Part shown: piece after piece, positions 1-64,000 of the stretch | Layout: each line of letters opens with the position of its first letter | Position numbering within the stretch: the first letter of the stretch is position 1 | DNA from: Micromonospora sp. WMMA1947 | Lineage (GTDB): Bacteria > Actinomycetota > Actinomycetes > Mycobacteriales > Micromonosporaceae | Reading direction: 5' to 3' | Assembly: GCF_027497355.1 (NCBI RefSeq) | Contig: NZ_CP114909.1 | Coordinates: 682,001 to 746,000 of the forward strand | DNA: 64,000 nt | Made by a program: the position numbers and the translations under genes | Notes under the pieces: model-generated | What the model was told of the DNA's origin: nothing | Databases searched by the model: none | The model's input: the letters and a program-made list of their open reading frames with translations, nothing else

Positions 1-218
<218 letters not shown>

Positions 219-376
219 CTACCCGAGAACCGTAGCGGTCGGCTGTGACAGCCGTCCGGCCACCCGCGCCGAGCAGGGCGAACCGGCACCAGCCGCGCCA
301 TCCGGCGGGCAGGTCCCGGCCGTGCGACGATCGCGTCGGCGGTACTGGGCGACAACGGTCGGAAGGCGGGCGGCGG

Positions 377-985
377 ATGCGCGACGGGGTGATCTGGGCG
401 CTGGTGATCGTGGCCTGCGTCGCGGCCGGGTGGCTGTGGAACGACTGGCGCCGCCGGGCGGCCGAACGCGCCGCCGGCACGCGCGGCCGGGCCGACGGGC
501 GGCGGGGCACCGGGCGTGGCGGCCGGACCGGCACCGACCGGCCCGGCGGAGGGCGCGGCGACGAGCGGGCCGGCGGTGGACGCCGAGGTGACCGGGCCAG
601 CACCGGGCCACGGGGTGACCGCGCCGGCGCGGCGCCGAGGCCCCGGGACGCCGGGCGGGACCGGGACGAGCCGCGGCCCGGGGAGATCTGGTGGGCCGAC
701 GTGCCGTACGCCGACGGGACCGGTTCGAAGGTGCGCCCCTGTCTGGTGCTGCGAATCGACGGCGGGGACGTCGAGGTCCTGAAGATCACCAGCCAGGACA
801 AGTCGGACCGGGACGACCACCTGCCGATCCCGACCCGCGGCTGGGATCCCGATGCCGACCACGACAGCTACCTCGACGTGAGCGAGCCGATCGCGGTGCC
901 GCTGGGCGCGTTCGCCGACCGGGCCGGCACCTGCGACCCGGACCTGTGGCGTGGCGTCCGCCGGCTGAGCCACCTCACCGGCTGA
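377..985 (+). CDS. Membrane-anchored PemK/MazF-like protein
   Basis: 202 residues in three parts: a single membrane span at about residues 5-21, a disordered Arg/Gly/Asp-rich linker (about 24-98), and a C-terminal PemK/MazF-type domain (about 99-202) with GEIWWADVPY at 102-111 and the K-x-R-P-C-L-V-L strand at 119-125. Known MazF and PemK proteins are ribosome-independent mRNA endoribonucleases; an Arg in the RP strand and a Ser/Thr in the following loop (TSQ, 138-140) are typical active-site positions and both are present. No antitoxin-sized gene lies beside it: the neighbours are ligA (divergent) and an ADP-ribosylglycohydrolase (convergent). ATG 377 is chosen because GGAAGG sits upstream and the hydrophobic segment starts right after it. 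Whether it cleaves RNA is unknown. Confidence 0.75.
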   Translation: MRDGVIWALVIVACVAAGWLWNDWRRRAAERAAGTRGRADGRRGTGRGGRTGTDRPGGGRGDERAGGGRRGDRASTGPRGDRAGAAPRPRDAGRDRDEPRPGEIWWADVPYADGTGSKVRPCLVLRIDGGDVEVLKITSQDKSDRDDHLPIPTRGWDPDADHDSYLDVSEPIAVPLGAFADRAGTCDPDLWRGVRRLSHLTG

Positions 986-997
986 GCGCGGGCGGCG

Positions 998-2050
998 TCA
1001 CCCCTGGCCGCGAGAGCCGCCGCCGGGCGCCTCCCCGTCGAACGCGTCGGCGAGGGCGGTGAGCTGGTCGGCGTACTCGATCCGGCCGGCCCACCCGGCG
1101 GGCCAGGCCGCCGTGCCGTACGCGGCACCGACGAACGCGCCGGCCAGCGCGGCGATGGAGTCCGAGTCACCGGCTGTGGTGGCGCCCCGGGCCAGCGCGC
1201 CGACCGGGTCGTCGGCGTGGCGCAGCGCGCAGAGCAGCGCGGTGGCGAGCGCCTCCTCGGCGATCCACCCCTCACCGGTGAGCCGGCACGGGTCGCCACC
1301 GTCGTCCGGGCGGGCCAGCGCCGCCTCCAGCCGGCCGAGCACGTGCAGGCAGTCGTCCCAGCCCCGGGCGACGAACTCGGCGGCGCTGCTCCCGCCGGGC
1401 CGCTGCCACAGGTCACCGAGCCAGTCGTCCCGGTAGACGGTGCGCTGCTCCCGGGCCCGCTCGGTGAGCAGGCCGGGCAGCTCCGGCAGCGCCACGCCGT
1501 CGCGCAGCAGCCGGACCGCGTACGCGGTCAGCTCACTGGCCGCCAGCCCGGTCGGGTGACCGTGGGTGAGCCCGGCCTGGAGCTGGGCCAGCCCGGCCAT
1601 GGTGTCGAGGTCGACGTCGAGCAGCCCGACCGGGGTGACGCGCATGTTCGCGCCGCAGCCCTTGGAACCGGCGACGGTGGCCTCCTGCCAGCGGGCACCC
1701 CGGGCCAGCTCGGCGCAGGCCCGCAGGCAGGTCATCCCGGGGGCGCGATTGTTCTCCGGGCTGACCGACCAGTCGACGAAGCGCTGCCGCAGCAGCGGCT
1801 CCACCGCCTCGGCCGTGTACGCGGGCGCCTCGTGCAGCGCCCACGCCACTGCGAGCGCCATCTGGGTGTCGTCGGTGACCAGGGCCGGGTCGCCGGTCAG
1901 CTCGCGCGGACCGGCCGGGCCGTAGCGCCGGACGATCTCGGTGACGGTGAGGAACTCGGTCGGCTTGCCCAGGGCGTCGCCGTAGGCCAGGCCGAACAGC
2001 GAACCGGCGGCGCGGCCGGTGGCGGTGGAGGCGGTCACGATGGCGATCAT
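998..2050 (-). CDS. ADP-ribosylglycohydrolase family protein
   Basis: 350 residues, the usual length for a single-domain ADP-ribosylglycohydrolase (DraG/ARH fold), a metal-dependent enzyme that removes ADP-ribose from proteins or small molecules. The metal-binding landmarks are present in order: YGDALGKPTEF near the N-terminus, the DDTQMALA motif (family DDT), and the C-terminal D-S-D-S-I-A-A-L-A-G signature that completes the dinuclear site. ATG 2050 is preferred to an ATG five codons upstream because GGCGGAGG lies directly before it. It is convergent with the PemK-like gene (12 bp apart) and is followed on the same strand by the VOC gene. The substrate cannot be read from sequence. Confidence 0.88.
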   Translation of the reverse strand: MIAIVTASTATGRAAGSLFGLAYGDALGKPTEFLTVTEIVRRYGPAGPRELTGDPALVTDDTQMALAVAWALHEAPAYTAEAVEPLLRQRFVDWSVSPENNRAPGMTCLRACAELARGARWQEATVAGSKGCGANMRVTPVGLLDVDLDTMAGLAQLQAGLTHGHPTGLAASELTAYAVRLLRDGVALPELPGLLTERAREQRTVYRDDWLGDLWQRPGGSSAAEFVARGWDDCLHVLGRLEAALARPDDGGDPCRLTGEGWIAEEALATALLCALRHADDPVGALARGATTAGDSDSIAALAGAFVGAAYGTAAWPAGWAGRIEYADQLTALADAFDGEAPGGGSRGQG

Positions 2051-2076
2051 GCCTCCGCCGCGCAAGTGGCGGAAGG

Positions 2077-2454
2077 TCAGTCCCAGCAGAGGCAGAACGG
2101 GTGGCCGGCCGGGTCGGCGTAGACCCGGAAGCCCTCCCCCTCACCGGGCAGCCGCCGTGCGCCGAGTGCCAGCGCCGCCTTCTCGGCCGCCTCGATGTCG
2201 TCGACTGTCACGTCGAGGTGGAACTGCTGCGGCCGGGCCGGGTCGGGCCAGTCGGGGGCACGCAGGCCGGGTGCCCGCTGGAAGGCCACCCGCGGCTGGT
2301 GCCCGGGTGGGCCGCCGAGCACCACCCACTCGTCGCCGTCGGAGTTCTCCTCCACCAGGGGCAGGCCGAGCAGCTCGGCGTAGAAGCCGGCCAGCGCGCG
2401 CGGGTCGGGACAGTCGATCACTGTGGAACGCAGTCGTCCGATCATGCCGGTCAT
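2077..2454 (-). CDS. VOC (glyoxalase/bleomycin resistance) domain protein
   Basis: 125 residues, one vicinal-oxygen-chelate domain made of two beta-alpha-beta-beta-beta modules. The first module has STVIDCPDPRALAGFYAELL; the second has QQFHLDVTVDDIEAAE and ends DPAGHPFCLCWD, the typical closing strand. The His of FHLDV and the DPAGHPF segment are at the usual metal or ligand positions. Members include glyoxalases, dioxygenases and binding proteins, so the activity is open. ATG 2454 was chosen as the first in-frame start near the conserved strand; ATG 2445 is equally possible because no strong Shine-Dalgarno is seen. It lies 28 bp after the MetE-like gene, probably in the same transcript. Confidence 0.8.
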   Translation of the reverse strand: MTGMIGRLRSTVIDCPDPRALAGFYAELLGLPLVEENSDGDEWVVLGGPPGHQPRVAFQRAPGLRAPDWPDPARPQQFHLDVTVDDIEAAEKAALALGARRLPGEGEGFRVYADPAGHPFCLCWD

Positions 2455-2482
2455 CGTGCCCGTCGGGTACGACGGAAAAACG

Positions 2483-3487
2483 TCAGTCCTCGGCGAGCCG
2501 CCGGCCCGCGTCGCGGCAGGCGGTGAGCACCGCGCGGGCGTACCCCGGGGTGGCGCCGGCCAGGCCGCACGCGGGGGTGACCACCACCTGCTCGGCCAGC
2601 CGGCGGCGGGGGAAGCCGAGCTGGTCCCAGACGCGCCGCACCCGGTCGGCGACCTGGGCCGACGTCGGCGCCCGGCCGGACGGCGGCGGCAGCGTCGGCG
2701 CGGCGCCGGCGAGCAGGCCGAGCCCGGCGTCGATCGCCTCGCCGAGCGGGTCGAGGTCGGTGACGAGCGACAGGTCGAGCGCGACGCCCACCGCACCGGC
2801 GGAGCGGATCAGCTCCAGCGGTACGTCCGGCGCGCAGCAGTGCACGAGCGCCGGGGCGCCGGCCGCCTCGATCACCTCGCGCAGCAGCGCCCGCGCGACC
2901 TCGGTCTCCACCGGACGGTGGGTGCCGAAGCCGCTCTCGGTGGGCACCCGGCCGGCCAGCACCGCCGGCAGGGACGGCTCGTCGAGCTGGAGCAGCACCG
3001 AGGCGCGGGGCAGCCGCCGGGTCACCGCCTCGACGTGCCCGCGCAGCCCTTCACCGAGCGAACCGGCGAGGTCGCGTACCGCACCGGGGTCGCGCAGCAT
3101 CCGGCCGCCGATCGGCAGCTCCAGCGCGGCGGCCAGGGTGAACGGCCCGGCGGCCTGGACCTTGACCGGGCCGGCGTACTCCTCGGCCTGCTCGGCGAGC
3201 TGGTCGAGGTCGCGTTCCATCAGGTCGCGGGCGCGGCGCAGGTCCCGGCCGGGGCGCGGGGCGATGCGCCAGCGGGCCGCGTACAGCTCGACCGGGAGTT
3301 CGACGAGCAGACCGGCGGTGCGCCCGACGAGGTCCGCGCCCGGCCCTCGGGCGGGCAGCTCGGGCAGGTGTGGCAGGGCGGACAGCTCGCCGAGCACGAT
3401 CCGCTGCGCCTCGGCGATGTCGGTGCCGGGCAGCGACCCGATCCCGGTCGCCGCGCCGGTGGGCCAGGGCCACGCCTGCTCAGTCAC
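2483..3487 (-). CDS. MetE-like cobalamin-independent methionine synthase C-terminal domain protein
   Basis: 334 residues, about the size of the C-terminal catalytic barrel of MetE without its N-terminal half. It opens with GAATGIGSLPG, has LLQLDEPSLPA, a His-Cys-Cys at LVHCCAPDV and a late Cys in TPACGLAG; these match the zinc ligands and substrate strand of the family. MetE-type enzymes methylate homocysteine, but short stand-alone forms often use other methyl donors or have unknown roles, so a methionine synthase name would overreach. GTG 3487 has no ribosome binding site; TAGGCT stands six bases upstream, the layout of a leaderless actinobacterial gene. Together with mnmA and the cysteine desulfurase upstream it forms a leftward run linked by sulfur chemistry. 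Confidence 0.8.
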   Translation of the reverse strand: MTEQAWPWPTGAATGIGSLPGTDIAEAQRIVLGELSALPHLPELPARGPGADLVGRTAGLLVELPVELYAARWRIAPRPGRDLRRARDLMERDLDQLAEQAEEYAGPVKVQAAGPFTLAAALELPIGGRMLRDPGAVRDLAGSLGEGLRGHVEAVTRRLPRASVLLQLDEPSLPAVLAGRVPTESGFGTHRPVETEVARALLREVIEAAGAPALVHCCAPDVPLELIRSAGAVGVALDLSLVTDLDPLGEAIDAGLGLLAGAAPTLPPPSGRAPTSAQVADRVRRVWDQLGFPRRRLAEQVVVTPACGLAGATPGYARAVLTACRDAGRRLAED

Positions 3488-3493
3488 GGCCGC

Positions 3494-3499
3494 AGCCTA
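3494..3499 (-). promoter_or_regulatory. Putative leaderless -10 element (MetE-like gene)
   Basis: TAGGCT fits TAnnnT and is six bases before GTG 3487, so the transcript would begin at or next to the start codon. No Shine-Dalgarno is present. Confidence 0.5.
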
Positions 3500-3517
3500 T
3501 CCGCTGCCCGTCGCCGG

Positions 3518-4594
3518 TCAGGCAGCGGTGATGGTGGCCGAGCCGAGGACCACGTCTCCGGCCGGGTCCGGCCGGTAGGCCACGACCGCCTGGCCGGCGG
3601 CCACACCGCGGACCGGGCGGCGCAGCGAGGCGCGCAGGCCGTCGGCGTCCACCTCGACCGCGGCCGGCACCACGTCGCCGTGCGCCCGCAGCTGCACCTC
3701 GCACTCGACCGGCCCGTCCGGGCGCGGCCCGCCGGTCCACACCGGGCGGGTGGCGCGCACGTCCGAGACCTCCAGCGCCTCGGCCGGGCCGACGGTGACC
3801 GTGTTGGTGGTCGGGGTGATGGACAGCACGTAGCGGGGGCGGCCGTCCGGCGCCGGGCGGTCCAGGTGCAGGCCGCGCCGCTGCCCGACGGTGTACTGGT
3901 AGGCGCCGCTGTGGCTGCCCACCACCGCGCCGGTGAGCGCGTCCACCACCTGGCCCGGCGCCTCACCGAGCCGCTCCGCGAGGAAGCCGCGGGTGTCGCC
4001 GTCGGCGATGAAGCAGATGTCGTGCGAGTCGGGCTTGTCGGCCACCGCCAGGCCGCGCCGGGCGGCCTCCGCGCGTACCTCGGCCTTCGTCGAGTCGCCC
4101 AGCGGGAAGATGGACCGGTCGAGCTGCGCGCGGGTCAGCACCGCCAGCACGTACGACTGGTCCTTAGCCGCGTCGACGCTGCGCCGCAGCAGGCCGTCCG
4201 CGCCGAGCCGGGCGTGGTGGCCGGTCACCACCGCGTCGAAGCCCAGGGCCACGGCCCGGTCCAGCACCGCGGCGAACTTGATCTTCTCGTTGCAGCGCAG
4301 GCAGGGATTCGGGGTACGCCCGGCGGCGTACTCGGCCACGAAGTCGTCCACCACGTCGTCGTGGAACCGGTCGGCCATGTCCCACACGTAGAACGGGATG
4401 CCGAGCACGTCGGCGGCACGCCGGGCGTCCCGGGAGTCCTCCAGCGTGCAGCAGCCCCGGGCGCCGGTGCGGTACGTCTGCGGGTTGCGGGCCAGGGCCA
4501 GGTGCACGCCCGTCACGTCGTGCCCGGCCTCCACCGCCCGTGCCGCCGCGACGGCGGAGTCCACCCCGCCCGACATCGCCGCCAGAACCCTCAC
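3518..4594 (-). CDS. mnmA: tRNA-specific 2-thiouridylase MnmA
   Basis: 358 residues, full length for MnmA, which installs 2-thiouridine at wobble position 34 of tRNA-Lys, -Glu and -Gln. Seen: the ATP pyrophosphatase P-loop [14 protein letters not shown] at the N-terminus, the first catalytic Cys in [12 protein letters not shown], the second in [12 protein letters not shown], then the central and C-terminal beta-barrel domains ([11 protein letters not shown]). GTG 4594 is the start, with GGGGAG eight bases upstream. It follows the cysteine desulfurase by 37 bp on the same strand; that enzyme is the natural sulfur donor, so the pair probably forms a tRNA thiolation unit. The same arrangement is common in actinobacteria. 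Confidence 0.95.
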
Positions 4595-4631
4595 CGGCCC
4601 ACTCCCCTCGTCCTCACCGAGCGTATCCGGG

Positions 4632-5807
4632 TCAGCGGGGCGTGCGGAGGGCGGCCGCGCGGCGGGCCCGCTCGACCGCGGCGGGCAGCGCGGCGATGAG
4701 CGCGTCCACGTCCGCGCCGGTGCTCGTGTGCCCGAGCGTGAAGCGCAGCGAGGACCGGGCCCGGTCGTCGTCGGCGCCCATCGCCAGCAGGACGTGCGAG
4801 GGCTGGGCCACCCCGGCGGAGCAGGCCGACCCGGTCGAGCAGGCGATGCCCTGGGCGTCCAGGAGCAGCAGCAGCGCGTCCCCCTCGCAGCCGGGGAAGG
4901 AGAAGTGCGCGTTGCCGGGGAGCCGGTCGGCCGGGTCGCCGTTGAAGATCACCTCGGGGACTGCCTGCCGGACCCGCTCGACCAGCTCGTCGCGGAGCGC
5001 GGCGACGCGGGCCGCGTACTCCTGCTGGCCCTTCACCGCGGCCTCGACGGCGACCGCGAACGCGACGATGCCCGCGGTATCGAGCGTCCCGGAGCGGACG
5101 TCGCGCTCCTGGCCGCCGCCGTGCAGCAGCGGGGTGGCCGCCACGTCGCGGGCCAGCAGCAGCGCGCCCACGCCGGTCGGCCCGCCGAGCTTGTGCCCGG
5201 TCACGGTGAGCGCCGACACGCCGCTGGCGGCGAAGTCGACAGGCACCTGCCCGACCGCCTGAATGGCGTCGGTGTGGAACGGCACCCCGTGCGCGGCGGC
5301 GACGGCGGCCAGCTCGGCCACCGGCTGGACGGTGCCCACCTCGTTGTTGGCCCACATGGCGGTGACCACCGCGACGCGCTCGCCGTGCTCGGCCAGCTCG
5401 GCGCGCAGGCGCTCCGGGTCGAGCCGCCCGGCCGCGTCGACCGGGAGCCAGCCGGCCTGCGCGCCCTCGTGCTCGACCAGCCAGTCCACCGCGTCCAGCA
5501 CAGCGTGGTGCTCGACCGCGCTGGAGACCACCCGGACCCGGTCGGGCCGGGCGGCGCGGCGGGCCCAGAAGACGCCCTTCACGGCGAGGTTGTCGCTCTC
5601 CGTCCCGCCGCCGGTGAAGATCACCTCGGAGGGGCGGGCACCGAGCGCCGCGGCCACCCGCTCGCGGGACTCCTCCACCCGTCGCCGGGCCCGGCGACCC
5701 GCCGCGTGCAGCGAGGACGGGTTGCCGACCTCGCGGGCGACAGCGACGTACGCCTCGAGTGCCTCGTCCAGCATCGGGGTCGTCGCCGCGTGATCAAGGT
5801 ATGCCAT
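4632..5807 (-). CDS. Cysteine desulfurase (IscS/NifS family)
   Basis: 391 residues, a class V PLP aminotransferase-fold enzyme that takes sulfur from cysteine as a persulfide. Seen: [10 protein letters not shown] at the N-terminus, the PLP-binding Lys in [15 protein letters not shown], and the mobile loop with the persulfide Cys in [11 protein letters not shown]. The SGSACS loop is the group I (IscS/NifS) form. No iscU or iscR lies beside it; instead mnmA follows 37 bp downstream, so a role in tRNA thiolation is the best inference. The first codons are GTG-ATG; ATG 5807 is used, GTG 5810 is equally possible, with AGG just upstream. Confidence 0.92.
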
Positions 5808-5845
5808 CACCGTTCAGCCTAACGGCCTGCGCGCCCGGCACCGGG

Positions 5846-5882
5846 GGCCGGACCGCCCCGTCCCACCCGGGGCGGTCCGGCC
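5846..5882 (-). terminator. Rho-independent-type hairpin after sortase gene
   Basis: A perfect 15-bp stem (5846-5860 with 5868-5882) and 7-base loop lies between the end of the sortase gene and the start of the cysteine desulfurase gene. As usual in high-GC actinobacteria there is no long U tract. Confidence 0.65.
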
Positions 5883-5904
5883 GCTCACGACGGAACGGCC
5901 GCGA

Positions 5905-6570
5905 TCACGCGGGAACCGCCGTGATCACGATGTTGTCCCGGTAGCTGCGGGTCTTCGCGTCGAACGGCCCGCCGCAGGTGATCAGCGTGAGGCGGGGCTT
6001 GCCGTCGCGGGCGAAGTACCGCTCCAGCGGGATCTTCGACTTCCGGTACTCCTCCCGGGCCACCACCCGGTACGAGCGCTCCCGGCCGTCCGAGCCGGTG
6101 GCGGTGAGCTTGTCCCCCTGGCCCAGCTCGCGAAGCCGGAAGAACGCCCCCTTGCCCTGCTCGGCGCTGTCCACGTGCCCGGCGATCACCACCGAGCCGG
6201 CATCGGCCTCCAGGCCCGGGCCGTAGCGGTACCACCCGACCTGGTCCACGCTGGGCGGCACCTCGAACTCGTCGGTGCGCTCGTTGACGCCCACCGGGTT
6301 GACTGTCGCGGTGACCCGGATCGGCGGGATGCTCAGCTTCACCGGCGGCACGATCTCGCTGTCGCCGGGCAGCGTGCCCGGGTTCACCGGGACCGAGCCG
6401 CCGCCGGTCGCCGAGGCCGCCGGCGTGGGTGTGGCACTCGCCAGCGCCGTCACCTCGTCGCCGCCGACGTCCCCGGCGGGCTCGGAGCCGCACGCCACCA
6501 CTGTCGCCAGGGTGAGCGCGGCGGCGCCGGCGGCCATCGCCGCCAGCGCCCCGCGGTTGCGCACCGTCAC
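5905..6570 (-). CDS. Class F sortase
   Basis: 221 residues. Sortases are membrane-tethered transpeptidases that attach proteins to cell wall or other surface acceptors. An uncleaved N-terminal span lies at about residues 6-26, then a Thr/Pro/Ala linker, then the sortase barrel with the catalytic triad: His in VIAGHVDSAE, Cys in LTLITCGGPFD, Arg in SYRDNIVI. The class F assignment rests on these motifs and the short actinobacterial form. GTG 6570 is chosen because it gives a GTGA four-base overlap with the stop of the upstream DUF4397 gene, so the two are translationally coupled; longer in-frame starts would run deep inside that gene. A hairpin follows it at 5846-5882. Confidence 0.87.
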   Translation of the reverse strand: MTVRNRGALAAMAAGAAALTLATVVACGSEPAGDVGGDEVTALASATPTPAASATGGGSVPVNPGTLPGDSEIVPPVKLSIPPIRVTATVNPVGVNERTDEFEVPPSVDQVGWYRYGPGLEADAGSVVIAGHVDSAEQGKGAFFRLRELGQGDKLTATGSDGRERSYRVVAREEYRKSKIPLERYFARDGKPRLTLITCGGPFDAKTRSYRDNIVITAVPA

Positions 6571-7400
6571 CGGCGACCGGCCCGGGCGGTTGCCGCCACC
6601 CGCGCCCCGCCGCCGACCAGGAGCAGCACGCCGGCCCCGGCCAGCACGTACCACCAGGTGTCCACGCCGGTGCCGGCCTGGCCGCCGGTGCCGCTGGGCA
6701 CGCCGCCCGGCGCCGAGTGCAGGCCGTTGATGGTCTGGGCCACCACGCTCAGGTTCTTGGCCTCGGCCGAGCCGATGGCGTAGACGATGGTGGCGGTGCC
6801 CTCCTTCAGGTTCAGGTCGGCCGGGCCGATGGCGACGGTGTCGGTGCCGGCGAGCACCACGTCCGCCTTCACCGAGCCGGCGGCCACGTCCGCCTTGGCC
6901 TCCTTCGGGTTGGTCAGGTCCTCGAAGACCGGCTCGCCGCCGGCCCGCACGTCGACGGCCGGTGCGGCCGCGGTGTGCCGGACGATCAGCCGGGCCTTGC
7001 CGGCGCCCACCTTGGACACGTCGTTGACGAACGGGGTGATCTGCGGGTTTCCGTCGGCGCTCAGGTGGGCGGCGAGGCTGATGTTCGCCCCGCCCGGCAC
7101 CGCGGCGTCGTCCACCTTCAGGATCGCCTTGTCGATCGCCTCGCCCGGCTTGGTCAGGGCGATGTCGTAGTCCCCCTCGGGCAGGGTGAGCGGACCGGCG
7201 ACGTCGCCGGGCTTGAAGTTGTTCAGCGTCTTCTCGCCGTTGACGTACACGTCGACCGGGGTGTCCGGGATGCCGTGGACCACGGAGACCTTCGACGAGG
7301 CGGCGTAGGCGGGGCTCATGGTGGCGGCGCCGACGCCGGCGAAGGTGAGGGCGGCCACCGCGCCGCCCGCGGCGACCCGACGGAACATCGCGTACTGCAT
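6567..7400 (-). CDS. DUF4397 surface protein with C-terminal membrane anchor
   Basis: 277 residues. Signal peptide at about 1-33 (cleavage after AYA-A), then two DUF4397 modules (VSVVHGIPDTPVDVYVNGE and the second around ARLIVRHTAAAPAVDV). DUF4397 is a secreted beta-sandwich domain often found on Gram-positive surfaces. The end carries a Gly/Ser/Thr-rich stretch, a membrane span and a basic tail (TARAGRR), the overall layout of a sortase substrate, but no LPxTG motif is seen. The gene is coupled by a 4-bp overlap to the sortase gene, so the two probably work together. A strong AGGAGG stands before ATG 7400. Confidence 0.83.
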   Translation of the reverse strand: MQYAMFRRVAAGGAVAALTFAGVGAATMSPAYAASSKVSVVHGIPDTPVDVYVNGEKTLNNFKPGDVAGPLTLPEGDYDIALTKPGEAIDKAILKVDDAAVPGGANISLAAHLSADGNPQITPFVNDVSKVGAGKARLIVRHTAAAPAVDVRAGGEPVFEDLTNPKEAKADVAAGSVKADVVLAGTDTVAIGPADLNLKEGTATIVYAIGSAEAKNLSVVAQTINGLHSAPGGVPSGTGGQAGTGVDTWWYVLAGAGVLLLVGGGARVAATARAGRR

Positions 7401-7640
7401 TGTCTGCCTCCTGGTGGTTGATGCTGATTCGTCAGGCCTGGCTTGCAGAACGGGTTACGCCGGCTCCGTCGCCCCCGGATGCGCCCGGATCCGATTTCTT
7501 TTTCCCGTCTCCGGACGCATCCGGCGGACCCCGCCGGGACGAAGGAGAGGTGACGAGGGTTGTGACGGACACACCGGGAGAGTGGGGCGGTGGCTGTGGG
7601 AGTTACAGTCGGGCATGCCCCACGGAAGGCGAGCCGCCCG

Positions 7641-8246
7641 GTGACGGCGGCGAGGCAGGGCCCCGAACCGCCGGGCGAGGACGACCTCGCCACCCGGTTC
7701 CGCGACGGCGACGAGGCGGCCCTGCGAGAGGCGTACGACAGGTACGGGCGAGCGGTGCTGCACCTGGCCACCACGACGCTTGTGAACCGCAGCGACGCCG
7801 AAGACGTGACCCAGGCGACGTTCGTCGCCGCCTGGCTCGGCCGGGAGACGTTCGACCCGGCGAAAGGCTCACTGGTCGGCTGGCTGCTCGGGATCGGGCG
7901 GCGCAAGGTGGTCGACCGGATCCGGGCCTCGGCCCGGGAGACGCGCGTGGTCGAGACGGTGAAGCAACTGCCGGAGCCGGTCTCGACCGGTCCCGACCCG
8001 GACACCGTTGTCGACCGGCTGGTGGTCGCCGACGAGCTGGCCCGGCTCCCCGACGAACAGCGTCGGATGCTCGAGCTGGCGTTCTACGACGACCTGACAC
8101 ACCAGCAGATCGCGGCGGTGACCGGCGTGCCGTTAGGCACTGTCAAGAGTCACATCAGACGCGGCATGCAGAGCCTGAAACGCAGATGGGAGGTGGACGG
8201 TGCAGCACCTGGACCACGACCGGCTGGTCTTTCTGGCGCTCGGTGA
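7641..8246 (+). CDS. ECF RNA polymerase sigma factor
   Basis: 201 residues with region 2 (DLATRFRDGDEAALREAYDR through DAEDVTQATFVAAWLG and the GWLLGIGRRKVVDRIR helix) and region 4 (LPDEQRRMLELAFYDDLTHQ, GVPLGTVKSHIRRGMQSLKR). It directs RNA polymerase to a small regulon, most likely held in check by the zinc anti-sigma factor encoded next. GTG 7641 has GGAAGG upstream; GTG 7590 is an in-frame alternative adding 17 residues. Its 3' end overlaps the anti-sigma gene by 47 bp. It is divergent from the DUF4397-sortase pair, which may be among its targets (inference). Confidence 0.9.
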   Translation: MTAARQGPEPPGEDDLATRFRDGDEAALREAYDRYGRAVLHLATTTLVNRSDAEDVTQATFVAAWLGRETFDPAKGSLVGWLLGIGRRKVVDRIRASARETRVVETVKQLPEPVSTGPDPDTVVDRLVVADELARLPDEQRRMLELAFYDDLTHQQIAAVTGVPLGTVKSHIRRGMQSLKRRWEVDGAAPGPRPAGLSGAR

Positions 8247-8970
8247 GAGCGAGGCGGCTGACGGCGAGGCCACCCATCTGGACACCTGCGACCACTGCCG
8301 GGGCGAGGTGGAGACACTCCAGCACGTCGCCGGGCTCGGCGCGGGCACCCAGGGTCTGGCCGATCTGCCCGACCCGCCGGAGCACATCTGGCAGGGCATC
8401 ATGGCCGAGGTCCGGGCCGCCGAGCAGCTGCCGGCGCTGACCGAGCGGCGCCTGCCGCGCCCGGCCGACCCGGTGGAGCCGGCCGCCGTACCCGTCGTCG
8501 CACGTCGTCCGCGCCGCGGCCGGCGCCGGCCGGGGTGGGCGACCACGGCGGTCACCGCCGCCGCTGCCGCGGTGATCGGTGTGGCGGGCACCGCAGCGGT
8601 GCTCGGCGGTGGCGGCGAGCCCGCCGATCCGCAGCCGCAGGTGCTGGCCAGCGCGCCGCTCGCGGCGTTCGGGTCGACACCGAAGGAGGCCTCCGGCGAC
8701 GCGCGGGTGCTCGGTGACAACCGATTGCATCTGCACGTGACGAATCTCCCGACCGTTCCGGGGTACTACGAGGTCTGGCTGATCGATCCGAACACGATGG
8801 AAATGTTCTCCGTGGGTACGCTGAGCAACGGATCAGGGGACGCGCTCCTGCCGATTCCCCCGAACGTCGACCTGCGCACCTACACCGTGGTCGACATCAG
8901 CGCGGAGCAGTACGACAACAAGCCCGCCCACTCCGGCGACAGCCTGCTGAGGGGCACCCTGACGGGCTGA
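8200..8970 (+). CDS. Zinc-binding anti-sigma factor, RskA-like
   Basis: 256 residues. The cytoplasmic N-terminus has the ZAS pattern H-x3-C-x2-C (HLDTCDHC), the fold that clamps ECF sigma factors. One membrane span lies at about residues 111-132, followed by an outside domain of about 120 residues resembling the RskA C-terminal domain (LHVTNLPTVPGYYEVWLIDP, FSVGTLSNGSGDALLPIPPN). GTG 8200 has GGGAGG upstream and lies inside the end of the sigma gene, giving coupled, near-equal expression. Release of the sigma factor would need regulated proteolysis or a change at zinc; no protease gene is nearby. A strong hairpin follows. Confidence 0.88.
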   Translation: MQHLDHDRLVFLALGESEAADGEATHLDTCDHCRGEVETLQHVAGLGAGTQGLADLPDPPEHIWQGIMAEVRAAEQLPALTERRLPRPADPVEPAAVPVVARRPRRGRRRPGWATTAVTAAAAAVIGVAGTAAVLGGGGEPADPQPQVLASAPLAAFGSTPKEASGDARVLGDNRLHLHVTNLPTVPGYYEVWLIDPNTMEMFSVGTLSNGSGDALLPIPPNVDLRTYTVVDISAEQYDNKPAHSGDSLLRGTLTG

Positions 8971-9019
8971 TCGGCGGGCCGGCTCAGCTCCCCGGCCCGC
9001 CGATCAGCTCCCCACGAGA

Positions 9020-9053
9020 AAGGCCGCCGCCCGGTGCACCGGGCGGCGGCCTT
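9020..9053. terminator. Bidirectional terminator hairpin
   Basis: A perfect 15-bp stem with a TGCA loop lies between the convergent anti-sigma and etfA genes and can end transcription from both sides. The stem ends with AAGGCC / GGCCTT, giving short A and T tracts. Confidence 0.8.
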
Positions 9054-9067
9054 CTGTCACGCGACGC

Positions 9068-10027
9068 TCACTTGCGCTTGCGGATCTCCTCGGCGGCCTG
9101 CGGGACGACCTTGAACAGGTCGCCGACGACGCCGTAGTCGGCCAGCTCGAAGATCGGCGCCTCGGCGTCCTTGTTCACCGCGACGATGGTCTTCGAGGTC
9201 TGCATGCCGGCCCGGTGCTGGATCGCGCCGGAGATGCCCAGCGCGACGTAGAGCTGCGGGGAGACCGTCTTGCCGGTCTGGCCGACCTGGAACTGGTGCG
9301 GGTAGTAGCCGGAGTCGACCGCCGCGCGGGACGCGCCGACCGCGCCGCCGAGCAGGTCGGCCATCTCCTCGACCAGCTTGAAGTTGTCGGCGTTGCCGAC
9401 ACCGCGACCGCCGGAGACGACGACCGACGCCTCGGTCAGCTCGGGGCGGGAGCCCTTCTGCTCGGCGACCCGCTCGACGACCTTGGCGAGCTTGTCCGCG
9501 TCGGTGACCGACACGGTGAGCTGCTCGACGGCCGGGGTCGCCGCGGCCGGGGCCGGGGCGAGCGAGTTCGGCCGGACGGTGACCAGCGGCAGGCCCTTGG
9601 TGACCTTGGACTTGACGATGGTGGAGCCGGCGAACGCGACCTGGGTCGCGGTGCCGTCGGCGGCCAGGCCGACCACGTCGGTCAGGATGCCGTTGTCCAG
9701 CTTGACCGCGAGGCGGGCGGCGATCTCCTTGCCCTCCTGCGACGAGGCGAGCAGCACGGCGGCGGGCTGGACCCGCTTGACCAGCTCGGCGACCACGGTG
9801 GCCTTCGGGGCGACCAGGTAGCCGTCGATCTCCTCACCCTCGGCGGCGTAGATCTTCTCCGCGCCGTACTCGCCCAGCTTGGCGCTCAGCGCCTCGGCGG
9901 CACCGGCGCCACCGAGGACGACGGCGCTCGGGGTGCCCAGCTCGCGGGCGAGGGTGAGCATCTCGAGGGTGACCTTCTTGACGCCGAACTCCTTGGTGGC
10001 TTCGACGACGACGAGAACCTCAGACAT
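9068..10027 (-). CDS. etfA: Electron transfer flavoprotein alpha subunit
   Basis: 319 residues. EtfA and EtfB form a soluble heterodimer that carries electrons from acyl-CoA and related dehydrogenases to the respiratory chain. The C-terminal FAD-binding domain is clear: [19 protein letters not shown], then the family signature beginning with [18 protein letters not shown] and continuing through [16 protein letters not shown] to the [14 protein letters not shown] end. The N-terminal domain is the usual nucleotide-binding-like fold. It follows etfB by 12 bp in one operon. In this family EtfA supplies most FAD contacts. Length and motifs are complete. Confidence 0.95.
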
Positions 10028-10039
10028 GTCCCAGACCTC

Positions 10040-10819
10040 TCACACGAACTTCTCGGTGGCGAGGAACTCGACCAGCTTCACGCCGCCGTCGCCCTCGTCG
10101 GTGATCTTCTCGCCGCCGGAGCGCGGCGGGCGCTTGGAGTGCTCGACCACGGCGCTGGTGGCGCCGTCGAAGCCCACCTCGGCCGGGGCCACACCCAGGT
10201 CGCCCAGGGAGAGCGTCTGCACCGGCTTCTTCTTGGCGGCCATGATGCCCTTGAAGGACGGGTAGCGCGGCTCGTTGATGGTGTCCCAGACGGAGACCAC
10301 GGCCGGGGTCGAGGCGGTGACCACCTCGTAGCCCTCCTCGGTCTGCCGCTCGACGGTCAGGCTGGACCCGTCGACGGTGAGCTTGCGCGCGCCGGTCAGG
10401 GCGGCCACGCCCAGCCGCTCGGCGATCATGTGCGGCATGACCTGCACCCGGCCGTCGGTCGACTCGGCGCCGCAGATGACCAGGTCGGCGTTGAGCTGCC
10501 CGAGGGCGGCGGCGAGCACCTTCGAGGTGGCCACCGCGCAGGAGCCGTGCAGGGCGTCGTCCACCACGTGGACGGCCTTGTCCGGGCCCATGGAGAGCGC
10601 CTTGCGGATCGACTCGGTCGCCCGGTCCGGACCCATGGTCAGGATGGTGACCTCGCCGCCGTGCGCCTCCTTGATCTTCAACGCCTCCTCGATGGCGTAC
10701 TCGTCCATCTCGTTGATGACGTTGTTCGCCGAACCGCGGTCGACGGTGTTGTCGTCAGAACGCAGGTTGCGGTCCGCGCCCGAATCGGGCACCTGCTTGA
10801 CGAGTACGACGATGTTCAT
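10040..10819 (-). CDS. etfB: Electron transfer flavoprotein beta subunit
   Basis: 259 residues, partner of EtfA. It starts MNIVVLVKQVPDSGA, typical for EtfB, has the AMP-binding region (VICGAESTDGRVQVMPHMIA) and the C-terminal EtfA-contacting arm. ATG 10819 is chosen because AGGAGGG lies upstream and the conserved beta strand begins there. It is the first gene of the etfBA operon; the 177 bp before it hold its promoter and the 3' end of a short gene on the same strand. No fixC-type oxidoreductase is adjacent, which fits a beta-oxidation role more than nitrogen fixation. Confidence 0.95.
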   Translation of the reverse strand: MNIVVLVKQVPDSGADRNLRSDDNTVDRGSANNVINEMDEYAIEEALKIKEAHGGEVTILTMGPDRATESIRKALSMGPDKAVHVVDDALHGSCAVATSKVLAAALGQLNADLVICGAESTDGRVQVMPHMIAERLGVAALTGARKLTVDGSSLTVERQTEEGYEVVTASTPAVVSVWDTINEPRYPSFKGIMAAKKKPVQTLSLGDLGVAPAEVGFDGATSAVVEHSKRPPRSGGEKITDEGDGGVKLVEFLATEKFV

Positions 10820-10996
10820 CGCGCTTCGACGACCCTCCTGTTTGGTGTAGCGATCACTCGCCCGGTCACGGGCGCAGCCTCCCGCGTGACGCAACGTGGG
10901 TCAACCGCGGGCAGCTGTGCACTTCCCCACGAGCGCAATGTTACCCGCAAGTAGCATGGCCGCCCCCGCGGCCCGGAGTGACGCAACTCACCACCG

Positions 10997-11401
10997 TCAC
11001 GCCGCCTCGGTCAGCGCCTGCCGGATCTTCTCGATCGCCGCCGCCTCGGCCGGCTCGATCCCCCGGTGTGCCTGCGCCACCCGATCCGCCGCGGCCAGCA
11101 CCACCGACCGGTACGTCTCGACGTCACCCGGCGACTTGGCGCGCAGGATCTCCACCGACCGGCCCAGCGCGGGCAGCACCACCGACTCGACCTCCAGGGC
11201 CGAGTCCCGGGGGAGCTGCGGCAGCGGCCCGGTGGTGAGCGCCTCCTTGACCACGCCCCCCACCTCGGCGAGCGCGCCGGAGGCGGCGAAGCTCTCCCGC
11301 ACCATGGCCAGCACGCCCGGTACGGCGTTGGAGACCAGGAACACGGCACCGAACGCGCCGGTCTTCAGGGTGAGCCGCTCGTCCGCCGTCAACCGTTCCA
11401 T
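10997..11401 (-). CDS. Conserved hypothetical protein, helical
   Basis: 134 residues, not recognised. It is mostly alpha-helical, with one weakly hydrophobic stretch near the N-terminus (GAFGAVFLVSNAVPGVLAMV) and otherwise soluble, Ala/Glu/Arg-rich helices; no Cys. ATG 11401 follows the stop of the upstream acetyltransferase gene by two bases, so it is translated by coupling and probably works with or is simply co-regulated with that enzyme. There is no hint of a catalytic motif. It is real by its tight coupling, coding bias and lack of an alternative gene on the other strand. Confidence 0.65.
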   Translation of the reverse strand: MERLTADERLTLKTGAFGAVFLVSNAVPGVLAMVRESFAASGALAEVGGVVKEALTTGPLPQLPRDSALEVESVVLPALGRSVEILRAKSPGDVETYRSVVLAAADRVAQAHRGIEPAEAAAIEKIRQALTEAA

Positions 11402-11403
11402 GA

Positions 11404-12201
11404 TCACGGAGTGTAGACGTACGGCGTGGAGGTGGTGACCGCAACGAGCCCGAGCCGCTCGAGGATGGGCCGGCTGTCCGGCGAGCAGTCCACCTGCAGC
11501 AGCGTCTTGCCGCGCTGCTGCGCCAGCCGCGCCCGGTACGCCACGAGCGCCCGGTAGATGCCCTTCTTTCGCCACTGCGGCAGCGTCGAGCCGCCCCAGA
11601 GGCTGGCGAAGCCGGTGCCGCGCTGGTAGCGGATCCAGCCCGCGCTGACCACGGTCTCCCCCGCCTCGGCCACCACGATCGTGATCGACTGCGGATCGGC
11701 CTCGATCTCCCGGGCCAGCCCGTACACCAGGTGGCTGCGGTCCTCCCGCCAGACCTCCTCCTCCATGGCGGCGATCCGCTCCAGGTCGGCCCGGCTGGTG
11801 ACCTCACGCAGGCGTACCCCCTCGGAGAGGACCGGGACGGCGGCGGCGAGTGGCGCGACCGGGCCGACCACTACCGTCTCCTGGTCCTCCGGCACGAACC
11901 CGGCGGCGCGCAGCCGGTCGCCCAGGTCGGCCGGCTCGTCGTGACCGGCGAGCTTCCACTCGACCGCCTCGCCCCGGGCCCGGAAGACCTCGACCTGCCG
12001 GGCGATCAGCGCGTCCAGCTCGGCGCCGGCCAGCCCGTCGAGCGTCCGGTAGGTGAGGAAGCCCCGGTGGTCGAGGCCCAGCACGCGGAACAGCGGTCCG
12101 TCCCGCTCCACCGTCACCCCGTCCGGCAGCGGGTCCGGCAGCTCCGGTCGGATCTGGGCGTCGTAGGCGTCGCGCAGCTCGCGCGCGTCAAGATCGGTCA
12201 T
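11404..12201 (-). CDS. GNAT-family N-acetyltransferase
   Basis: 265 residues. The C-terminal half is a GNAT domain: SITIVVAEAGETVVSAGWIR (strands 3-4), then the acetyl-CoA loop in a degenerate form, SLWGGSTLPQWRKKGIYRAL, where the usual Q/R-x-x-G-x-G/A becomes QWRKKGIY, and LQVDCSPDSRPILERLGLVA closing the fold. The N-terminal half is an extra domain of unknown role. This two-part layout is common in actinobacterial acetyltransferases of unknown substrate. The start at ATG 12201 lacks a separate leader: TAGCCT sits six bases upstream. The gene is divergent from the DUF202 pair with only 41 bp between start codons. Confidence 0.82.
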   Translation of the reverse strand: MTDLDARELRDAYDAQIRPELPDPLPDGVTVERDGPLFRVLGLDHRGFLTYRTLDGLAGAELDALIARQVEVFRARGEAVEWKLAGHDEPADLGDRLRAAGFVPEDQETVVVGPVAPLAAAVPVLSEGVRLREVTSRADLERIAAMEEEVWREDRSHLVYGLAREIEADPQSITIVVAEAGETVVSAGWIRYQRGTGFASLWGGSTLPQWRKKGIYRALVAYRARLAQQRGKTLLQVDCSPDSRPILERLGLVAVTTSTPYVYTP

Positions 12202-12207
12202 CCCCCC

Positions 12208-12213
12208 AGGCTA
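12208..12213 (-). promoter_or_regulatory. Putative leaderless -10 element (GNAT gene)
   Basis: TAGCCT (TAnnnT) is six bases before ATG 12201. It shares the 41-bp divergent gap with GATAAT at 12230-12235, which stands seven bases before GTG 12243 on the other strand, so two overlapping leaderless promoters are proposed. Confidence 0.45.
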
Positions 12214-12242
12214 GGCGCGGGGCAAAGCGGATAATCGGCAGC

Positions 12243-12629
12243 GTGTGGGAGTCGATCAAGAGCTGGTTCGACCCGCGTGAGCTGCGTTCGGTCGGCACCC
12301 CGCCGGACTACCGCTTCTCGCTGGCGAACGAACGGACCTTCCTGGCCTGGCTGCGAACAGGGCTCGCGCTGGTGGCCGGCGGGCTGGCCGCCGCCCAGTT
12401 CCTCCCGCCGCTGCGCCTGGCCCACCTGCGCGAGGCGCTCGCGATCGCGCTGCTGCTGCTCGGCGCGGCCGTCTCGATCCGGGCCGTCGACCACTGGGCG
12501 CGCACCGAACGCGCCATGCGGCTGAACGAGGAGTTGCCCGCGTCCCGCTTCCCGGCCGTGCTGGCGCTCGTCGTCGCGATCGGTGCGCTGCTGCTGGTGG
12601 CCGCCGTGCTGCTGGGTGGCGCAGGGTGA
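12243..12629 (+). CDS. DUF202 (YidH-like) membrane protein
   Basis: 128 residues with the DUF202 signature RFSLANERTFLAWLRTGLAL followed by three membrane spans (about 37-57, 63-82, 103-125). The N-terminal segment SWFDPRELR with the charged FSLANERT stretch is cytoplasmic. YidH-like proteins are inner-membrane proteins of unknown function. GTG 12243 has no Shine-Dalgarno; GATAAT lies seven bases upstream, which suggests a leaderless message. Its stop overlaps the next DUF202 gene (GTGA). Confidence 0.82.
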   Translation: MWESIKSWFDPRELRSVGTPPDYRFSLANERTFLAWLRTGLALVAGGLAAAQFLPPLRLAHLREALAIALLLLGAAVSIRAVDHWARTERAMRLNEELPASRFPAVLALVVAIGALLLVAAVLLGGAG

Positions 12630-12925
12630 TCCGTGACCCCGGCCTGCAACCCGAGCGCACCCGGCTGGCCTGGCGGCGGACGCTGCTCACGCTGACCGCG
12701 GTGCTGCTGCTGCAGCTGCGGCAGGCGTTCACCGGCCGCGTCCTCGACGCGCTGCTGACCGGGGCGGCGCTCCTGGTCTGGCTCGCCGTGCTGGTGGTGA
12801 CGTGGCACCGGGCCACCGGCACCGGACCGCGCCGGTTCGACAGCTGGTCGGTGCCGCTGACCGCGCTCGGCGCGGCCGGGCTGGCAGCGCTCGGTGTGGC
12901 GCACGTACTCGGCGGGGTGCGCTGA
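12626..12925 (+). CDS. DUF202 membrane protein, second copy
   Basis: 99 residues, a shorter DUF202 protein: PERTRLAWRRTLLTLTAVLL replaces the NERTFLAWLRT signature of its neighbour, and three membrane spans follow. GTG 12626 overlaps the stop of the first gene by four bases, so both are made together and may form a hetero-oligomer (inference). Tandem DUF202 genes of unequal length are common in actinobacteria and elsewhere. Confidence 0.8.
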   Translation: MIRDPGLQPERTRLAWRRTLLTLTAVLLLQLRQAFTGRVLDALLTGAALLVWLAVLVVTWHRATGTGPRRFDSWSVPLTALGAAGLAALGVAHVLGGVR

Positions 12926-12951
12926 CGAGCGGCGGTGAGCCATCATGAGGC

Positions 12952-13350
12952 ATGGCCCGCCTCTACGTGCTGCTCTTCCTGGTCCAGATCGTCCTCGCCG
13001 TGTGCGCGCTGATCAGCTGCCTCTCCGCCGACGAGGAGAAGGTCAAGGCGCTGCCCCGGATGATCTGGGTGCTGATCATTCTCTTCTTCCCGCTGGTCGG
13101 CTCGATCGCCTGGTTCCTCGTGGGCCGTGAGCGCCCGGCCGGGGCCGCCGGTGTCACCGGGACGACCCGTCCCGCCGCGCCGGCCCGCCGGCCGCTCGCC
13201 CCGGACGACGACCCGGAGTTCCTCGCCTCGCTCGACGAGCGGTCCCGCCGCGAGGACCAGGAACGGCTGCGGCTTTGGGAGGAGGACCTGCGCCGCCGGG
13301 AGGAGGAGCTGCGGGGCCGCCCGGACGACAGGGACCGCCCCGAGGTCTGA
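12952..13350 (+). CDS. PLDc_N-type small membrane protein
   Basis: 132 residues. Two membrane spans (about 3-23 and 37-58) make up the phospholipase D-nuclease N-terminal-like module: LYVLLFLVQIVLAVCALISC and PRMIWVLIILFFPLVGSIAW, with the conserved W-x-x-x-x-x-x-x-P-x-x-G-x-x-x-x spacing. The C-terminal half is a charged, cytoplasmic tail that ends in an Arg/Glu-rich helix. The module also occurs in antibiotic-immunity and cardiolipin synthase proteins; here there is no catalytic HKD domain. It lies 26 bp after the DUF202 pair and probably belongs to the same transcript. Confidence 0.75.
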   Translation: MARLYVLLFLVQIVLAVCALISCLSADEEKVKALPRMIWVLIILFFPLVGSIAWFLVGRERPAGAAGVTGTTRPAAPARRPLAPDDDPEFLASLDERSRREDQERLRLWEEDLRRREEELRGRPDDRDRPEV

Positions 13351-13358
13351 CACGCGCC

Positions 13359-13394
13359 GCGGGCCGTCCGCCGGTCCCCCGGCGGACGGCCCGC
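13359..13394. terminator. Bidirectional terminator hairpin
   Basis: A perfect 16-bp stem (13359-13374 with 13379-13394) and 4-base loop lies between the convergent PLDc_N and ThDP-enzyme genes. Confidence 0.75.
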
Positions 13395-13405
13395 ACGCGC
13401 CGTGT

Positions 13406-15028
13406 TCAGGCCAGGTTCGACGACCGGGGGTACGCGTCGGCCGGGTCGGTCAGCACGTTCACCAGGTACGGCACGCCCGAGTCGAACGCGCGCCCCAGCG
13501 CGGGCCCGAGGTCGGCGGCCTTCTCCACCGTCTCGCCCGCGCCGCCCAGCGCCTCGACCACCTTGTCGTAGCGCAGCCCCGGCTGGAGGTCGGCGGCCAC
13601 GTCGTAGCCGTACATCGCGCGCATCGGGTGCTTCTCCAGCCCCCAGATGCCGTTGTTGCCGACCACGATCACCACCGGCAGCTTCTGCCGGACCAGCGAC
13701 TCCACGTCCATCAGCGAGAAGCCGGCCGCGCCGTCGCCCATCAGCACGCAGATCTGCCGGTCCGGGTGGCTGACCCGGGCGCCCATCGCGTAGCCCATGC
13801 CGGTGCCGAGGCACCCGTACGGGCCGGGGTCGAGCCAGGTGCCGGGCTGGGCCGGCTCCAGGTACCGACCGGCGTACGACACGAAGTCGCCGCCGTCGCC
13901 GATGGTGATGGCGTCCGGGGCGAGCGCCTTGCGAAGCTCGCCGTAGACCCGGGCCGGGCGGATCGGGTCGCTCTCGGCGGCCATCTCCTCCGCGTCGCGG
14001 GCCTTCGCCGCGTCCTCGGCGGTCCGCAGCTCGGCGATCCAGTCGGCGTGGTCGGCCCGGTCACCGGCGTGGTCGGCGAACGCGCCGAGGATCAGCCGCA
14101 GGTCACCGGCCGGCGCGGCGGCCGGCTGCACGTGCCCGGCGCGCTGGCTGGGCGCGTCCACCACGTGCACGACCTGGGCGTCGCCGAAGTCGCCGAAGGA
14201 GAGCCGGAAGTCCAGCGGGGTGCCGATCACCACGACCACGTCGGCGCCCTTGAGCGCGACCCGGCGGGCCTTGGCGAAGGCGAGCGGGTGCTCCGGCGGC
14301 AGCGCGCCCCGGCCCATCCCGTTGGTGAACACCGGCACCCGCAGCGACTCGGCGGCGGCACGCAGCGCCTCGACGGCGTCGCCCGCGTACACGTCGGAGC
14401 CGGCGATGATCACCGGCCGGGACGCGCCGGCGATCAGGCGGGCCGCCTTCGCGACCTCGTCCGGGTCCGGCTCGATCGGCGCCGGCGGCGTGACCGCCGG
14501 CAGGTCGGCGTCACCGACGGAGAAGACCGCCTCCAGCGGGAAGTCCAGGAACACCGGGCCCCGGTGCGGGGTGAGCGCGGTGGTCAGCGCCGCCGACACC
14601 GCGCGCGGGATGTCGTCGGCGCTGAACACCGTCTCGGCGTGCTTGGTCACCGGCGCGACGAGCGGCAGGTGGTCCATCTCCTGGAGGCTGCCCGAGCCCC
14701 AGCGGAACTGCGGGGCCCGCCCGCCGAGCACCAGCACCGGCGAGGCGTTGAAGAACGCGCTGGTCAGGCCGGAGACGCCGTTGGTGACGCCGGGGCCGGC
14801 GGTGAGCACGGCCAGGCCGGGGCGGCGCTGGAGCTTGGCCACCGCCTCGGCGGCGAACACGGCGGACTGCTCGTGCCGCACGTCGTAGAGGGGGAAGCCC
14901 GCCTTGTGGGCGGCGTCGTAGAGCGGGAAGACGTGCCCGCCGGAGAGCGTGAACATCTCCCGTACGCCGTGCGCCCGTAGTGCCGCGAGCGCCAGATCGC
15001 CGCCGTGGCCCTCGACCCGTTCCGTCAT
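13406..15028 (-). CDS. Thiamine-diphosphate enzyme, acetolactate synthase-like
   Basis: 540 residues with the three domains of the ThDP family: PYR (about 1-165, catalytic Glu in VRHEQSAVFAAEA), a central domain (about 190-320) and PP (about 360-525, GDG...NN motif from MGDGAAGFSLMD to VVIVVGNNG) that binds Mg-ThDP. This is the acetohydroxyacid synthase / oxalyl-CoA decarboxylase / benzaldehyde lyase group. There is no small regulatory subunit gene (ilvN) or ilvC next to it, so it is unlikely to be the main branched-chain amino acid enzyme. ATG 15028 has AAGGGG six bases upstream. It lies near an enoyl-CoA hydratase on the same strand, which could fit 2-hydroxyacyl-CoA chemistry (inference). 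Confidence 0.82.
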   Translation of the reverse strand: MTERVEGHGGDLALAALRAHGVREMFTLSGGHVFPLYDAAHKAGFPLYDVRHEQSAVFAAEAVAKLQRRPGLAVLTAGPGVTNGVSGLTSAFFNASPVLVLGGRAPQFRWGSGSLQEMDHLPLVAPVTKHAETVFSADDIPRAVSAALTTALTPHRGPVFLDFPLEAVFSVGDADLPAVTPPAPIEPDPDEVAKAARLIAGASRPVIIAGSDVYAGDAVEALRAAAESLRVPVFTNGMGRGALPPEHPLAFAKARRVALKGADVVVVIGTPLDFRLSFGDFGDAQVVHVVDAPSQRAGHVQPAAAPAGDLRLILGAFADHAGDRADHADWIAELRTAEDAAKARDAEEMAAESDPIRPARVYGELRKALAPDAITIGDGGDFVSYAGRYLEPAQPGTWLDPGPYGCLGTGMGYAMGARVSHPDRQICVLMGDGAAGFSLMDVESLVRQKLPVVIVVGNNGIWGLEKHPMRAMYGYDVAADLQPGLRYDKVVEALGGAGETVEKAADLGPALGRAFDSGVPYLVNVLTDPADAYPRSSNLA

Positions 15029-15098
15029 GCCATTCCCCTTCATCGACCGACCGGGGTCACGTTACTGGCCGGTACAGCAGATGTGAACAGCCCTCGCG

Positions 15099-15872
15099 TC
15101 AGCGGCCGGTGAAGCCCGGCTTGCGCTTCTCCACGAACGCGGTCATGCCCTCGCGCCGGTCGTCGGTGGCGAACAGCGCCGCGAAGAGCTGACTCTCCCA
15201 CGCCAGGCCCGAGGTGAGGTCCATGTCCAGACCCGCGTCCACCGCTGCCTTCGCCGCCCGCAGCGCCTGCGCCGGCCCGGTCAGGAACGGCTTCACGTAC
15301 GCCACCGCGGCGTCGTAGACCTCGGCGGCCGGGACCACCCGGTCGGCCAGGCCGATCCGCAGCGCCTCGGCGGCGTCGATCATCCGCCCGGTCATGATCA
15401 GGTCCTTGGCGCGGGCCGGACCGACCAGCCGGGCCAGTCGCTGGGTGCCACCGGCGCCCGGGATGATGCCGAGCTTGATCTCCGGCTGGCCGAGCTTGGC
15501 GTCCTCGGCGACGATCCGCCAGTCGCAGGCCAGCGCCAGCTCGCAGCCGCCGCCGAGCGCGTACCCGGTGATCGCGGCCACGACCGGCTTGGGGATACGG
15601 GAGATCGCGCCGAGCGCGCTGGACAGGTCGGCGGCACGCTCCGCCATGTCCACGTAGGACATGTCGGCCATCTCCTTGATGTCCGCGCCGGCCGCGAAGA
15701 CCTTCTCGCCGCCGTACACGATCACGGCGCGGACCTCGGCGTCGGCGGTGGCCGCCGACGCGGCGGCGCGCAACTCCTCCTGCACCTGGGTGTTGAGCGC
15801 GTTCATCGGCGGCCGCTCCAGCCGGATGGTGCCGATGCCGTCCTTCACTTCCAGCCTGACGAACTCGCCCAC
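15099..15872 (-). CDS. Enoyl-CoA hydratase/isomerase family protein
   Basis: 257 residues, the crotonase fold that hydrates enoyl-CoA in beta-oxidation. Seen: [11 protein letters not shown] at the start, the oxyanion-hole segment [14 protein letters not shown], and [19 protein letters not shown] with the first catalytic Glu. The second catalytic Glu of well-studied hydratases aligns by eye with Asp in [11 protein letters not shown], so hydratase activity is not certain. It starts at GTG 15872 with GAGG upstream and is followed by the ThDP enzyme 70 bp downstream. The electron transfer flavoprotein genes 4 kb away would serve the same pathway. Confidence 0.87.
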
Positions 15873-16003
15873 GCTGCCCTCACTTCCTCGTCGAAGTCGC
15901 GTGCCAACCTTACGGCTCGCCTCGTTGGGGTAGACAGTGTGGTGTCGGCGACTCCCCAGGTCGCCGCCGGAGTCGCCGCCGCCCCGCCACCGGGAGTGAG
16001 GTC

Positions 16004-16552
16004 ATGATCACCTACTTCGACGACCGATCCGTCCAGGTCACCTCCACGGCGGTACGGGTGGACGGGCGCACCTACCCGCTCGCCGAACTGACCACCGTGT
16101 GGCACCGGCGGGGCGAACGCTCGTGGCGGGTGCTCGCCGGGCGCGGCGCGATCGGGGCCGCGATGGCCGGGCCGCTGGTCACCGCCGTGCTGGGCATCGG
16201 GCTGGCCGTGTGGCTGCGAAGCTCGGCGGTGGTCACCATCGCCATCGTCGGGATCTCGGTGCTGATCGGCCTGGCCGTCGGGCCGGTGGCCGACTTCCTC
16301 TTCGAGTACCTGGACCGCTCCTACGCCCGGGGCAGCCGGGAGATGGAGATGTGGGCCGAATGGCGCGGCCGGCCGGTGCGGCTGCTGCACACCCGCGACG
16401 CGATGCGCTTCGGCCAGATCTACCGGGCGGTGCAGCGGGCCATGGAGAGCCTGCCCGCCGGCCCTCGCCGGAGCGCGCCGGGCCCTGCCGCGCCCGGTCA
16501 GAACGTGATCGGCTCGTCCGGCAGGAGGCCGAGCCCGCGCAACAGGCCATAG
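16004..16552 (+). CDS. DUF6232 family membrane protein
   Basis: 182 residues. The N-terminus MITYFDDRSVQVTSTAVRV and TYPLAELTTVWHRRGERSW form a small beta domain in front of two membrane spans (about 46-68 and 72-92), and the C-terminal helix ends RFGQIYRAVQRAMES, which recurs in the paralogue at 16967. Function unknown. It differs from that paralogue by a 27-residue Pro/Arg-rich tail that runs across the end of the convergent NTF2-like gene (overlap 16498-16552). GGGAGTGAGG stands before ATG 16004. Confidence 0.75.
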   Translation: MITYFDDRSVQVTSTAVRVDGRTYPLAELTTVWHRRGERSWRVLAGRGAIGAAMAGPLVTAVLGIGLAVWLRSSAVVTIAIVGISVLIGLAVGPVADFLFEYLDRSYARGSREMEMWAEWRGRPVRLLHTRDAMRFGQIYRAVQRAMESLPAGPRRSAPGPAAPGQNVIGSSGRRPSPRNRP

Positions 16553-16908
16553 GTGTCCTGCTCGCCCCAGAACTGCACGATCCGGCCACCGGCCAGGCGG
16601 TACATCTTGCAGGCGCTCTGCACCGTGGTCGCCCCGGTGGCGTCCCGCCGGTACGTCTGCGCCAGCGACACCACCACCCGGTCCCCGGCCGCGAAGATCT
16701 CCTGGATCTCCTGGTCGAGCACGGTCAGGCCGGGCGAGGAGACGGCGGCCTCGGGGTAACGCCGGCCGCGTACCGCGCTGCCGGAGCCGTAGATCTCCAC
16801 GTCCTCGTCGACCACCTCGGCCAGTTCGGCCAGGTCCTTCGTGACGAAGGTGCGCAGGTAGCGCTTGACCACCTCGACGTTGCGCGCCTGCTCGTCACCG
16901 GCCGTCAT
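16498..16908 (-). CDS. SnoaL/NTF2-like protein
   Basis: 136 residues, one cone-shaped NTF2-like domain: N-terminal helix ARNVEVVKRYLRTFVTKD, ELAEVVDEDVEIYGSG, then strands DRVVVSLAQTYRRDAT and IVQFWGEQDTYGLLRGLG. Members include polyketide cyclases, ketosteroid isomerases and binding proteins; no catalytic pair is obvious. ATG 16908 appears leaderless (TAGGGT six bases upstream). Its last 55 bp are antisense to the tail of the DUF6232 gene, so both convergent messages overlap in coding sequence. Confidence 0.78.
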   Translation of the reverse strand: MTAGDEQARNVEVVKRYLRTFVTKDLAELAEVVDEDVEIYGSGSAVRGRRYPEAAVSSPGLTVLDQEIQEIFAAGDRVVVSLAQTYRRDATGATTVQSACKMYRLAGGRIVQFWGEQDTYGLLRGLGLLPDEPITF

Positions 16909-16914
16909 ACCGTC

Positions 16915-16920
16915 ACCCTA
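16915..16920 (-). promoter_or_regulatory. Putative leaderless -10 element (NTF2-like gene)
   Basis: TAGGGT (TAnnnT), six bases before ATG 16908, no Shine-Dalgarno. Confidence 0.5.
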
Positions 16921-16955
16921 CCGACGTTCGACCGTCCGGTGTCGACACGCGCGGT

Positions 16956-16961
16956 TAGGCT
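16956..16961 (+). promoter_or_regulatory. Putative leaderless -10 element (DUF6232 gene)
   Basis: TAGGCT (TAnnnT), five bases before ATG 16967; the 58-bp gap to the divergent NTF2-like gene holds one such element on each strand. Confidence 0.45.
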
Positions 16962-16966
16962 GATTC

Positions 16967-17449
16967 ATGGTCCTCTATTACCGGGACGACACCGTGCAGG
17001 TCACCTCCGAGGCGATCCACGCGGGCGGTCAGGCCGTCGCGCTCGCCGACGTCACGTACGTCTGGCACGCGCGCGGCACCACCACACTTGCCGTCCGAGG
17101 GCGGGTGCTGGGCCGCGGCGTGCTGGTCCTGCTGCTGTCGCTGCCGCCGCTCGTCGCCGTGGTCTGCGTGCTCTCGCTGGCCTGGTCCGCGCAGGACCGC
17201 GGCGAGTGGAGACTGGCCCTGATCATCCTGGCCGCGTTCGTGGTGGTGGGACTGGCCCTCACCCCGTTCCTGGAGGTGCCGCTCGGCTGGCTGGACCGCT
17301 CCTACGAGCGCGGCAACCGGGTGCACGAACTCTGGGTCCAGCACCACGGCCGGGAGACGCTGCTGGTCCGTACGCCGGACGCGCTGCGGTTCGGGCAGAT
17401 CTACCGGGCCGTGCAACGCGCCGTGGAACAGCAGACCGACCGCAGGTAG
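16967..17449 (+). CDS. DUF6232 family membrane protein, paralogue
   Basis: 160 residues. It opens with VLYYRDDTVQVTSEAIHAGG, has ALADVTYVWHARGTT in the same place as the first copy, two membrane spans (about 46-66 and 82-101), and ends RFGQIYRAVQRAVEQQTDRR. The two copies clearly descend from a duplication, are on the same strand, and enclose the oppositely oriented NTF2-like gene. This copy lacks the long tail of the first. Function unknown. Confidence 0.75.
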   Translation: MVLYYRDDTVQVTSEAIHAGGQAVALADVTYVWHARGTTTLAVRGRVLGRGVLVLLLSLPPLVAVVCVLSLAWSAQDRGEWRLALIILAAFVVVGLALTPFLEVPLGWLDRSYERGNRVHELWVQHHGRETLLVRTPDALRFGQIYRAVQRAVEQQTDRR

Positions 17450-17455
17450 CACCCG

Positions 17456-18946
17456 TCAGGCCAGGGGCAGCGTGGTCGCCGTCGGCCAGGCCAGCAGCAC
17501 CGCCCCGAGCGACGGCGCCAGCCACCACGGCACGGCCCGGCGGCGCAGCACCGCGGCCCAGGCCGCCTGCCAGGCCACCAGCGCGGCGAACAGCGGCACC
17601 ACCAGCAGCACGAACCCGGGCGCCAGACCGATCACCGCGGCCACGGCGAGCACCAGCACGGCGATCCCGCCGGTGGCCGCGTAACGGACGGAGTGGCCGT
17701 CCGCGAGCCGCTCGGCGCCGAGCAGGAAGACCAGGCAGCAGAACGTCACCAGGGGCAGCAGCCACCAGCGCGCCCCGACCGGCACGGTCGAGGTGAGACC
17801 GAGATGAAGCGGCAGGGCGACGGCGAGCACCGCGTACCCGAGGAGCACGACGGCGACGACGGCGGACCGTACGCCACCCCCGGCCTCCTGTGTCCGGCCG
17901 GATTGCGCGAAGCGCGCCGCGGCAGCGAGCAGCACGCCGGTGAGCAGCAGGAACACCGCCACGTATCCGCCCACGGCGAGCGGTAGCCGGGCGGTAGGCA
18001 GCAGCGCGGCGAGTACGGCGCCCAGCCCGGCCGCCGGCACCGTCGCGGCGAGCCACCGCCCGGTACGCGGACCGCCGGCGACCGTCCCGGCCCGGCGCGT
18101 CCCGGCCCCGTGCGTCAGCAACGCCACCAGTGGTACGAAGCCCAGCGCGAGCCCTGCCAGCAGCAGCCCGGCGCCGCCCGGCCGGGTCAGCGGGGACAGT
18201 GGCAGCCCGCCGGCAGGGTTCGGCAGCGCGTGCAGAACCGCGGCGTGCGTACGCGGCGCGAACAGCACCGACACGTGCTCGACGCCGGGCGCCACCACCC
18301 GCGTGCGGGTGCCCGGCGCCGCGTCCCGTGACGCCTCGTCGACCGCCTGGCGGAAACCGGCGAACTCCAGCCCGCCGACCACGAGCGTCAGCTTCCCCGG
18401 CCAGCCCGCCGGTACGTCGCTGCCGTCGGGCAGCGAGATCGCCACGGCCCGGTCGATCTCCGGATGCGCGACCGCGTACCGGACGACAGCACCCGCGCCC
18501 ATCGAGTGCCCGACCAGGACGATCCGGTCCGGGTCGACGCCGGGACGCCCGCGCAGCCAGGCGACCGCCACGTCCAGGTCGTGCCGCAGCGCCGCCCGGC
18601 TGCGTTCCTCGTCCCGGCCCGCGCCCGGTAGCCGGGAGCTGCTAGCACCGTGCCCGGCGAAGTCGAGCAGCACCGCGATCCCGCCCCGGCGGGCCACCGA
18701 GTCGGCCAGCGGCCGCATCAGCCGGGCGGACCCGGCGAAGCCGTGCGCGATCACCACCCCGGGCCGCCGGTCCCCGCTCGCACCGTCGGCCCGTACCTCG
18801 GTCAGCGGCACCCCGGCCACCGTCGCCCGCCGGGTGGTCAGACCGGCGTCGGCGCGGGCCAGGAGCAGGGCGCCGAGGACGACCGCGAGCAGCGCGACCA
18901 CGCCGCAGGCGAGCAGTCGCCGCGACGCCGGGCCGGGGGTGGGCAT
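17456..18946 (-). CDS. Alpha/beta hydrolase with polytopic membrane C-terminus
   Basis: 496 residues. An N-terminal span (about 11-31) is followed by an alpha/beta hydrolase domain (about 60-260): VVIAHGFAGSARLMRPLAD, VLLDFAGHGAS, the nucleophile elbow VLVGHSMGAGAVVRYA (Ser of GHSMG), and a late His in APGVEHVSVLF. The rest (about 275-496) holds about seven membrane spans. Hydrolase domains followed by such a membrane part are known in Gram-positive bacteria but their substrates are not. ATG 18946 has TAGGGT seven bases upstream, a leaderless layout. It is divergent from the phasin-like gene at 19042. Confidence 0.8.
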   Translation of the reverse strand: MPTPGPASRRLLACGVVALLAVVLGALLLARADAGLTTRRATVAGVPLTEVRADGASGDRRPGVVIAHGFAGSARLMRPLADSVARRGGIAVLLDFAGHGASSSRLPGAGRDEERSRAALRHDLDVAVAWLRGRPGVDPDRIVLVGHSMGAGAVVRYAVAHPEIDRAVAISLPDGSDVPAGWPGKLTLVVGGLEFAGFRQAVDEASRDAAPGTRTRVVAPGVEHVSVLFAPRTHAAVLHALPNPAGGLPLSPLTRPGGAGLLLAGLALGFVPLVALLTHGAGTRRAGTVAGGPRTGRWLAATVPAAGLGAVLAALLPTARLPLAVGGYVAVFLLLTGVLLAAAARFAQSGRTQEAGGGVRSAVVAVVLLGYAVLAVALPLHLGLTSTVPVGARWWLLPLVTFCCLVFLLGAERLADGHSVRYAATGGIAVLVLAVAAVIGLAPGFVLLVVPLFAALVAWQAAWAAVLRRRAVPWWLAPSLGAVLLAWPTATTLPLA

Positions 18947-18953
18947 GTCCGGC

Positions 18954-18959
18954 ACCCTA
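18954..18959 (-). promoter_or_regulatory. Putative leaderless -10 element (membrane hydrolase)
   Basis: TAGGGT (TAnnnT), seven bases before ATG 18946, no Shine-Dalgarno. Confidence 0.5.
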
Positions 18960-19041
18960 CGCCGCACCGGAAGCCCGGCGTGACCGACGCCGCCCGGCAG
19001 CCACCGGGCGGCGCTGGCCCCGACGCCGCACACTGGATGCC

Positions 19042-19806
19042 ATGGCGATCCCTCTCCCCCGGCCCGGCGCCCTGCTCGGCCTCACCCGTACCGCAGTGGA
19101 CCAGGCGCTCGGCTCGGCCGTCACGATGGCTTCGGTGCCCGCTCGCGCCTTCGCCGTTCTCGACCAGGTGGAGGCGCTGGTCCGGCGGATCGACGGGGTG
19201 GTCGACCGGATCGAGGGCACGCTCGACCGCACGGACCGGGTGCTCACCGACGCCGAGGCGGCGGTCCGCGAGGTGGCGGTGATCAGCGCCGCCGCCACCG
19301 GCGCGATCGAGACGGCGACCGAGGTGACCGCCGCGGCGACGGTGGTGGTCGGCGAGGCGCAGCAGGTCTCCGCGGCGGCGGCCACCGTGGTCGGCGAGGC
19401 GGACCGGGTGGCCCGCAGCGCGGCCGGTGTGGTGACCGAGGCGGAGACGGTGACCGCGCGGGCGGCGGGCACCCTGGCGACCGCCGAGAAGGCGACGGGC
19501 GTGGCGAACGAGTTGCTGGCCGCGTACGAGGCGACGCTGCGCCGGGCCGCGCCGATGGCGGCGCGCTTCGTGGAGCAGCTCAGCCCGGAGGAGGTGACCG
19601 CCGCGATCCGCCTGGTGGACGAGTTGCCGAAGCTCAAGGACCACCTCACCTCGGACGTGCTGCCGATCCTGGCCACGCTGGACCGGGTCGGCCCGGACCT
19701 GCACGACCTGCTGGACGTCACGCGTGATCTCAAGCTCGCGGTCGCCGGCATCCCCGGGCTCGGCATGCTGCGCCGCCGCGGCGAACGCCTCACCGACGAC
19801 GTGTAA
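19042..19806 (+). CDS. Phasin-like amphipathic helical protein
   Basis: 254 residues, not assigned to a named family. The N-terminus (PRPGALLGLTRTAVDQAL) is mildly hydrophobic; from about residue 40 to 170 the chain is almost entirely amphipathic helix made of near-repeats such as VVGEAQQVSAAAATVVGEAD and VVTEAETVTARAAG, in which small residues alternate with Glu/Asp every three to four positions. A more globular helical tail follows (EVTAAIRLVDELPKLKDHL). The pattern resembles phasins, apolipoproteins and DUF948-type proteins that lie on lipid or polymer surfaces. No Cys, no enzyme motif. It ends directly at an inverted repeat shared with the convergent ribokinase gene. Confidence 0.68.
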   Translation: MAIPLPRPGALLGLTRTAVDQALGSAVTMASVPARAFAVLDQVEALVRRIDGVVDRIEGTLDRTDRVLTDAEAAVREVAVISAAATGAIETATEVTAAATVVVGEAQQVSAAAATVVGEADRVARSAAGVVTEAETVTARAAGTLATAEKATGVANELLAAYEATLRRAAPMAARFVEQLSPEEVTAAIRLVDELPKLKDHLTSDVLPILATLDRVGPDLHDLLDVTRDLKLAVAGIPGLGMLRRRGERLTDDV

Positions 19807-19853
19807 GGAAGGGCCCCTTCTTAACGCCTCCGGTAGTAAAAGGGGCCCTTCCT
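19806..19853. repeat. Inverted repeat with GGGCCCC core, probable terminator
   Basis: 14-bp perfect arms (19806-19819 AGGAAGGGCCCCTT and 19840-19853) with a 20-base loop fill the whole gap between the convergent stop codons at 19804-19806 and 19852-19854. Each arm also holds the small palindrome GGGCCC. It can form a strong hairpin on both strands and should end both transcripts. I recall similar GGAAGGGCCCCTT elements as common in Micromonospora intergenic DNA. Confidence 0.75.
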
Positions 19854-20745
19854 AACACTCGAACAGCTCGTCGATCTCCGCGCGGTGCGGCAGCGCCACC
19901 GAGGCGCCGAGCTTGCGCACGCACGCCGCACCGGCCGCCGCCGCCCAGCGCACCGCGTCGGCCAGGTCCCGCCCCTCGCCCCAGGCCACCGCGAGCGCGG
20001 CGGTGAACGCGTCCCCGGCGGCGGTCGAGTCGACCACATTCACCGGTACCGCCGGCACGTGCGTCGCCGGCCGCTCCCGGTCGACGTACCAGGCGCCGTC
20101 GCCGCCGAGCGTGAGCACCGCCCGGGGCACCAGGTCCAGCAGCGCCGCCGGCTCGTCCCGGCCGCGACCGGTCAGCGCCTGCGCCTCCGGCTCGTTCACC
20201 ACGAGCAGGTCGGTCGCCGCCAGCAGCTCGGCCGGCACCGACCGGGCCGGCGCGGCGTTGAGCACCACCCGGGTGCCCGCGGCCCGGGCCGCCAGCGCCG
20301 CCTCGGTCACCGTCTCGACCGGCACCTCCAGCTGCGCGACCAGCACGTCCGCATCGCGTACGGCGGAGAGCTCGTCGGCGGTCAACGACGTGAACGCGGC
20401 GTTCGCGCCGGGGGTGACCAGGATGGCGTTCTCCCCCGCGCCGCCGACCATGACGAGGGCGACGCCGGACGGCCCGTAGACCACCCGCAGGTGGCCGGTG
20501 TCCACGCCCGCGGCTGTCATCCGGGCCCGCAGCGTCACGCCGAACGAGTCGGAGCCGATCGCGCCGAGGAAGACGCAGGAGGCGCCGGCGCGTACCGCGG
20601 CGACCGCCTGGTTGGCGCCCTTGCCGCCGGGCAGCATGACGAAGTCGTCGCCCAGCACCGTCTCACCGGGCCGGGGCAGCGCGGCGCCGATGCCGACGAG
20701 GTCCATGTTGGCGCTGCCCACGACGGCGACCCGGGTCTGCGGCAC
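19852..20745 (-). CDS. rbsK: Ribokinase-like PfkB sugar kinase
   Basis: 297 residues. Ribokinase phosphorylates D-ribose at O5. Family signs: VVGSANMDLVGIGAALPRPG at the start, MLPGGKGANQAVAAVRAGA (PfkB signature 1), NPxE-like VVNEPEAQALTG, and the active-site motif DSTAAGDAFTAALAVA (signature 2; Asp of AGDAF is the catalytic base). The GGKGANQA and NAAPA pattern fits ribokinase better than fructokinase or adenosine kinase. GTG 20745 is the start. No ribose transporter is adjacent; the ABC ATPase gene upstream is of another type, so it may act in nucleoside salvage. Confidence 0.87.
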   Translation of the reverse strand: MPQTRVAVVGSANMDLVGIGAALPRPGETVLGDDFVMLPGGKGANQAVAAVRAGASCVFLGAIGSDSFGVTLRARMTAAGVDTGHLRVVYGPSGVALVMVGGAGENAILVTPGANAAFTSLTADELSAVRDADVLVAQLEVPVETVTEAALAARAAGTRVVLNAAPARSVPAELLAATDLLVVNEPEAQALTGRGRDEPAALLDLVPRAVLTLGGDGAWYVDRERPATHVPAVPVNVVDSTAAGDAFTAALAVAWGEGRDLADAVRWAAAAGAACVRKLGASVALPHRAEIDELFEC

Positions 20746-20761
20746 GGTGTCGTCCCGTCGC

Positions 20762-21601
20762 TCAGGCGGCGCGGGCGGCCCAGCGGTCGCCGGACCGCGT
20801 CACCACCAGCGGCAGGCCGAACGCCTTCGACAGGTTGTCGGCGGTGAGCACGTCGGCGAGCAGGCCCTGCGCCACCACGGCGCCCTCGCGCAGCAGCAAC
20901 GCGTGGGTGAAGCCCGGCGGGATCTCCTCGACGTGGTGGGTGACCAGCACCATGGCCGGCGCGTCCGGGTCGTACGCCAGCTCGGCCAGCCGGGCCACCA
21001 GGTCCTCGCGCCCACCCAGGTCGAGCCCGGCGGCGGGCTCGTCGAGCAGCAGCAGCTCCGGGTCGGTCATCAGGGCGCGGGCGATCTGGACGCGCTTGCG
21101 CTCGCCCTCGGACAGCGTGCCGTACGCGCGGTCGGTGAGGTGGCCGACGCCGAGCTGACTCAGCAGCGCGCCGGCGCGCGCCTCGTCGGTGCGGTCGTAG
21201 TTCTCCCGCCAGCGGCCGACCACCGACCAGGCCGCGGTCACCACCACGTCGACGACTCGCTCGTCGGCGGGGATCCGCTCGGCGAGCGTCGCGGTGGACA
21301 GGCCGATGCGGGTACGCAGTTCGTTGACGTCGGTGCGGCCGATGCGCTCGCCGAGCACGTGCGCGACGCCGCTGGTGGGGTGCAGCCGGCCGGCGGCCAG
21401 GTTGAGCAGCGTGGTCTTGCCCGCGCCGTTCGGCCCGAGCACCACCCACCGTTCGTCCAGCTCGACCTGCCAGTCGACGTCGTGCACCAGCGCGGTGCCG
21501 GAACGCTTGACGCCGACGCCGTCGAGGCTGACCACCAGATCCGCGTCCACGGTCGAGGGGGCGGGGGCGCCCGGGGCGCCGGGGATCAGGTCACCAGTCA
21601 C
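20762..21601 (-). CDS. ABC transporter ATP-binding protein
   Basis: 279 residues, a single nucleotide-binding domain: Walker A VLGPNGAGKTTLLNLA, Q-loop region, signature LSEGERKRVQIA, Walker B LLLLDEPAAGLDLGG, and switch His in LVTHHVEEIPPG. It is of the YlmA/ModF-like soluble type: it ends in a short C-terminal stretch and has no permease or binding protein beside it. GTG 21601 is preferred because GGAG stands just upstream; an in-frame TTG at 21613 is possible. It lies 16 bp before the ribokinase start, so both are probably cotranscribed. Confidence 0.87.
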   Translation of the reverse strand: MTGDLIPGAPGAPAPSTVDADLVVSLDGVGVKRSGTALVHDVDWQVELDERWVVLGPNGAGKTTLLNLAAGRLHPTSGVAHVLGERIGRTDVNELRTRIGLSTATLAERIPADERVVDVVVTAAWSVVGRWRENYDRTDEARAGALLSQLGVGHLTDRAYGTLSEGERKRVQIARALMTDPELLLLDEPAAGLDLGGREDLVARLAELAYDPDAPAMVLVTHHVEEIPPGFTHALLLREGAVVAQGLLADVLTADNLSKAFGLPLVVTRSGDRWAARAA

Positions 21602-21671
21602 CGCTCCATCCAATCACGCACCCGGCCCGGCGCCCCCCACGGGCGGCGCCGCCGCCATAGGGTGGGGCGCC

Positions 21672-21737
21672 GTGTCGTTTGTCACCACTTCCGGAAGGAC
21701 ACCCATGCCCGACCGCTGCCGGAAGGCGCGCGGATGA
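21672..21737 (+). CDS. Possible 21-codon leader ORF before ABC operon
   Basis: GTG 21672 opens 21 codons that end TGA at 21735-21737, overlapping the ATG of the ABC ATPase gene as ATGA. TAGGGT at 21658-21663 is eight bases before the GTG, so the message could be leaderless with this small frame translated first and the ATPase read by coupling. The peptide has no recognised feature (one Cys, four Arg near the end). It may equally be untranslated leader carrying the GGAAGG ribosome binding site. Confidence 0.3.
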   Translation: MSFVTTSGRTPMPDRCRKARG

Positions 21738-22738
21738 GCGCGGTCATCGAGATCGCCGGCCTCCGCAAGACGTTCCACACGCTGCGCCAGGGGCGCCGGG
21801 TCGCCGTGGACGGCTTCGACATGCTGGTCGAGGCGGGCCAGGTGCACGGCTTCCTCGGGCCGAACGGGTCCGGGAAGACCACCACGCTGCGCGCGCTGCT
21901 GGGGCTGGTCCGGCCGGACGCCGGACGGATGCGCGTGCTGGGGGCCGAGTCACCCGAGCACCTGCCGGACGTGGCCGGCCGGGTCGGCGCGATCGTGGAG
22001 AGCCCGCAGTTCTTCGGCAACTTCACCGCGCACCGGACGCTGCGGCTGCTGGCGCTGGCCGGTGGTGTGCCGACCGGCCGGGTGGACGAGGTGCTGGAGC
22101 AGGTCGGGCTGCGCGACCGGGGCGACGAGCGGGTCAAGGGCTACTCGCTGGGCATGAAGCAGCGTCTGGCGGTCGCGTCGGCGCTGCTGAAGAACCCGGA
22201 TCTGCTGATCCTGGACGAACCGGCGAACGGGCTGGACCCGGCCGGCATCCGGGAAATGCGCGACCTGACCCGGTCGCTGGCCGAGGCCGGGGTGACGGTG
22301 CTGCTGTCCAGCCACATCCTCGCCGAGATCCAGTTGATCTGTGACCACGTGACGATCGTCAGCCGGGGGCAGCGGGTCGCGTACGGGCCAGTGGAGGAGG
22401 TGCTGGCCGGCTTCGACCAGCACCAGTGGCGGGTCCGGGTGGCCGATCCGGAGCAGGCCGGGCAGTTGCTGGGCCGGGCCGGCCTGTCGGTGACCGCCGA
22501 GCCCGACCACCTGGTGGTGACCGGTGTGGAGGATCCGGAGACGATCAGCCGGACGCTCGGCGAGCAGGGCGTGTGGGTACGGGAGCTGGTCCCGCTGCGG
22601 CCGGACCTGGAGAGCGTCTTCCTGGAGCTGACCGGCGGCCACGAGCACGTGGCGGTGCCGCGGCAGGTCGACGGCGCTCCGCCGAACGACGGAGTGATCG
22701 ACCTCGACGTCCGGGAGAGCCGGGAGGTGGACGCGTGA
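21734..22738 (+). CDS. ABC-2 type exporter ATP-binding protein
   Basis: 334 residues. Walker A FLGPNGSGKTTTLRALLGL, Q-loop ESPQFFGNFTAHRTL, signature YSLGMKQRLAVASALL, Walker B LLILDEPANGLDPAGIREMR and switch His SSHILAEI place it with the drug/lipid export (DrrA/BcrA-like) ATPases. The C-terminal ~100 residues are an accessory domain usual for this group, ending in a long acidic tail. ATG 21734 has GGAAGG upstream. Its stop overlaps the permease start by four bases, so the two make one transporter. The substrate is unknown; there is no resistance or biosynthesis gene next to it. Confidence 0.9.
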   Translation: MSAVIEIAGLRKTFHTLRQGRRVAVDGFDMLVEAGQVHGFLGPNGSGKTTTLRALLGLVRPDAGRMRVLGAESPEHLPDVAGRVGAIVESPQFFGNFTAHRTLRLLALAGGVPTGRVDEVLEQVGLRDRGDERVKGYSLGMKQRLAVASALLKNPDLLILDEPANGLDPAGIREMRDLTRSLAEAGVTVLLSSHILAEIQLICDHVTIVSRGQRVAYGPVEEVLAGFDQHQWRVRVADPEQAGQLLGRAGLSVTAEPDHLVVTGVEDPETISRTLGEQGVWVRELVPLRPDLESVFLELTGGHEHVAVPRQVDGAPPNDGVIDLDVRESREVDA

Positions 22739-23745
22739 ACCTGGTCCGTGCCGAGCTGGAGCGGCTGGCCGCCCGGCGTTTCGTGCAGCTCATGGTGGTG
22801 CTGCTGGCTGTCGCCTTCGCGGTGACGGTGGCGACCACGCTCGCCGGTTCGCACCGGCCCAGCCCGGCGGAGCTGAGCCGGGCCCAGACCCAGGCTGCGG
22901 AGAACGTGCGCCAGATGGAGATGGCGTACGACCGCTGCCTGCGGATCCGGGAGGGCGGGCTACCGCTGGGCGAGAACGACTACCTGCCGCGCGACTGCGC
23001 CCAGATCGACCCGGCCCAGATCGAGGAGTTGCCGACCGCGGCCGACTACCTCAGCGGTGTCTTCGTCTTCGCCAAGGAGGCCGAGCCGCTGCTCTACTTC
23101 CTGATCGCGTTCCTGACGCTGTTCGGGTTCCTGGTCGGGGCCTCCTACATCGGGGCCGACCTGAACTCGGGCGGGGTGGTGAACCTGCTGCTGTGGCGGC
23201 CCCGGCGGCCGACGGTGCTCGCCACGAAGCTGGGCACGCTGCTGGGCGGGCTGCTCGGCCTGTCGGTGCTGGCGTCGGTGGCGTACCTCGGGGCGTTCTG
23301 GTTGATCGGCCAGGCCTCCGGCCTGGTCGGGCGCACCGGCGGCGACTTCTGGCCGTCGCTCGCCGCGATCTGGGCGCGCGGGCTCGTGCTGGTGCTGCTC
23401 GCCGCGGCGCTCGGGTTCGCCGTCGCCACGCTGGGCCGGCACACGTCGGCGGCGCTCGGCACGGTGGCCGCGTACGTGGTGGTGTGGGAACTGGGTGCCC
23501 GGCTGGTGTTCCAGATCCTGGAGGTGGGCCGGCCGGACCGGTACATGCTGTCCAGCCACCTGGCGGCCTGGCTGTCCGGCGAGGTGCGGCTGTGGGACAA
23601 CAACGCCTGCGGCCCCGGGATCTCCGGCTACTGCGACGGCTCCTACACGCTCACCTGGACGTCGGGGCTGGTGGTGCTGCTCGGGCTCACCGGCGCGCTG
23701 GTGGCCGCGGCGTTCACGGTGTTCCGCCGCCGCGACCTGATCTGA
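22735..23745 (+). CDS. ABC-2 type transporter permease
   Basis: 336 residues. One membrane span near the N-terminus (about 17-36), a long outside segment with conserved-looking Cys (CLRIREGG and DCAQIDP) and Tyr residues, then five spans from about residue 118 to the end (LLYFLIAFLTLFGFLVGASY; WARGLVLVLLAAALGFAVAT; LVVLLGLTGALVAAAFTVF). The large loop between span 1 and 2 and the ADLNSGGVVNLLLWRPRRP cytoplasmic coupling segment are typical of ABC-2 permeases. GTG 22735 overlaps the ATPase gene (GTGA) and has GGGAGG upstream. It forms the membrane half of the exporter. Confidence 0.87.
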   Translation: MNLVRAELERLAARRFVQLMVVLLAVAFAVTVATTLAGSHRPSPAELSRAQTQAAENVRQMEMAYDRCLRIREGGLPLGENDYLPRDCAQIDPAQIEELPTAADYLSGVFVFAKEAEPLLYFLIAFLTLFGFLVGASYIGADLNSGGVVNLLLWRPRRPTVLATKLGTLLGGLLGLSVLASVAYLGAFWLIGQASGLVGRTGGDFWPSLAAIWARGLVLVLLAAALGFAVATLGRHTSAALGTVAAYVVVWELGARLVFQILEVGRPDRYMLSSHLAAWLSGEVRLWDNNACGPGISGYCDGSYTLTWTSGLVVLLGLTGALVAAAFTVFRRRDLI

Positions 23746-23776
23746 GGCGGATCCGCAATTCGGCAACTCCTTGCGA

Positions 23777-23820
23777 ACCCTGAAGCCATGATGAAGGATT
23801 CCTTCACATGGCGCCAGGGT
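23777..23820. terminator. Bidirectional hairpin between permease and ROK genes
   Basis: Nested inverted repeat: outer ACCCTG/CAGGGT, middle CCATG/CATGG and an inner near-perfect palindrome TGAAGGATTCCTTCA. It lies between convergent genes and is more AT-rich than its surroundings. Confidence 0.6.
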
Positions 23821-23831
23821 GCACGACGCGG

Positions 23832-25037
23832 TCAGCCGACCGTCGAGCCGAACACCTCGTCGCGCACCGCGTCCAGCGCGGTCCGCAGCGCGCCCCGCAG
23901 GATCGGCTCCTCGGTCAGCCCGGTCGTCACCACCCGGGGCCGGACCAGCGTGATCGCGGCGACCTCGTGCTGCACCCGCTCGGCCAGCGCCGCCCCGCCC
24001 GCCTGGCCGACCGCACCGGCGAGCACCACCAGCGGCGGGTCCAGCACCACGCAGGTGCTCGCCACACCGAGCGCCAGCCGCCGGGCCAGTTCGTCGAGCA
24101 TCGGCCCACCGGCGGTGCCGGCCGCGATCGCCGCGCGTACCACCTCGGCGGCCCGGGCCGCCGCCACGCCCTGCTCGGCCGCCTCGGGGCTGGCGAAACC
24201 GTGCTCGGCTGCCACCGCGCGTACCGCGTCGGCGCCGACGAGCTGCTGGAACGCCGGCTTGGCCCGCTTGGACACGTCGCGCGGGATGGGCGCGCCGGGC
24301 ACCGGCAGGTAGCCGATCTCGCCGGCCGCGCCGCTGCTGCCGTGGTGCAGCCGCCCGCCCAGCATGATCGCCAGGCCGACGCCCGCGTCCACCCATACCA
24401 GCACGAAGTCGGCGGTGCCCCGGGCCGCGCCGGACTGCGCCTCGGCCACCGCCGCGAGGTTCACGTCGTTCTCGAACACGACGGGGGTGTCCAGGTCCTC
24501 GCGCAGCGCGGCGAGCAGGCCGCTGTGCCAGCGTGGCAGGTTGAACGCGAACGTGATGTCGCCGGTCTGCGGGTCGACCAGGCCGGGGGTGCCGAGCACG
24601 ACGCGCCGGACGGCGGACAGCTCCGCCCCGGCGCTGGCGGCCGCCTGGACCACGGCGTTGTGCACCACGCCGACCGGGTCGTCGGTGTCCTTGGTGGACT
24701 GCTCGACCCGTCCGGCCACGGTGCCGGTGATGTCGGCGCAGGCCGCGACCACCCGTTCCGCGCCCACCTCGACGCCCACCACGTACGCGCTGCTCGGCCG
24801 GACGGCGTAAAGCTGGGCGTTCGGGCCCCGCCCGCCGGCCTGCTCGCCGACCCGGGCGACCAGGCCGCGCTCCTCCAGCCGCTCGACGAGCTGGGACGCG
24901 GTGACCTTGGACAGCCCGGTCAGCTCACCGATCCGAGCCCGGGTCAGCGGACCGCGCTCGAGCAGCAGCTCCAGCGCCGCACGGTCGTTGAGCGCCCGCA
25001 GGAGTCGGGGGGTGCCGGGCAGCCGGGTCGCACTCAT
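23832..25037 (-). CDS. ROK-family transcriptional repressor
   Basis: 401 residues: a winged helix-turn-helix (about 12-70; RIGELTGLSKVTASQLVERL) and a ROK sugar-kinase-like domain (about 85-400; VFENDVNLAAVAEAQSGAAR, VWVDAGVGLAIMLGGRLHHG, GAAGEIGYLP). The usual ROK zinc motif C-x-C-G-x-x-G-C-x-E after GEIG is absent: the segment reads VPGAPIPRDVSKRAKP. It faces a NagZ-like GH3 gene across 124 bp that hold a near-palindrome (25055-25071), the probable operator, so an amino sugar or its phosphate is the likely signal (inference). ATG 25037 is the start. Confidence 0.88.
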   Translation of the reverse strand: MSATRLPGTPRLLRALNDRAALELLLERGPLTRARIGELTGLSKVTASQLVERLEERGLVARVGEQAGGRGPNAQLYAVRPSSAYVVGVEVGAERVVAACADITGTVAGRVEQSTKDTDDPVGVVHNAVVQAAASAGAELSAVRRVVLGTPGLVDPQTGDITFAFNLPRWHSGLLAALREDLDTPVVFENDVNLAAVAEAQSGAARGTADFVLVWVDAGVGLAIMLGGRLHHGSSGAAGEIGYLPVPGAPIPRDVSKRAKPAFQQLVGADAVRAVAAEHGFASPEAAEQGVAAARAAEVVRAAIAAGTAGGPMLDELARRLALGVASTCVVLDPPLVVLAGAVGQAGGAALAERVQHEVAAITLVRPRVVTTGLTEEPILRGALRTALDAVRDEVFGSTVG

Positions 25038-25054
25038 GCCAACGTCCTCAATTT

Positions 25055-25071
25055 TCAGTAAAGTTTTCTAA
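25055..25071. promoter_or_regulatory. Putative ROK repressor operator
   Basis: TCAGTAAAGTTTTCTAA: two 8-base half-sites around a central G, matching at six of eight positions (T-y-A-G-w-A-A-A). It resembles operators of NagC/ROK repressors and is a sharply AT-rich patch between the divergent ROK and GH3 genes. Confidence 0.55.
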
Positions 25072-25161
25072 CCACAAAACGCCTGCCGAGGGGCGCCCGT
25101 TAGCGTATCGGCCACCCCCATGCGCGGAGGTCGGACGACCCGGCAGGGAAAGGGGATACTC

Positions 25162-26616
25162 GTGGGTCTGGATCCAGGACTGCGCCGGCTCGCGCTGGGC
25201 ACGCTGCTGGCCGCGTATCCGGGACCGGTCCCGCCGGACTGGGCGGTCGACCTGCTCGCCGACGGGCTCGCCGGGCACACCCTGTTCGGCACCAACATCC
25301 ACGACCCGGCCCAGGTGGCGGCATCCACGGCGGCGCTGCGCGCCGGGCGCCCCGACGTGATCGTCGCGATCGACGAGGAGGGCGGCGACGTCACCCGGCT
25401 GGCACACGCCACCGGCAGCCCGTACCCCGGCAACGCCGCGCTCGGCGCGGTGGACGACCCCGACCTCACCCGCCAGGTGTACGCGGCGATCGGCGCGGAA
25501 CTGACCGCGCTCGGCATCACCGTCGACCTCGCCCCCACCGTCGACGTGAACACCGCCGACGAGAACCCGGTGATCGGCACCCGCTCGTTCGGCGCGGACC
25601 CGAAGCGGGTCGCCGTCCACTCCGCCGCCGCCGTCACCGGCCTCCAGTCGACCGGTGTGGCCGCCTGCGCCAAGCACTTCCCCGGGCACGGCGCCACAGT
25701 CGCCGACTCCCACCACGAGCTGCCCACTGTCGACGTGCCGCCGGCCGTCCTGCGGGACCGCGACCTGCCGCCGTTCGCCGCCGTCGTCGACGCGGGCGTC
25801 CGCGCGGTGATGACCGCGCACATCCGGGTGCCGGCGCTGACCGGCGACGGTCCGGCCACGTTCAGCCGCGCGGTCCTGCACGACCTGCTGCGCGTCGAGT
25901 ACGGCTTCACCGGCGCGGTGATCACCGACGCGCTGGAGATGAAGGGCGCGGTGCTCGCCGCCGGCGGGGTCGGCGCGGGCGCGGTCCGGGCCCTGGCCGC
26001 CGGCGCGGACCTGCTCTGCATCGGCGCCCGGGTGGACGCCGAGCTGGTCGAGTCGGTCGCCGCCGAGATCGTCGCGGCGATCGCCGACGGCCGGCTGGCG
26101 CGTGAGCGGGTCGAGGAGGCGGCCGGCCGGACCGCCGCGCTCGCCGCCGCCACCGGCCCCGCCGACGCCCCGCCGCCGGCCGCCGACGGCCTCGGTTACG
26201 CCGCCGCACTGCGGGCGGTACGCGTCGAGGGCGACCTCACCCGCGACACCGCCCCCCTGGTGGTGCAGGTGCACGCCACCTCCACCATCGCCGAGGGGCG
26301 GGTGCCGTGGGGGCTCGGCCCACACCTGGCCGCCGGGATCGAGCAGGCCCGCGCGGCGGCGGGCGAGACCGACCCGGAGCAGGTGCGGCGGCTCGCCGGG
26401 GACCGGCCGGTCGTGCTGGTCGGCCGGCACCTGCACCGGCTGCCCGGCGCGCGTGAGCTGGTCGAGGCGCTGGCCGCCACGCATCGGGTAGCGGTGGTCG
26501 AGATGGGCTGGCCGGGCGCGTGGCGGCCGGCGGGCGCGGTCGCGTTCGTCGCCACCCACGGCGCCAGTCACGCCAACGGCCGCGCCGCCGCCGAGGTGCT
26601 CGGCCTGACCGCCTGA
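25162..26616 (+). CDS. Glycoside hydrolase family 3, NagZ-like beta-N-acetylhexosaminidase
   Basis: 484 residues: a GH3 TIM barrel (about 1-330) and a C-terminal flavodoxin-like part. The barrel has the NagZ loop KHFPGHGATVADSHHELPTV, whose Asp-His pair acts as general acid/base in NagZ enzymes, and the nucleophile Asp in AVITDALEMKGAV. IDEEGGDVTRL is the substrate-binding strand. NagZ removes N-acetylglucosamine from peptidoglycan fragments during wall recycling. No signal peptide is seen, so it acts in the cytoplasm, which fits recycling. GTG 25162 has AAGGGG upstream. The divergent ROK repressor probably controls it. Confidence 0.87.
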   Translation: MGLDPGLRRLALGTLLAAYPGPVPPDWAVDLLADGLAGHTLFGTNIHDPAQVAASTAALRAGRPDVIVAIDEEGGDVTRLAHATGSPYPGNAALGAVDDPDLTRQVYAAIGAELTALGITVDLAPTVDVNTADENPVIGTRSFGADPKRVAVHSAAAVTGLQSTGVAACAKHFPGHGATVADSHHELPTVDVPPAVLRDRDLPPFAAVVDAGVRAVMTAHIRVPALTGDGPATFSRAVLHDLLRVEYGFTGAVITDALEMKGAVLAAGGVGAGAVRALAAGADLLCIGARVDAELVESVAAEIVAAIADGRLARERVEEAAGRTAALAAATGPADAPPPAADGLGYAAALRAVRVEGDLTRDTAPLVVQVHATSTIAEGRVPWGLGPHLAAGIEQARAAAGETDPEQVRRLAGDRPVVLVGRHLHRLPGARELVEALAATHRVAVVEMGWPGAWRPAGAVAFVATHGASHANGRAAAEVLGLTA

Positions 26617-26630
26617 CCCGCGCCCCCACC

Positions 26631-26658
26631 GGCCCGTCGCCCGGAAGGGCGGCGGGCC
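26631..26658 (+). terminator. Hairpin after GH3 gene
   Basis: 12-bp stem with one G-T pair and a GGAA loop (26631-26642 with 26647-26658), directly before the first TTGAAC operator. Confidence 0.55.
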
Positions 26659-26664
26659 GCGCTC

Positions 26665-26678
26665 TTGAACACGTTCAA
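26665..26678. promoter_or_regulatory. TTGAAC-N2-GTTCAA operator, copy 1
   Basis: TTGAACACGTTCAA, 6-bp perfect arms around AC. An identical 14-mer lies 44 bp downstream, and both are upstream of an operon whose third gene encodes a TetR-type repressor, its likely ligand. Confidence 0.65.
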
Positions 26679-26708
26679 AATCTGTCGTACGCTCAGCGTG
26701 CCCTTGAT

Positions 26709-26722
26709 TTGAACACGTTCAA
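26709..26722. promoter_or_regulatory. TTGAAC-N2-GTTCAA operator, copy 2
   Basis: Exact second copy of TTGAACACGTTCAA, ending 14 bp before the start codon of the membrane protein gene, where a bound repressor would cover the transcription start or ribosome binding site. Confidence 0.65.
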
Positions 26723-26736
26723 GAGAGGCGACGGGG

Positions 26737-27174
26737 ATGGACGTGAAGGTCTGGATGTACCTGGCCTACCTCGCGGTCAGCATCGGTCTGACCATCTGGG
26801 TGGCGCGGGCACTGTCCCGCAACGGGATGGTTTTCCTGGAGGACGTGTTCGCCGACAGCCGCCTGGCCGGGGCGGTGAACAGCCTGCTGGTGGTCGGCTT
26901 CTACCTGCTCAACCTCGGCTACGTTACGGTGGCGATGAAGGAGTCCGATCCGGTCGGCGACACCAGCCAGGCGCTGGAGCAGCTCTCCATGAAGGTGGGA
27001 TTCGTCCTGCTGGTGCTCGGCGCGCTGCACTTCTTCAACGTCTTCGCGCTCGGCCGCTACCGGCGCGGTCGGCTGCGGCAGCAGGCGACCCACCCGCCCC
27101 TGCCGCCGGTGCGAATGCTCCCGCCGCAGGGCGGACCGGTACCGGCGGCGGGCCCGAACCCGCCGGCCCGGTGA
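26737..27174 (+). CDS. Small multi-span membrane protein, first gene of TetR operon
   Basis: 145 residues, not recognised. Three or four membrane spans: about 6-26, 43-66 (LLVVGFYLLNLGYVTVAMKE) and 84-104 (MKVGFVLLVLGALHFFNVFA); the tail is a Pro-rich, basic cytoplasmic stretch. The last span carries HFFN, and the second has polar Asn/Tyr residues. GAGAGG is upstream of ATG 26737. Its stop overlaps the DCC gene by four bases, and both are under two TTGAAC operators. The context suggests a membrane stress or redox function controlled by the TetR protein of the same operon. Confidence 0.75.
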   Translation: MDVKVWMYLAYLAVSIGLTIWVARALSRNGMVFLEDVFADSRLAGAVNSLLVVGFYLLNLGYVTVAMKESDPVGDTSQALEQLSMKVGFVLLVLGALHFFNVFALGRYRRGRLRQQATHPPLPPVRMLPPQGGPVPAAGPNPPAR

Positions 27175-27653
27175 CGTCCGCCCCGGGCGGGCACCGGCAG
27201 GATCCCACCGGGCACGGGGCCGGTGGGATCCGCGGGTTCACCGTCCTGTTCGACGCGGACTGCCCGATGTGCCGGGCCGCCCGGCGCTGGCTCGCCTCGC
27301 GCGCCCAGCTCGTACCCCTGGAGTTCGTGCCGGCCGGGTCCGCCGAGGCCCGGCGGCGCTTCCCCGAGCTGGACCACGACGCCACGTTGCGCGACCTGAC
27401 GGTGGTGGCCGACACCGGTGCGGTCTACCGCGGCGACGGCGCCTGGTTCGCCTGCCTGTGGGCGCTGGCCGAGCATCGCGGCACGGCCGAGCGGCTGGCC
27501 CGTCCGCACCTGCTGCCGCTGGCCCGCAAGGTGGTCGCGGCGGCGTCGGCGGTCCGCGAACGGATCCGGGAACCGGGATACGGTGACGACGATGACCGAG
27601 CAGAGTGCGCCGACGACCGCTGCGGGTGGGCAGGGCACGACGACCCGGGGTGA
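27171..27653 (+). CDS. DCC family (DUF393) thiol-disulfide oxidoreductase
   Basis: 160 residues. The name-giving motif is FTVLFDADCPMCRAARRWLA: D-x-D-C-P-x-C holds a CxxC pair as in thioredoxin-like proteins. YRGDGAWFACLWAL and the LLPLARKVVAAA stretch are also typical. The last ~20 residues (Asp/Gly-rich with two Cys) are unusual and overlap the start of the TetR gene. GTG 27171 gives the GTGA overlap with the membrane protein gene. DUF393 proteins are thought to be redox proteins but few have known substrates. Confidence 0.83.
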   Translation: MTSAPGGHRQDPTGHGAGGIRGFTVLFDADCPMCRAARRWLASRAQLVPLEFVPAGSAEARRRFPELDHDATLRDLTVVADTGAVYRGDGAWFACLWALAEHRGTAERLARPHLLPLARKVVAAASAVRERIREPGYGDDDDRAECADDRCGWAGHDDPG

Positions 27654-28293
27654 GCAGACCCGCCAGCTGATCCTGGACACCGCGATGCGGCTGTTCCGCG
27701 AGCGCGGGTACGCGCGCACGACGATGCGCGCGGTCGCCCAGGAGGCCGGCGTGGCGGTGGGCAACGCCTACTACTACTTCGGTTCCAAGGAACACCTGGT
27801 CCAGGAGTTCTACGCGGGCACCCAGCGCGAGCACCGGGCGGCGGCCGACACGGTGCTCGCCCGGGAACGCGACTTCGGCCCGCGACTGGCCGGGGTGCTG
27901 CATGCGGGCATCGACGTGCTGAGCCCGTACCACGCGTTCGCCGGTGCCTTCTTCAAGACGGCGGCCGAGCCGACCTCGCCGCTGAGCCCGTTCTCCGCCG
28001 AGTCGTCGGAGCCCCGGGACATGTCGATCGCGCTGTTCCGCGAGGCCCTGACCGGGTCCACCGTCAAGCTCGACGACGAGCTGCGCGAGGCACTGCCCGA
28101 GCTGCTCTGGCTCGGCTACATGGGCGTGGTGCTCTACTGGGTGCACGACCGCTCGGACGGTCAGGTCAAGACCCGGCAGCTGATCGACGGCGTGGTGCCG
28201 CTGGTGGACCGGCTGGTGGGGCTGTCCCGGCTGCGCGTGCTGCGGCCCGTCACCCGTCAGGCACTCGCCCTGATCCACACGCTGCGTCACTGA
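27592..28293 (+). CDS. TetR-family transcriptional regulator
   Basis: 233 residues. N-terminal HTH: TRQLILDTAMRLFRERGYAR, TTMRAVAQEAGVAVGNAYYY, FGSKEHLVQEFYA, the textbook TetR pattern. The C-terminal ligand and dimer domain is helical and belongs to a group with a conserved WLGYMGVVLYWVHDRS segment. It starts inside the DCC gene (62-bp overlap) at ATG 27592 (GTG 27583 also possible), so all three genes share a message. The twin TTGAACACGTTCAA sites before the operon are its most likely targets, giving autoregulation. Confidence 0.88.
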   Translation: MTEQSAPTTAAGGQGTTTRGEQTRQLILDTAMRLFRERGYARTTMRAVAQEAGVAVGNAYYYFGSKEHLVQEFYAGTQREHRAAADTVLARERDFGPRLAGVLHAGIDVLSPYHAFAGAFFKTAAEPTSPLSPFSAESSEPRDMSIALFREALTGSTVKLDDELREALPELLWLGYMGVVLYWVHDRSDGQVKTRQLIDGVVPLVDRLVGLSRLRVLRPVTRQALALIHTLRH

Positions 28294-28416
28294 CCTCGTC
28301 GGCCCGGTTACGGGCGATTCCGCAGGTGAGAGTCCGTAACCGGACAGCGGCGCACCTCTTGTTCACCAGCGGCACTAACACATAGCGTTACCGATGTCGG
28401 GGCCCGGGGGAGAGCC

Positions 28417-28452
28417 GCGGACCGTGGATCCGGCCCGGGATCCACGGTCCGC
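28417..28452. terminator. Bidirectional terminator hairpin
   Basis: Perfect 15-bp stem (28417-28431 with 28438-28452) and 6-base loop between the TetR operon and the convergent acetyltransferase gene. Confidence 0.75.
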
Positions 28453-28476
28453 GCCAACCCGGAACTTCAGCCCGGG

Positions 28477-29151
28477 TCAGCGGGGGAACACGCCGAACGC
28501 GGTGAGGCCCCGATCCGAGAACCCGGCCGCGTCGGCCACCCGAGCCGACGCGGCGTTGCCGGGGTCGTGCAGGTAGGTGGGGATCGCTCCCTCGTCCAGC
28601 ACCCGGCGGGCCGCCTGTGCGACCAGCCGCCGGGCCAGGCCGCGCCCGCGCGCCGTCGGCACCGTGCCCACCGCCAGCTCGTGCCCGTACGCGTCGTGCC
28701 GCTTGATCCCCACGCCGGCCCGGTACGCGCCGTCGGCACCCCGGACCACGAGCACGTCCCTGTCGAACAGCCGCAGCCACGGCGGCAGTCCGGGCAGTGT
28801 GGGCGGCACCCACTCCCCCACCTCGGGCAGCGGCGCCGGGTGGGTGCACCAGCGGAAGACCGAGGTGTGCGCGGTGAACTCGGGCGCGCCGACCACACCC
28901 GGCAGGGCGGGCAGCCACTCGCCGAGCGGCCGGTCCCGTACCAGCGCCCGGACCGCCTCGACCCGGTCGGTGGCCACCGAGAGGACGGTGCTGCCGCCCG
29001 CCGTCACCGCGACGGCCGGGCGCAGCCGTCCGTCCCAGGCCGGACGGGCGCGGCGGTGGGACCGGACCACGTGCAGCCCGGGGCCCGCCGGCCACTGTCC
29101 CAACCAGGTCGCCAGATGGAGGAAGACCCGCCGGTCGAGCATGGTGATCAT
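28477..29151 (-). CDS. GNAT-family N-acetyltransferase
   Basis: 224 residues. The C-terminal half is a GNAT domain: AYRAGVGIKRHDAYGHELAV, then the acetyl-CoA binding loop in VGTVPTARGRGLARRLVAQA (R-G-R-G-L-A) and VADAAGFSDRGLTAFGVF as the closing strands. The N-terminal half is a separate domain of unknown role, in keeping with a family of two-domain actinobacterial acetyltransferases. ATG 29151 is used; ATG 29142 is an alternative. Substrate unknown. Confidence 0.8.
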   Translation of the reverse strand: MITMLDRRVFLHLATWLGQWPAGPGLHVVRSHRRARPAWDGRLRPAVAVTAGGSTVLSVATDRVEAVRALVRDRPLGEWLPALPGVVGAPEFTAHTSVFRWCTHPAPLPEVGEWVPPTLPGLPPWLRLFDRDVLVVRGADGAYRAGVGIKRHDAYGHELAVGTVPTARGRGLARRLVAQAARRVLDEGAIPTYLHDPGNAASARVADAAGFSDRGLTAFGVFPR

Positions 29152-29372
29152 GGTACGCCGTGACGCCGGCCCCGTGCCCGGGGAATTCAGCGATCGCGCC
29201 GGGGTTGAGACGCGCCGGCGACGGGTAGAGGGTCGGCACGCCAGCGACGGACGCCGATCCCTGCTTCCGCCACCGGCCGCAGGAAGTCCGGCGCTTCACG
29301 GAACCGGAGGCATCGACCCTGCGTCATATTCATTTTCATACATGGACAAGTTTCTCTGGGACGGTAGTGGTC

Positions 29373-29558
29373 ATGCCTCACGAACCGAATGACCGATTCC
29401 AGCAGGACGCGGAGCGCGGCTGGCGGGCCGCCGCAGACGCCGGGCGGTTCCCGGCGCAGCCGGCGTACCGCGAGGTGCGCGACCGGGCGCTCTCCTGGGC
29501 CGAACTGAACGCGCAGCCGGCCGGCACCGCCGCCTGGCGTGGCCTCACGCCGCTCTGA
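29373..29558 (+). CDS. Small hypothetical protein
   Basis: 61 residues, hydrophilic, no Cys, no membrane segment. It has two likely helices (PNDRFQQDAERGWRAAADAG and YREVRDRALSWAELNAQ). It starts at ATG 29373 (GTG 29367 also in frame) just after a rare AT-rich patch that may hold its promoter. Coding bias fits a real gene but the function is unknown. Confidence 0.5.
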   Translation: MPHEPNDRFQQDAERGWRAAADAGRFPAQPAYREVRDRALSWAELNAQPAGTAAWRGLTPL

Positions 29559-29666
29559 GAGGGCGGGGGACGACACACCGGCCGGGCGGGCGTACCGGCC
29601 TTCGCACACCTGTGCGGTAGCGTCTTGTGGTCCGATTTCCGGCCTACGACAGGAGAAGCTCCGCGC

Positions 29667-30185
29667 ATGGGCAAGAAGACGATCCACGTCTCCGACTTCA
29701 CCGGTCAGGTGCTCAGCCCCGACGACGAGGTGGTCAAGGTCGTCGTCCTGGAGCACCCGGACCTGGTCGCCGGCCCCGTGCAGCTGGACGCCACCCCGGT
29801 CGAGGTGGAGAGCATCGACGACGCGGCGCTCGACGTCGCGGTGGTGGAGATCCACGACCGGCACGGCCACGGTGAGCCGCGCCGGGTCGTGCTGACCGCC
29901 AGCGAGTTCGACGCGATGGCGACCGACGTGCCGATGGCGCAACTGCTGCGTACCGCCGAGCGGGTCAAGCCACCAAAGGCCCGCCGCGCGACCGAGAAGA
30001 TCGACTACGGCACCATCGAGCACGCCGGCCGCCCGCACCGCGGCCGGGTCACCGAGGAGGAGGCCCGGCTGGTCCGGGAACACCTCGACGAGGTCAACAA
30101 GCGCCTGGCCGACGCCGGCATCCGCCAGGTCGACCCCGCCGACCCGGAGCACGCCGCCCGATACGGATTCCCCGCCGCCGACTGA
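29667..30185 (+). CDS. Hypothetical protein, 172 residues
   Basis: Not recognised. Strand-rich N-terminal half (MGKKTIHVSDFTGQVL; EVVKVVVLEHPDLVAGPVQL; AALDVAVVEIHDRHG) with a central RRVVLTASEFDAMATD, followed by a basic linker (KPPKARRATEKIDYGTIE) and a helical, charged tail with TEEEARLVREHLDEVNKRLA. The basic linker between two small domains recalls some nucleoid-linked proteins, but no AT-hook or Lsr2 core is seen. AGGAG stands before ATG 29667. A hairpin follows the stop. Confidence 0.65.
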   Translation: MGKKTIHVSDFTGQVLSPDDEVVKVVVLEHPDLVAGPVQLDATPVEVESIDDAALDVAVVEIHDRHGHGEPRRVVLTASEFDAMATDVPMAQLLRTAERVKPPKARRATEKIDYGTIEHAGRPHRGRVTEEEARLVREHLDEVNKRLADAGIRQVDPADPEHAARYGFPAAD

Positions 30186-30194
30186 CACCCGAAT

Positions 30195-30227
30195 GCCGGG
30201 CACGCGCCCCCGTGACGCGTGCCCGGC
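30195..30227. terminator. Bidirectional terminator hairpin
   Basis: Perfect 12-bp stem (30195-30206 with 30216-30227) and 9-base loop between two convergent genes. Confidence 0.7.
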
Positions 30228-30233
30228 GTGGTG

Positions 30234-30971
30234 TCAGGCGCCTTTCCGGGTGATCTCGGCCAGCGCCGCCTCGAACGCCGACTCCAGCGCGTCCTTCTGC
30301 AGCCCGAGGCCGCTCAACACACCGTCACCGCCCTCCTCCTCCAGCAGGGCGAGCAGGATGTGCTCCGTACCGATGTAGTTGTGTCCCATCCGCAGCGCCT
30401 CCCGGAACGTCAGCTCCAGGACCTTCTTGGCCCGCGCGTCGTAGGGGATCAGGTCCGGGACCTGGCCGGCCGCCGCCGGCAGCGTCGCGGTGACGACCTC
30501 CCGCAGCCGTTCCAGGGGTACGCCCTGAGCCACGATCGCGGCGGCGGCCAGCCCTTCCGGCTCGGCGAGCAGACCGAGCGCCACGTGCCCGGGGGTGATC
30601 TCGGCGTTGCCGGCGGTCCGCGCCTCCTCCTGAGAGGCCAGCACGACGTTGCGGGCGCGCGGGGTGAACCGGCCGAACCCGGAGTTCGGGTCGAGCGCGG
30701 CGGCGGTCTCCGCCTTGGCGGCGGAACGCTTCTGGGCGGCCTGCTTGGTCACGCCCATGCTGCGGCCGATCTCCGTCCATGAGGCGCCGGAGCGGCGCGC
30801 CTGGTCGACGAAGTGCCCGATCAGGTGGTCGGCGACGTCGCCCAGGTGGTCGGCGACGAGAACGGCGTCGGCCAGCTGGTCGAGCGCGTCGGTGTGTGCC
30901 TTCTTGATGCCGTCGATGAGGTCGTCGAGGCGTACCGGATGGGTCATCTTGTGCGGCTGAGTCTCCTCCAT
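30234..30971 (-). CDS. HTH regulator with Clp N-terminal domains
   Basis: 245 residues: an N-terminal helical part with a helix-turn-helix (about 60-82; GASWTEIGRSMGVTKQAAQK) and two Clp repeat modules (about 100-240; FTPRARNVVLASQEEARTAG, ITPGHVALGLLAEPEGLAAA and HNYIGTEHILLALLEEEGGD). Clp N-domains normally bind adaptors and substrates of ClpC/ClpA; here they are fused to DNA binding, with no ATPase. The gene seems leaderless: -35 TTGACG and -10 TATGGT with 18 bp between, six bases before ATG 30971. Two GTCAAC/GTTGAC palindromes cover this promoter, so self-repression is likely. ATG 30947 is an alternative start. Confidence 0.82.
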   Translation of the reverse strand: MEETQPHKMTHPVRLDDLIDGIKKAHTDALDQLADAVLVADHLGDVADHLIGHFVDQARRSGASWTEIGRSMGVTKQAAQKRSAAKAETAAALDPNSGFGRFTPRARNVVLASQEEARTAGNAEITPGHVALGLLAEPEGLAAAAIVAQGVPLERLREVVTATLPAAAGQVPDLIPYDARAKKVLELTFREALRMGHNYIGTEHILLALLEEEGGDGVLSGLGLQKDALESAFEAALAEITRKGA

Positions 30972-30973
30972 GC

Positions 30974-30990
30974 GTCAACCATAGGTTGAC
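30974..30990. promoter_or_regulatory. GTCAACC-ATA-GGTTGAC palindrome over -10
   Basis: 7-bp perfect arms with a 3-base centre; covers the proposed -10 (TATGGT, 30978-30983, minus strand) three bases from the start codon of the Clp-N regulator gene. Confidence 0.65.
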
Positions 30991-31001
30991 GACTGCGCTG
31001 T

Positions 31002-31007
31002 CGTCAA
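31002..31007 (-). promoter_or_regulatory. -35 element of leaderless promoter (Clp-N regulator)
   Basis: TTGACG on the minus strand, 18 bp from TATGGT at 30978-30983; the predicted transcript starts at the A of ATG 30971. Confidence 0.55.
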
Positions 31008-31019
31008 CCCGCAGTTGAC
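31003..31019. promoter_or_regulatory. GTCAAC-N5-GTTGAC palindrome over -35
   Basis: 6-bp perfect arms around CCGCA; overlaps the proposed -35. Its start is 29 bp from that of the first palindrome, close to three helical turns, which would let two dimers bind the same DNA face. Confidence 0.6.
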
Positions 31020-31030
31020 GCGCTCGACGT

Positions 31031-33433
31031 TCAGCCGCGTACCCACCGCTGGTTGCTGCCGCCGTTGCAGGTCCAGATCTGCACCGCGGTGCCGTTGGTG
31101 GTGCCCTGCCCGTTGACGTCCAGGCAGAGACCCGAGCCGACGCCGACGATGGTGCCGTCGGCGTTGATCCGCCACTGCTGGTTGCTGCCGCCGTTGCAGG
31201 TCATGATCCGCGCGCGGCTGCCGGACGTGGTGCCCGGGACGTCGAGGCACTTGTTGCCGTACACGGTGAGCTGGTTGTTCGTGCCGACCGTCCACTGCTG
31301 GTTGGGCCCACCGTTGCAGTCCCAGATCTGCACGACCGCGCCGTCGGCCTGGCTGGCGCCGTTGACGTCGAGGCAGCGGTTGGCGCTCGCGCTGCGCACC
31401 TCTCCGGTCGGGCCGCTGGAACCGTCGCCCGGCGTGATCGCGAGGTTGTCGAACTGGGCGGTGACGCCCTGGCCGGTGCCGTACCCGATCTGGCCGGCCA
31501 CCCAGGCGGAGTCCGACACGGTGCCGACTGTGGTGCCGTCGATCGCCGCGGTGAGGGTGCTGCCATTGAGCTTCAACGAAAGGTTGTGCCAGCGTCCGGT
31601 ACCCAGCGCCGCGGTGTTGCCGCTGGCCAGGGTGCGCCAGTTGCCGCTGGTGTTGTTGCTCCGGATCGACCAGGCGCCGCCGTCGGTGACCCGGAAGTAG
31701 TAGCCGTTGAGGTTCTGCGGGCCCTGGTGGTTGTAGGTGTTGCCGCGGCCGATGAGCTGGGCGTAGCCGGACTTCTCCAGCAGCACGTCCGAGGAGACCG
31801 TGTAGTTGCGCCAGGTCAGATCGCCCAGCAGGGCGTACGGTTCGGCCTGGCCGGACGTCCAGTAGATCGGCGCCTGCTCGGACATCTGGCGGACGCACTG
31901 TCCGGTCCGGCCGCCACCGCAGCCGACGATCTCGAACGAGCCCTGCTGGTCCATCAGGTACCGGGCTTCGCGCCCGGTGGCGTAGCTGTCGAAGTTGTCG
32001 CGGTACGGCAGATCCAGGGTGCCCTGGACCGGACTGACAGCCGTGCCTTTCCCCTGCCCACTCGTGGTGGTGATGCTGTAGACGTAGCCGGGTTGGACGG
32101 TGAGCGAGAAGCGTCCGCCGTTCGGTGTGATGTCGGCGCCCCGGACGAAGTGCTCGGCGCTGTTGTTGGACCTGAGGTTCGTCGCCCACACGCGCACCGT
32201 GCCGGCGGAGAGCCCGCCGGTGACGGTGACGTCGAGCTGCTGGGCCGAGCCGGCGTCCTGCGTCTCGATGACGGTGCTCCAGTCGCTGTTGTTCGTGGAC
32301 TTCAGCGAGACATAGCTGCCGTTGCCGCGGTTGCCCCCGAGGTAGCCGCTGGACGAGTCGAGATAGCGCCAGCCCGGCGCCGTGAACTGGGTGGTGTGCG
32401 CCATCACCCAGGTGCTCCTGCCGATCGAGTAGGCGCCGGACCACGGCTGCTGCGCCACCGCCACGCCGGTGGTCGCCCAGGGGATGTTGGGGGTGATGGC
32501 GGCGATCACCGGCCAGTTGATGTACCCGGTCATCTTGCCGTCGAGGTAGCCGCGGTTGATGCCCCGGGCGAGGGCCGGCGCGCCGGCGTTGTAGTCGTCG
32601 GAGCCGTTCTCACTGGCCCACAGCTGCTTGCCGGTGGAGATCGCGTTGGCGGAGCTGGGGCAGCTGGTCTGGGCGCTGCGGTAGCCGCAGACGTAGTGGC
32701 TGCCGAAGACCTGCACCGCGTTGGCGAACGCCGGGTCCCGCAGCGAGTCGTCGGCGGCGCCCCACCCGAAGTCGTCCGAGGCGACGATCTTCACATTGCC
32801 GTAGCCGCGGGAGTCGAGTGTGGAGCGCAGGTTCTTGTACCAGGTGGTGTTGTAGCCCTTCTCGTTCCACCCGCCGAGGTAGTTGATGGTCAGTCCGTGC
32901 GTCGCCGCGCAGTCCAGCCACCCGACGAGGTAGTTGATCGAGTCGGTGGACCAGAAGTTGCCGTTGCCGATCCAGCCGGGTGCCCCCCAGGCCAGACCGA
33001 CCAGGGCGATGGAGGGGTTCCGCGCCCGCGCCTGCTCCATCAGCCACCACTCGTAGCCCCGGTTGCAGTTCACGCTGCCCCGGGTGTGCTCGTGGCTGGG
33101 CTCGGCGCCGGAGGTGGAGTTGGTGTCGCCGCCGATCTCCACCTTCATCAGTTGCATCGCGGCGCCGTAACCCGGCTTGAACAGGTAGTCGAGGATGTCG
33201 CTGCGCTGCGGCTCCGGGTAGTCGATCAGGAGTCTGCTGTTTCCGCCGCCGCCGCTGACCGCGCCGACCCCGTCGAGCACGCGCCCGCCGGAGGCGCCGT
33301 TGACGGTGAGGGCGGTCGCCGCCCGGGCCGGCGCGGCGGGGACGGTCAGCGCGAACGCCGTCACCATCGCGGCCACCGCCGCCGACGCCATCCGGCGCCA
33401 CGCCGCATGTTCTCCGCTCACCCTGCTGGACAC
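31031..33433 (-). CDS. Secreted GH59 beta-galactosidase (galactocerebrosidase-like) with ricin-type lectin tail
   Basis: 800 residues. Signal peptide about 1-38 (AWRRMASAAVAAMVTAFALT, cleavage after ARA), GH59 barrel with acid/base Glu191 in YLGGWNEKGYN and nucleophile Glu275 in LWASENGSDD, a beta-sandwich, a galactosidase-associated lectin-like region (LPYRDNFDSYATGREARYL), and a C-terminal ricin-type beta-trefoil (about 675-800) with three QxW repeats (NQQWTV, NQQWRI, NQRWV). GH59 enzymes remove beta-galactose from glycolipids or plant arabinogalactan. GTG 33433 has GGAGG seven bases upstream. A palindromic operator sits just before the ribosome binding site. No sugar transporter is beside it. 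Confidence 0.87.
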   Translation of the reverse strand: MSSRVSGEHAAWRRMASAAVAAMVTAFALTVPAAPARAATALTVNGASGGRVLDGVGAVSGGGGNSRLLIDYPEPQRSDILDYLFKPGYGAAMQLMKVEIGGDTNSTSGAEPSHEHTRGSVNCNRGYEWWLMEQARARNPSIALVGLAWGAPGWIGNGNFWSTDSINYLVGWLDCAATHGLTINYLGGWNEKGYNTTWYKNLRSTLDSRGYGNVKIVASDDFGWGAADDSLRDPAFANAVQVFGSHYVCGYRSAQTSCPSSANAISTGKQLWASENGSDDYNAGAPALARGINRGYLDGKMTGYINWPVIAAITPNIPWATTGVAVAQQPWSGAYSIGRSTWVMAHTTQFTAPGWRYLDSSSGYLGGNRGNGSYVSLKSTNNSDWSTVIETQDAGSAQQLDVTVTGGLSAGTVRVWATNLRSNNSAEHFVRGADITPNGGRFSLTVQPGYVYSITTTSGQGKGTAVSPVQGTLDLPYRDNFDSYATGREARYLMDQQGSFEIVGCGGGRTGQCVRQMSEQAPIYWTSGQAEPYALLGDLTWRNYTVSSDVLLEKSGYAQLIGRGNTYNHQGPQNLNGYYFRVTDGGAWSIRSNNTSGNWRTLASGNTAALGTGRWHNLSLKLNGSTLTAAIDGTTVGTVSDSAWVAGQIGYGTGQGVTAQFDNLAITPGDGSSGPTGEVRSASANRCLDVNGASQADGAVVQIWDCNGGPNQQWTVGTNNQLTVYGNKCLDVPGTTSGSRARIMTCNGGSNQQWRINADGTIVGVGSGLCLDVNGQGTTNGTAVQIWTCNGGSNQRWVRG

Positions 33434-33446
33434 CGACCCACCTCCA

Positions 33447-33464
33447 GATAGACATGTGTCTATC
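33447..33464. promoter_or_regulatory. GATAGACA-TG-TGTCTATC operator
   Basis: GATAGACATGTGTCTATC has 8-bp perfect arms around TG and lies 14 bp before the GTG of the GH59 gene, in a locally AT-rich patch. Its size and place suit a LacI- or GntR-type repressor; no such regulator gene is adjacent, so it would act from elsewhere. Confidence 0.6.
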
Positions 33465-33556
33465 AAATTTCCTGCATGTTAGCGTTCACACCACAGGTTG
33501 GTCAACGCCTCGCCGGCCCGAGCCCCACCCCACCGAACGCCGCTCGCGAGCGCGGG

Positions 33557-33562
33557 TAGGGT
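33557..33562 (+). promoter_or_regulatory. Putative leaderless -10 element (antiporter)
   Basis: TAGGGT (TAnnnT), eight bases before GTG 33571. Confidence 0.4.
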
Positions 33563-33570
33563 CGGTCGGG

Positions 33571-35250
33571 GTGAGCACCCATTCGACGCTGCTGTTCGTG
33601 CTCGCCGCCGTCGCGGTCGTCATCGCCGTACGGTGGGTGGCCTCCCGGACCGGCCTGCCGGCCGCCGCGCTCCTGCCGCTCATCGGCATCGCGTACGCAC
33701 TGCTCCCCGGCCCCAACGTCGGCCTCGATCCCGAGCTGGCGCTCATGGTCGTGCTGCCGCCGCTGCTCTACAGTGCCGCGCTCGACTCGTCCCTGCTGGA
33801 CATCCGGCGCAACCTGCGGATCGTGGTCAGTCTCTCCGTGGTGCTGGTGCTCCTCACCGGACTGCTCGTCGGCGTCGGGTTCCACCTCTTCGTCGCCGGC
33901 GCGACCCTGGCCGCAGGCATCGCTGTGGGCGCCGCCGTCGCCCCGCCCGACCCGGTCGCCGCCCTGGCCGTCGGCCGCCGGGTCAACCTGCCGCCGAAGA
34001 TGGTCACGATCATCCAGGGCGAAGGGCTGCTGAACGACGCCACCGCGCTGACCATGCTCAGCGTCGCCGTGGCCGCCGCCGTGGGCGGCGAGTTCTCGTT
34101 CCACGCCGCGGTCGGACAGTTCGTGCTCGCCGCGGCCGGCGGCATCGCGGTGGGTGTGGTCGTCGCCCGGGCCAAACGGCTGGTCCGGCCGCTCACCGCG
34201 GACCCGCTGCTGTCCAACGCGATCTCGCTCGCGACGCCGTTCGTGGCGTACCTGCTCGGCGAGGCGCTGCACGTCTCCGGCGTGCTCGCAGTGGTGGTCG
34301 CCGGCCTGATCGTCGGCCACCAGACGCCGCAGTTCGGCTCCGGAGCCGCCCGCCTCCAGACGAACGCCGTGTGGCGGCTCGTCGACTTCCTCCTCGAAGG
34401 CTTCGTCTTCCTGCTGATCGGCCAGCAGCTCCCCGCCGTCATGCGGGGCCTGCGCCAGTACGAGACGTCGACCATCGTCATCGCCGTCGCGGTGTCGGTC
34501 GGCGTGGTGCTGCTCCTGCGCCCCGCCTGGCTGATCCTGACCCAGTGGCTCCCCCGGTCGCTGCACACCCGGCTCGGCGGCGTCGCCGAACAGGACGACA
34601 CCGACGAGCCGGACGCCGCACGCCGGCTCGGCGGCGTCGACCGCAGGGAACGCGGGCTGACCGCCCGCGAGGTGGTGGCGCTGAGCTGGTCCGGTACGCG
34701 CGGCGTGATCAGCCTCGCCGCGATCTTCACGCTGCCGTTGACCACCCGCAGCGGAGATCCTTTCCCCGATCGTGACCTGCTGCTGTTCTGCACCTTCGTG
34801 GTCGTCCTGGTGACGCTGGTCGGGCAGGGTCTGACGTTCGCGCCGCTCGTGCGGATGCTCGGCCTGCGCGCCAACGAGGCCGACCAGGCCCGGGTACGCA
34901 ACGAGGCCCGCTCGGCAGCGGTGGAGGCGGCGCTGGCACGCCTCGACACCGTCGTCGCCGAGGACCCGGACAGCACTGTCGCCGTCGACACCACGCGGCC
35001 CCAGTGGCAGACCCGGCTGGCCCGCTACCGGGGGCGGCTCGACCTGATCCAGCAGAGCGGCTCGTCGGAGCTGCCCACCTCACCGGAGTACGAGACGGCG
35101 CTGCGGGTCCGCCGGAGCGTCCTCGAAGCGCAGCGGGAGGAGTTGCTGCGGTGGCGTGACTCCGGGCGGCTGCCGGACGAGGAGCTGCGGGTGCTGGAAC
35201 GCGAACTCGACCACGAGGAGCTGTTGCTGCCGAAGCGGGCGCCGGGCTGA
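33571..35250 (+). CDS. Na+/H+ antiporter, CPA1 family
   Basis: 559 residues with about 12-13 membrane spans and a C-terminal cytoplasmic tail of about 120 residues. The transport core shows the family pattern GAAVAPPDPVAALAVG, QGEGLLNDATALTMLSVAVA (the ND pair of CPA1 ion binding) and WSGTRGVISLAAIFTLPL in a late span. Such proteins exchange Na+ (or K+) for H+ to control cell pH. GTG 33571 is preferred; it follows TAGGGT by eight bases. It is divergent from the GH59 gene across 137 bp. The tail is helical and charged, as in other bacterial members. Confidence 0.88.
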   Translation: MSTHSTLLFVLAAVAVVIAVRWVASRTGLPAAALLPLIGIAYALLPGPNVGLDPELALMVVLPPLLYSAALDSSLLDIRRNLRIVVSLSVVLVLLTGLLVGVGFHLFVAGATLAAGIAVGAAVAPPDPVAALAVGRRVNLPPKMVTIIQGEGLLNDATALTMLSVAVAAAVGGEFSFHAAVGQFVLAAAGGIAVGVVVARAKRLVRPLTADPLLSNAISLATPFVAYLLGEALHVSGVLAVVVAGLIVGHQTPQFGSGAARLQTNAVWRLVDFLLEGFVFLLIGQQLPAVMRGLRQYETSTIVIAVAVSVGVVLLLRPAWLILTQWLPRSLHTRLGGVAEQDDTDEPDAARRLGGVDRRERGLTAREVVALSWSGTRGVISLAAIFTLPLTTRSGDPFPDRDLLLFCTFVVVLVTLVGQGLTFAPLVRMLGLRANEADQARVRNEARSAAVEAALARLDTVVAEDPDSTVAVDTTRPQWQTRLARYRGRLDLIQQSGSSELPTSPEYETALRVRRSVLEAQREELLRWRDSGRLPDEELRVLERELDHEELLLPKRAPG

Positions 35251-35267
35251 CCCTGGGCCCGGCGCCC
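35237..35267. terminator. Hairpin at end of antiporter gene
   Basis: Perfect 11-bp stem (35237-35247 with 35257-35267) that includes the stop codon region; lies between convergent genes. Confidence 0.6.
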
Positions 35268-35277
35268 GCCGGCCGCC

Positions 35278-37932
35278 TCACAGCTGGCGCAGGATCACCG
35301 GATCCTTGATCTTCTTGTCCGCGGCCAGCAGCAACGCCTTGCTGATGATCTCGCCGAGCCGGCTGTCGCCCTCGAAGGGCAGGTACATCTCCGGCTCCTT
35401 CGCCTTCGCCGAGTCCGGGATGACGCACAGGTACCGCTCGTCCGGCGCGATCAGGATGTTGCCCGAGCCGCAGTGGATGCGGTACGTGTGCAGGTCGCCG
35501 CGTACCTCCAGGAACCTGTCGGTGAGCGTGCAGCGACCGGCGATCGCCAGCCGGGGGATCAGGTCCGCCAGCACGTCCCGGCGCGTCCGGCCGGTCGGGG
35601 TCAGCTCGCCGAAGCTGTTCTGCGCCCAGTAGTCGCGATACCGGCCCTCCGGCCCGCCGTCGTACCAGTTCGGGTCGGCGCCCACCCCGGCGGCGGCCAC
35701 GAACAGGTCGACGTCCCGCATCACCTCGCTCAGCACGACCGGCGGAACCTGCGCCAACGGGACCGGCAGGCGCTCGCCCCGGATGAAGAACAGCTGATCG
35801 GTTCCCATCGTGTCGAACACGAGGTCGTCGTCCCGGTCCTCGATCCCGGCGACACCCAGTTCGGCGCGCAGCCCCCAGTCCGGGAGGGCCAGCCAGGGCA
35901 GGTTGTAGGACGCCCCGTCGTTGCGGTGCTGGACGTACGACCAGCCGCGCCGGGACAGCAGCGCGTTGAGCCGGTGCTGACGCACGATGTGCGCGGCGAA
36001 CCGGTTGGAGTACACGCCAGTGGCCCGCTCCGCGTCGGTGAGCAGGTACTGCTCCCGGTGCGCCTGCTTGAACGGCTGGGTGATCGCGTGCCGGGTGAGG
36101 AAGTCCCGCCACGGCCCCACCGCTTCGGGGTCGAGCACCGGATGCCACAACCGGACCGTCGCGTCGTCGGCCGGCTCGAACACGGTGTCGTCCACTGTGC
36201 GCAGCGTCTCACCGGCCCAGCAGCAGGCCACGCCGTCGACGGTCCAGACGAGCCGGCGGGCCAGGGTACGGGCCAGCGGGTGGTCGAGGAACCGTTCGCG
36301 CCACTGCTCGACGGTCCACGAACGGTCCCGTCGCAGCAGCCCTTCCAGCCGGTCGCGGGTGGCGACGAGCGTCGCGGCGACGTCGACGACGGTCGCCTTC
36401 AGCTCCTTCACCTCGTCGCCATGCTCGCTGCGCACCTGCGCCGGTGGGGCCTTGACCACCTTGCCGTCCGCGTTGCGCCACACCACTACGGCGTCGACAC
36501 CGCGCACCTCCAGCTCGTACGAGCAGTCGCCCAGCTTGTCCGCGAGCGGCAGCCCGAAGCCGGGCAGAGCCATCTCCTCGACGTCCTCCCGGCTGACGCC
36601 GCGCGCCTCGGCGTGCCGGGTCAGCCCCTTCTCCACCAGGCGCAGGGTGCTCTTGTAGGTCAGCCGCGAGGACAGCCGCGCCAGCTGGGCGAGCGCGGCC
36701 GGGTGATCGGTGTCGACGAGCGCCGCGACCGCGACGTTCGCCAGTTTCGGGCTCGCCGGGCCGTGGCCGGAGATCTTGCGGGCGGCCCGTTCCGCGATCT
36801 GGCCGAGGTTGCGCAGTGTCTGCTCGGACGGCGGGCACATCGTCCGCGTCCAGATCAGTCCCCACAGCAGCCCGACGTTGTAGCGGTCGATCATCCGTGG
36901 TGGCATGTCCTTGATGTGGCCGGGGCAGCACGTTGTCATGCGCAGCGGCAGGCTGCGCGCCTGGCCGACGAGCGGGAGCCAGTCGTCGAGCCGGGCGGTG
37001 AAAGCGTCGACGCCCACCGCGTCGAGCAGCGACCGGGCCTGCTTGCGCCAACCGGCCGTCGGCTTCGCCTTGTCCACCTCGACCGGGCAGTGCGCCAGCA
37101 GCGCCTCCCACGCGGACCGGCGATCCGCCGGCATCGCCTCGATGTCCGCGACGGCGCGGTCGGCCCACTGCTCACCGACGTTGGGGATCGGCCACATCCG
37201 GTCGGCCTCGTCGCTGAAGTCGCTCGGCGATTGCTCGATCCCGGTCCGGCGCCAGGTCGCCAGCGCCGCCGGGTTCACGCGCCCGGCCGAGGCCTCCGCC
37301 TGGAGGGACTCCCAGGTGAACCGCTTGAGATGGGAGCTCCAGTAATTGAATCCCAGCCAGGCGTGGGTGCTCAGCCGGCCGAGCCAGGCCGAGCCGTCGA
37401 GCCCGCCGCCGGAACGCACGGCACGGATCAGCGTGGCCCACCCGTCCTTGCCCGAGCCCGGCACGGTCAGCGCATCGAACACCACCTGCCGTACCGGCGC
37501 CGGTTGTGCGGCCAGGAGTTCCTTCGTGCGGCGCCACGCCTCACCCCGGGCCCGGTCCCGCGGGTCCTCGTGCGCGTACGGCAGCGACGGCAGGTGGTCG
37601 ATCAGTGTCGACGCAGCGGTGACTCGGCGGTCGTGATCCGCGTCGTCACCGGCCAGGTCGGCCACGGCTGCGGCGACCGTCTGCGCCTGTCGGTTCGCCT
37701 CCGGTAGCAGCTCGACCAGCGGCGGAGCGAGATCGTACGGCCCGTGCGGATCGTTCAGTGCGGCGAGCAGCGACGGAACCGTCGCCGCCGGCGCCCAGCC
37801 GCACACGGTCACCACCAGGCTGATGGATTCCCGCTGACTGGGCTCGTTGAGGGTCTGGCCGCTCCGCTCGCCCCACCTCTTGACGGTGGCGACCACATCG
37901 CGCAGGGCCAACTCGGGGTCGTACGTGTCCAC
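35278..37932 (-). CDS. DUF4132 domain protein
   Basis: 884 residues. The N-terminal two-thirds is helical, HEAT-like, with many Trp-anchored helices (AWLGFNYWSSHLKRF); the C-terminal third is the DUF4132 region: RLVWTVDGVACCW, DWGLRAELGVAGIEDRDDDL, and the closing segment THE-like YRIHCGSGNILIAPDERYLC. Relatives (MolR-type proteins) occur in bacterial molybdate and conflict-related loci, but no activity is established. GTG 37932 begins on the base after the TGA of the upstream 102-residue gene, so translation is coupled with zero gap. The small protein and this large one are therefore probably partners. Confidence 0.85.
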   Translation of the reverse strand: MDTYDPELALRDVVATVKRWGERSGQTLNEPSQRESISLVVTVCGWAPAATVPSLLAALNDPHGPYDLAPPLVELLPEANRQAQTVAAAVADLAGDDADHDRRVTAASTLIDHLPSLPYAHEDPRDRARGEAWRRTKELLAAQPAPVRQVVFDALTVPGSGKDGWATLIRAVRSGGGLDGSAWLGRLSTHAWLGFNYWSSHLKRFTWESLQAEASAGRVNPAALATWRRTGIEQSPSDFSDEADRMWPIPNVGEQWADRAVADIEAMPADRRSAWEALLAHCPVEVDKAKPTAGWRKQARSLLDAVGVDAFTARLDDWLPLVGQARSLPLRMTTCCPGHIKDMPPRMIDRYNVGLLWGLIWTRTMCPPSEQTLRNLGQIAERAARKISGHGPASPKLANVAVAALVDTDHPAALAQLARLSSRLTYKSTLRLVEKGLTRHAEARGVSREDVEEMALPGFGLPLADKLGDCSYELEVRGVDAVVVWRNADGKVVKAPPAQVRSEHGDEVKELKATVVDVAATLVATRDRLEGLLRRDRSWTVEQWRERFLDHPLARTLARRLVWTVDGVACCWAGETLRTVDDTVFEPADDATVRLWHPVLDPEAVGPWRDFLTRHAITQPFKQAHREQYLLTDAERATGVYSNRFAAHIVRQHRLNALLSRRGWSYVQHRNDGASYNLPWLALPDWGLRAELGVAGIEDRDDDLVFDTMGTDQLFFIRGERLPVPLAQVPPVVLSEVMRDVDLFVAAAGVGADPNWYDGGPEGRYRDYWAQNSFGELTPTGRTRRDVLADLIPRLAIAGRCTLTDRFLEVRGDLHTYRIHCGSGNILIAPDERYLCVIPDSAKAKEPEMYLPFEGDSRLGEIISKALLLAADKKIKDPVILRQL

Positions 37933-38241
37933 TCAGCCACCCACCAGCGGGACGAGCTTGAGGAAGGTGACGCGGGATCCCGCGTGCAGGCGGACCTTCT
38001 CGTCCAGGGCGGTGACCTGACGGTCGTCGACGAGCACCACGAAGGCGTTGCGGCCGAACGCGTCGAGTGTCATCCGCGTCCGCTCCTCCGGGTCGGCGTC
38101 CACGCCGGACTCGGCGATCTCGAGGGAGACCCGACGGCGGATCAGCTCGGCGAGAGGCAGTGCCTCCTCGAAGACCTCGACTGTCCACACAGGCCCGTTC
38201 GGCGCACCGACGACCTCGTCGGTGACTGTGATCAATGGCAT
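37933..38241 (-). CDS. Small GG-ended beta-grasp-like protein, partner of DUF4132
   Basis: 102 residues. Predicted order is strand (PLITVTDEVV), strand and helix (WTVEVFEEALPLAELIRRRV), linker helix, then paired strands AFVVLVDDRQVT and the closing segment LHAGSRVTFLKLVPLVGG. Order, spacing and the final Gly101-Gly102 match MoaD/ThiS and ubiquitin-like beta-grasp proteins, which are activated at a C-terminal Gly. This match is by eye, not by search. ATG 38241 has TACCTT seven bases upstream (leaderless layout); GTG 38271 is an alternative. The stop abuts the DUF4132 start. No E1-like, JAB or molybdopterin gene is nearby. Confidence 0.7.
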   Translation of the reverse strand: MPLITVTDEVVGAPNGPVWTVEVFEEALPLAELIRRRVSLEIAESGVDADPEERTRMTLDAFGRNAFVVLVDDRQVTALDEKVRLHAGSRVTFLKLVPLVGG

Positions 38242-38248
38242 GGCGGAG

Positions 38249-38254
38249 AAGGTA
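38249..38254 (-). promoter_or_regulatory. Putative leaderless -10 element (beta-grasp/DUF4132 operon)
   Basis: TACCTT (TAnnnT), seven bases before ATG 38241. The gap to the divergent sigma-CAP gene is 106 bp, so both promoters lie within it. Confidence 0.45.
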
Positions 38255-38347
38255 ACGGTTCCCTCCGACACCTCAGCATTTTGTGTGACCTGACCGCGTG
38301 CCGGACAGTCTCCACCGTGTACGAGATCGTTCCGTGAAGGCGAGGTT

Positions 38348-39832
38348 GTGAGCGTGTCCTATCCCGCGTACCCGAGCAGGGCCGGCATGTCGGCGGTGGT
38401 GGACGCGGCACGCCGCGGCGACCGCGCGGCGATGGACGAGCTGGTCTCGCACTGTCTGCCGCTGGTCTACAACATCGTGGGCCGGGCCCTGAACCGGTCG
38501 GCAGACGTCGACGACGTGGTGCAGAACACGATGCTGAGCGTCGTCCGCGGGCTGCCGGGCGTACGCGAGCCGCAGCTTTTCCGCTCGTGGCTGGTCGCCG
38601 TCACCATGAACGAGATCCGCACCCACACGCAGCGCCGGCACACCACACCGGCGCCGCCGGAGGACATCGACAACGTGATCGACCCGCGCGCGGACTTCGA
38701 GGACCTGACCCTGACCCAGCTCCGCCTCGCCGACCAGCGCCGGGAGGTCGTCCTGGCCACGCGCTGGCTGGACGACGACCACCGCCACCTGCTGTCCCTC
38801 TGGTGGCTGGTCGAGGCCGGTCACCTCAGCCGCGCCGACCTGGTCGACGCCCTGAAGCTGGCCCCGCACCACGTGACCGTGCGGGTGTCCCGGATGAAGG
38901 CGCAGCTGGACACCGCCCGGCTGGTCGTACGGGCCCTCACCGCCCGGCCCGGTTGCGCCGGCCTGCGCGACACCGCGTCGGGCTGGAACGGTCAGCCGAC
39001 ACCGGTGTGGCGCAAGCGGTTCGCCCGCCACATCCGGGACTGCCCGCACTGCCCGACGAACGACCTGGTCCCCGCCGAGCGGCTGCTGGCCGGCCTGGCG
39101 CTCACCCCGATCCCGGCCGATCTCGCCTCGGACGTCACGCACCACCTGCGCACCGTCGCCTCGCCGACGCACGCCGTCCCGCCCGGCGCGCAGGTCGTGA
39201 GCGCCGGGGCGCGGTCGACGCTCTCCCTGTCCAAGACCCTGGTCGGCGTGGTCGCCGCCGTCGCCGTGCTCGGCGGGGGTGGTCTGATCCTTGCCAACTA
39301 CCCGAGCGGGTCGAAGCAGCAGCCGACAAGCGTGGCAGCCTCGCAGCCCGCGACCGAGACCACCGCTCCCGCGCTCACGCCCACCCCGACCCCGCTCGCA
39401 CCCTCCCCGACCGCTGCCCGTCCGAGCCCCGCCAAGTCGGTGAAGCCCTCGAAGTCACCGAAGCCGACCCCGTCGCCGGCCAGGTCCACCGCCACGTCCA
39501 GCGGCTTGTCCGCCGCGGAACGGCGGCTGCTGGTGCTGCTCAACGAGCGGCGTCGCGCGCTCGGGCTGACCGAGGTCAAGCTCGGTACGGCCCAGCACCG
39601 GGAGGCGGAGTCCTGCGTACGGCAGAACCTGAACGCGAGCGGCCTGCAGCACTGCGGGCACGAGGTGCTGTTCGCCTCGTCGGGCAACTCCTCGCCGGAG
39701 CAGATGATCGAGGCGTGGTTCAACAGCCCCGGGCACAAGACGGCGCTGACGTACGCCAGCTCTCGCTTCGCCGGACCAGCGATCGTGTTCAACGGCAGCC
39801 GGCAGGTCGCCGCCATCAACATCGACTACTGA
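38348..39832 (+). CDS. ECF sigma factor fused to ZAS motif, membrane span and CAP domain
   Basis: 494 residues. Sigma region 2 (about 15-98; NRSADVDDVVQNTMLSVVRG) and region 4-like helices (about 128-195; VDALKLAPHHVTVRVSRMKA) are followed by a Cys/His segment with H228-x3-C232-x2-C235 (HIRDCPHC), as in zinc anti-sigma domains, plus Cys203. Then one membrane span (about 297-317), a Pro/Ser/Thr linker (about 323-385) and an outside CAP/SCP domain (about 388-494; LVLLNERRRALGLTEVKL, MIEAWFNSPGHKTAL). So sigma, anti-sigma motif and sensor lie in one chain. GTG 38348 has AAGGCGAGG upstream. Confidence 0.82.
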   Translation: MSVSYPAYPSRAGMSAVVDAARRGDRAAMDELVSHCLPLVYNIVGRALNRSADVDDVVQNTMLSVVRGLPGVREPQLFRSWLVAVTMNEIRTHTQRRHTTPAPPEDIDNVIDPRADFEDLTLTQLRLADQRREVVLATRWLDDDHRHLLSLWWLVEAGHLSRADLVDALKLAPHHVTVRVSRMKAQLDTARLVVRALTARPGCAGLRDTASGWNGQPTPVWRKRFARHIRDCPHCPTNDLVPAERLLAGLALTPIPADLASDVTHHLRTVASPTHAVPPGAQVVSAGARSTLSLSKTLVGVVAAVAVLGGGGLILANYPSGSKQQPTSVAASQPATETTAPALTPTPTPLAPSPTAARPSPAKSVKPSKSPKPTPSPARSTATSSGLSAAERRLLVLLNERRRALGLTEVKLGTAQHREAESCVRQNLNASGLQHCGHEVLFASSGNSSPEQMIEAWFNSPGHKTALTYASSRFAGPAIVFNGSRQVAAINIDY

Positions 39833-39841
39833 GGCGGTCGC

Positions 39842-39847
39842 TACGCT
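39842..39847 (+). promoter_or_regulatory. Putative leaderless -10 element (DUF2804 gene)
   Basis: TACGCT (TAnnnT), six bases before ATG 39854; only 21 bp separate this start from the stop of the sigma-CAP gene. Confidence 0.4.
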
Positions 39848-39853
39848 CCCCCG

Positions 39854-40834
39854 ATGACGCACGAGAAGGAGATCGTCGAGCCGGTCGACCTGTGCCTGCC
39901 GGACGGGCGGCTCAACCCGGCCGCGGTCGGTTGGACCCGCCGGCCGCTGCACCGGGCGAACCTGCGCGGCTGGGGAAGGACCAAGCGCTGGGAGTACTGG
40001 GGGATCGTCACGCCCACCCACATCGTCGGCCTCGTCGCGTCGTCGCTGGACTACGCCGGGGTGCACGGCGTCTACGTGCTCGACCGCGCCACAAAGGTCG
40101 AGACCGGCAAGGACGTCGTGGTCCCGTTCGCCCGTGGCGTCGTCATGCCGCCGGTCAGCGGCGCGGGCACCGTGTGCGCACGCGGGGGTGGCCTGTCGAT
40201 CGACATCGACCAGACCGCCGCTGGTAGCACGATCCGTGCCACCGCACCGGGCATCGAGATCGACCTCGTGGTGCCGCTCCCGCCCGGCCACGAGTCGCTC
40301 GGCGTCGTGGTCCCGTGGAACACCCGCCGGTTCCAGTACACGGTCAAGGACGTCGGGCGGCCAGTGCGCGGCTCGCTGCGGGTGAACGGCACGACCCACG
40401 TCGTGGCCGCGGACGACTCGTTCGCCGTGCTCGACCACGGCCGGGGCAGATGGCCGTACGCGATCACGTGGAACTGGGCGGCGGGCAGCGGACCGGACGT
40501 GTCGATCCAGCTCGGCGGCAAGTGGACCGACGGCACCGGCTCGACCGAGAACGCGTTGTTCACCGGCGGCCGGCTGCACAAGCTCGGCGCCGAACTGCGC
40601 TGGACCTACGACCGCCGCGACTGGCTGCGGCCGTGGCGGATCAGCGGTGATCGGGTCGCTGTGGAGTTCCACCCGTTCCACGAGAAGGTCTCCCGCACCA
40701 ACCTCGGCGTCGTGGCCAGCGAGACCCACCAGTGCTTCGGGCACTTCTCCGGCTGGGCCCAGGCGGACGACGGCGAGCGGGTGGCTCTGGACGGCCTGGT
40801 CGGCTGGGCGGAGGAAGCTCAGAACCGCTGGTGA
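39854..40834 (+). CDS. DUF2804 family protein
   Basis: 326 residues, a soluble beta-rich protein of the DUF2804 family: VDLCLPDGRLNPAAVGWTRR at the start, RTKRWEYWGIVTPTHIVGLV, WPYAITWNWAAGSG, and the final FGHFSGWAQADDGERV strand typical of the family. No enzymatic role is known. It is convergent with the GH2 gene and the last 16 bp of the two coding regions overlap (40819-40834). ATG 39854 lacks a Shine-Dalgarno and appears leaderless. Confidence 0.82.
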   Translation: MTHEKEIVEPVDLCLPDGRLNPAAVGWTRRPLHRANLRGWGRTKRWEYWGIVTPTHIVGLVASSLDYAGVHGVYVLDRATKVETGKDVVVPFARGVVMPPVSGAGTVCARGGGLSIDIDQTAAGSTIRATAPGIEIDLVVPLPPGHESLGVVVPWNTRRFQYTVKDVGRPVRGSLRVNGTTHVVAADDSFAVLDHGRGRWPYAITWNWAAGSGPDVSIQLGGKWTDGTGSTENALFTGGRLHKLGAELRWTYDRRDWLRPWRISGDRVAVEFHPFHEKVSRTNLGVVASETHQCFGHFSGWAQADDGERVALDGLVGWAEEAQNRW

Positions 40835-42576
40835 CGCAGCCGCGCGTTGACCTGCCGCACCACGTCCTCTGGAAGCTTGACCACGCGCCGGTCATAGGTG
40901 AGCAGACCGTTGAGCTCGTCCTCCACGTCGGACAGCTGGGTGTAGACGGTCGCGCTCAGACCGGCCCGGATCGCGGGCACGATCTGCTCGGTGTGCAGCC
41001 GCGTGAACGCCTCCGCCAGTTCCTCGGCGCTCCGGCACCGCCGGTAGCCGAAATCCTTGCGGCTGAAGGCGTGCCCGTCAACGCGCAGGTTGTAGCCGCC
41101 GTACTCCGACAGCACCAGCACCCGGCGGTCCCCGCGTCGCCGCGGCACCCGGAAGCGGCGGAAGTAGACGTGCAGGCTGCGCAGGTCGCCCCCGCCCTGG
41201 TCGTGCCAGCCGCTGGCGTGGTCGACAGTACGGGTGCTGTCGAGTTCGGCGACCTCGCGGGCGATCCGGGCCGCGTCGAACTGCCCCCAGCCCTCGTTGA
41301 AGGGCACCCACACGGCGAGGCTCACCACGTTGCGCAGGTGCTCGACGGTGTCGCGCAGCTCGGCCCGGAACCGGTCCCGTCCACCGGCGTCGGCACGGCC
41401 GAACCGGCGCCGCCACCGGCCCCGGTCGGGCAGCCGCAGCGGCGTCACCGCCGGCGCGGTGACGACCAGCGGGTGGTAACTGCTGCCGCCGTTGACCATG
41501 TCCTGCCAGACCAGCATCCCCAGCCGGTCGCAGTGGTAATACCAGCGCAGCGGCTCGATCTTGATGTGCTTGCGCAGCATGGTGAACCCGAGTCGCTTCA
41601 TGGCGGCGATGTCGGCGATCATCGCCTCGTCGGAGGGCGCCGTGTACATGCCGTCCGACCAGTAGCCCTGGTCGAGGATCCCGGCGTGGAAGTACGGCCG
41701 GCCGTTGAGCAGCAGCCGGGGCACGCCGTCGGGGTCCGGTCCGACACCGAACGAGCGCATGCCGAAGTAGCTGCGCACCCGATCCGCGCCCAGCTCGACG
41801 GTCACGTCGTAGAGGAACGGATCCTCGGGGCTCCACTGCCGTACCTCGGGGATCGGGATGCGCACGGCCACGCCGACCGGCGCGGTGGCCTCGGCCACCG
41901 CGGTCCCGTCGGCCAGGATCCGGATGCCGGCGTCGCCGGCATCCGCCGTCGCGTGCACCGTCACCTCGACGCACCGCTCGTCGAGGAGCGGGGTCAGGGT
42001 GAGGCTCCGCAGGTGTACGGCGGGCACGCTCTCGGCCCACACCGTCTGCCAGATCCCGGACTGGGCGGTGTACCAGATGCCGCCGCGGCGCAACCGCTGC
42101 TTGCCCCGGGAGTGGTGGCCGGTGTCGCTGTCGTCCTGGACCGCCACGACCAGGACGTTGGAGTCCTCGCGGAGCGCGTCGGTGATGTCGCAGGTGAACG
42201 GCAGATACCCGCCGGTGTGGCCGCCGACCGGAACATCGTTCAGGTAGATCCGGCAGGTCTGGTCGACCGCGCCGAAGTGCAGCAACAGGCGCGAACCGGC
42301 AGCGTGAAAGCCCGCCGGAAGGGTCAGCGGACGGCGGTACCAGAGCGTCTCGCCCGGTTGGAGCTGCCGCCCGACGCCGGAGAGCGCGGACTCCGGAGAG
42401 AACGGCACGAGGATCTCGCCGTCGTAGCGTTCCGGCTCGGTGGACGAACCGGTGATCGCGTACTCCCACCGGCCGTTGAGGTTCAGACAGCTGTCCCGGG
42501 CAAACTGCGGGCGGGGATACTCGGGCAGGACACGCTCCGCGTCGAGCGCGGCACCCCACGGGGTCAGCAGCGTCAT
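40819..42576 (-). CDS. Glycoside hydrolase family 2 protein
   Basis: 585 residues. An N-terminal jelly-roll sugar-binding domain (LNGRWEYAITGS; PGETLWYRRPLTLPAGFHAA), an immunoglobulin-like domain and a C-terminal TIM barrel. Acid/base Glu428 is in VPFNEGWGQFD and nucleophile Glu491 in VLSEYGGYNL. GH2 covers beta-galactosidases, mannosidases and glucuronidases; the short length points to the beta-mannosidase/galacturonidase-like side, but the substrate is open. No signal peptide, so it is cytoplasmic and probably acts on sugars brought in by the MFS transporter encoded upstream; the two genes overlap by four bases (ATGA). Confidence 0.86.
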   Translation of the reverse strand: MTLLTPWGAALDAERVLPEYPRPQFARDSCLNLNGRWEYAITGSSTEPERYDGEILVPFSPESALSGVGRQLQPGETLWYRRPLTLPAGFHAAGSRLLLHFGAVDQTCRIYLNDVPVGGHTGGYLPFTCDITDALREDSNVLVVAVQDDSDTGHHSRGKQRLRRGGIWYTAQSGIWQTVWAESVPAVHLRSLTLTPLLDERCVEVTVHATADAGDAGIRILADGTAVAEATAPVGVAVRIPIPEVRQWSPEDPFLYDVTVELGADRVRSYFGMRSFGVGPDPDGVPRLLLNGRPYFHAGILDQGYWSDGMYTAPSDEAMIADIAAMKRLGFTMLRKHIKIEPLRWYYHCDRLGMLVWQDMVNGGSSYHPLVVTAPAVTPLRLPDRGRWRRRFGRADAGGRDRFRAELRDTVEHLRNVVSLAVWVPFNEGWGQFDAARIAREVAELDSTRTVDHASGWHDQGGGDLRSLHVYFRRFRVPRRRGDRRVLVLSEYGGYNLRVDGHAFSRKDFGYRRCRSAEELAEAFTRLHTEQIVPAIRAGLSATVYTQLSDVEDELNGLLTYDRRVVKLPEDVVRQVNARLRHQRF

Positions 42577-43901
42577 GCCCGAGCCTCCTGCTCCCGCCGC
42601 CGCAGCGCCACGGCCGGCACCGCGATGAGGACCAGCACTGCGAGCGCCATGAGGAAGATGCCCGGCGTCGGGACCTGCTTCACCACGCCGAGGTCCTCGT
42701 AGACCTCGCCGGCGCCGGTGATCACGGCGGCGCCGAGGTACGGGCCGACGAGCATCGGGACGAGGATGGCGAAGACCATCCGCAGCCCCTGGACATGGCC
42801 GGCCCGGTCCGGCGGTGAGTAGTCACGCACGATGGCGCCGATCGGGGCGAGCACGAGCATGAAGCCCGACATCATCACGATCCCGGCGGCGATCACGGGG
42901 ACCATGCCGCGGGCGAAGAACATCAGCGCCAGCCCGGTGCCGTAGACCACTACTGCCGGCAGCAGGAAGCGCACCTTGCCGACGCGGTCGATGAGCCGCC
43001 CGCCGACCACGCTCACCGCCGACGCCGTGACGAGGACGACGGCCAGGACGATCGCGTACCCCTCGATCCGCAGATACCGCTGCAGGTAGATGATCAGATA
43101 CGGCAGGAACACCTGGGTGGAGATCCCCCAGATCGACCAGGCGGCGAGGGCGAGGTAGAGCCCCGGGTTGGCCCGGACGGCGGCCGGGCGCAGACCGTGG
43201 ACGACGGCGCGCAGGTAACCGCCCTCGTGCCGGACGAGTGACGGGCTGTCCTCGACCAGGAACCACGCCAGCAGACCCGCCACGGCCATGATCGCGCCGA
43301 TGATCACGAAGAACAGCTGCCAGTTCCCGGCGCGGGCCAGCCCGTCGAACCCGCCGAAGATCACCAGCATCGAGACCAGCGGCATGATGGCGAGCACCGA
43401 CTCGACCCGGCCACGGTTCGCCGGCTCGGTCACGTCGGTGACCCACGCCTGGAACGCCGCGTCGTTGGCCCCGGAGCCGAGGAACGACATTAGGCAGTCC
43501 AGCATGATGACAGTGATCGCCGTGACCAGCACGACGTTCGCCACGGGCGCGATGTCCTCCACAAAACCCACTGTCAGGAAGCCGAAGGCGGCGGTGGAGA
43601 CCCCCCACAGCAGGTAGCCACCGGCGATGAACGACCGGCGCCGGCCGGTCCGGTCGGAGAGGGCGCCGAGCAGCAGGGTCGCGACAGTGGCGGTGACGGC
43701 GCTGGCGGCGACCATCGTGGCGATCGCGTTGGGATCGTCGGTGATCGTGTCGTACACGAACAGATTCAGGTAGATGTTCTCGATGGTCCAGGCCATCTGC
43801 CCGACGAGCCCGAGCAGGATCAGGGCGGTCCAGGTGCGGGGGCGCAGGCCGGCCGGACCGGCCGACGCGGCCGGAGTGAGCACGCTGCGGGTGGCGGACA
43901 C
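42573..43901 (-). CDS. MFS transporter
   Basis: 442 residues with 12 predicted membrane spans. The MFS loop between spans 2 and 3 reads GALSDRTGRRRSFIAGG, and VGGRLIDRVGKVRFLL is the matching loop of the second half. The general shape is that of sugar or glycoside:cation symporters, and its tight coupling to the GH2 gene supports uptake of an oligosaccharide or glycoside. GTG 43901 has GGAGG six bases upstream. Upstream lies 277 bp up to the next protein-coding gene, containing tRNA-Lys and its terminator. Confidence 0.85.
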   Translation of the reverse strand: MSATRSVLTPAASAGPAGLRPRTWTALILLGLVGQMAWTIENIYLNLFVYDTITDDPNAIATMVAASAVTATVATLLLGALSDRTGRRRSFIAGGYLLWGVSTAAFGFLTVGFVEDIAPVANVVLVTAITVIMLDCLMSFLGSGANDAAFQAWVTDVTEPANRGRVESVLAIMPLVSMLVIFGGFDGLARAGNWQLFFVIIGAIMAVAGLLAWFLVEDSPSLVRHEGGYLRAVVHGLRPAAVRANPGLYLALAAWSIWGISTQVFLPYLIIYLQRYLRIEGYAIVLAVVLVTASAVSVVGGRLIDRVGKVRFLLPAVVVYGTGLALMFFARGMVPVIAAGIVMMSGFMLVLAPIGAIVRDYSPPDRAGHVQGLRMVFAILVPMLVGPYLGAAVITGAGEVYEDLGVVKQVPTPGIFLMALAVLVLIAVPAVALRRREQEARA

Positions 43902-43999
43902 GACGGCCTCCTTCGACGGGTCAGAATATGATCCGTCCCGTCCGGCCGTCGATGGGTCCGGGGTCGGCCAGGCCGCCGCCTCCGAGCAGACACGACGAA

Positions 44000-44033
44000 A
44001 AGGCCCCGGTACGGGTGACCGAACCAGGGCCTT
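44000..44033 (-). terminator. Terminator hairpin after tRNA-Lys
   Basis: AAGGCCC/GGGCCTT arms close a stem-loop 7 bases past the tRNA 3' end. A similar, diverged hairpin follows the second tRNA-Lys copy. Confidence 0.6.
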
Positions 44034-44042
44034 GATCGTTGG

Positions 44043-44115
44043 TGCGCCGCCAGGGACTCGAACCCCGAACCCGCGGATTAAGAGTCCGCTGCTCTGCCAG
44101 TTGAGCTAGCGGCGC
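44043..44115 (-). tRNA. tRNA-Lys (anticodon CTT)
   Basis: 73 bases to the discriminator A; the complete cloverleaf is seen: acceptor GCGCCGC/GCGGCGC, D-arm with AGCTCAACTGGCAGAGC, anticodon loop CTCTTAA (CTT), T-arm GGTTCGAGTCC-type loop. CCA is encoded after the discriminator (44040-44042). An identical gene lies at 51317. Confidence 0.95.
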
Positions 44116-44177
44116 TCGCTGACAACGGGACGAGACGTTAGCACCCCGCCCACCACCCCGGAAATCCAGGGTCGGCC

Positions 44178-47100
44178 TCACCGCACCGCCAGCGTGACCT
44201 GCCCGGTCGCGGCCCCCGACGGGTCCACCACCAGGGTGTACGCCCCGGAGGCCGGCGCCACGGTCGGCCCGAGTTCACCGGCCCCGTTGATCACGCAGCC
44301 GCTGCCGACGGTGCTGCCGTCGGGCGCGCGCAGCGCCAGCACGCCGCACTGGTCCGGCAGGTCCGAGGCGGAAGCGCTCACCGTCACCGACGTGCCGGCC
44401 GTGGCGGTGAACCGGTAGCCGGTGACGGCGCCGGGCCGGTCCACGACGGCGACGACAGGTGGCCCGCCGAGCGTGATCGCCGCGTCGCGGTCCCGGCCGG
44501 TGACCACCCGCAGCGTGGTCGTGCCGGTGCCGCGTTCGGTCGGGTCGACCACCACCGTGTACGTCCCGTCGGCAGGCAGCAGCGTGCCGTCGACCTCACC
44601 GACGCCGTTGATCACGCAGCCGCTGCGCAGCAGCCGCCCCTCGGCGTCCCGCAGTTCCAGCGGTGAGCACTGGTCGGTGAGCGTGCTCGCGGACACGTCC
44701 ACGTAGGCCCGCTCCCCCGCGCGCCCGCTGAACCGGTAACGCGCCCGCGCGCCGGGTTGTGCGACTGTCGCGGTGACCGCCGGGCCGTTCGGTTGCAGCG
44801 TCCCGTCGCTGTCCTGGGCCGTGTACACCCGTACGGCGGCGCGGCCGGTGTCGCCGGGTGCGGCGGTGACCCGCAGCGCGTACGTGCCGGTGGCGGTGAG
44901 GTCGACGCGGTCGACGTACCCGGTGCCCTTGATGTTGCACCCGCCGGCGATCTCCCGGCCGCCCGGCTCGGTGAGCACGTACGGCGAGCAGCGGTCCCCG
45001 ATCCCCGGCGCGGTGGCGTCGACGAAGACGGCGTCCCCGGCTCGCGCGGCGAACGTCAGCGGCTCCCCGCCGGGGGTGAGCGTGGCGGTGGCGACGGGTA
45101 CGGCGGTGATCGGGGTGGCCGCCGGCGGGGCGACCCGTTCGGTGCTCGCGCCGGCCACGGCGAACTCGGGGCGGCCGCTGACCGCGACGTCGAAGACGCA
45201 CTCGGCGAGCTGGGCGGGCGCGGTGACGCCGGCCCAGCGGCACACCTGTTCGGCGGCCACGCGCCGGGCCGGGTCGAGGTCGGCGACGGTGACCTCCCGT
45301 TCCGGGAACGCGCGGTCGGTGAAGGTGCCCGTGTCCTGCCCGTCGTCGTAGTGCAGCAGGGATCGGCCCGGGGCGATCCGCCAGCTGTCCGCGTACGCGG
45401 GATAGAGCTTGTCGAACGGCACCGGCTGGGCCAGCGCCGCCCCGGAGGAGGGGGCGATGTCGTCGGCCGGGTCGCCGTCGAAGTCGCCGAGCAGTCCGCG
45501 TACCTTCCCGGCCCGGCCGTCGGCCAGCCGGACCAGCACGCGGTAGCCGTAGCGGCCGATCTGGTCCACCGCCGCGGCGGACCCGTCCGGCCACGTCACG
45601 TCGTACCCGTCGACAGGGCCGGTGTCCGACGGGCGGCGGGTGAGGGTGCCGCCGCCGGCCAGGTCGGTGCGGTCCGGCAGCGCGGCCGGCGACGCGCCGT
45701 CGACGTGCACGCGGGTGCCGCCGTCGGTGAGGGTGAGCGCGACCCGGTGCGCGCCGATCCGGAACGCGACTGCCGAGTTGACCGAGGCGGTACGCGTGCC
45801 GGCCATCGGCGCCTGCCGGACCTGCACCTCCAGCGGGTCGCCGCCGGTCGCCGCGACCAGCGTGAACTCGCCGACGGCCTGGAAGTCGTAGGCGACCCGG
45901 TCGAACGTGACCAGGTGCGGGTCGCCGTTGCTGCCGCCGCAGTCGGCGCCGTCCTCGCAGAGCTTCACCGGTCCCTTCGGCGGCGGCGTCTTCTTGGCCG
46001 GCTTCTTGCACTCGTCGAGGTTCTTCGGCAGCGTCTTCCCCTTGTACTCGGTGCGCGGCGGCAGCCCTTTCGCCGCCCGGTAGCGGTTCTCCGCGAGCGT
46101 CGCCTTCACCTCGGCGGTAGGGATGCCGGTGCCGCCGCACTCCCCCTGCGGCACGGCGTTGCGGGAGATGTCGTCGGCGTGGTTCAGCTCGTGGTACAGC
46201 GCGGCGCAGGGGTCGCGGGCCACCCCGTCGCCGTACGGGTCGGTGGACGTCGGGTTCCAGGTGACGGTCGAGGAGCCCTTGCCGTCGGCGCTGTCCGGCG
46301 TCTCGAACGCGCCGGAGCCACCCGTGGTCGGGATGATCCGCACCCGGGGACTCTTCTTGTCGCGCAGCCTCGGCAGCAGGCCGGACGGGTCGCCGCCGGG
46401 CAACGCGAACCCGGCCAGGCAGCCGTCGACGGCCGCCTGGAAGTCGACGCCGCTGACCGGCACACCGGCGGTCGGGTCGACGCCGTAGTCGGCCCGCGCC
46501 GGCCGGGCGCCACCGCCGACGAGCGCACCGACCGCCACCAGCAGCAGGGCCACGGCGGCGGCCGCCGGCCTGCGGCGGCGTACCAGCAGCACCACCAGCG
46601 CGACGGCGAGCAGCGCCAGCACTCCCCCGCCGGCGAGCCAGAGCCAGCGCCGGCCGGTCCCACCGTCGTCGGAGACGGTGAACGTGGTGGTCCGCAGCGC
46701 CGTCGCGCCCGCGCACGGGTCCGTCGCGCCGGTGCCCGGCAGCGTCACGTAGCCGGCGGTCACCTCGTACCGGCCGGGTGCGCCGACCGGCCAGAGCGTG
46801 TCCAGCCCACCGCCGTCTCCGGTGGCGGCCACCGAGCGGAGCAGCACCTCGCCGTCGTGCAGCCGTACCCCGGTCAACGCCACGGTGGCGGTCGCACCAG
46901 GCTCCACTGTGGTCAGGCCGGCGGTGGCGGCGGCGCCGATCCCGTCGTCGTGGAAGCTGCGGGCGAGCGTCGGCCCGACGTCGCGCCCGTCACGGCGTAC
47001 CCCGGTGACCTGCACGGTGCCGACGGGCCTGGTGGCGAGCGCGCAGGCCGACCCGCTGGTGTTCGTGACGGTGAGGTCGAGACGGACCTGGTCCCCGGCG

Positions 47101-47237
47101 CGGTAGTCGGCCTGGCCGGACCGCAGGGCCAGGCCGAGGCCGCCGTCGGCGGGCGCCGCGGCGCCGCTCGCCGCCCCGGTCGCCAGAGCGGTCACGAGTA
47201 CGGCGAGCGCCGCCACCAGCCGCAGGGTCCACCTCAT
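44178..47237 (-). CDS. Large membrane/exported protein with HELNH site, VWD domain and C-terminal repeats
   Basis: 1019 residues. Signal peptide (about 1-28); an Ig-like domain (about 35-190); a membrane span (about 197-219), RRRR, and a second hydrophobic stretch (about 225-246) ending ARPARADYG, itself like a signal peptide. Then a domain with LYHELNHADD (H349, E350, H353: an HExxH zinc protease pattern as in M91-like peptidases), a von Willebrand type D domain (about 437-620; NGDPHLVTFDRVAYDFQAVG), and three ~100-residue beta repeats (about 705-1019), each with a Cys pair (DRCSPYVLTEPGGREIAGGC and like). ATG 47237 is preceded by TACAGT seven bases upstream. Outside localisation is inferred. 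Confidence 0.8.
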   Translation of the reverse strand: MRWTLRLVAALAVLVTALATGAASGAAAPADGGLGLALRSGQADYRAGDQVRLDLTVTNTSGSACALATRPVGTVQVTGVRRDGRDVGPTLARSFHDDGIGAAATAGLTTVEPGATATVALTGVRLHDGEVLLRSVAATGDGGGLDTLWPVGAPGRYEVTAGYVTLPGTGATDPCAGATALRTTTFTVSDDGGTGRRWLWLAGGGVLALLAVALVVLLVRRRRPAAAAVALLLVAVGALVGGGARPARADYGVDPTAGVPVSGVDFQAAVDGCLAGFALPGGDPSGLLPRLRDKKSPRVRIIPTTGGSGAFETPDSADGKGSSTVTWNPTSTDPYGDGVARDPCAALYHELNHADDISRNAVPQGECGGTGIPTAEVKATLAENRYRAAKGLPPRTEYKGKTLPKNLDECKKPAKKTPPPKGPVKLCEDGADCGGSNGDPHLVTFDRVAYDFQAVGEFTLVAATGGDPLEVQVRQAPMAGTRTASVNSAVAFRIGAHRVALTLTDGGTRVHVDGASPAALPDRTDLAGGGTLTRRPSDTGPVDGYDVTWPDGSAAAVDQIGRYGYRVLVRLADGRAGKVRGLLGDFDGDPADDIAPSSGAALAQPVPFDKLYPAYADSWRIAPGRSLLHYDDGQDTGTFTDRAFPEREVTVADLDPARRVAAEQVCRWAGVTAPAQLAECVFDVAVSGRPEFAVAGASTERVAPPAATPITAVPVATATLTPGGEPLTFAARAGDAVFVDATAPGIGDRCSPYVLTEPGGREIAGGCNIKGTGYVDRVDLTATGTYALRVTAAPGDTGRAAVRVYTAQDSDGTLQPNGPAVTATVAQPGARARYRFSGRAGERAYVDVSASTLTDQCSPLELRDAEGRLLRSGCVINGVGEVDGTLLPADGTYTVVVDPTERGTGTTTLRVVTGRDRDAAITLGGPPVVAVVDRPGAVTGYRFTATAGTSVTVSASASDLPDQCGVLALRAPDGSTVGSGCVINGAGELGPTVAPASGAYTLVVDPSGAATGQVTLAVR

Positions 47238-47244
47238 GGTGCGG

Positions 47245-47250
47245 ACTGTA
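47245..47250 (-). promoter_or_regulatory. Putative leaderless -10 element (HELNH/VWD gene)
   Basis: TACAGT (TAnnnT), seven bases before ATG 47237, no Shine-Dalgarno; divergent from a second such element at 47302. Confidence 0.5.
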
Positions 47251-47301
47251 GAAGCGGGTGGGCCGGATTCCGCGCGGTCTGTCGGGGACCGGTCGGAGCC
47301 G

Positions 47302-47307
47302 TATCCT
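47302..47307 (+). promoter_or_regulatory. Putative leaderless -10 element (methyltransferase)
   Basis: TATCCT (TAnnnT), seven bases before ATG 47315, no Shine-Dalgarno. Confidence 0.5.
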
Positions 47308-47314
47308 CCTGGTG

Positions 47315-48049
47315 ATGGAGCTCTTCGGCACGGTCGCCGACCTGTACGAGCGCGCGCGGCCCGGATATCCGCCGGCGATCGCCGAGTCGATAGTCGCCTA
47401 CCACGGCGGCACCCCGGCCTCAGTCGTCGAGGTGGGCGCGGGCACCGGCAAGGGCACCGAGGTGCTGGCCCGCCTCGGCGCGCCACTGACCTGCGTGGAA
47501 CCCGACGCGCGGATGGCGGCCCGGCTGGCCGGGCGGTTCCCGGAAGCGCGCATCGAGGCCACGACGTTCGAGCGATGGTCGCCGCCCACCGGCGGGGTGG
47601 ACGTGCTCGGCTGCGCGATGGCCTGGCACTGGCTGGACCCGGCCAACCGCAACGCCCTGGCCCGGCGCGCCCTGGCACCCGGCGGCACGCTCGCCGTGTT
47701 CGGGCACCGCTACGACTACGCGGACGCCGCCCAGCGGGACGCCGTCCGGGCCGCGCTGCGATCCGTCGACCCCACCGTCCGGGAACGGCCCGTCGACTGG
47801 TTCCACCGCGACGTCCTCGACAGCGGACAGTTCGACGACGTACGCCGCGAGGTGATCCGGCGGGAGCTGCCGCTGGACAAGGAGCGGTACCTGGCGCTGA
47901 TGCGCACGTTCGGGCCGTACCTGTCCCGGACCCCGGAGCAGCAGCGGCGCGGGATCGCCGCCCTGGACCGGCTGGTGGACGACTTCGGCGGCACCGTCGT
48001 GCTCGACCTGCGGACCACGCTGGTGCTGGGCCGGGCCGATGCTCGGTGA
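47315..48049 (+). CDS. Class I SAM-dependent methyltransferase
   Basis: 244 residues. Motif I SVVEVGAGTGKGTEVLARL binds S-adenosylmethionine; LTCVEPDARMAARLAGRFPE is the acidic loop after strand 2; VLGCAMAWHWLDPANRNALA and LAPGGTLAVFGHRYDY are motifs post I and III. The W-H-W-L-D-P signature puts it with the methyltransferase-11-type group that acts on small molecules. Substrate unknown. It is divergent from the HELNH/VWD gene across 77 bp and both appear leaderless. Confidence 0.85.
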   Translation: MELFGTVADLYERARPGYPPAIAESIVAYHGGTPASVVEVGAGTGKGTEVLARLGAPLTCVEPDARMAARLAGRFPEARIEATTFERWSPPTGGVDVLGCAMAWHWLDPANRNALARRALAPGGTLAVFGHRYDYADAAQRDAVRAALRSVDPTVRERPVDWFHRDVLDSGQFDDVRREVIRRELPLDKERYLALMRTFGPYLSRTPEQQRRGIAALDRLVDDFGGTVVLDLRTTLVLGRADAR

Positions 48050-48181
48050 CCGGCCGCTGACCGTGCCCGCCGACGTGGCGAGAATCCGGCGGAGCCTGGC
48101 ATTTTCGCCTCTCGTCGCCGGTGGCCGGCGTTCCTAGGCTCCTTCCCGAGACGCTTTCCGCGAACGGGAACGGGGCTGCAC

Positions 48182-48607
48182 GTGCTTCGCTATGTCATGC
48201 CGGTCGTGATCGGGCTGGTCTACGTCGGGCTCAACTCGCTCGTGCCCGAGCCGCACCGGCGACGACTGAACGCGCTGATCGTCACCGGTGCGGGTGCCGC
48301 CTACATCAGCGGCGGCGGGTTCGGGCTGTGGGAACTGGCGTTCTGCGCCCTGCTCGTGGTGGTGGGCTACGCCGGGCTCACCTCGTACACCTTCATCGGT
48401 GTCGGGTGGCTGCTGCACACGGCCTGGGACGTGCTGCACCACCGCCGCGGCACCCCGATCATCCCGTCGCTGCACGACTCGTCGTTCGGCTGCGCCCTCT
48501 GCGATCCGGTCATCGCGCTCTGGTGCTTCGCCGGCGGCCTGTCGGTCAAGGACCTGTACCGGAGAACCGTCACGGCGTTGCGGCCGCCGGTCGCCGCGCG
48601 GTCCTGA
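48182..48607 (+). CDS. DUF6010 membrane protein
   Basis: 141 residues, about four membrane spans, with the family's RLNALIVTGAGAAYISGGGF, GLWELAFCALLVVVGY and WDVLHHRRGTPIIPSL, where His-His and the following SFGCALCDPVIALWCF (C-x-x-C) are conserved. Function unknown; the His and Cys residues could hold a metal. GTG 48182 has GGAACGGGG upstream. It precedes the GlxA-type regulator gene by 16 bp, so they are likely cotranscribed. Confidence 0.8.
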   Translation: MLRYVMPVVIGLVYVGLNSLVPEPHRRRLNALIVTGAGAAYISGGGFGLWELAFCALLVVVGYAGLTSYTFIGVGWLLHTAWDVLHHRRGTPIIPSLHDSSFGCALCDPVIALWCFAGGLSVKDLYRRTVTALRPPVAARS

Positions 48608-48623
48608 CTGGTTGAATTCCGCC

Positions 48624-49565
48624 ATGCACACCGTGGCAGTGCTCGCCCTCGACAGCGTCGTGCCGTTCGACCTGGCCACCCCGATGGAGGTCTTCGGCCG
48701 CGCACGCCTGGCCGACGGCCGGCCCGGCTACCGGGTGCTCGTCTGCGCCGCGACGCCGACAGTCACCACCGGCGCGTTCCGCATGGCGGTGCCGTGGGGC
48801 CTGGACGCCCTCGCCGACGCCGACACCGTCGTCGTACCCGGTGTGTCAGACCCGGCCGCCGCGACGCCCGCCGCGGTCCTCGACGCGCTGCGGACCGCGG
48901 CGGCCAACGGAGCCCGGATCGCCTCGATCTGCGGCGGCGCGTTCACCCTCGCCGCCACCGGCCTGCTCGACGGGCATCGCGCCACGACGCACTGGATCGC
49001 CACCGACCGGCTCGCCGCCGAGCATCCGCGCGTCCAGGTCGACCCCGACGTCCTGTACGTGGACAACGGCCAGCTCCTGACCTCCGCCGGCGCCGCCGCC
49101 GGGCTCGACCTGTGCCTGCACCTGGTCCGGCGCGACCACGGCGCCGCCGTCGCCGCCGACACGGCGCGGCTGTCGGTCATGCCGCTGGAACGCGCGGGCG
49201 GGCAGGCTCAGTTCATCACCCACGAGCCGCCCACCCCCGAGGGGACGACGTTGGAGCCGCTGCTGGCCTGGATGCGCGACAACGCCGGGCGTGAGCTGAC
49301 CCTCGCCGACATCGCCCGGCACGCGGGCCTGAGCACTCGCACACTGAACCGCCGGTTCCGGGACCAGACCGGCACCACCCCGCTGCGGTGGCTGCACCGG
49401 GTACGCGTACACCAGGCCCAGCACCTGCTGGAAACCACGACCCACCCCGTCGACCGGGTGGCGAGCCAGGTCGGCTTCGGCTCCACCACCGCCTTCCGGG
49501 ACCGCTTCCGGCGGATCACCGGCACGAGCCCGCAGGCGTACCGCCGGAGTTTCCGGGGCGTCTGA
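48624..49565 (+). CDS. GlxA-family transcriptional regulator (DJ-1/PfpI + AraC)
   Basis: 313 residues. N-terminal DJ-1/PfpI domain (about 1-190) with the nucleophile-elbow pattern IASICGGAFTLAATGLLDG (Cys) and a His in ATTHWIATDRLA; C-terminal AraC DNA-binding domain with two HTH units (about 215-313; LADIARHAGLSTRTLNRRFR and VASQVGFGSTTAFRDRFRRI). GlxA proteins are activators that respond to small molecules. ATG 48624 begins the conserved strand HTVAVLALDSVVPFDLATP. It follows the DUF6010 gene in the same direction. Confidence 0.9.
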   Translation: MHTVAVLALDSVVPFDLATPMEVFGRARLADGRPGYRVLVCAATPTVTTGAFRMAVPWGLDALADADTVVVPGVSDPAAATPAAVLDALRTAAANGARIASICGGAFTLAATGLLDGHRATTHWIATDRLAAEHPRVQVDPDVLYVDNGQLLTSAGAAAGLDLCLHLVRRDHGAAVAADTARLSVMPLERAGGQAQFITHEPPTPEGTTLEPLLAWMRDNAGRELTLADIARHAGLSTRTLNRRFRDQTGTTPLRWLHRVRVHQAQHLLETTTHPVDRVASQVGFGSTTAFRDRFRRITGTSPQAYRRSFRGV

Positions 49566-49577
49566 CCGGCCCGGTGG

Positions 49578-50411
49578 TCACTCCGGTCGTCGTTCGACGG
49601 GGGCGCTGCTCAGCACGCCGTCGGGCCGGACCTCCTGACGGAGCCGCGCCAGGTTGACGAACCGGTCGCCCTCGACGGGGGCGGCGTCGAGCAGGCGCAG
49701 GACGACAGTGCAGTACTTGGCCATCGTGTTGCGACCCGGCATGAAGATGGACAGCTCGTCGTGGGCGCCGGGTGTCTGCACGATCAGGTCGGCGGGCAGT
49801 AACGGCAGCGTCTCCGGGGTGCCGTCCACCGCGACCTTGACGATCCAGAACGGCCCGGTGCCGTCGAGTACGCGCCGGTCCTGCCCCGGTGTCTCCAGCG
49901 CGAGCGTCCGCCACGGCTCACCCAGGCAGGTGACGCCGGCCTGCCGCACCGTGGTGACCAGTTCGGCCCCTGCCGCCACGATGATCTCCTCGGCCCGGTC
50001 CCACTCCTGCGCGTCCCGGCCCAGCGGTGTGCCGGGCACGAGCCGCGCCACGACAGTCATGGCCGGTACGTGCCGCAGCCGTGGTTCGGGCTGCGCCTCG
50101 AAGACGGCGCGGGCCGCCTCGATCGCGTCGGCCTGAGCTTGTCGTTGCCGGTCGACCTCGTCGCGGTGCCGGTCGAGCAGGGCGAGCGCCTGGTCCGGTT
50201 CGTCGAGGGCACGCCGGACCAGCTTGACGCTCATCCCGGTGTCCCGCAGCAGGGTGATCAGCATGGCCCGTTCCACCTGGTCGAACGCGTACGAACGGTG
50301 GCCGGTCCGGTCGTCGACCTCGGCGGGCACGAGCAGCCCTTCGGCGTGGTAGAAGCGCAGCGCCTGCGGCGACAGGTGACACATCTGGCTGAACTCGCTG
50401 ATCGACAACAT
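49578..50411 (-). CDS. MerR-family regulator with GyrI-like domain
   Basis: 277 residues. The N-terminal MerR winged helix is clear: LSISEFSQMCHLSPQALRFY, HAEGLLVPAEVDDRTGHRSY, followed by a long dimer helix (DRHRDEVDRQRQAQADAIEA). The C-terminal ~150 residues form a GyrI/BmrR-like ligand domain, so it may sense drugs or aromatic compounds. Its own promoter has the MerR design: -35 TTGCCC and -10 CAGTCT separated by 19 bp with a dyad in the spacer (50425-50445), six bases from ATG 50411. No efflux gene is adjacent. Confidence 0.88.
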   Translation of the reverse strand: MLSISEFSQMCHLSPQALRFYHAEGLLVPAEVDDRTGHRSYAFDQVERAMLITLLRDTGMSVKLVRRALDEPDQALALLDRHRDEVDRQRQAQADAIEAARAVFEAQPEPRLRHVPAMTVVARLVPGTPLGRDAQEWDRAEEIIVAAGAELVTTVRQAGVTCLGEPWRTLALETPGQDRRVLDGTGPFWIVKVAVDGTPETLPLLPADLIVQTPGAHDELSIFMPGRNTMAKYCTVVLRLLDAAPVEGDRFVNLARLRQEVRPDGVLSSAPVERRPE

Positions 50412-50424
50412 GGCCCCAGACTGC

Positions 50425-50445
50425 CCCTTGCGGTAACCGGAAGGG
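50425..50445. promoter_or_regulatory. MerR-type operator dyad in 19-bp spacer
   Basis: CCCTTGCGGT-A-ACCGGAAGGG: 10-bp arms, nine of ten matching, centred between -35 (TTGCCC, 50443-50448) and -10 (CAGTCT, 50418-50423) on the minus strand. The 19-bp spacing is the hallmark of promoters that MerR proteins untwist. The transcript would begin at or next to ATG 50411. Confidence 0.65.
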
Positions 50446-50455
50446 CAAGCGCCGC

Positions 50456-50868
50456 CTAACCTACGCGCTCGTGCTGGGGCAGCCCGGCGGCGGCCGCGAT
50501 CACCTCCACCGCCTGCTCCAGGCCGGTGCTCTCCGGGAGGACGAGTTCGCCGGGCCAGCCCAGGACGTCGTGTGCAGCGCGGTCAGCATGTCGCGGTAGC
50601 GGCCCGTGTACAGGATGCCCTCCAGGACCACGTGGTAGCCGTGGTCGAGGGCGAACCGGGCGGTCTGCTCGATCAGGGCGGGCGCCACACCGCCGGGCTT
50701 GTCCCGTTCGAGCAGGACGACGCGGCGCAGGTAGTCCTGCTCGACGAGGGCGCACCCCGGGCCGTGCCGGCGTCGTAGCTCGCGGGCGATGCTGCTCTTG
50801 CCCGAGCCGGAGTTGCCCCGGATGCAGACGAGGATCGTGTCCGAGCTGCCGGTGGCCCCAGCGGACAC
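50456..50868 (-). pseudogene. P-loop kinase-like gene broken by deletion and frameshift
   Basis: The 5' frame codes ILVCIRGNSGSGKSSIAREL (Walker A), LVEQDYLRRVVLLERDKPGG and YHVVLEGILYTGRYRDMLTA, matching small actinobacterial kinases of about 175-180 residues. Then at about 50566 the reading goes out of phase: the sensible C-terminus (LPESTGLEQAVEVIAAA, stop at 50456) is in another frame, and about 35-45 codons that normally follow the GRYRDML helix (the arm with the ATP-lid Arg residues) are missing. The unshifted frame stops at 50500 after an unrelated tail. So an internal deletion has joined the two ends out of frame. A sequencing error alone would not explain the missing segment. Confidence 0.7.
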
Positions 50869-50908
50869 GATCCCCTCCCTGGCGTCAGGTGTCGCAGGCG
50901 GATGCCGA

Positions 50909-51163
50909 TCAGGCCCGGGTGATCACCAGGAACGCGTACCCGATCACCTTCGTGCCGTCCCAGTTGTACATGGGACGGCACGCCTGCGGCTTCGTCCACG
51001 ACGACTGGTACTTGGGCCGGGCCTCGTTGCAGGCCTTCAGCGTCGAGTAGGTCGGGCTCGAGTAGTCCGCGTACGCGGGCGCGGCCAGGCCGAGCACCAG
51101 GGCGCCCGCGACCGAGGTGGCGGCGACGAGGCTGCGGATCCGCGGCCGTCGGAAGGCTTTCAT
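50909..51163 (-). CDS. Small secreted protein
   Basis: 84 residues. Signal peptide about 1-33 (RIRSLVAATSVAGALVLGLA, cleavage after AYA-D), mature part about 50 residues with two Cys (KACNEARPKY and PQACRPMYNW), which could form one disulfide, and a C-terminal strand KVIGYAFLVITRA. This matches a widespread group of tiny actinobacterial secreted proteins of unknown role. AGGAG lies before ATG 51163; a longer in-frame start at 51205 has no site. Confidence 0.72.
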   Translation of the reverse strand: MKAFRRPRIRSLVAATSVAGALVLGLAAPAYADYSSPTYSTLKACNEARPKYQSSWTKPQACRPMYNWDGTKVIGYAFLVITRA

Positions 51164-51269
51164 GTCTTCTCCTACTCTCATGCACGTCGCCCGACCGTCC
51201 ATCATGGCCGGCGATCATGATCAGCTTAGGGCGGCGGGACAAGGCGCGCAGCGGGCGGCGTACGCGAAA

Positions 51270-51307
51270 AAGGCCCCGACCGGCGTGAAGCGCCTGGTCA
51301 GGGCCTT
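51270..51307 (-). terminator. Terminator hairpin after second tRNA-Lys
   Basis: AAGGCCC...GGGCCTT outer arms with an imperfect GACCGGCG/CGCCTGGTC inner stem and short loop, 9 bases past the tRNA. It is related to, but diverged from, the hairpin at 44000-44033. Confidence 0.6.
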
Positions 51308-51316
51308 GCTCGTTGG

Positions 51317-51389
51317 TGCGCCGCCAGGGACTCGAACCCCGAACCCGCGGATTAAGAGTCCGCTGCTCTGCCAGTTGAGCTAGCGGCGC
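51317..51389 (-). tRNA. tRNA-Lys (anticodon CTT), second copy
   Basis: Identical over all 73 bases to the tRNA-Lys at 44043, including the encoded CCA and about 13 bases on the 5' flank (GCTGACAACGGGA on the plus strand). Beyond that the flanks have diverged, so the duplication is not recent or only the tRNA is under selection. Confidence 0.95.
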
Positions 51390-51576
51390 TCGCTGACAAC
51401 GGGAAGAAGATTAGCACGCCCGCCGAGGCGGGTTCCAATCCGATACCGGGGTCCACCCTTCGGACGAGCTTAACCGGCGAAAGCGGTCAAAACGGTCAGC
51501 CGATCCGGCGCGGGGGCGGGCGTGGGGGCGTCGATACGGCACGATGTCCGCCAGGCACGCGATGACAGGGGTGGGC

Positions 51577-52851
51577 ATGGGCAGGTTCGCGCGGGCCGGG
51601 GCGACGGTGGGCGTCCTGGTCCTGACGGCGTCGCTGGCACTGACCGGGTGCGGCGGCGGCGACGAGGGGAAGAAGCCGGAGTTCGTGCCCGGCCAGCAGC
51701 AGGTCGGCGGCGTCTCGTCCTCCGCGCCCGATCCGAGCGTCACACCGAGCGACAGCGCCGCCGCGCCGCCGCTGACGGTGAGCCCCGCCGACGGCGCGAA
51801 CGCCCGGCCGGTCAGCACCGAGATCAGCGCCCGCATCCCCGGTGGCGGCACCGTGTCGAAGGTGGTGCTCGCCACCGCCGACGGGAAGAACGTCGCCGGG
51901 CGGATGCGGCGCGACGGCTCCAGCTGGGTGCCGTCGGCAGCGCTGAAGTACGGCACCAAGTACACCGCCACGGTCACCGGCGCCGGTAAGGACGGCCAGA
52001 CCTACCAGGGCACCAGCACGTTCACCACGATGGCCAAGCCCAAGTCGATGATCGGCTCCGGTCTCTACATGTTCAGCGGCAAGACGTACGGGGTGGCCAT
52101 GCCGGTGGTCGCCGAATTCTCCCCGGGCATCCCGAAGAAGGACCGGGCCGCGGTGCAGAAGCGGATGTTCGTGCAGACCGACCCGCCGCAGCCCGGCGCC
52201 TGGCACTGGGTCGACAACGGCACCCAGGCGTACTACCGCGCGCCGGAGTACTGGAAGACCGGCACCACGATCACGGTCCGGCTGGCGCTGGCCGGCATCC
52301 CGCTGAGCAACGGCCGGTACGGCAACATCGACCGCAGCGCCACCGCCAAGATCGGCCGCGCGTTCGAGATGACTGTCGACAACGCGACCAAGCAGATGAC
52401 GGTGTCCGAGAACGGCACGGTGATCCGTACGCTGCCGGTGAGCCTGGGCAAGAAGAGCACGCCCTCCTCCAGCGGCACGATGGTGGTGATGGAGAAGAAG
52501 GAGGCCACCGTCTTCGACACCCGCAGCGAGCCGGACCCGGCCAACCGGTACGTCACCGAGATCGACTTCGCGCAGCGGATCACCTGGGGCGGCGAGTACA
52601 TCCACGCCGCGCCCTGGTCCGAGGGCGTGCAGGGGCGCCGCAACGTCTCGCACGGCTGCGTCAACGTGTCGATGGCCAACGGCCGGTGGCTGTTCGGCAA
52701 GACGCTCGTGGGCGATCCGATCACGGTGAAGGGCACCGAACGCCGCCTCGCCCCTGGCAACGGCTGGACGGCGTGGAGCATGAGCTGGTCGCAGTTCGTC
52801 GCCGGCAGCGCGCTGCCGGTTCCGCAGGGCGGGCAGCCGGCGCCGTTCTGA
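51577..52851 (+). CDS. L,D-transpeptidase lipoprotein
   Basis: 424 residues. Lipoprotein signal peptide with lipobox LALTGC, an acidic/Ser/Pro linker, two Ig-like domains (TVSPADGANARPVSTEISAR; VAMPVVAEFSPGIPKKDRAA) and a YkuD catalytic domain (about 285-410) with IHAAPWSEGVQG and the active-site SHGCVNVS (Cys). It forms 3-3 cross-links in peptidoglycan, the main link type in many actinobacteria. ATG 51577 is chosen because AGGGG precedes it and the signal peptide is then ideal; ATG 51562 and 51544 are in frame too. Its paralogue follows at 53014. Confidence 0.92.
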   Translation: MGRFARAGATVGVLVLTASLALTGCGGGDEGKKPEFVPGQQQVGGVSSSAPDPSVTPSDSAAAPPLTVSPADGANARPVSTEISARIPGGGTVSKVVLATADGKNVAGRMRRDGSSWVPSAALKYGTKYTATVTGAGKDGQTYQGTSTFTTMAKPKSMIGSGLYMFSGKTYGVAMPVVAEFSPGIPKKDRAAVQKRMFVQTDPPQPGAWHWVDNGTQAYYRAPEYWKTGTTITVRLALAGIPLSNGRYGNIDRSATAKIGRAFEMTVDNATKQMTVSENGTVIRTLPVSLGKKSTPSSSGTMVVMEKKEATVFDTRSEPDPANRYVTEIDFAQRITWGGEYIHAAPWSEGVQGRRNVSHGCVNVSMANGRWLFGKTLVGDPITVKGTERRLAPGNGWTAWSMSWSQFVAGSALPVPQGGQPAPF

Positions 52852-53013
52852 CCGGCGTAACGTGGTCGGACACGCCACCTCCGACGAAGCGCCGGACGCC
52901 AGTGGAATCGTTACACCCGCGCGGGGTGTTCCGTTTCACGTCCGGCAACGCGTACCCGCTCCGGCGCGTCTGACCTGAGACGACGGGGAACGGCATCACC
53001 TTGTGAGGGAGTC

Positions 53014-54312
53014 ATGCGAGCTGGCCAGGACGAACCGATCCGGGGCGCGAGCGCCCGACGCGTCGGCCGCCGCCGCGCGCTGGCAGCCGGGCTGCTCGCC
53101 GCCGCGATGGCCCTGACCGCCTGTACGAGCGGCGGCGACAAGCCGTCGAGCTGGCAGGGCGGCGGAGACGGCGACGGCGGCGAGAAGGCACCGAAGGCGA
53201 CGGCCACCATCAGCGAGCCCGCCGCCGACGCCAAGGACGTACCGGCGTCCACCGCCATCACCTTCACCACGGAGGAGGCGCAGGACACCACAGTCGAGCT
53301 GAAGGACGCCGCCGGCAAGGCCGTCGACGGCACGCTCGCGGCGGACGGCGCCAGCTGGCTGCCGTCCGCGGCCCTGGAGTACGGGCAGACGTACACGGCG
53401 ACCGTGACCGCGACCGGCGACGACGGCAAGCCCGCCACCGCCACCAGCACGTTCACCACGATGGCGAAGCCGGCCAAGCAGGTCCGGGTCACCAGCTTCC
53501 TCGGTGACAACCAGGTCGTGGGCGTCGGCATGCCGCTGATCGTGAAGTTCGGCCGGGCCATCCCGGAGGACTACCGCGACGACATCCAGCGCCGGATGAC
53601 AGTCACCTCGAAGCCGGCCCAGGAGGGCATCTGGCACTGGGTGAGCCCGACCGAGGTGCGCTACCGGCCGAAGACGTTCTGGAAGGCCAACAGCACCGTC
53701 AGCTACAAGGTGCAGGCGGGCGGGCTGCCGCTGGGCGGCGGCTGGTACGGCCGCGCCGACCTCAGCGTCGACATCAAGATCGGCCCGTCGTTCGTGATGA
53801 CCGTCGACAACCGCACCAAGCGGATGACGGTCACCCGCGACGGCAAGGTGGTCAAGACCATCCCGGTGAGCCTGGGCAAGAAGAGCACCCCCTCCTCCAG
53901 CGGCACCATGGTGGTGATCGAGAAGCTCCGGCACACGGTCTTCGACACCATGGAGGAGCTGGGCCCGGAGGAGGGCTACCGCACCGAGATCGACTACGCC
54001 CAGCGGCTCACCTGGGGCGGCGAGTTCATCCACGCCGCACCCTGGTCCGAGGGCGTGCAGGGCCGCACGAACGTGTCGCACGGCTGCGTCAACGTCTCGA
54101 TGAAGGAAGGCAACTGGCTGTTCGCCAACACCCGAATCGGTGACCCGATCACCGTCAAGGGCACCGAGCGCAAGCTCCAGAACGGCAACGGCTGGACCGA
54201 CTGGAACATGAGCTGGGACGAGTACGTCAAGGGCAGCGCCCTGCCGTACGAGCCGCCGTCGGCCGACACCACGCCGGACGCCGGTACGCCGAGCGTCGAG
54301 CCCACCCCCTGA
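53014..54312 (+). CDS. L,D-transpeptidase lipoprotein, tandem paralogue
   Basis: 432 residues with the same plan: lipobox MALTAC, linker, two Ig-like domains (TISEPAADAKDVPASTAITF; VGMPLIVKFGRAIPEDYRDD), YkuD domain with FIHAAPWSEGVQGRTNVSHG (the His and the active-site Cys come next in GCVNVS). The strand MTVDNRTKRMTVTRDGKVVK and GKKSTPSSSGTMVV are almost identical to the first copy, while N-terminal linkers differ. ATG 53014 has GAGGGAG upstream. A bidirectional hairpin (54328-54355) follows. The tandem pair probably arose by duplication. Confidence 0.92.
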   Translation: MRAGQDEPIRGASARRVGRRRALAAGLLAAAMALTACTSGGDKPSSWQGGGDGDGGEKAPKATATISEPAADAKDVPASTAITFTTEEAQDTTVELKDAAGKAVDGTLAADGASWLPSAALEYGQTYTATVTATGDDGKPATATSTFTTMAKPAKQVRVTSFLGDNQVVGVGMPLIVKFGRAIPEDYRDDIQRRMTVTSKPAQEGIWHWVSPTEVRYRPKTFWKANSTVSYKVQAGGLPLGGGWYGRADLSVDIKIGPSFVMTVDNRTKRMTVTRDGKVVKTIPVSLGKKSTPSSSGTMVVIEKLRHTVFDTMEELGPEEGYRTEIDYAQRLTWGGEFIHAAPWSEGVQGRTNVSHGCVNVSMKEGNWLFANTRIGDPITVKGTERKLQNGNGWTDWNMSWDEYVKGSALPYEPPSADTTPDAGTPSVEPTP

Positions 54313-54327
54313 CACCCCGCACACGAC

Positions 54328-54355
54328 GAAGCCCCCTCCCGGAGGAGGGGGCTTC
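54328..54355. terminator. Bidirectional terminator hairpin
   Basis: Perfect 12-bp stem (GAAGCCCCCTCC with its complement) and CGGA loop, serving the L,D-transpeptidase gene and the convergent tRNA-His. Confidence 0.8.
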
Positions 54356-54362
54356 GTGTTGG

Positions 54363-54435
54363 GGTGACTGATGGGAATTGAACCCACGACAACCGGGACC
54401 ACAACCCGGTGCTCTGCCAACTGAGCTACAGCCAC
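54363..54435 (-). tRNA. tRNA-His (anticodon GTG)
   Basis: Cloverleaf of 73 bases: acceptor GTGGCTG/CAGTCAC, anticodon loop TTGTGGT (GTG), T-arm with GTTCAATTCC. The extra G(-1) of tRNA-His is encoded (54436) opposite discriminator C (54363), as expected. Confidence 0.95.
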
Positions 54436-54525
54436 CATGCTCGCCGCTCCGGTCGCCCGGGGCGGTGCGCGGACTAATCATAGCCACACTCCGGCCGACC
54501 CCGTCCACCGGGTTCGGCGCGGGCG

Positions 54526-55116
54526 TCAGAGCTGGGCGGCGATCGCCTTCGCGGCCTCCACGTCCGGCCCCGGCAGTGGCACGAACACGGTCCGCCGGTA
54601 GTACTCCAGCTCGCGGATGCTCTCCCTGATGTCGGCGAGCGCCCGGTGGGCCAGGCCCTTCTGCGGCTGCCCGAAGTACACCCGCGGGTACCAGCGCCGG
54701 CACAGCTCCTTGATCGAGGACACGTCGATCATCCGGTAGTGCAGGTGGGCGTCGAGCCGGGTCATGTCGCGGGCCAGGAAGCCCCTGTCGGTGGCGATCG
54801 AGTTGCCGCACAGCGGCGCGGTACGCGGGTCCTTCACGTAGCTGGTGACGTAGTCGAGCACCATGTCCTCGGCCTCGGCCAGCGTCACCGTGGAGCGGCG
54901 TACCTCCTCGGTGAGGCCGGACTTGGCGTGCATGGTGCGCACGATCTCCGGCATGCCGTCGAGCGCCTCGTCGTCGGCGTGGATCACCACGTCGACGCCG
55001 TCACCGAGCACGTTGAGGTCGGGATCGGTGACGAGCGCGGCGACCTCGATCAGGGCGTCCCGCCGCAGGTCGAGCCCGGTCATCTCACAGTCGATCCAGA
55101 CGAGAAGATCAGCCAC
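54526..55116 (-). CDS. orn: Oligoribonuclease
   Basis: 196 residues, complete DEDDh exonuclease that degrades 2-5 base RNAs, the last step of RNA turnover. Active-site acidic residues: Asp and Glu in [12 protein letters not shown], Asp in [15 protein letters not shown], His and Asp in [14 protein letters not shown] 55116 is the start; TAGTCT six bases upstream with no Shine-Dalgarno suggests a leaderless message. It faces a glycosyltransferase gene across 74 bp. Confidence 0.95.
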
Positions 55117-55122
55117 CGGAAC

Positions 55123-55128
55123 AGACTA
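55123..55128 (-). promoter_or_regulatory. Putative leaderless -10 element (orn)
   Basis: TAGTCT (TAnnnT), six bases before GTG 55116. Confidence 0.5.
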
Positions 55129-55177
55129 CGCGCCGCCGACGCGCCCGCGCCTCGGCCCGGCGGCCGAGGTGGACCGC

Positions 55178-55183
55178 TAGGGT
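55178..55183 (+). promoter_or_regulatory. Putative leaderless -10 element (GT87 gene)
   Basis: TAGGGT (TAnnnT), seven bases before GTG 55191, no Shine-Dalgarno. Confidence 0.5.
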
Positions 55184-55190
55184 TTCCTGC

Positions 55191-56486
55191 GTGCCAGCCG
55201 AACCCGACGCGCCACCCGCCGTCGCCCGCGACGACGCGGGCGCGCGTACGGTCCGGCGGGTCGTGGCGGTGCTGGCGCTGGTCGCGATCCTGCCGGCGCT
55301 CTACCTGCCCAACCTGCGCCACGACTACTACGACCAGAAGATCTACATGTCGGCGATGGACTGGTGGGCGGCCGGGCATCCGCTGTACGACTACGTCCAG
55401 CCGGACCGGGTGCAGGGGGCGCTCTACTTCACCTATCCACCGTTCGCGGCGCTGCTCCTGGCGCCGTTCGGGTATCTGCGGCTCGGGGTGGCCATCGCCG
55501 CCTTCGCGGTGCTGACCGTGGCCGCGGTGGTGGTGACCACCCGCTGGCTGGTGCTGCCGGTGCTGCAGCGGCACGACCTGCCGCGCGGGTTCGGCCTGAC
55601 CGTCGCCGTGCTGCTGGTGCTGGCGGTGGAGAGCACGCGGGAGACGCTCACGCTCGGGCAGATCAACATGCTGCTGGTGGTGCTGATCCTCGGCGACCTG
55701 CTGTTCGCCGTACCGCAGGGGCGGCGCTGGGCGGGTGTGGGCGTGGGCTTGGCCGCGGCGCTCAAGCTGTTCCCCGGCATCTTCGTGCTCTACCTGCTGG
55801 CCGCCCGGAAGTGGCGGGCGGCGGCCGTGGCGGCGGTGACAGCGGCGGTGGCCACGCTGCTGGCGGCGGCTGTCGCGCCGGGTGACTCGTGGCGGTTCTG
55901 GACGCACGAGCTGTGGGTGACCGACCGGGTGGGCCGCCCCGATTACACCGGCAACCAGTCGCTGTTCGGGCTGCTCAGCCGCCTGACCGCGCCGGCCGAG
56001 CCGGACCGGCTGCTGTGGCTGCTGCTCGCGCTGGCGGTGGCCGCGTTCGGCCTGTGGCGGGCCGCGCGCGCCGCCCGGGCGGGGGACGCGCTGGTGGGTC
56101 TCACAGTGACCGGGCTGGTGGGCGGGCTGGTCAGCCCGATCACCTGGATCCACCACCTGTACTGGTTCATCCCCGCCGTGGTGGTGCTCGTCGACGCGGC
56201 TCTGGACGCCGATCCGGCGACGCCCGCCGGAGCCCGCCGTCGCGGCGGCCTGTTCGCGCTGGCCGCCGTCGTGGGCCTGCCGATCGCGTACGGGTTGGTG
56301 ACGTTCCAGGACTGGGGCACCGCCATCGTGCACACGGACGACCCGGTCGACTTCGTCGTCCGCAACGTGTACGTGCTGCTCAGCCTGCTGCTGCTCGTAG
56401 CGCTGCCGATCCGCCGGCGCTCGGCCGCGAACCCGATAACTCCGACTGATCGGACACAACTCGCAACAAACGGCGATCAGCGCTAA
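55191..56486 (+). CDS. GT87-type polyprenyl-phosphate mannosyltransferase-like membrane protein
   Basis: 431 residues with about ten membrane spans and the DUF2029/GT87 pattern. An early span is followed by the outside loop LRHDYYDQKIYMSAMDWWAA, with an acidic pair at the usual catalytic place of GT-C enzymes; GALYFTYPPFAALLLAPFGY follows, then ARKWRAAAVAAVTAAVA and SPITWIHHLYWFIPAVVVLV, where the WIHH segment is typical. Relatives transfer mannose or arabinose from polyprenyl phosphate carriers in cell-envelope glycan synthesis. The acceptor is unknown. It starts at GTG 55191. Confidence 0.82.
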   Translation: MPAEPDAPPAVARDDAGARTVRRVVAVLALVAILPALYLPNLRHDYYDQKIYMSAMDWWAAGHPLYDYVQPDRVQGALYFTYPPFAALLLAPFGYLRLGVAIAAFAVLTVAAVVVTTRWLVLPVLQRHDLPRGFGLTVAVLLVLAVESTRETLTLGQINMLLVVLILGDLLFAVPQGRRWAGVGVGLAAALKLFPGIFVLYLLAARKWRAAAVAAVTAAVATLLAAAVAPGDSWRFWTHELWVTDRVGRPDYTGNQSLFGLLSRLTAPAEPDRLLWLLLALAVAAFGLWRAARAARAGDALVGLTVTGLVGGLVSPITWIHHLYWFIPAVVVLVDAALDADPATPAGARRRGGLFALAAVVGLPIAYGLVTFQDWGTAIVHTDDPVDFVVRNVYVLLSLLLLVALPIRRRSAANPITPTDRTQLATNGDQR

Positions 56487-56539
56487 TCTGGTATCAACTA
56501 CCTCAGTTTTCTCCCAGGTAGCACCGATCCCCCGGTGAG

Positions 56540-56574
56540 AACGGCCCTCCGCGTCGGCAGCGCGGAGGGCCGTT
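56540..56574. terminator. Bidirectional terminator hairpin
   Basis: Perfect 14-bp stem (56540-56553 with 56561-56574), TCGGCAG loop, between convergent genes. Confidence 0.75.
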
Positions 56575-56584
56575 CGGGTTCTCG

Positions 56585-57436
56585 TCAGTCCCCGCCGTCG
56601 GGGCACCGGCCGGGCGGCGGAGCGATCGCCGCGCGGGTCCGTCCGCCGGGCCCGGAGCCCACCGACACCAGATGCCGCTCGGGCCGCGACGCCGGACCCG
56701 GCTGCCGGCCCAGCCCGCTCAGCGACGTGACGCCGAGACGCCCGGCCAGCACCGGCACCTGGTCCGGCTCGACCACGAAGACCACCTCACGCGGCCGCAC
56801 CGGCCGCAGCAGCACCACCACGGCGAGGACCACCAGCAGCGTCCCGCCGGCCAGCAACGCCCACGCCAGCCCGGGGAACCACCCGGCGCGCACCTCGGCA
56901 CGCATCCGCAGGTCGAGCCCGTCCGCGCCGTCCACGCGCATCACGACCAGGCTCAGCGACCGGTCGGACAACTCCGCCGGACTCCACTCCAGCGAGCCGA
57001 CGCCCTCGCGTACCCAGAAGGGCTGGGTCATCGGCGCGGCGGTGCCGGCGCCGGCGGTGGCCGGGTCGAGGTCGACGGGCAGCGGGCCCCGGGTGACCGC
57101 GACGCGGCGCACGGTGCTGTGCGGGACGTCGGCCAGCCACCGTCGCACCTGGTCGGCCGGGGCGAGGCCGAGGAAGACCGGACCGTCGTCGTCCCGCGCG
57201 GTCAGGTGCAGCCGGGCCTGACCGGTACGCGCCACCGGCAGGTCGGTGCGCAGCAACTCGTCCACGTCGGTCACCAGCACCGCGCGGGCCGACGTGCGGA
57301 CCGGCTCGAACCGGGCACCGAACGCGCCGTCCGGGCCGGCGTGCCGGGCGGCGAGCCAGAGACCACCACCCGCCAGCAGCGCCGGAACCCCTAACGCCAG
57401 CAGCATCATGCCGGCGATCGTGCGTACGAAACGCAT
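56585..57436 (-). CDS. Hypothetical two-span membrane protein
   Basis: 283 residues, unrecognised. Span 1 about 8-30 (GMMLLALGVPALLAGGGLWL), an outside domain of about 160 residues with DDDGPVFLGLAPADQVRRWL and DLRMRAEVRAGW, span 2 about 190-212 (AWALLAGGTLLVVLAVVVLL), then a cytoplasmic, Pro/Gly/Arg-rich tail. The shape resembles many actinobacterial proteins of unknown function. GAGAGGGACG lies before ATG 57436. It is not clearly linked to the copper genes 140 bp further on. Confidence 0.7.
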   Translation of the reverse strand: MRFVRTIAGMMLLALGVPALLAGGGLWLAARHAGPDGAFGARFEPVRTSARAVLVTDVDELLRTDLPVARTGQARLHLTARDDDGPVFLGLAPADQVRRWLADVPHSTVRRVAVTRGPLPVDLDPATAGAGTAAPMTQPFWVREGVGSLEWSPAELSDRSLSLVVMRVDGADGLDLRMRAEVRAGWFPGLAWALLAGGTLLVVLAVVVLLRPVRPREVVFVVEPDQVPVLAGRLGVTSLSGLGRQPGPASRPERHLVSVGSGPGGRTRAAIAPPPGRCPDGGD

Positions 57437-57576
57437 TCGCGTCGTCCCTCTCGGTAGCCAACCACCCGGCCGACCTTACCGACGCGCGGCTGCCGATCGG
57501 CGGATATCGGCGGCACCCGGCCGGGACGGCGACCGGCCCGGCGGATCGTTCCGCCGGGCCGGTACGACGCTCGCGT

Positions 57577-58305
57577 TCAGGACTTCGCGGCGGGCTCCCG
57601 ACGGGTACGCGCGAACGCCAGGCCGCCGAGCGCCAGGCCGCCCAGACCGGCGACCAGGCCGGCCACCCCGAGGGCGGTGGCGGCGCCGGAACCGGCGTCG
57701 TCATCGTCGTCGTCGGCCGCCGCCGCGGCCGGCGCGCTCGCGCCCGGCGAGGCGGGCGCCGCGGCGGCCAGCGTGAGCACCGGTGCCGGGCTCTCCGGCT
57801 CCTCCGCTCCCGGCGTGGGCTCCTCGATCCAGCGGGAGACGTTGCCGTCGGAGTACGTCTGGAGCACCTTGAACGCCATCGTGTCGACCTGCGGCAGCGG
57901 GCCCATCGACACCGGGAACTCCTGGAACTCGCCCGGCTTCACGCCGCCGTTCGGCGCGGCGGTGAAGGTCAGCTTGGAGACCGCCTCGGTGAGCTGGCTG
58001 CCGTGCACCTCGATCGGCGGGTCGACCTTGCGCTTCTCCACCGCCACCGTCCAGCCCGCCACCGGCATGGTGGAGACCGAGCCGACCGGGGCGTTCTCCG
58101 GCAGGTTCACCTCGACCTTGACTGTCGACGCCGTGTCGCTCTCGTTCGGCACCCGGAACGCGAACCGGCCGTAGCCGCCCTGCGTACCCTCGGCCGGGTT
58201 GATCGTGACGTGCGCCGAGGCCGGACCGGCCACGCCGAGCACGGCCGTGGCGACGGCGGTGAGGGTCAGCGCGGCGACTGTCGCGGAGCGCCGGAGACGG
58301 ATCAT
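57577..58305 (-). CDS. YcnI-like copper-binding membrane protein (DUF1775)
   Basis: 242 residues. Signal peptide about 1-31 ending ASA-H, so the mature protein begins with His, the copper-binding brace His1 of YcnI. Then the DUF1775 beta domain: NPAEGTQGGYGRFAFRVPNE and FPVSMGPLPQVDTMAFKVLQ. A low-complexity Ala/Asp linker and one C-terminal membrane span with basic tail follow. YcnI proteins bind Cu(II) and act in copper trafficking. GGAAGG precedes ATG 58305. It follows the CopC/D gene by 16 bp in one operon. Confidence 0.9.
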   Translation of the reverse strand: MIRLRRSATVAALTLTAVATAVLGVAGPASAHVTINPAEGTQGGYGRFAFRVPNESDTASTVKVEVNLPENAPVGSVSTMPVAGWTVAVEKRKVDPPIEVHGSQLTEAVSKLTFTAAPNGGVKPGEFQEFPVSMGPLPQVDTMAFKVLQTYSDGNVSRWIEEPTPGAEEPESPAPVLTLAAAAPASPGASAPAAAAADDDDDDAGSGAATALGVAGLVAGLGGLALGGLAFARTRREPAAKS

Positions 58306-58321
58306 CAGATGGGACCTTCCG

Positions 58322-59998
58322 TTACTTGATCGGCACGGTGGCGGTCACCGTGGCCTGGTCGATGTCGGTCGTACGGACGGTGATGCGCAGCTGCCAGTCG
58401 CCCCGGGCCGGCAGGTTGACCTCACCGGTGGCGTGGTTGTCGCTCAGCGGCAGCAGCGGGACGGTGATCGGCTCGATCCCGGCCGACGGCAGCGCGGCGG
58501 TGACCTTCCACTCCTGCACCGTCTGGGGACGGTTGTCCTTCGTGTAGGCGTACAGGTGCATCGAGTTGTTGCCGGTCTCGGCCGGGTCCAGCTCGACCTG
58601 GAGCGAGTAGATCGGGCTGCTCAGCGTGGTGGAGAAGTAGCCGGCCGGGGCACCCGCGACGTCCGCGCCGGCGGTCCGCGCCGGTGTGGTCTGCACGAGC
58701 GTCGCCGACACGCCCAGCACCACCGCCGTGATCGCCAGTTCGGCCACCACGGCCCGCCGCATCGCACCCGGCCGCCCGGCGGCCACCCGCCGCCGCACCA
58801 GTGCCCGGGAGTACGCGGCCACGCCGATCACCAGCACGAACAGCGCGATCTTGACCAGCAGGAGCCGGCCGTACGTGGTGTCGATCAGCGCCTGGAAACT
58901 GGCCACCTCGATCAGCCCCTGCACGGTGCCGGCCAGCAGCAACGCGGCCACCGCGAGCGCCGCCCAGCGGGACCAGATCGGCAGGATCGCGTCCAGCTCG
59001 CGTTCGTCGGCCCGGCGCAGCAGGAACACCGCGAGCATCACCAGGCCGCCCAGCCAGACCGCCATGGCGCCCAGGTGCACCGTGTCCACCACCACCGACA
59101 CCGCGGGCGCGGGCGACGCCGCCGCGTGCCCGGACAGCGGCCAGGTGAACAGCGCCGCGCCGCCGAGGACCGCCAGGATGATCCCGTCGGTACGGCCGAT
59201 CGGGCCGGCGAACAGCGGCCGGAGCAGGAACGCGGCCGCGGCGAGCAGACCCAGCCGGACCAGGTGGGTGGTGCCGTAGGCGCTGCCCAGCACGTCGCTC
59301 AGGCCGGAGCCGGTCACGTCGAACAGGCCGCCGCCGTTGACGTACGGCACCTGCAGCCACACCTCGGCCACCGTCGCCACCGCCAGCAGGCCCAGCCCGG
59401 TCCAGGCCAGCCGTGCCGGTCCCCGGCGGGACAGCCGGCGCGGCCAGAGCGCGACGAGCACCAGCGCCGGGCCGACGAGCAGCAGCAACCCGGCGTAGCC
59501 GGCGTACTTCGCCACCTTCACCGCGTTCTCGGTGACCGGGTTCGCCCGGTTGTCCGAGCCGCTGTCGGTGGGCGGCTCCGACGGTGCGCCGACGGAGTAG
59601 GTGAAGGCACCGGAGACCGGGTGGCTGTCGGCCGAGATGACCCGGTAGCTCACCAGGTAGGTGCCGCGCCCGCCGGAGGCGTCCACCGGGATCGTCACCT
59701 CGGCGCCCTGGAACGTCGGCTCGCCCCGGTCGGCGCGCGAGCCGTCGGGAGCGATCACCCGTACCTTCCCGGGCACCTTGCGGACGCCCTCACTGAAGGT
59801 GATCACCACCTGCGCGGGCGCGTCGGGCACCACGGCGGAGGCGGCCGGGCTGCTGCTCACCAGCACCGCGTGGGCGGCGGCCGGGGTGGCCGGGACGAGC
59901 AGCAGGGCGACCAGCAGGAGCAGCAGCCCGGCGACGGCCCCGGATCGGGCGGCGACGGCCCGGGACGGGCGGCGTACGGCAGCAGTCATGACCGCCAT
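58322..59998 (-). CDS. CopC-CopD fusion copper transport protein
   Basis: 558 residues. Signal peptide about 13-42 (AAA-H), CopC domain (about 43-140) beginning HAVLVSSSPAASAVVPDAPA with the N-terminal His and the later DSHPVSGAF His that bind Cu(II), then an eight-span CopD domain (about 168-450; VVDTVHLGAMAVWLGGLVML with His in a membrane span), and a C-terminal YtkA-like outside domain (about 480-558). The fusion of CopC and CopD with a YtkA-like tail is usual in actinobacteria and serves copper uptake. ATG 59998 is used; ATG 59989 is an alternative. It faces the sigma factor gene across 213 bp. Confidence 0.9.
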   Translation of the reverse strand: MAVMTAAVRRPSRAVAARSGAVAGLLLLLVALLLVPATPAAAHAVLVSSSPAASAVVPDAPAQVVITFSEGVRKVPGKVRVIAPDGSRADRGEPTFQGAEVTIPVDASGGRGTYLVSYRVISADSHPVSGAFTYSVGAPSEPPTDSGSDNRANPVTENAVKVAKYAGYAGLLLLVGPALVLVALWPRRLSRRGPARLAWTGLGLLAVATVAEVWLQVPYVNGGGLFDVTGSGLSDVLGSAYGTTHLVRLGLLAAAAFLLRPLFAGPIGRTDGIILAVLGGAALFTWPLSGHAAASPAPAVSVVVDTVHLGAMAVWLGGLVMLAVFLLRRADERELDAILPIWSRWAALAVAALLLAGTVQGLIEVASFQALIDTTYGRLLLVKIALFVLVIGVAAYSRALVRRRVAAGRPGAMRRAVVAELAITAVVLGVSATLVQTTPARTAGADVAGAPAGYFSTTLSSPIYSLQVELDPAETGNNSMHLYAYTKDNRPQTVQEWKVTAALPSAGIEPITVPLLPLSDNHATGEVNLPARGDWQLRITVRTTDIDQATVTATVPIK

Positions 59999-60197
59999 GG
60001 TTCCCGAACCGGGGCGGGTCCGGCGAGCCGGTCCGGGGCGGGCGTGACCGAGCGCCCACCCGGTGCGGCGGCACGCGCCACGCCGGGCCTGCTCGGAGGT
60101 CATGGGAGGGTAGTCGGACGGCGGCCGGAAAAAGTTCCCGGCGTGTGCGGGACCACGGAATGGGTCGAAGGACCCTGTCCTGTCCAGGTACGCCGCG

Positions 60198-60203
60198 TAA
60201 CCT
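60198..60203 (+). promoter_or_regulatory. Putative leaderless -10 element (ECF sigma gene)
   Basis: TAACCT (TAnnnT), eight bases before GTG 60212; no Shine-Dalgarno. Confidence 0.4.
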
Positions 60204-60211
60204 CGGGTGAC

Positions 60212-60799
60212 GTGATCCCCGGCCCGCGCGACACCGCCGCCGACCGCCCCGAGTCGGCGCCCGACGCTGCCCGGGACGCGGCCACCGGCTGGGCGCTGGC
60301 CGCCCGCGACGGGAACCGCGACGCGCAGGCCGCCTTCGTCCGGGCCACCCAGGCCGAGGTGTGGCGCTTCGCCGCCGCGCTCGTCGACCCGGACACCGCG
60401 GACGACCTGACCCAGGAGACGTACCTGCGGGCGTTCCGGGCGCTGTCCGGCTTCGAGGGGCGCTCCAGCGTGCGGACCTGGCTGCTCGGGATCGCCCGGC
60501 GAGCCTGCGCCGACCACCTGCGCACCGTGGTACGCCGCCGCCGGCTCGACGCGCGGCTCGCCGCCCAGGCCGCCACCGACCGTCCGTACCCGGACCCGGC
60601 CGGCCAGCTCGGCGCCGCCGACCTCGTCCGCCGGCTGCCCGCCGAGCGGCGCTCCGCGTTCGTGCTCACCCAGCTGCTCGGCCTGTCGTACGCCGAGGCC
60701 GCCGACGTGGAGGGGGTGCCGGTGGGCACCATCCGCTCCCGGGTGGCCCGCGCCCGCGACGAACTCGTCGGCGCCGTCGGCGACACGCTGGCCGGATAA
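60212..60799 (+). CDS. ECF RNA polymerase sigma factor
   Basis: 195 residues. Region 2: AFVRATQAEVWRFAAALVD, DDLTQETYLRAFRALSGFEG, SVRTWLLGIARRACADHLR; region 4: LPAERRSAFVLTQLLGLSYA, DVEGVPVGTIRSRVARARDE. There is no anti-sigma gene next to it, in contrast to the sigma gene at 7641. It is followed by MauE-like, DsbA-like and membrane protein genes in one direction and faces the copper operon, so a role in metal- or redox-related surface biogenesis is inferred. The reading frame is open further upstream, but GTG 60212 is the first start with conserved context. Confidence 0.87.
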   Translation: MIPGPRDTAADRPESAPDAARDAATGWALAARDGNRDAQAAFVRATQAEVWRFAAALVDPDTADDLTQETYLRAFRALSGFEGRSSVRTWLLGIARRACADHLRTVVRRRRLDARLAAQAATDRPYPDPAGQLGAADLVRRLPAERRSAFVLTQLLGLSYAEAADVEGVPVGTIRSRVARARDELVGAVGDTLAG

Positions 60800-60811
60800 C
60801 GGGAACCTTTC

Positions 60812-61360
60812 GTGGCGCTCGGACGACGAATGACTGTGACCCCCTCCCCCTCCCGGGCCGGCCGCTGGCAGGCCCTGCGACCGTGGCTCGGCGTCGCGGC
60901 CCGCCTCGGACTCGCCGCGGTGTGGCTGATCGCCGGCGGCACCAAGGTCGGCGACCTGGCCGCCTCCGGCCGGGCCGTGAACGCGTACCAGGTGATGCCG
61001 TACGACCTGGCCACAGTGATCGGCGCGGCGCTGCCGTTCGTCGAGCTGGCCCTGGGCGTGCTGCTGCTCGCCGGGCTCGCCACCCGGATCAGCGCCGGTG
61101 TGTCCGCGGCGCTGCTCGTGATCTTCATCGCCGGCATCGCCTCGGCCTGGGCCCGGGGCCTGGCCATCGACTGCGGGTGTTTCGGCACCGGCGGCCAGCT
61201 CGCCGCCGGTCAGACGCCCAGCTACCTCCCGGAGATCCTCCGGGACCTCGGGTTCCTGGCCCTCGCCGGGTTCCTGCTGATCTGGCCCCGCACTCCGTTC
61301 TCGGTGGACGGGTGGCTGGCGGGCGACGACATCGTGGAGGACACCGATGAGCAGTCGTAA
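60812..61360 (+). CDS. MauE/DoxX-like redox membrane protein
   Basis: 182 residues, four membrane spans of the MauE/DoxX type: RLGLAAVWLIAGGTKVGDLA, PFVELALGVLLLAGLATRIS, LLVIFIAGIASAWARGL, then a Cys pair in IDCGCFGTGG at the outer face. MauE-like proteins pass reducing equivalents across the membrane to thioredoxin-like partners; the DsbA-like gene that overlaps it by 14 bp is the natural partner. GTG 60812 has GGGAA upstream; ATG 60830 is an alternative. Confidence 0.85.
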   Translation: MALGRRMTVTPSPSRAGRWQALRPWLGVAARLGLAAVWLIAGGTKVGDLAASGRAVNAYQVMPYDLATVIGAALPFVELALGVLLLAGLATRISAGVSAALLVIFIAGIASAWARGLAIDCGCFGTGGQLAAGQTPSYLPEILRDLGFLALAGFLLIWPRTPFSVDGWLAGDDIVEDTDEQS

Positions 61361-62063
61361 GGGACGCAAGGACGCGGCCCGGGTCGTACGCGAGCAGATC
61401 GCCCGGGAGAAGCGGCGCAAGCGCACGCTCTGGACCTCGATCGCCGCGGTGCTGGTGCTCGTCATCGCCGGCGGCATCGGCTGGGCGGTCTACTCCAGCC
61501 AGAAGTCCGACGAGTTCACCGCCCCGCCCGGGGCCAACGACGCCGGCACCGGCATCGTGCTCGGCACCGGACCGGTCACCATCGACCTGTACGAGGACTA
61601 CCTCTGCCCGGCCTGCAAGCAGTTCCAGCAGATCAACGGCGAGACGCTCAACCAGCTCGTCGACGAGGGCAAGGCGAAGCTGGTGTTCCACCCGGTCGCG
61701 TTCCTGAACCGCTTCTCCACCACGGAGTACTCGACCCGTTCCTCGGCCGCCTCCGGCTGCGCGGCGCAGGGCGGCAAGTTCCGCGAGTTCACCGAGGAAC
61801 TGTTCGCCAAGCAGCCGGCGGAGGGCGGCGCCGGGCTCAGCAACGACGAGCTGGTCGACATCGGCGCGGGCGTCGGGCTGAACCGGGACGAGTTCGCCTC
61901 CTGCGTCTCCGACGGCACGTACCGGTCGTGGACCGAGCACGTCACCGACGAGGCGAGCAAGTCCGGCGTGACCGGCACCCCGACCATCAAGGTCAACGGC
62001 AGCGAGCTCCAGGACCGCAGCCCGGAGGGGATCAAGTCGGCGGTGGAGGCGGCCGGCAAGTGA
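61347..62063 (+). CDS. DsbA-like thioredoxin-fold membrane protein
   Basis: 238 residues. A basic cytoplasmic start (RKGRKDAARVVREQIAREKR), one membrane span (about 29-49), then an outside thioredoxin-fold domain with the active site YLCPACKQFQQ (C-x-x-C), two further Cys (SGCAAQGGKF and ASCVSDGTYR) and the cis-Pro loop GVTGTPTIKVNG. It should oxidise or isomerise disulfides outside the membrane, recharged by the MauE-like protein. ATG 61347 lies within the end of that gene; its own stop overlaps the next gene (GTGA). Confidence 0.9.
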   Translation: MSSRKGRKDAARVVREQIAREKRRKRTLWTSIAAVLVLVIAGGIGWAVYSSQKSDEFTAPPGANDAGTGIVLGTGPVTIDLYEDYLCPACKQFQQINGETLNQLVDEGKAKLVFHPVAFLNRFSTTEYSTRSSAASGCAAQGGKFREFTEELFAKQPAEGGAGLSNDELVDIGAGVGLNRDEFASCVSDGTYRSWTEHVTDEASKSGVTGTPTIKVNGSELQDRSPEGIKSAVEAAGK

Positions 62064-63148
62064 TCGCACCCCTGCGCCGGGCCGCGGTGGTGCTCGCCGT
62101 CGCGGCCACCGCCCTGCTCACGCTCGCCGCGCCGGCTGCCGCGCACGGCGCGGACGCGCCCGACGGAACCGACTACCGCGCCACGATCAGCGGCGTCGAC
62201 CCGGACCGGCCCGGCCTCACCGCGCGGATGGTGGAGGCCGGCGCGCGGCTGGAGCTGACGAACGACACCGGCGCCGACGTCACGGTGATGGGCTACTCCG
62301 GCGAGCCGTACCTGCGCATCGGCCCGGGAGGCGTGTACGAGAACACCCGCTCCCCCGCCACCTACCTGAACCGGACGCTGGCCGGGGAGACCCGGCTGCC
62401 CGCCGAGGCGAACCCGGCCGCCGCGCCCGACTGGCGGCGGATCGACGACGGACCGACCGCCCGCTGGCACGACCAGCGCACGCTGTGGCGCGAGGACGCC
62501 CCGCCGGCCGCCGTCGCCGCCGACCCGGACCGGGAACACCGGGTACGCGACTGGACGGTCCCGCTGCGCGCCGGTGACGCCACCGGAGCCGTACGCGGCA
62601 CGCTGGACTGGGTGCCCCCGCCCGACCCGTACCCCTGGTGGGTGGCCGCCACGCTGGGCTTCCTGCTGATCGGCGCGGCCGGGCTCGCGCCGGGCGGTAC
62701 CGCCGCCGGGGTGCGGGCGCTGCGCGCGGTCGGCGCGCTGCTCGCCGTGGGCGGCGCCGCCACTGTGGCGCTCACAGTGGCCCGCGCGCTGGACACCGGC
62801 GCCCCCGGCGTCGGCGGAACGCTCGCCGAACTGGTCACCGGTCAGGTGTGGACGCTGCTCACCGGCCTCGGCGCGCTCGCCGCGGGCGGGTACACGCTGG
62901 CTCGCCGCCCGGCCGCCGACTTCGTGCTGGCGCTCGCCGGCGCCTGCCTCACCGTGTTCGCCGGGGTGACGAACCTCGCCGCGCTGGCCCGCTCGGTGCC
63001 CCCCGCCGCCGGTCCGCCCACGCTGGTCCGGGTGCTGGTCGTGCTCGGCCTGGCGACAGGAGCCGGCGCGGTCGCCACGGGCCTGCTGCGCCTGCGCACG
63101 GCCGCGAGAACAGCCCGCCCCATCCCCCACCCCACCCCCACGCCCTAA
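62060..63148 (+). CDS. Exported membrane protein linked to redox operon
   Basis: 362 residues. Signal peptide about 1-28 ending AAA-H, so the mature protein starts HGADAPDGTDYRA, with a His as in CopC and YcnI. An outside beta domain (about 30-185; LELTNDTGADVTVMGYSGEP) is followed by four membrane spans (about 195-345). The beginning with His after cleavage and the fourth place in the sigma-MauE-DsbA operon suggest copper or redox handling, but no family name is certain. GTG 62060 gives a 4-bp overlap with the DsbA-like gene. Confidence 0.72.
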   Translation: MIAPLRRAAVVLAVAATALLTLAAPAAAHGADAPDGTDYRATISGVDPDRPGLTARMVEAGARLELTNDTGADVTVMGYSGEPYLRIGPGGVYENTRSPATYLNRTLAGETRLPAEANPAAAPDWRRIDDGPTARWHDQRTLWREDAPPAAVAADPDREHRVRDWTVPLRAGDATGAVRGTLDWVPPPDPYPWWVAATLGFLLIGAAGLAPGGTAAGVRALRAVGALLAVGGAATVALTVARALDTGAPGVGGTLAELVTGQVWTLLTGLGALAAGGYTLARRPAADFVLALAGACLTVFAGVTNLAALARSVPPAAGPPTLVRVLVVLGLATGAGAVATGLLRLRTAARTARPIPHPTPTP

Positions 63149-63172
63149 CCCGCCCGCCGCCCGCCGCCCGGC

Positions 63173-63224
63173 GAGATCTTGGTACCAAACGGCCCCCATA
63201 GGGGCCCTTTCCTACCAAGATCTC
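63173..63224. repeat. Nested palindrome, GAGATCTTGGTA arms
   Basis: Outer 12-bp perfect arms GAGATCTTGGTA / TACCAAGATCTC enclose a second hairpin GGCCCC-CATA-GGGGCC (63191-63206). The total is 52 bp. The core is like the GGGCCCC repeat at 19806. It can end transcription of the exported membrane protein gene, and looks like a dispersed intergenic element. Confidence 0.65.
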
Positions 63225-63439
63225 CACTGCTCCCACCACGCGGAACGCCAGTCTCGCGTAACGGGAGGCGTACCTTCCGCCCGGCATCCAAGTCGCCACG
63301 ACATCTCCGGGGGCCGCAACCGCAAGATCACCGCAAGCTGTGAGCGCCGGGCACGCCCGAGTGGAACACCACGAGTGTCAAACCGCCCTAGACACACCCA
63401 TCACGTTCCACCCCCGCCGCACTCGCCCCTGGATGGCGT

Positions 63440-63507
63440 GATCTTGCAGTTGCCGCCCCGAGTCTGCGGCTTCTGCCCCGGAATGCCCGGGCGGAAAGTG
63501 CAAGATC
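63440..63507. repeat. Inverted repeat, GATCTTGCA arms
   Basis: 9-bp perfect arms GATCTTGCA / TGCAAGATC, 50 bases apart, with a GC-rich interior that holds GCCCCGG-AATG-CCCGGGC-like pairing. I recall GATCTTGCAGTT-type elements as frequent in Micromonospora intergenic DNA. Confidence 0.5.
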
Positions 63508-63554
63508 GCGGAGGAGGAAGAGAAGAAGGCGGGGCGGGACGGGCGAGGGGCGGG

Positions 63555-64000
63555 TCAGGTGGGGCGGGGGGCGAAGCCGTAGGGGAGCTCCAGGCGGTGG
63601 GCTGTCAGCAGTGCCTCGTCGGACAGCAGGTCGAGCGTGGGCGCGTCGGCGACGATACGGCCGCCGTCCAGGATCACCGAGCGGGGGCACAGCTCGGCCG
63701 CGTACGGCAGGTCGTGCGTGACCATGAGCAGCGTCACCGGCAGGGCGCGCAGGATCTCCGCCAGTTCCCGGCGTGCGGCCGGGTCGAGGTTCGACGACGG
63801 CTCGTCCAGCACCAGGATCTCCGGGCGCATCGCCAGCACCGTCGCCACCGCCACCCGGCGCCGCTGCCCGAAGGACAGGTGGTGCGGCGCGCGGTCCCGG
63901 TGCTCGCTCATGCCGACCGCCGCCAGCGCCTCGTCGACCCGGGCGGCCAGCTCGGCGCCGCGCAGACCCAGGTTGGCCGGCCCGAACGCCACGTCCTCGG
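63555..64000 (-). CDS. Energy-coupling factor (CbiO-like) ABC ATPase, 3' part
   Basis: The gene runs off the right edge; about 148 C-terminal residues are present. Seen: VAFGPANLGL (the Q-loop-following segment typical of CbiO/EcfA), signature HHLSFGQRRRVAVATVLAMR, Walker B ILVLDEPSSNLDPAARRELA and switch His LLMVTHDLPYAAELC. In ECF transporters this ATPase works with CbiQ/EcfT and a substrate-specific protein to take up cobalt, nickel or vitamins; those genes would lie beyond the window. It ends in GFAPRPT. Confidence 0.87.
   Translation of the reverse strand, partial: EDVAFGPANLGLRGAELAARVDEALAAVGMSEHRDRAPHHLSFGQRRRVAVATVLAMRPEILVLDEPSSNLDPAARRELAEILRALPVTLLMVTHDLPYAAELCPRSVILDGGRIVADAPTLDLLSDEALLTAHRLELPYGFAPRPT

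Follow-up and report, generated by a model that had tools for sequence, protein, structure and literature searches.

A diglycine-ended beta-grasp protein and its DUF4132 partner as a candidate DNA-damage-response module in Micromonospora

In Micromonospora sp. WMMA1947, a small protein with a predicted beta-grasp fold and a conserved C-terminal diglycine is encoded directly ahead of a DUF4132 protein, behind a motif of the DNA-damage promoter type. We give about even odds to the pair being a module of the DNA-damage response, with the free diglycine tail of the small protein working with DUF4132 after activation, probably by a housekeeping E1 enzyme. The parts of this proposed module that can be read from sequence are the fold model, the conserved GG, the pairing and the promoter motif. 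To our knowledge, no activity is known for DUF4132, and its molybdate link rests on an E. coli relative. The domain is widely conserved among bacteria (PMC8533742).

Layout and conservation of the gene pair

The window is the whole 64,000-nucleotide stretch of DNA analysed here (contig positions 682001-746000). Its relevant features are as follows.

37933..38241, minus strand: GG-ended beta-grasp protein of 102 aa, stop codon included, ATG start (ORF call and fold model)
37936..37941, minus strand: codons of the terminal glycines, Gly101 and Gly102 (GG in 80/80 loci)
35278..37932, minus strand: DUF4132/DUF7737 partner of 884 aa, GTG start (ORF and Pfam matches)
36568..37932, minus strand: partner residues 1-455, nearly all-helical, with HEAT/ARM-like repeats
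35941..36465, minus strand: Pfam DUF4132 domain, partner residues 490-664 (E 4.5e-51, over the curated cut-off)
35281..35589, minus strand: Pfam DUF7737 domain, partner residues 782-884 (E 1.3e-36, over the curated cut-off)
38249..38270, minus strand: putative PafBC/P1-type DNA-damage promoter core, TGTCGGAGGGAACCGTTACCTT (motif match)

The small protein ends in FLKLVPLVGG, and its TGA stop codon (37933-37935) abuts the GTG of the partner (37930-37932) in the identical frame of the minus strand. The ORF coordinates confirm the GG-ended 102-residue ORF and the zero-gap stop/GTG junction described in the first-pass annotation; its claim that the two proteins are necessarily made together can stand in the sense of translational coupling, which the junction suggests.

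To assess conservation, the best 80 of the 172 actinobacterial loci retrieved with the small protein were compared. A DUF4132 homologue lies downstream on the same strand in 80/80 of them, and the small protein ends in GG followed by TGA in 80/80. Since both features are kept throughout, neither the pairing nor the GG is due to chance, and a chance GG or a mis-called ORF was ruled out. Despite the abutting genes, C-terminal fusion or extension of the small protein was found in 0/80 loci. The locus survey proposed in the first-pass annotation thus found both the DUF4132 neighbour and the final GG preserved, and neither of the results that it had named as contrary to its reading, a different fold or homologues beside DUF4132 with a missing GG or a long C-terminal extension, arose in the 80 loci.

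The partner start lies at an offset of -1 from the end of the stop codon (TGATG) in 53 of the 80 loci, at -4 in 10 and at +2 in 7, with rarer values of -8 (3 loci), +1 (2 loci) and 0, 5 and 6 (one locus each). Two loci returned only nominal offsets of 216 (L034) and 535 (L045), yet both junctions read TGATG. All four Gly codons occur at each of the two positions, with GGT and GGC preferred (65/80 and 68/80, respectively). Because the Gly-Gly codons overlap the translation start of the partner, some of the GG conservation may serve initiation. Clustering of the neighbouring genes in the 80 loci brought out no third operon gene: the three largest clusters (80, 75 and 57 loci) occupy positions overlapping the DUF4132 gene, and the next ones cover 34-35 loci. 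Tandem copies of the small gene were considered and dropped, as single-linkage clustering had inflated the number of small ORFs to 94, against 80 in the recount.

The two genes could also share an operon and nothing more, as two members of a repair regulon under one promoter without joint biochemistry, the GG being kept for another, shared use. Several exceptions to the pairing agree with this explanation. Five GG-ended homologues from the family survey (L160, L161, L162, L165 and L166) have no DUF4132 found adjacent, L160 lying at a contig end; thus, absence of DUF7737 does not always go with loss of the GG. GG proteins also precede a NADAR gene or another gene: in L161, the NADAR gene adjoins the GG-protein gene in the place of DUF4132. 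The NADAR family strips ADP-ribose from guanine. Conversely, DUF7737 proteins often lack the partner, the small gene being missing upstream in 20/68 DUF7737 matches (some of which are fragments), and none was seen at the Acetobacter, Nonomuraea and WGR-DUF4132 loci inspected. On the other hand, the pair spans three phyla with tight junctions, occurring in Novosphingobium and Deinococcus in addition to Actinomycetota, and pairwise distances between loci for one protein follow those for the other (Spearman 0.88 over the 80 loci), although vertical descent alone can produce such a value. We therefore regard a purely architectural link as very unlikely. Five GG-less genomes, all of one family, may reflect a single event, and the odd C-termini among the listed homologues comprise one SG, one frameshifted protein and two fragments or partial sequences.

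The small protein and its partner

The AlphaFold2 model of the small protein, built from 89 sequences, is a beta-grasp (mean pLDDT 86.3, pTM 0.79) with the element order E-E-E-H-H-E-E-E-E. Fold searches with this model returned MoaD-type proteins and ubiquitins as top matches, and human MOCS2A (MoaD) was the best match among solved structures. Model and searches therefore agree with the beta-grasp fold that had been proposed from the letters and was to be checked by structure prediction. Tail residues 99-102 have pLDDT <50, and the MoaD and ubiquitin tails are likewise disordered.

The small protein, searched without its first Met, matched no Pfam/NCBIfam model at E<=1. None of the 89 members matched Pfam ThiS (PF02597) over the cut-off, the best being a single member at E 0.014, and the 21 Deinococcus-type members gave no match to this model. 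A sequence search of solved structures yielded weak, unrelated-looking matches (best E 0.043), and profiles gave none. Some databases nevertheless label homologues as MoaD/ThiS family, and many homologues are about 130 aa long, with an insert. Like MoaD/MOCS2A, the small protein combines a beta-grasp with a flexible, exposed C-terminal tail of the P-x-x-G-G type and a gene adjoining that of a larger partner; it differs in that the partner is DUF4132 rather than MoaE, in its DNA-damage promoter and in lacking a Pfam ThiS match over the cut-off.

For the whole DUF4132 chain, Foldseek found nothing at E<=0.001; helical repeats filled both lists. The C-terminal half thus gained no fold assignment, which is not evidence of a new fold. 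The sequence search of solved structures gave weak helical matches only (best E 0.052). Cys836 is invariant in the 75 aligned DUF4132 sequences (of 81) and is also present in 2/6 unpartnered proteins. No clear partner-specific residues emerged when partnered and unpartnered proteins were compared: the core residues are common to both, so that no partner-specific site was seen.

DNA-damage promoters and related systems

A TGTCR-N11-TANNNT core lies 28-34 nt upstream of the start codon in 76/81 cases, the window included, as compared to 2/1411 control upstream regions. In the window, the 5' end of the core lies 29 nt upstream of the ATG, a distance compatible with a leaderless transcript. The consensus of PafBC-type (P1/RecA-NDp) promoters is given as tTGTCRgtg-8 nt-TannnT in PMC5656591. 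This strict form is found in 39/81 cases; the window fits the core, not the full strict form. The motif suggests that the actinobacterial pair is under PafBC control. It is missing at three partnered loci from other classes (G208, G224 and G094). Two simple LexA-box patterns matched upstream of 0/80 actinobacterial pairs, and simple LexA-like patterns matched nothing at the Novosphingobium pair.

WGR-DUF4132 proteins, of the E. coli MolR/YehI type, share the DUF4132 domain with the partner and replace the separate GG protein by an N-terminal WGR domain of their own chain. The copy in the Micromonospora genome (1224 aa, WGR at residues 7-67) has no DUF7737. Its gene, and that of one genome of the same class (G123), lie behind the same DNA-damage motif. 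The small protein stands where WGR stands in these proteins and shares their promoter motif in the Micromonospora genome, as would suit a non-covalent regulator, the counterpart of the WGR domain, that binds DUF4132 and plugs a pocket or interface with its GG without any E1; the window, moreover, contains no E1 or JAB match. A pure subunit would, however, be expected to tolerate fusion, whereas the C-terminus is unfused and unextended in 80/80 loci, and the model leaves the tail disordered, like the tails of MoaD and ubiquitin. Such a regulator is a tentative alternative, which we hold to be somewhat unlikely.

The drA0165-drA0166 genes (SEP068184) are the Deinococcus radiodurans version of the pair. 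As in the window, a homologous GG-ended small protein, here ending in LTALAGG, directly precedes a DUF4132-DUF7737 gene, which starts two nt further on. The partner is larger, at 1626 aa with the arrangement DUF5724-DUF4132-DUF7737, and DdrO/RDRM control contrasts with the PafBC-type motif: the genes carry the radiation/desiccation box, and damage control is reported in the literature. DR_A0165 has been treated in the literature as Deinococcus-only and was predicted to be MOCS2A-like (PMC9650054). Genes for modA, thiD and thiazole synthase lie <=5 kb from the D. radiodurans pair and are not among the listed D. ficus neighbours. Trx1 was rejected as a general partner, since the listed neighbours of the D. 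ficus pair do not include the thioredoxin gene that lies upstream of the D. radiodurans pair.

A damage-induced protein modifier, conjugated to targets with DUF4132 as its ligase or main target, would accord with the ubiquitin-like fold, the GG tail and the invariant Cys836. As precedents, TtuB and the SAMP proteins share the MoaD/ThiS fold. SAMP1 is named in the study of DR_A0165, which reports 157 proteins that co-purified with DR_A0165 in all four tagged pull-downs (PMC9650054). These pull-downs, however, included C-terminally tagged DR_A0165, which is not expected to conjugate via its GG, and the 157 shared proteins therefore do not speak for conjugation. Given also the occurrence of Cys836 in unpartnered proteins and the absence of a JAB match from the window, we consider a modifier decidedly unlikely.

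Proposed mechanism and its meaning

All ThiF and JAB matches of the genome lie outside the window, in keeping with the earlier statement that no E1 or JAB gene is near: ThiF matches at 2604255 (strong) and at 2898316 and 370233 (below the cut-off), and a JAB match at 779666. Since 12/14 control genomes also have a ThiF match, the presence of an E1 says little. The three ThiS-family matches of the genome are likewise outside the window, the genome's ThiS-family protein L005 ending in LPPFAGG. No thiamin, Moco or cysteine genes were found among the 8 ORFs scanned around the pair. A defence system was rejected, as PADLOC gave nothing convincing (best Csm2 E 0.02 and OloA E 0.32, on relatives).

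In the E1-activated module that we favour, a PafBC-type promoter in Actinomycetota, or a DdrO/RDRM promoter in Deinococcus, would drive a two-gene message. The first gene would yield the MoaD/ubiquitin-like protein, with its diglycine tail free and flexible from birth; the second, translationally coupled gene would yield DUF4132, whose predicted scaffold of helical repeats precedes a C-terminal half that is strongly conserved and probably enzymatic. An ordinary cellular E1 of the MoeZ/MoeB type would adenylate and probably thiocarboxylate the tail, which would then act on the DUF4132 partner or be used by it; both the docking in DUF4132 and the chemistry are what we infer. Known pairs of carrier and user are MoaD-MoaE, ThiS-ThiG and CysO-CysM. 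CysO-CysM-Mec and ThiS-ThiG resemble the window pair in joining a small GG protein to a dedicated partner, but differ in that neither an E1 nor a JAB match accompanies the pair in the window. One actinobacterial E1, MoeZR, can serve several sulfur carriers (PMC3227635). A bolder version, which we think unlikely, is a bacterial damage-induced ubiquitin-like system, in which a dedicated DUF4132 enzyme would pass the E1-activated GG modifier, or its sulfur, to a target located at damaged DNA; in other DUF4132 proteins WGR would replace the modifier, and at least one genome would pair it with NADAR.

These results tie DUF4132 to the damage response in two phyla whose DNA-damage regulators are unrelated; in one branch, they also tie it to a separate ubiquitin-like protein whose diglycine tail is conserved. 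DR_A0165, held to be genus-specific, gains relatives in two further phyla and a likely partner. With the pair also present in radiation-resistant Deinococcus, a role of DUF4132 in DNA damage becomes testable.

Conservation of the gene pair

The small beta-grasp gene and its DUF4132 partner lie together in the window, with the GTG of the partner abutting the TGA of the small gene in an identical reading frame.

37933-38241, minus strand: small gene of 102 codons, product ending FLKLVPLVGG
35278-37932, minus strand: partner gene of 884 codons with a GTG start, matching DUF4132 and DUF7737

The downstream Na+/H+ exchanger gene is convergent and the upstream gene, encoding sigma-70 region 2, is divergent, so the transcription unit comprises two genes. 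The genome measures 6.31 Mb, and among the matches listed, Micromonospora chalcea and M. tulbaghiae supply the nearest named homologues of the small protein. Past its sigma-70 region 2 (Pfam E 2.3e-11), the product of the divergent gene (38348-39832, plus strand) shows by eye a membrane segment and then a CAP/SCP-like C-terminus, and may be a sigma factor joined to a domain that lies outside the cell. Elsewhere, 31031-33466 (minus strand) encodes a family 59 glycosyl hydrolase (galactocerebrosidase-like) with a ricin-type lectin domain.

At E<=0.001 the small protein had 1047 homologues, and 117 of the 120 listed end in GG; the others are one SG end, one frameshifted end and one fragment. Scanning named genomes gave 172 loci, and the analysis used the best 80. 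In all 80, a DUF4132 homologue lies directly downstream and the small protein ends in GG, which bears out the conserved neighbour and tail expected by the first-pass annotation; long C-terminal extensions beside DUF4132, which would have counted against it, did not appear, as the C-terminus is fused or extended in none of the 80 although the genes abut. Both glycine positions in these loci use all four codons, with GGT (65) and GGC (68) preferred. The varied codons show that selection acts on the protein, while the preference perhaps reflects additional selection on initiation of the next gene.

The pair extends beyond Actinomycetota. A tblastn search of DUF4132 against plasmid records matched 16 records, and eight regions were opened. 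In Novosphingobium humi, a small ORF ending LTPLKGG overlaps the gene of an 843-aa partner. The D. radiodurans operon encodes a 134-aa protein ending LTALAGG, followed by a 1626-aa DUF5724-DUF4132-DUF7737 protein; D. ficus has the same arrangement, and its fragment P0211 ends LTALAGG. The actinobacterial, Novosphingobium and Deinococcus small-protein groups are linked by profile comparison, and 98/99 and 20/20 of the listed relatives of the latter two, respectively, end in GG. Within 5 kb downstream of the D. radiodurans pair lie modA, ABC permease, thiD and thiazole synthase genes (L087:6812-10915, minus strand), but nothing is read into modA, thiD and thiazole synthase, because the listing of genes around the D. 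ficus pair includes none of the three. A Streptomyces plasmid protein (L090:4890-5927, plus strand) matches partner residues 130-439 only; here the helical part of the partner seems to exist alone.

Occurrence apart and the partner protein

Two surveys did not start from the pair. Among 296 Actinomycetota genomes, eight carry DUF7737, in nine copies. In each of the eight, one copy is accompanied by the GG gene, and the ninth copy (L114) is divergent to a WGR-DUF4132 gene; the pair in genome G224 appears broken in a draft contig. Five of the 296 genomes have a small-protein homologue without DUF7737, and all five homologues lack the GG tail, a loss that may be one event because the genomes belong to one family. 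These homologues (L108-L112) mostly retain the insert FxGLVQPxDAxRxxDGxRMRxPR though their genomes lack DUF7737.

Across 101 genomes of the host's own family, the GG protein occurs in 48, DUF7737 in 49 and both in 45. Counted as match rows, which include split matches, DUF7737 lies within 6 kb downstream in 47 of 54 GG rows, and the GG gene is absent upstream in 20 of 68 DUF7737 rows. The GG gene thus mostly adjoins DUF4132, with exceptions, whereas DUF4132 does not need GG. Seven GG rows fall outside the 47. At L160 the GG end is found where the contig stops, and an unrelated gene follows after 1 nt; L163 holds a small-gene remnant. At L161 a NADAR gene (L161:5384-6133, minus strand) follows a GG-ended homologue by 4 nt, making NADAR a possible second partner. 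DUF4132 was not found within the 12-kb stretch around the GG-ended homologue of L162. In genomes without DUF7737, the L164 homologue ends in a single G, and L165 and L166 keep their GG ends.

The AlphaFold2 model of the partner (75 of 81 available sequences aligned; pLDDT 83.9, pTM 0.70) consists of helical repeats to about residue 455, followed by a mixed C-terminal half that received no fold assignment. Cys836 is invariant in the 75 sequences. The core residues His597-Pro598, Gln619-Pro620, Gln623, Arg626, Glu627, Ser735-Glu736 and Arg739-Asp740 are each retained in five or six of the six unpartnered DUF4132 proteins. Given this retention, DUF4132 proteins in general probably share one reaction, with the GG protein an added input.

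A probable DNA-damage promoter motif

In 76 of 81 cases (the 80 loci and the window, at 38249-38270), which include related loci and are not independent events, the small gene is preceded by the relaxed PafBC-type core TGTC[AG]-N11-TA-N3-T. The distance to the start codon is 28-30 nt in 75 of them and 34 nt in the other; two of the five misses have one mismatch and three have two. The stricter TTGTC[AG]GTG-N8-TANNNT occurs in 39/81. As controls for the relaxed form, shuffles gave a mean of 0.06 and a maximum of 1, the opposite strand gave 0, and upstreams of other ORFs of at least 300 aa in the same loci gave 2/1411 relaxed and 0 strict matches. The available literature has PafBC acting on motifs of this type (consensus from PMC5656591).

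The host genome has 66 occurrences of the relaxed motif, whereas the reversed pattern, as a control, gives 20. Thirty sites were viewed, and the genes at 13, chosen by eye, were scanned with Pfam. Six of the 13 are of repair type (recA, LigD polymerase domain, AlkZ-like glycosylase, NAD ligase, methyladenine glycosylase and RNase_T/GIY-YIG nuclease); the other seven are a WGR protein, a WYL regulator, a FakA-like protein, DUF4240, a glutamine amidotransferase, AAA and an HTH protein. A motif at 229-250 (minus strand), at the left end of the window, lies 56 nt before an NAD-dependent DNA ligase ORF (L136). Also in this genome, a PafBC-type motif precedes the gene of a WGR-domain protein that has Pfam matches of beta-propeller type (L154:38-1456, minus strand). 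The two actinobacterial WGR-DUF4132 genes examined both carry it: the host's second DUF4132 gene (1224 aa) 54 nt before its start (L118:2781-2802, plus strand), and that of G123 at a distance of 77 nt, in the strict form. The GG loci of G123, G162, G172 and G222 also have the motif. Three partnered loci from other classes (G208, G224, G094) lack it, as do a Nonomuraea DUF4132-DUF7737 locus and all five GG-less homologues. Among the family-survey stretches examined that do not hold the pair, only L162 and L164 have it near their GG genes.

In Deinococcus, PMC8533742 places drA0165 putatively in an operon with drA0166, with an RDRM, the radiation/desiccation box of DdrO, at -83; DdrO depletion strongly upregulates drA0165, and mitomycin C raises DRA0166 protein in the wild type, a response that an irrE mutant lacks. 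In the D. radiodurans sequence we located that RDRM 20-mer (L087:552-571, plus strand) 82 nt upstream of the small gene. PMC9650054 describes DR_A0165 as lacking an RDRM and confined to Deinococcus; the sequence data here disagree on both points. The same paper reports that DR_A0165 deletion raises antioxidant measures, that the protein binds Trx1, and that its predicted structure resembles MOCS2A and SAMP1. The portions of the open-licence PMC literature available to us yielded no description of the pairing outside Deinococcus or of the PafBC link. MolR, DRA0165 and WGR are not mentioned in a 2006 survey of prokaryotic ubiquitin-like proteins (PMC1779556), nor DRA016 and MoaD in a Deinococcus regulon paper (PMC5552922).

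A proposed role for the GG tail

The host genome holds one strong ThiF match. E1 substrates (MoaD, ThiS, CysO, ubiquitin) are recognised by a fold of this kind with a free C-terminal GG. A mycobacterial MoeZR serves several such carriers, according to PMC3227635. Together with the unfused C-terminus and the lack of GG in the five DUF7737-less genomes of one family, though L165 and L166 keep theirs, these points favour a reading in which a housekeeping E1 would activate the GG tail and DUF4132 would use the activated protein. The main rival, in which the tail is a non-covalent plug, sits less well with a C-terminus that stays free in every one of the 80 loci despite the abutting genes.

As to the setting of this putative E1-dependent module, the alternatives are WGR, a DNA-end binder, and NADAR. 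PMC11543638 links NADAR to ADP-ribosylated DNA. Both suggest that the module may act where DNA is damaged or ADP-ribosylated.
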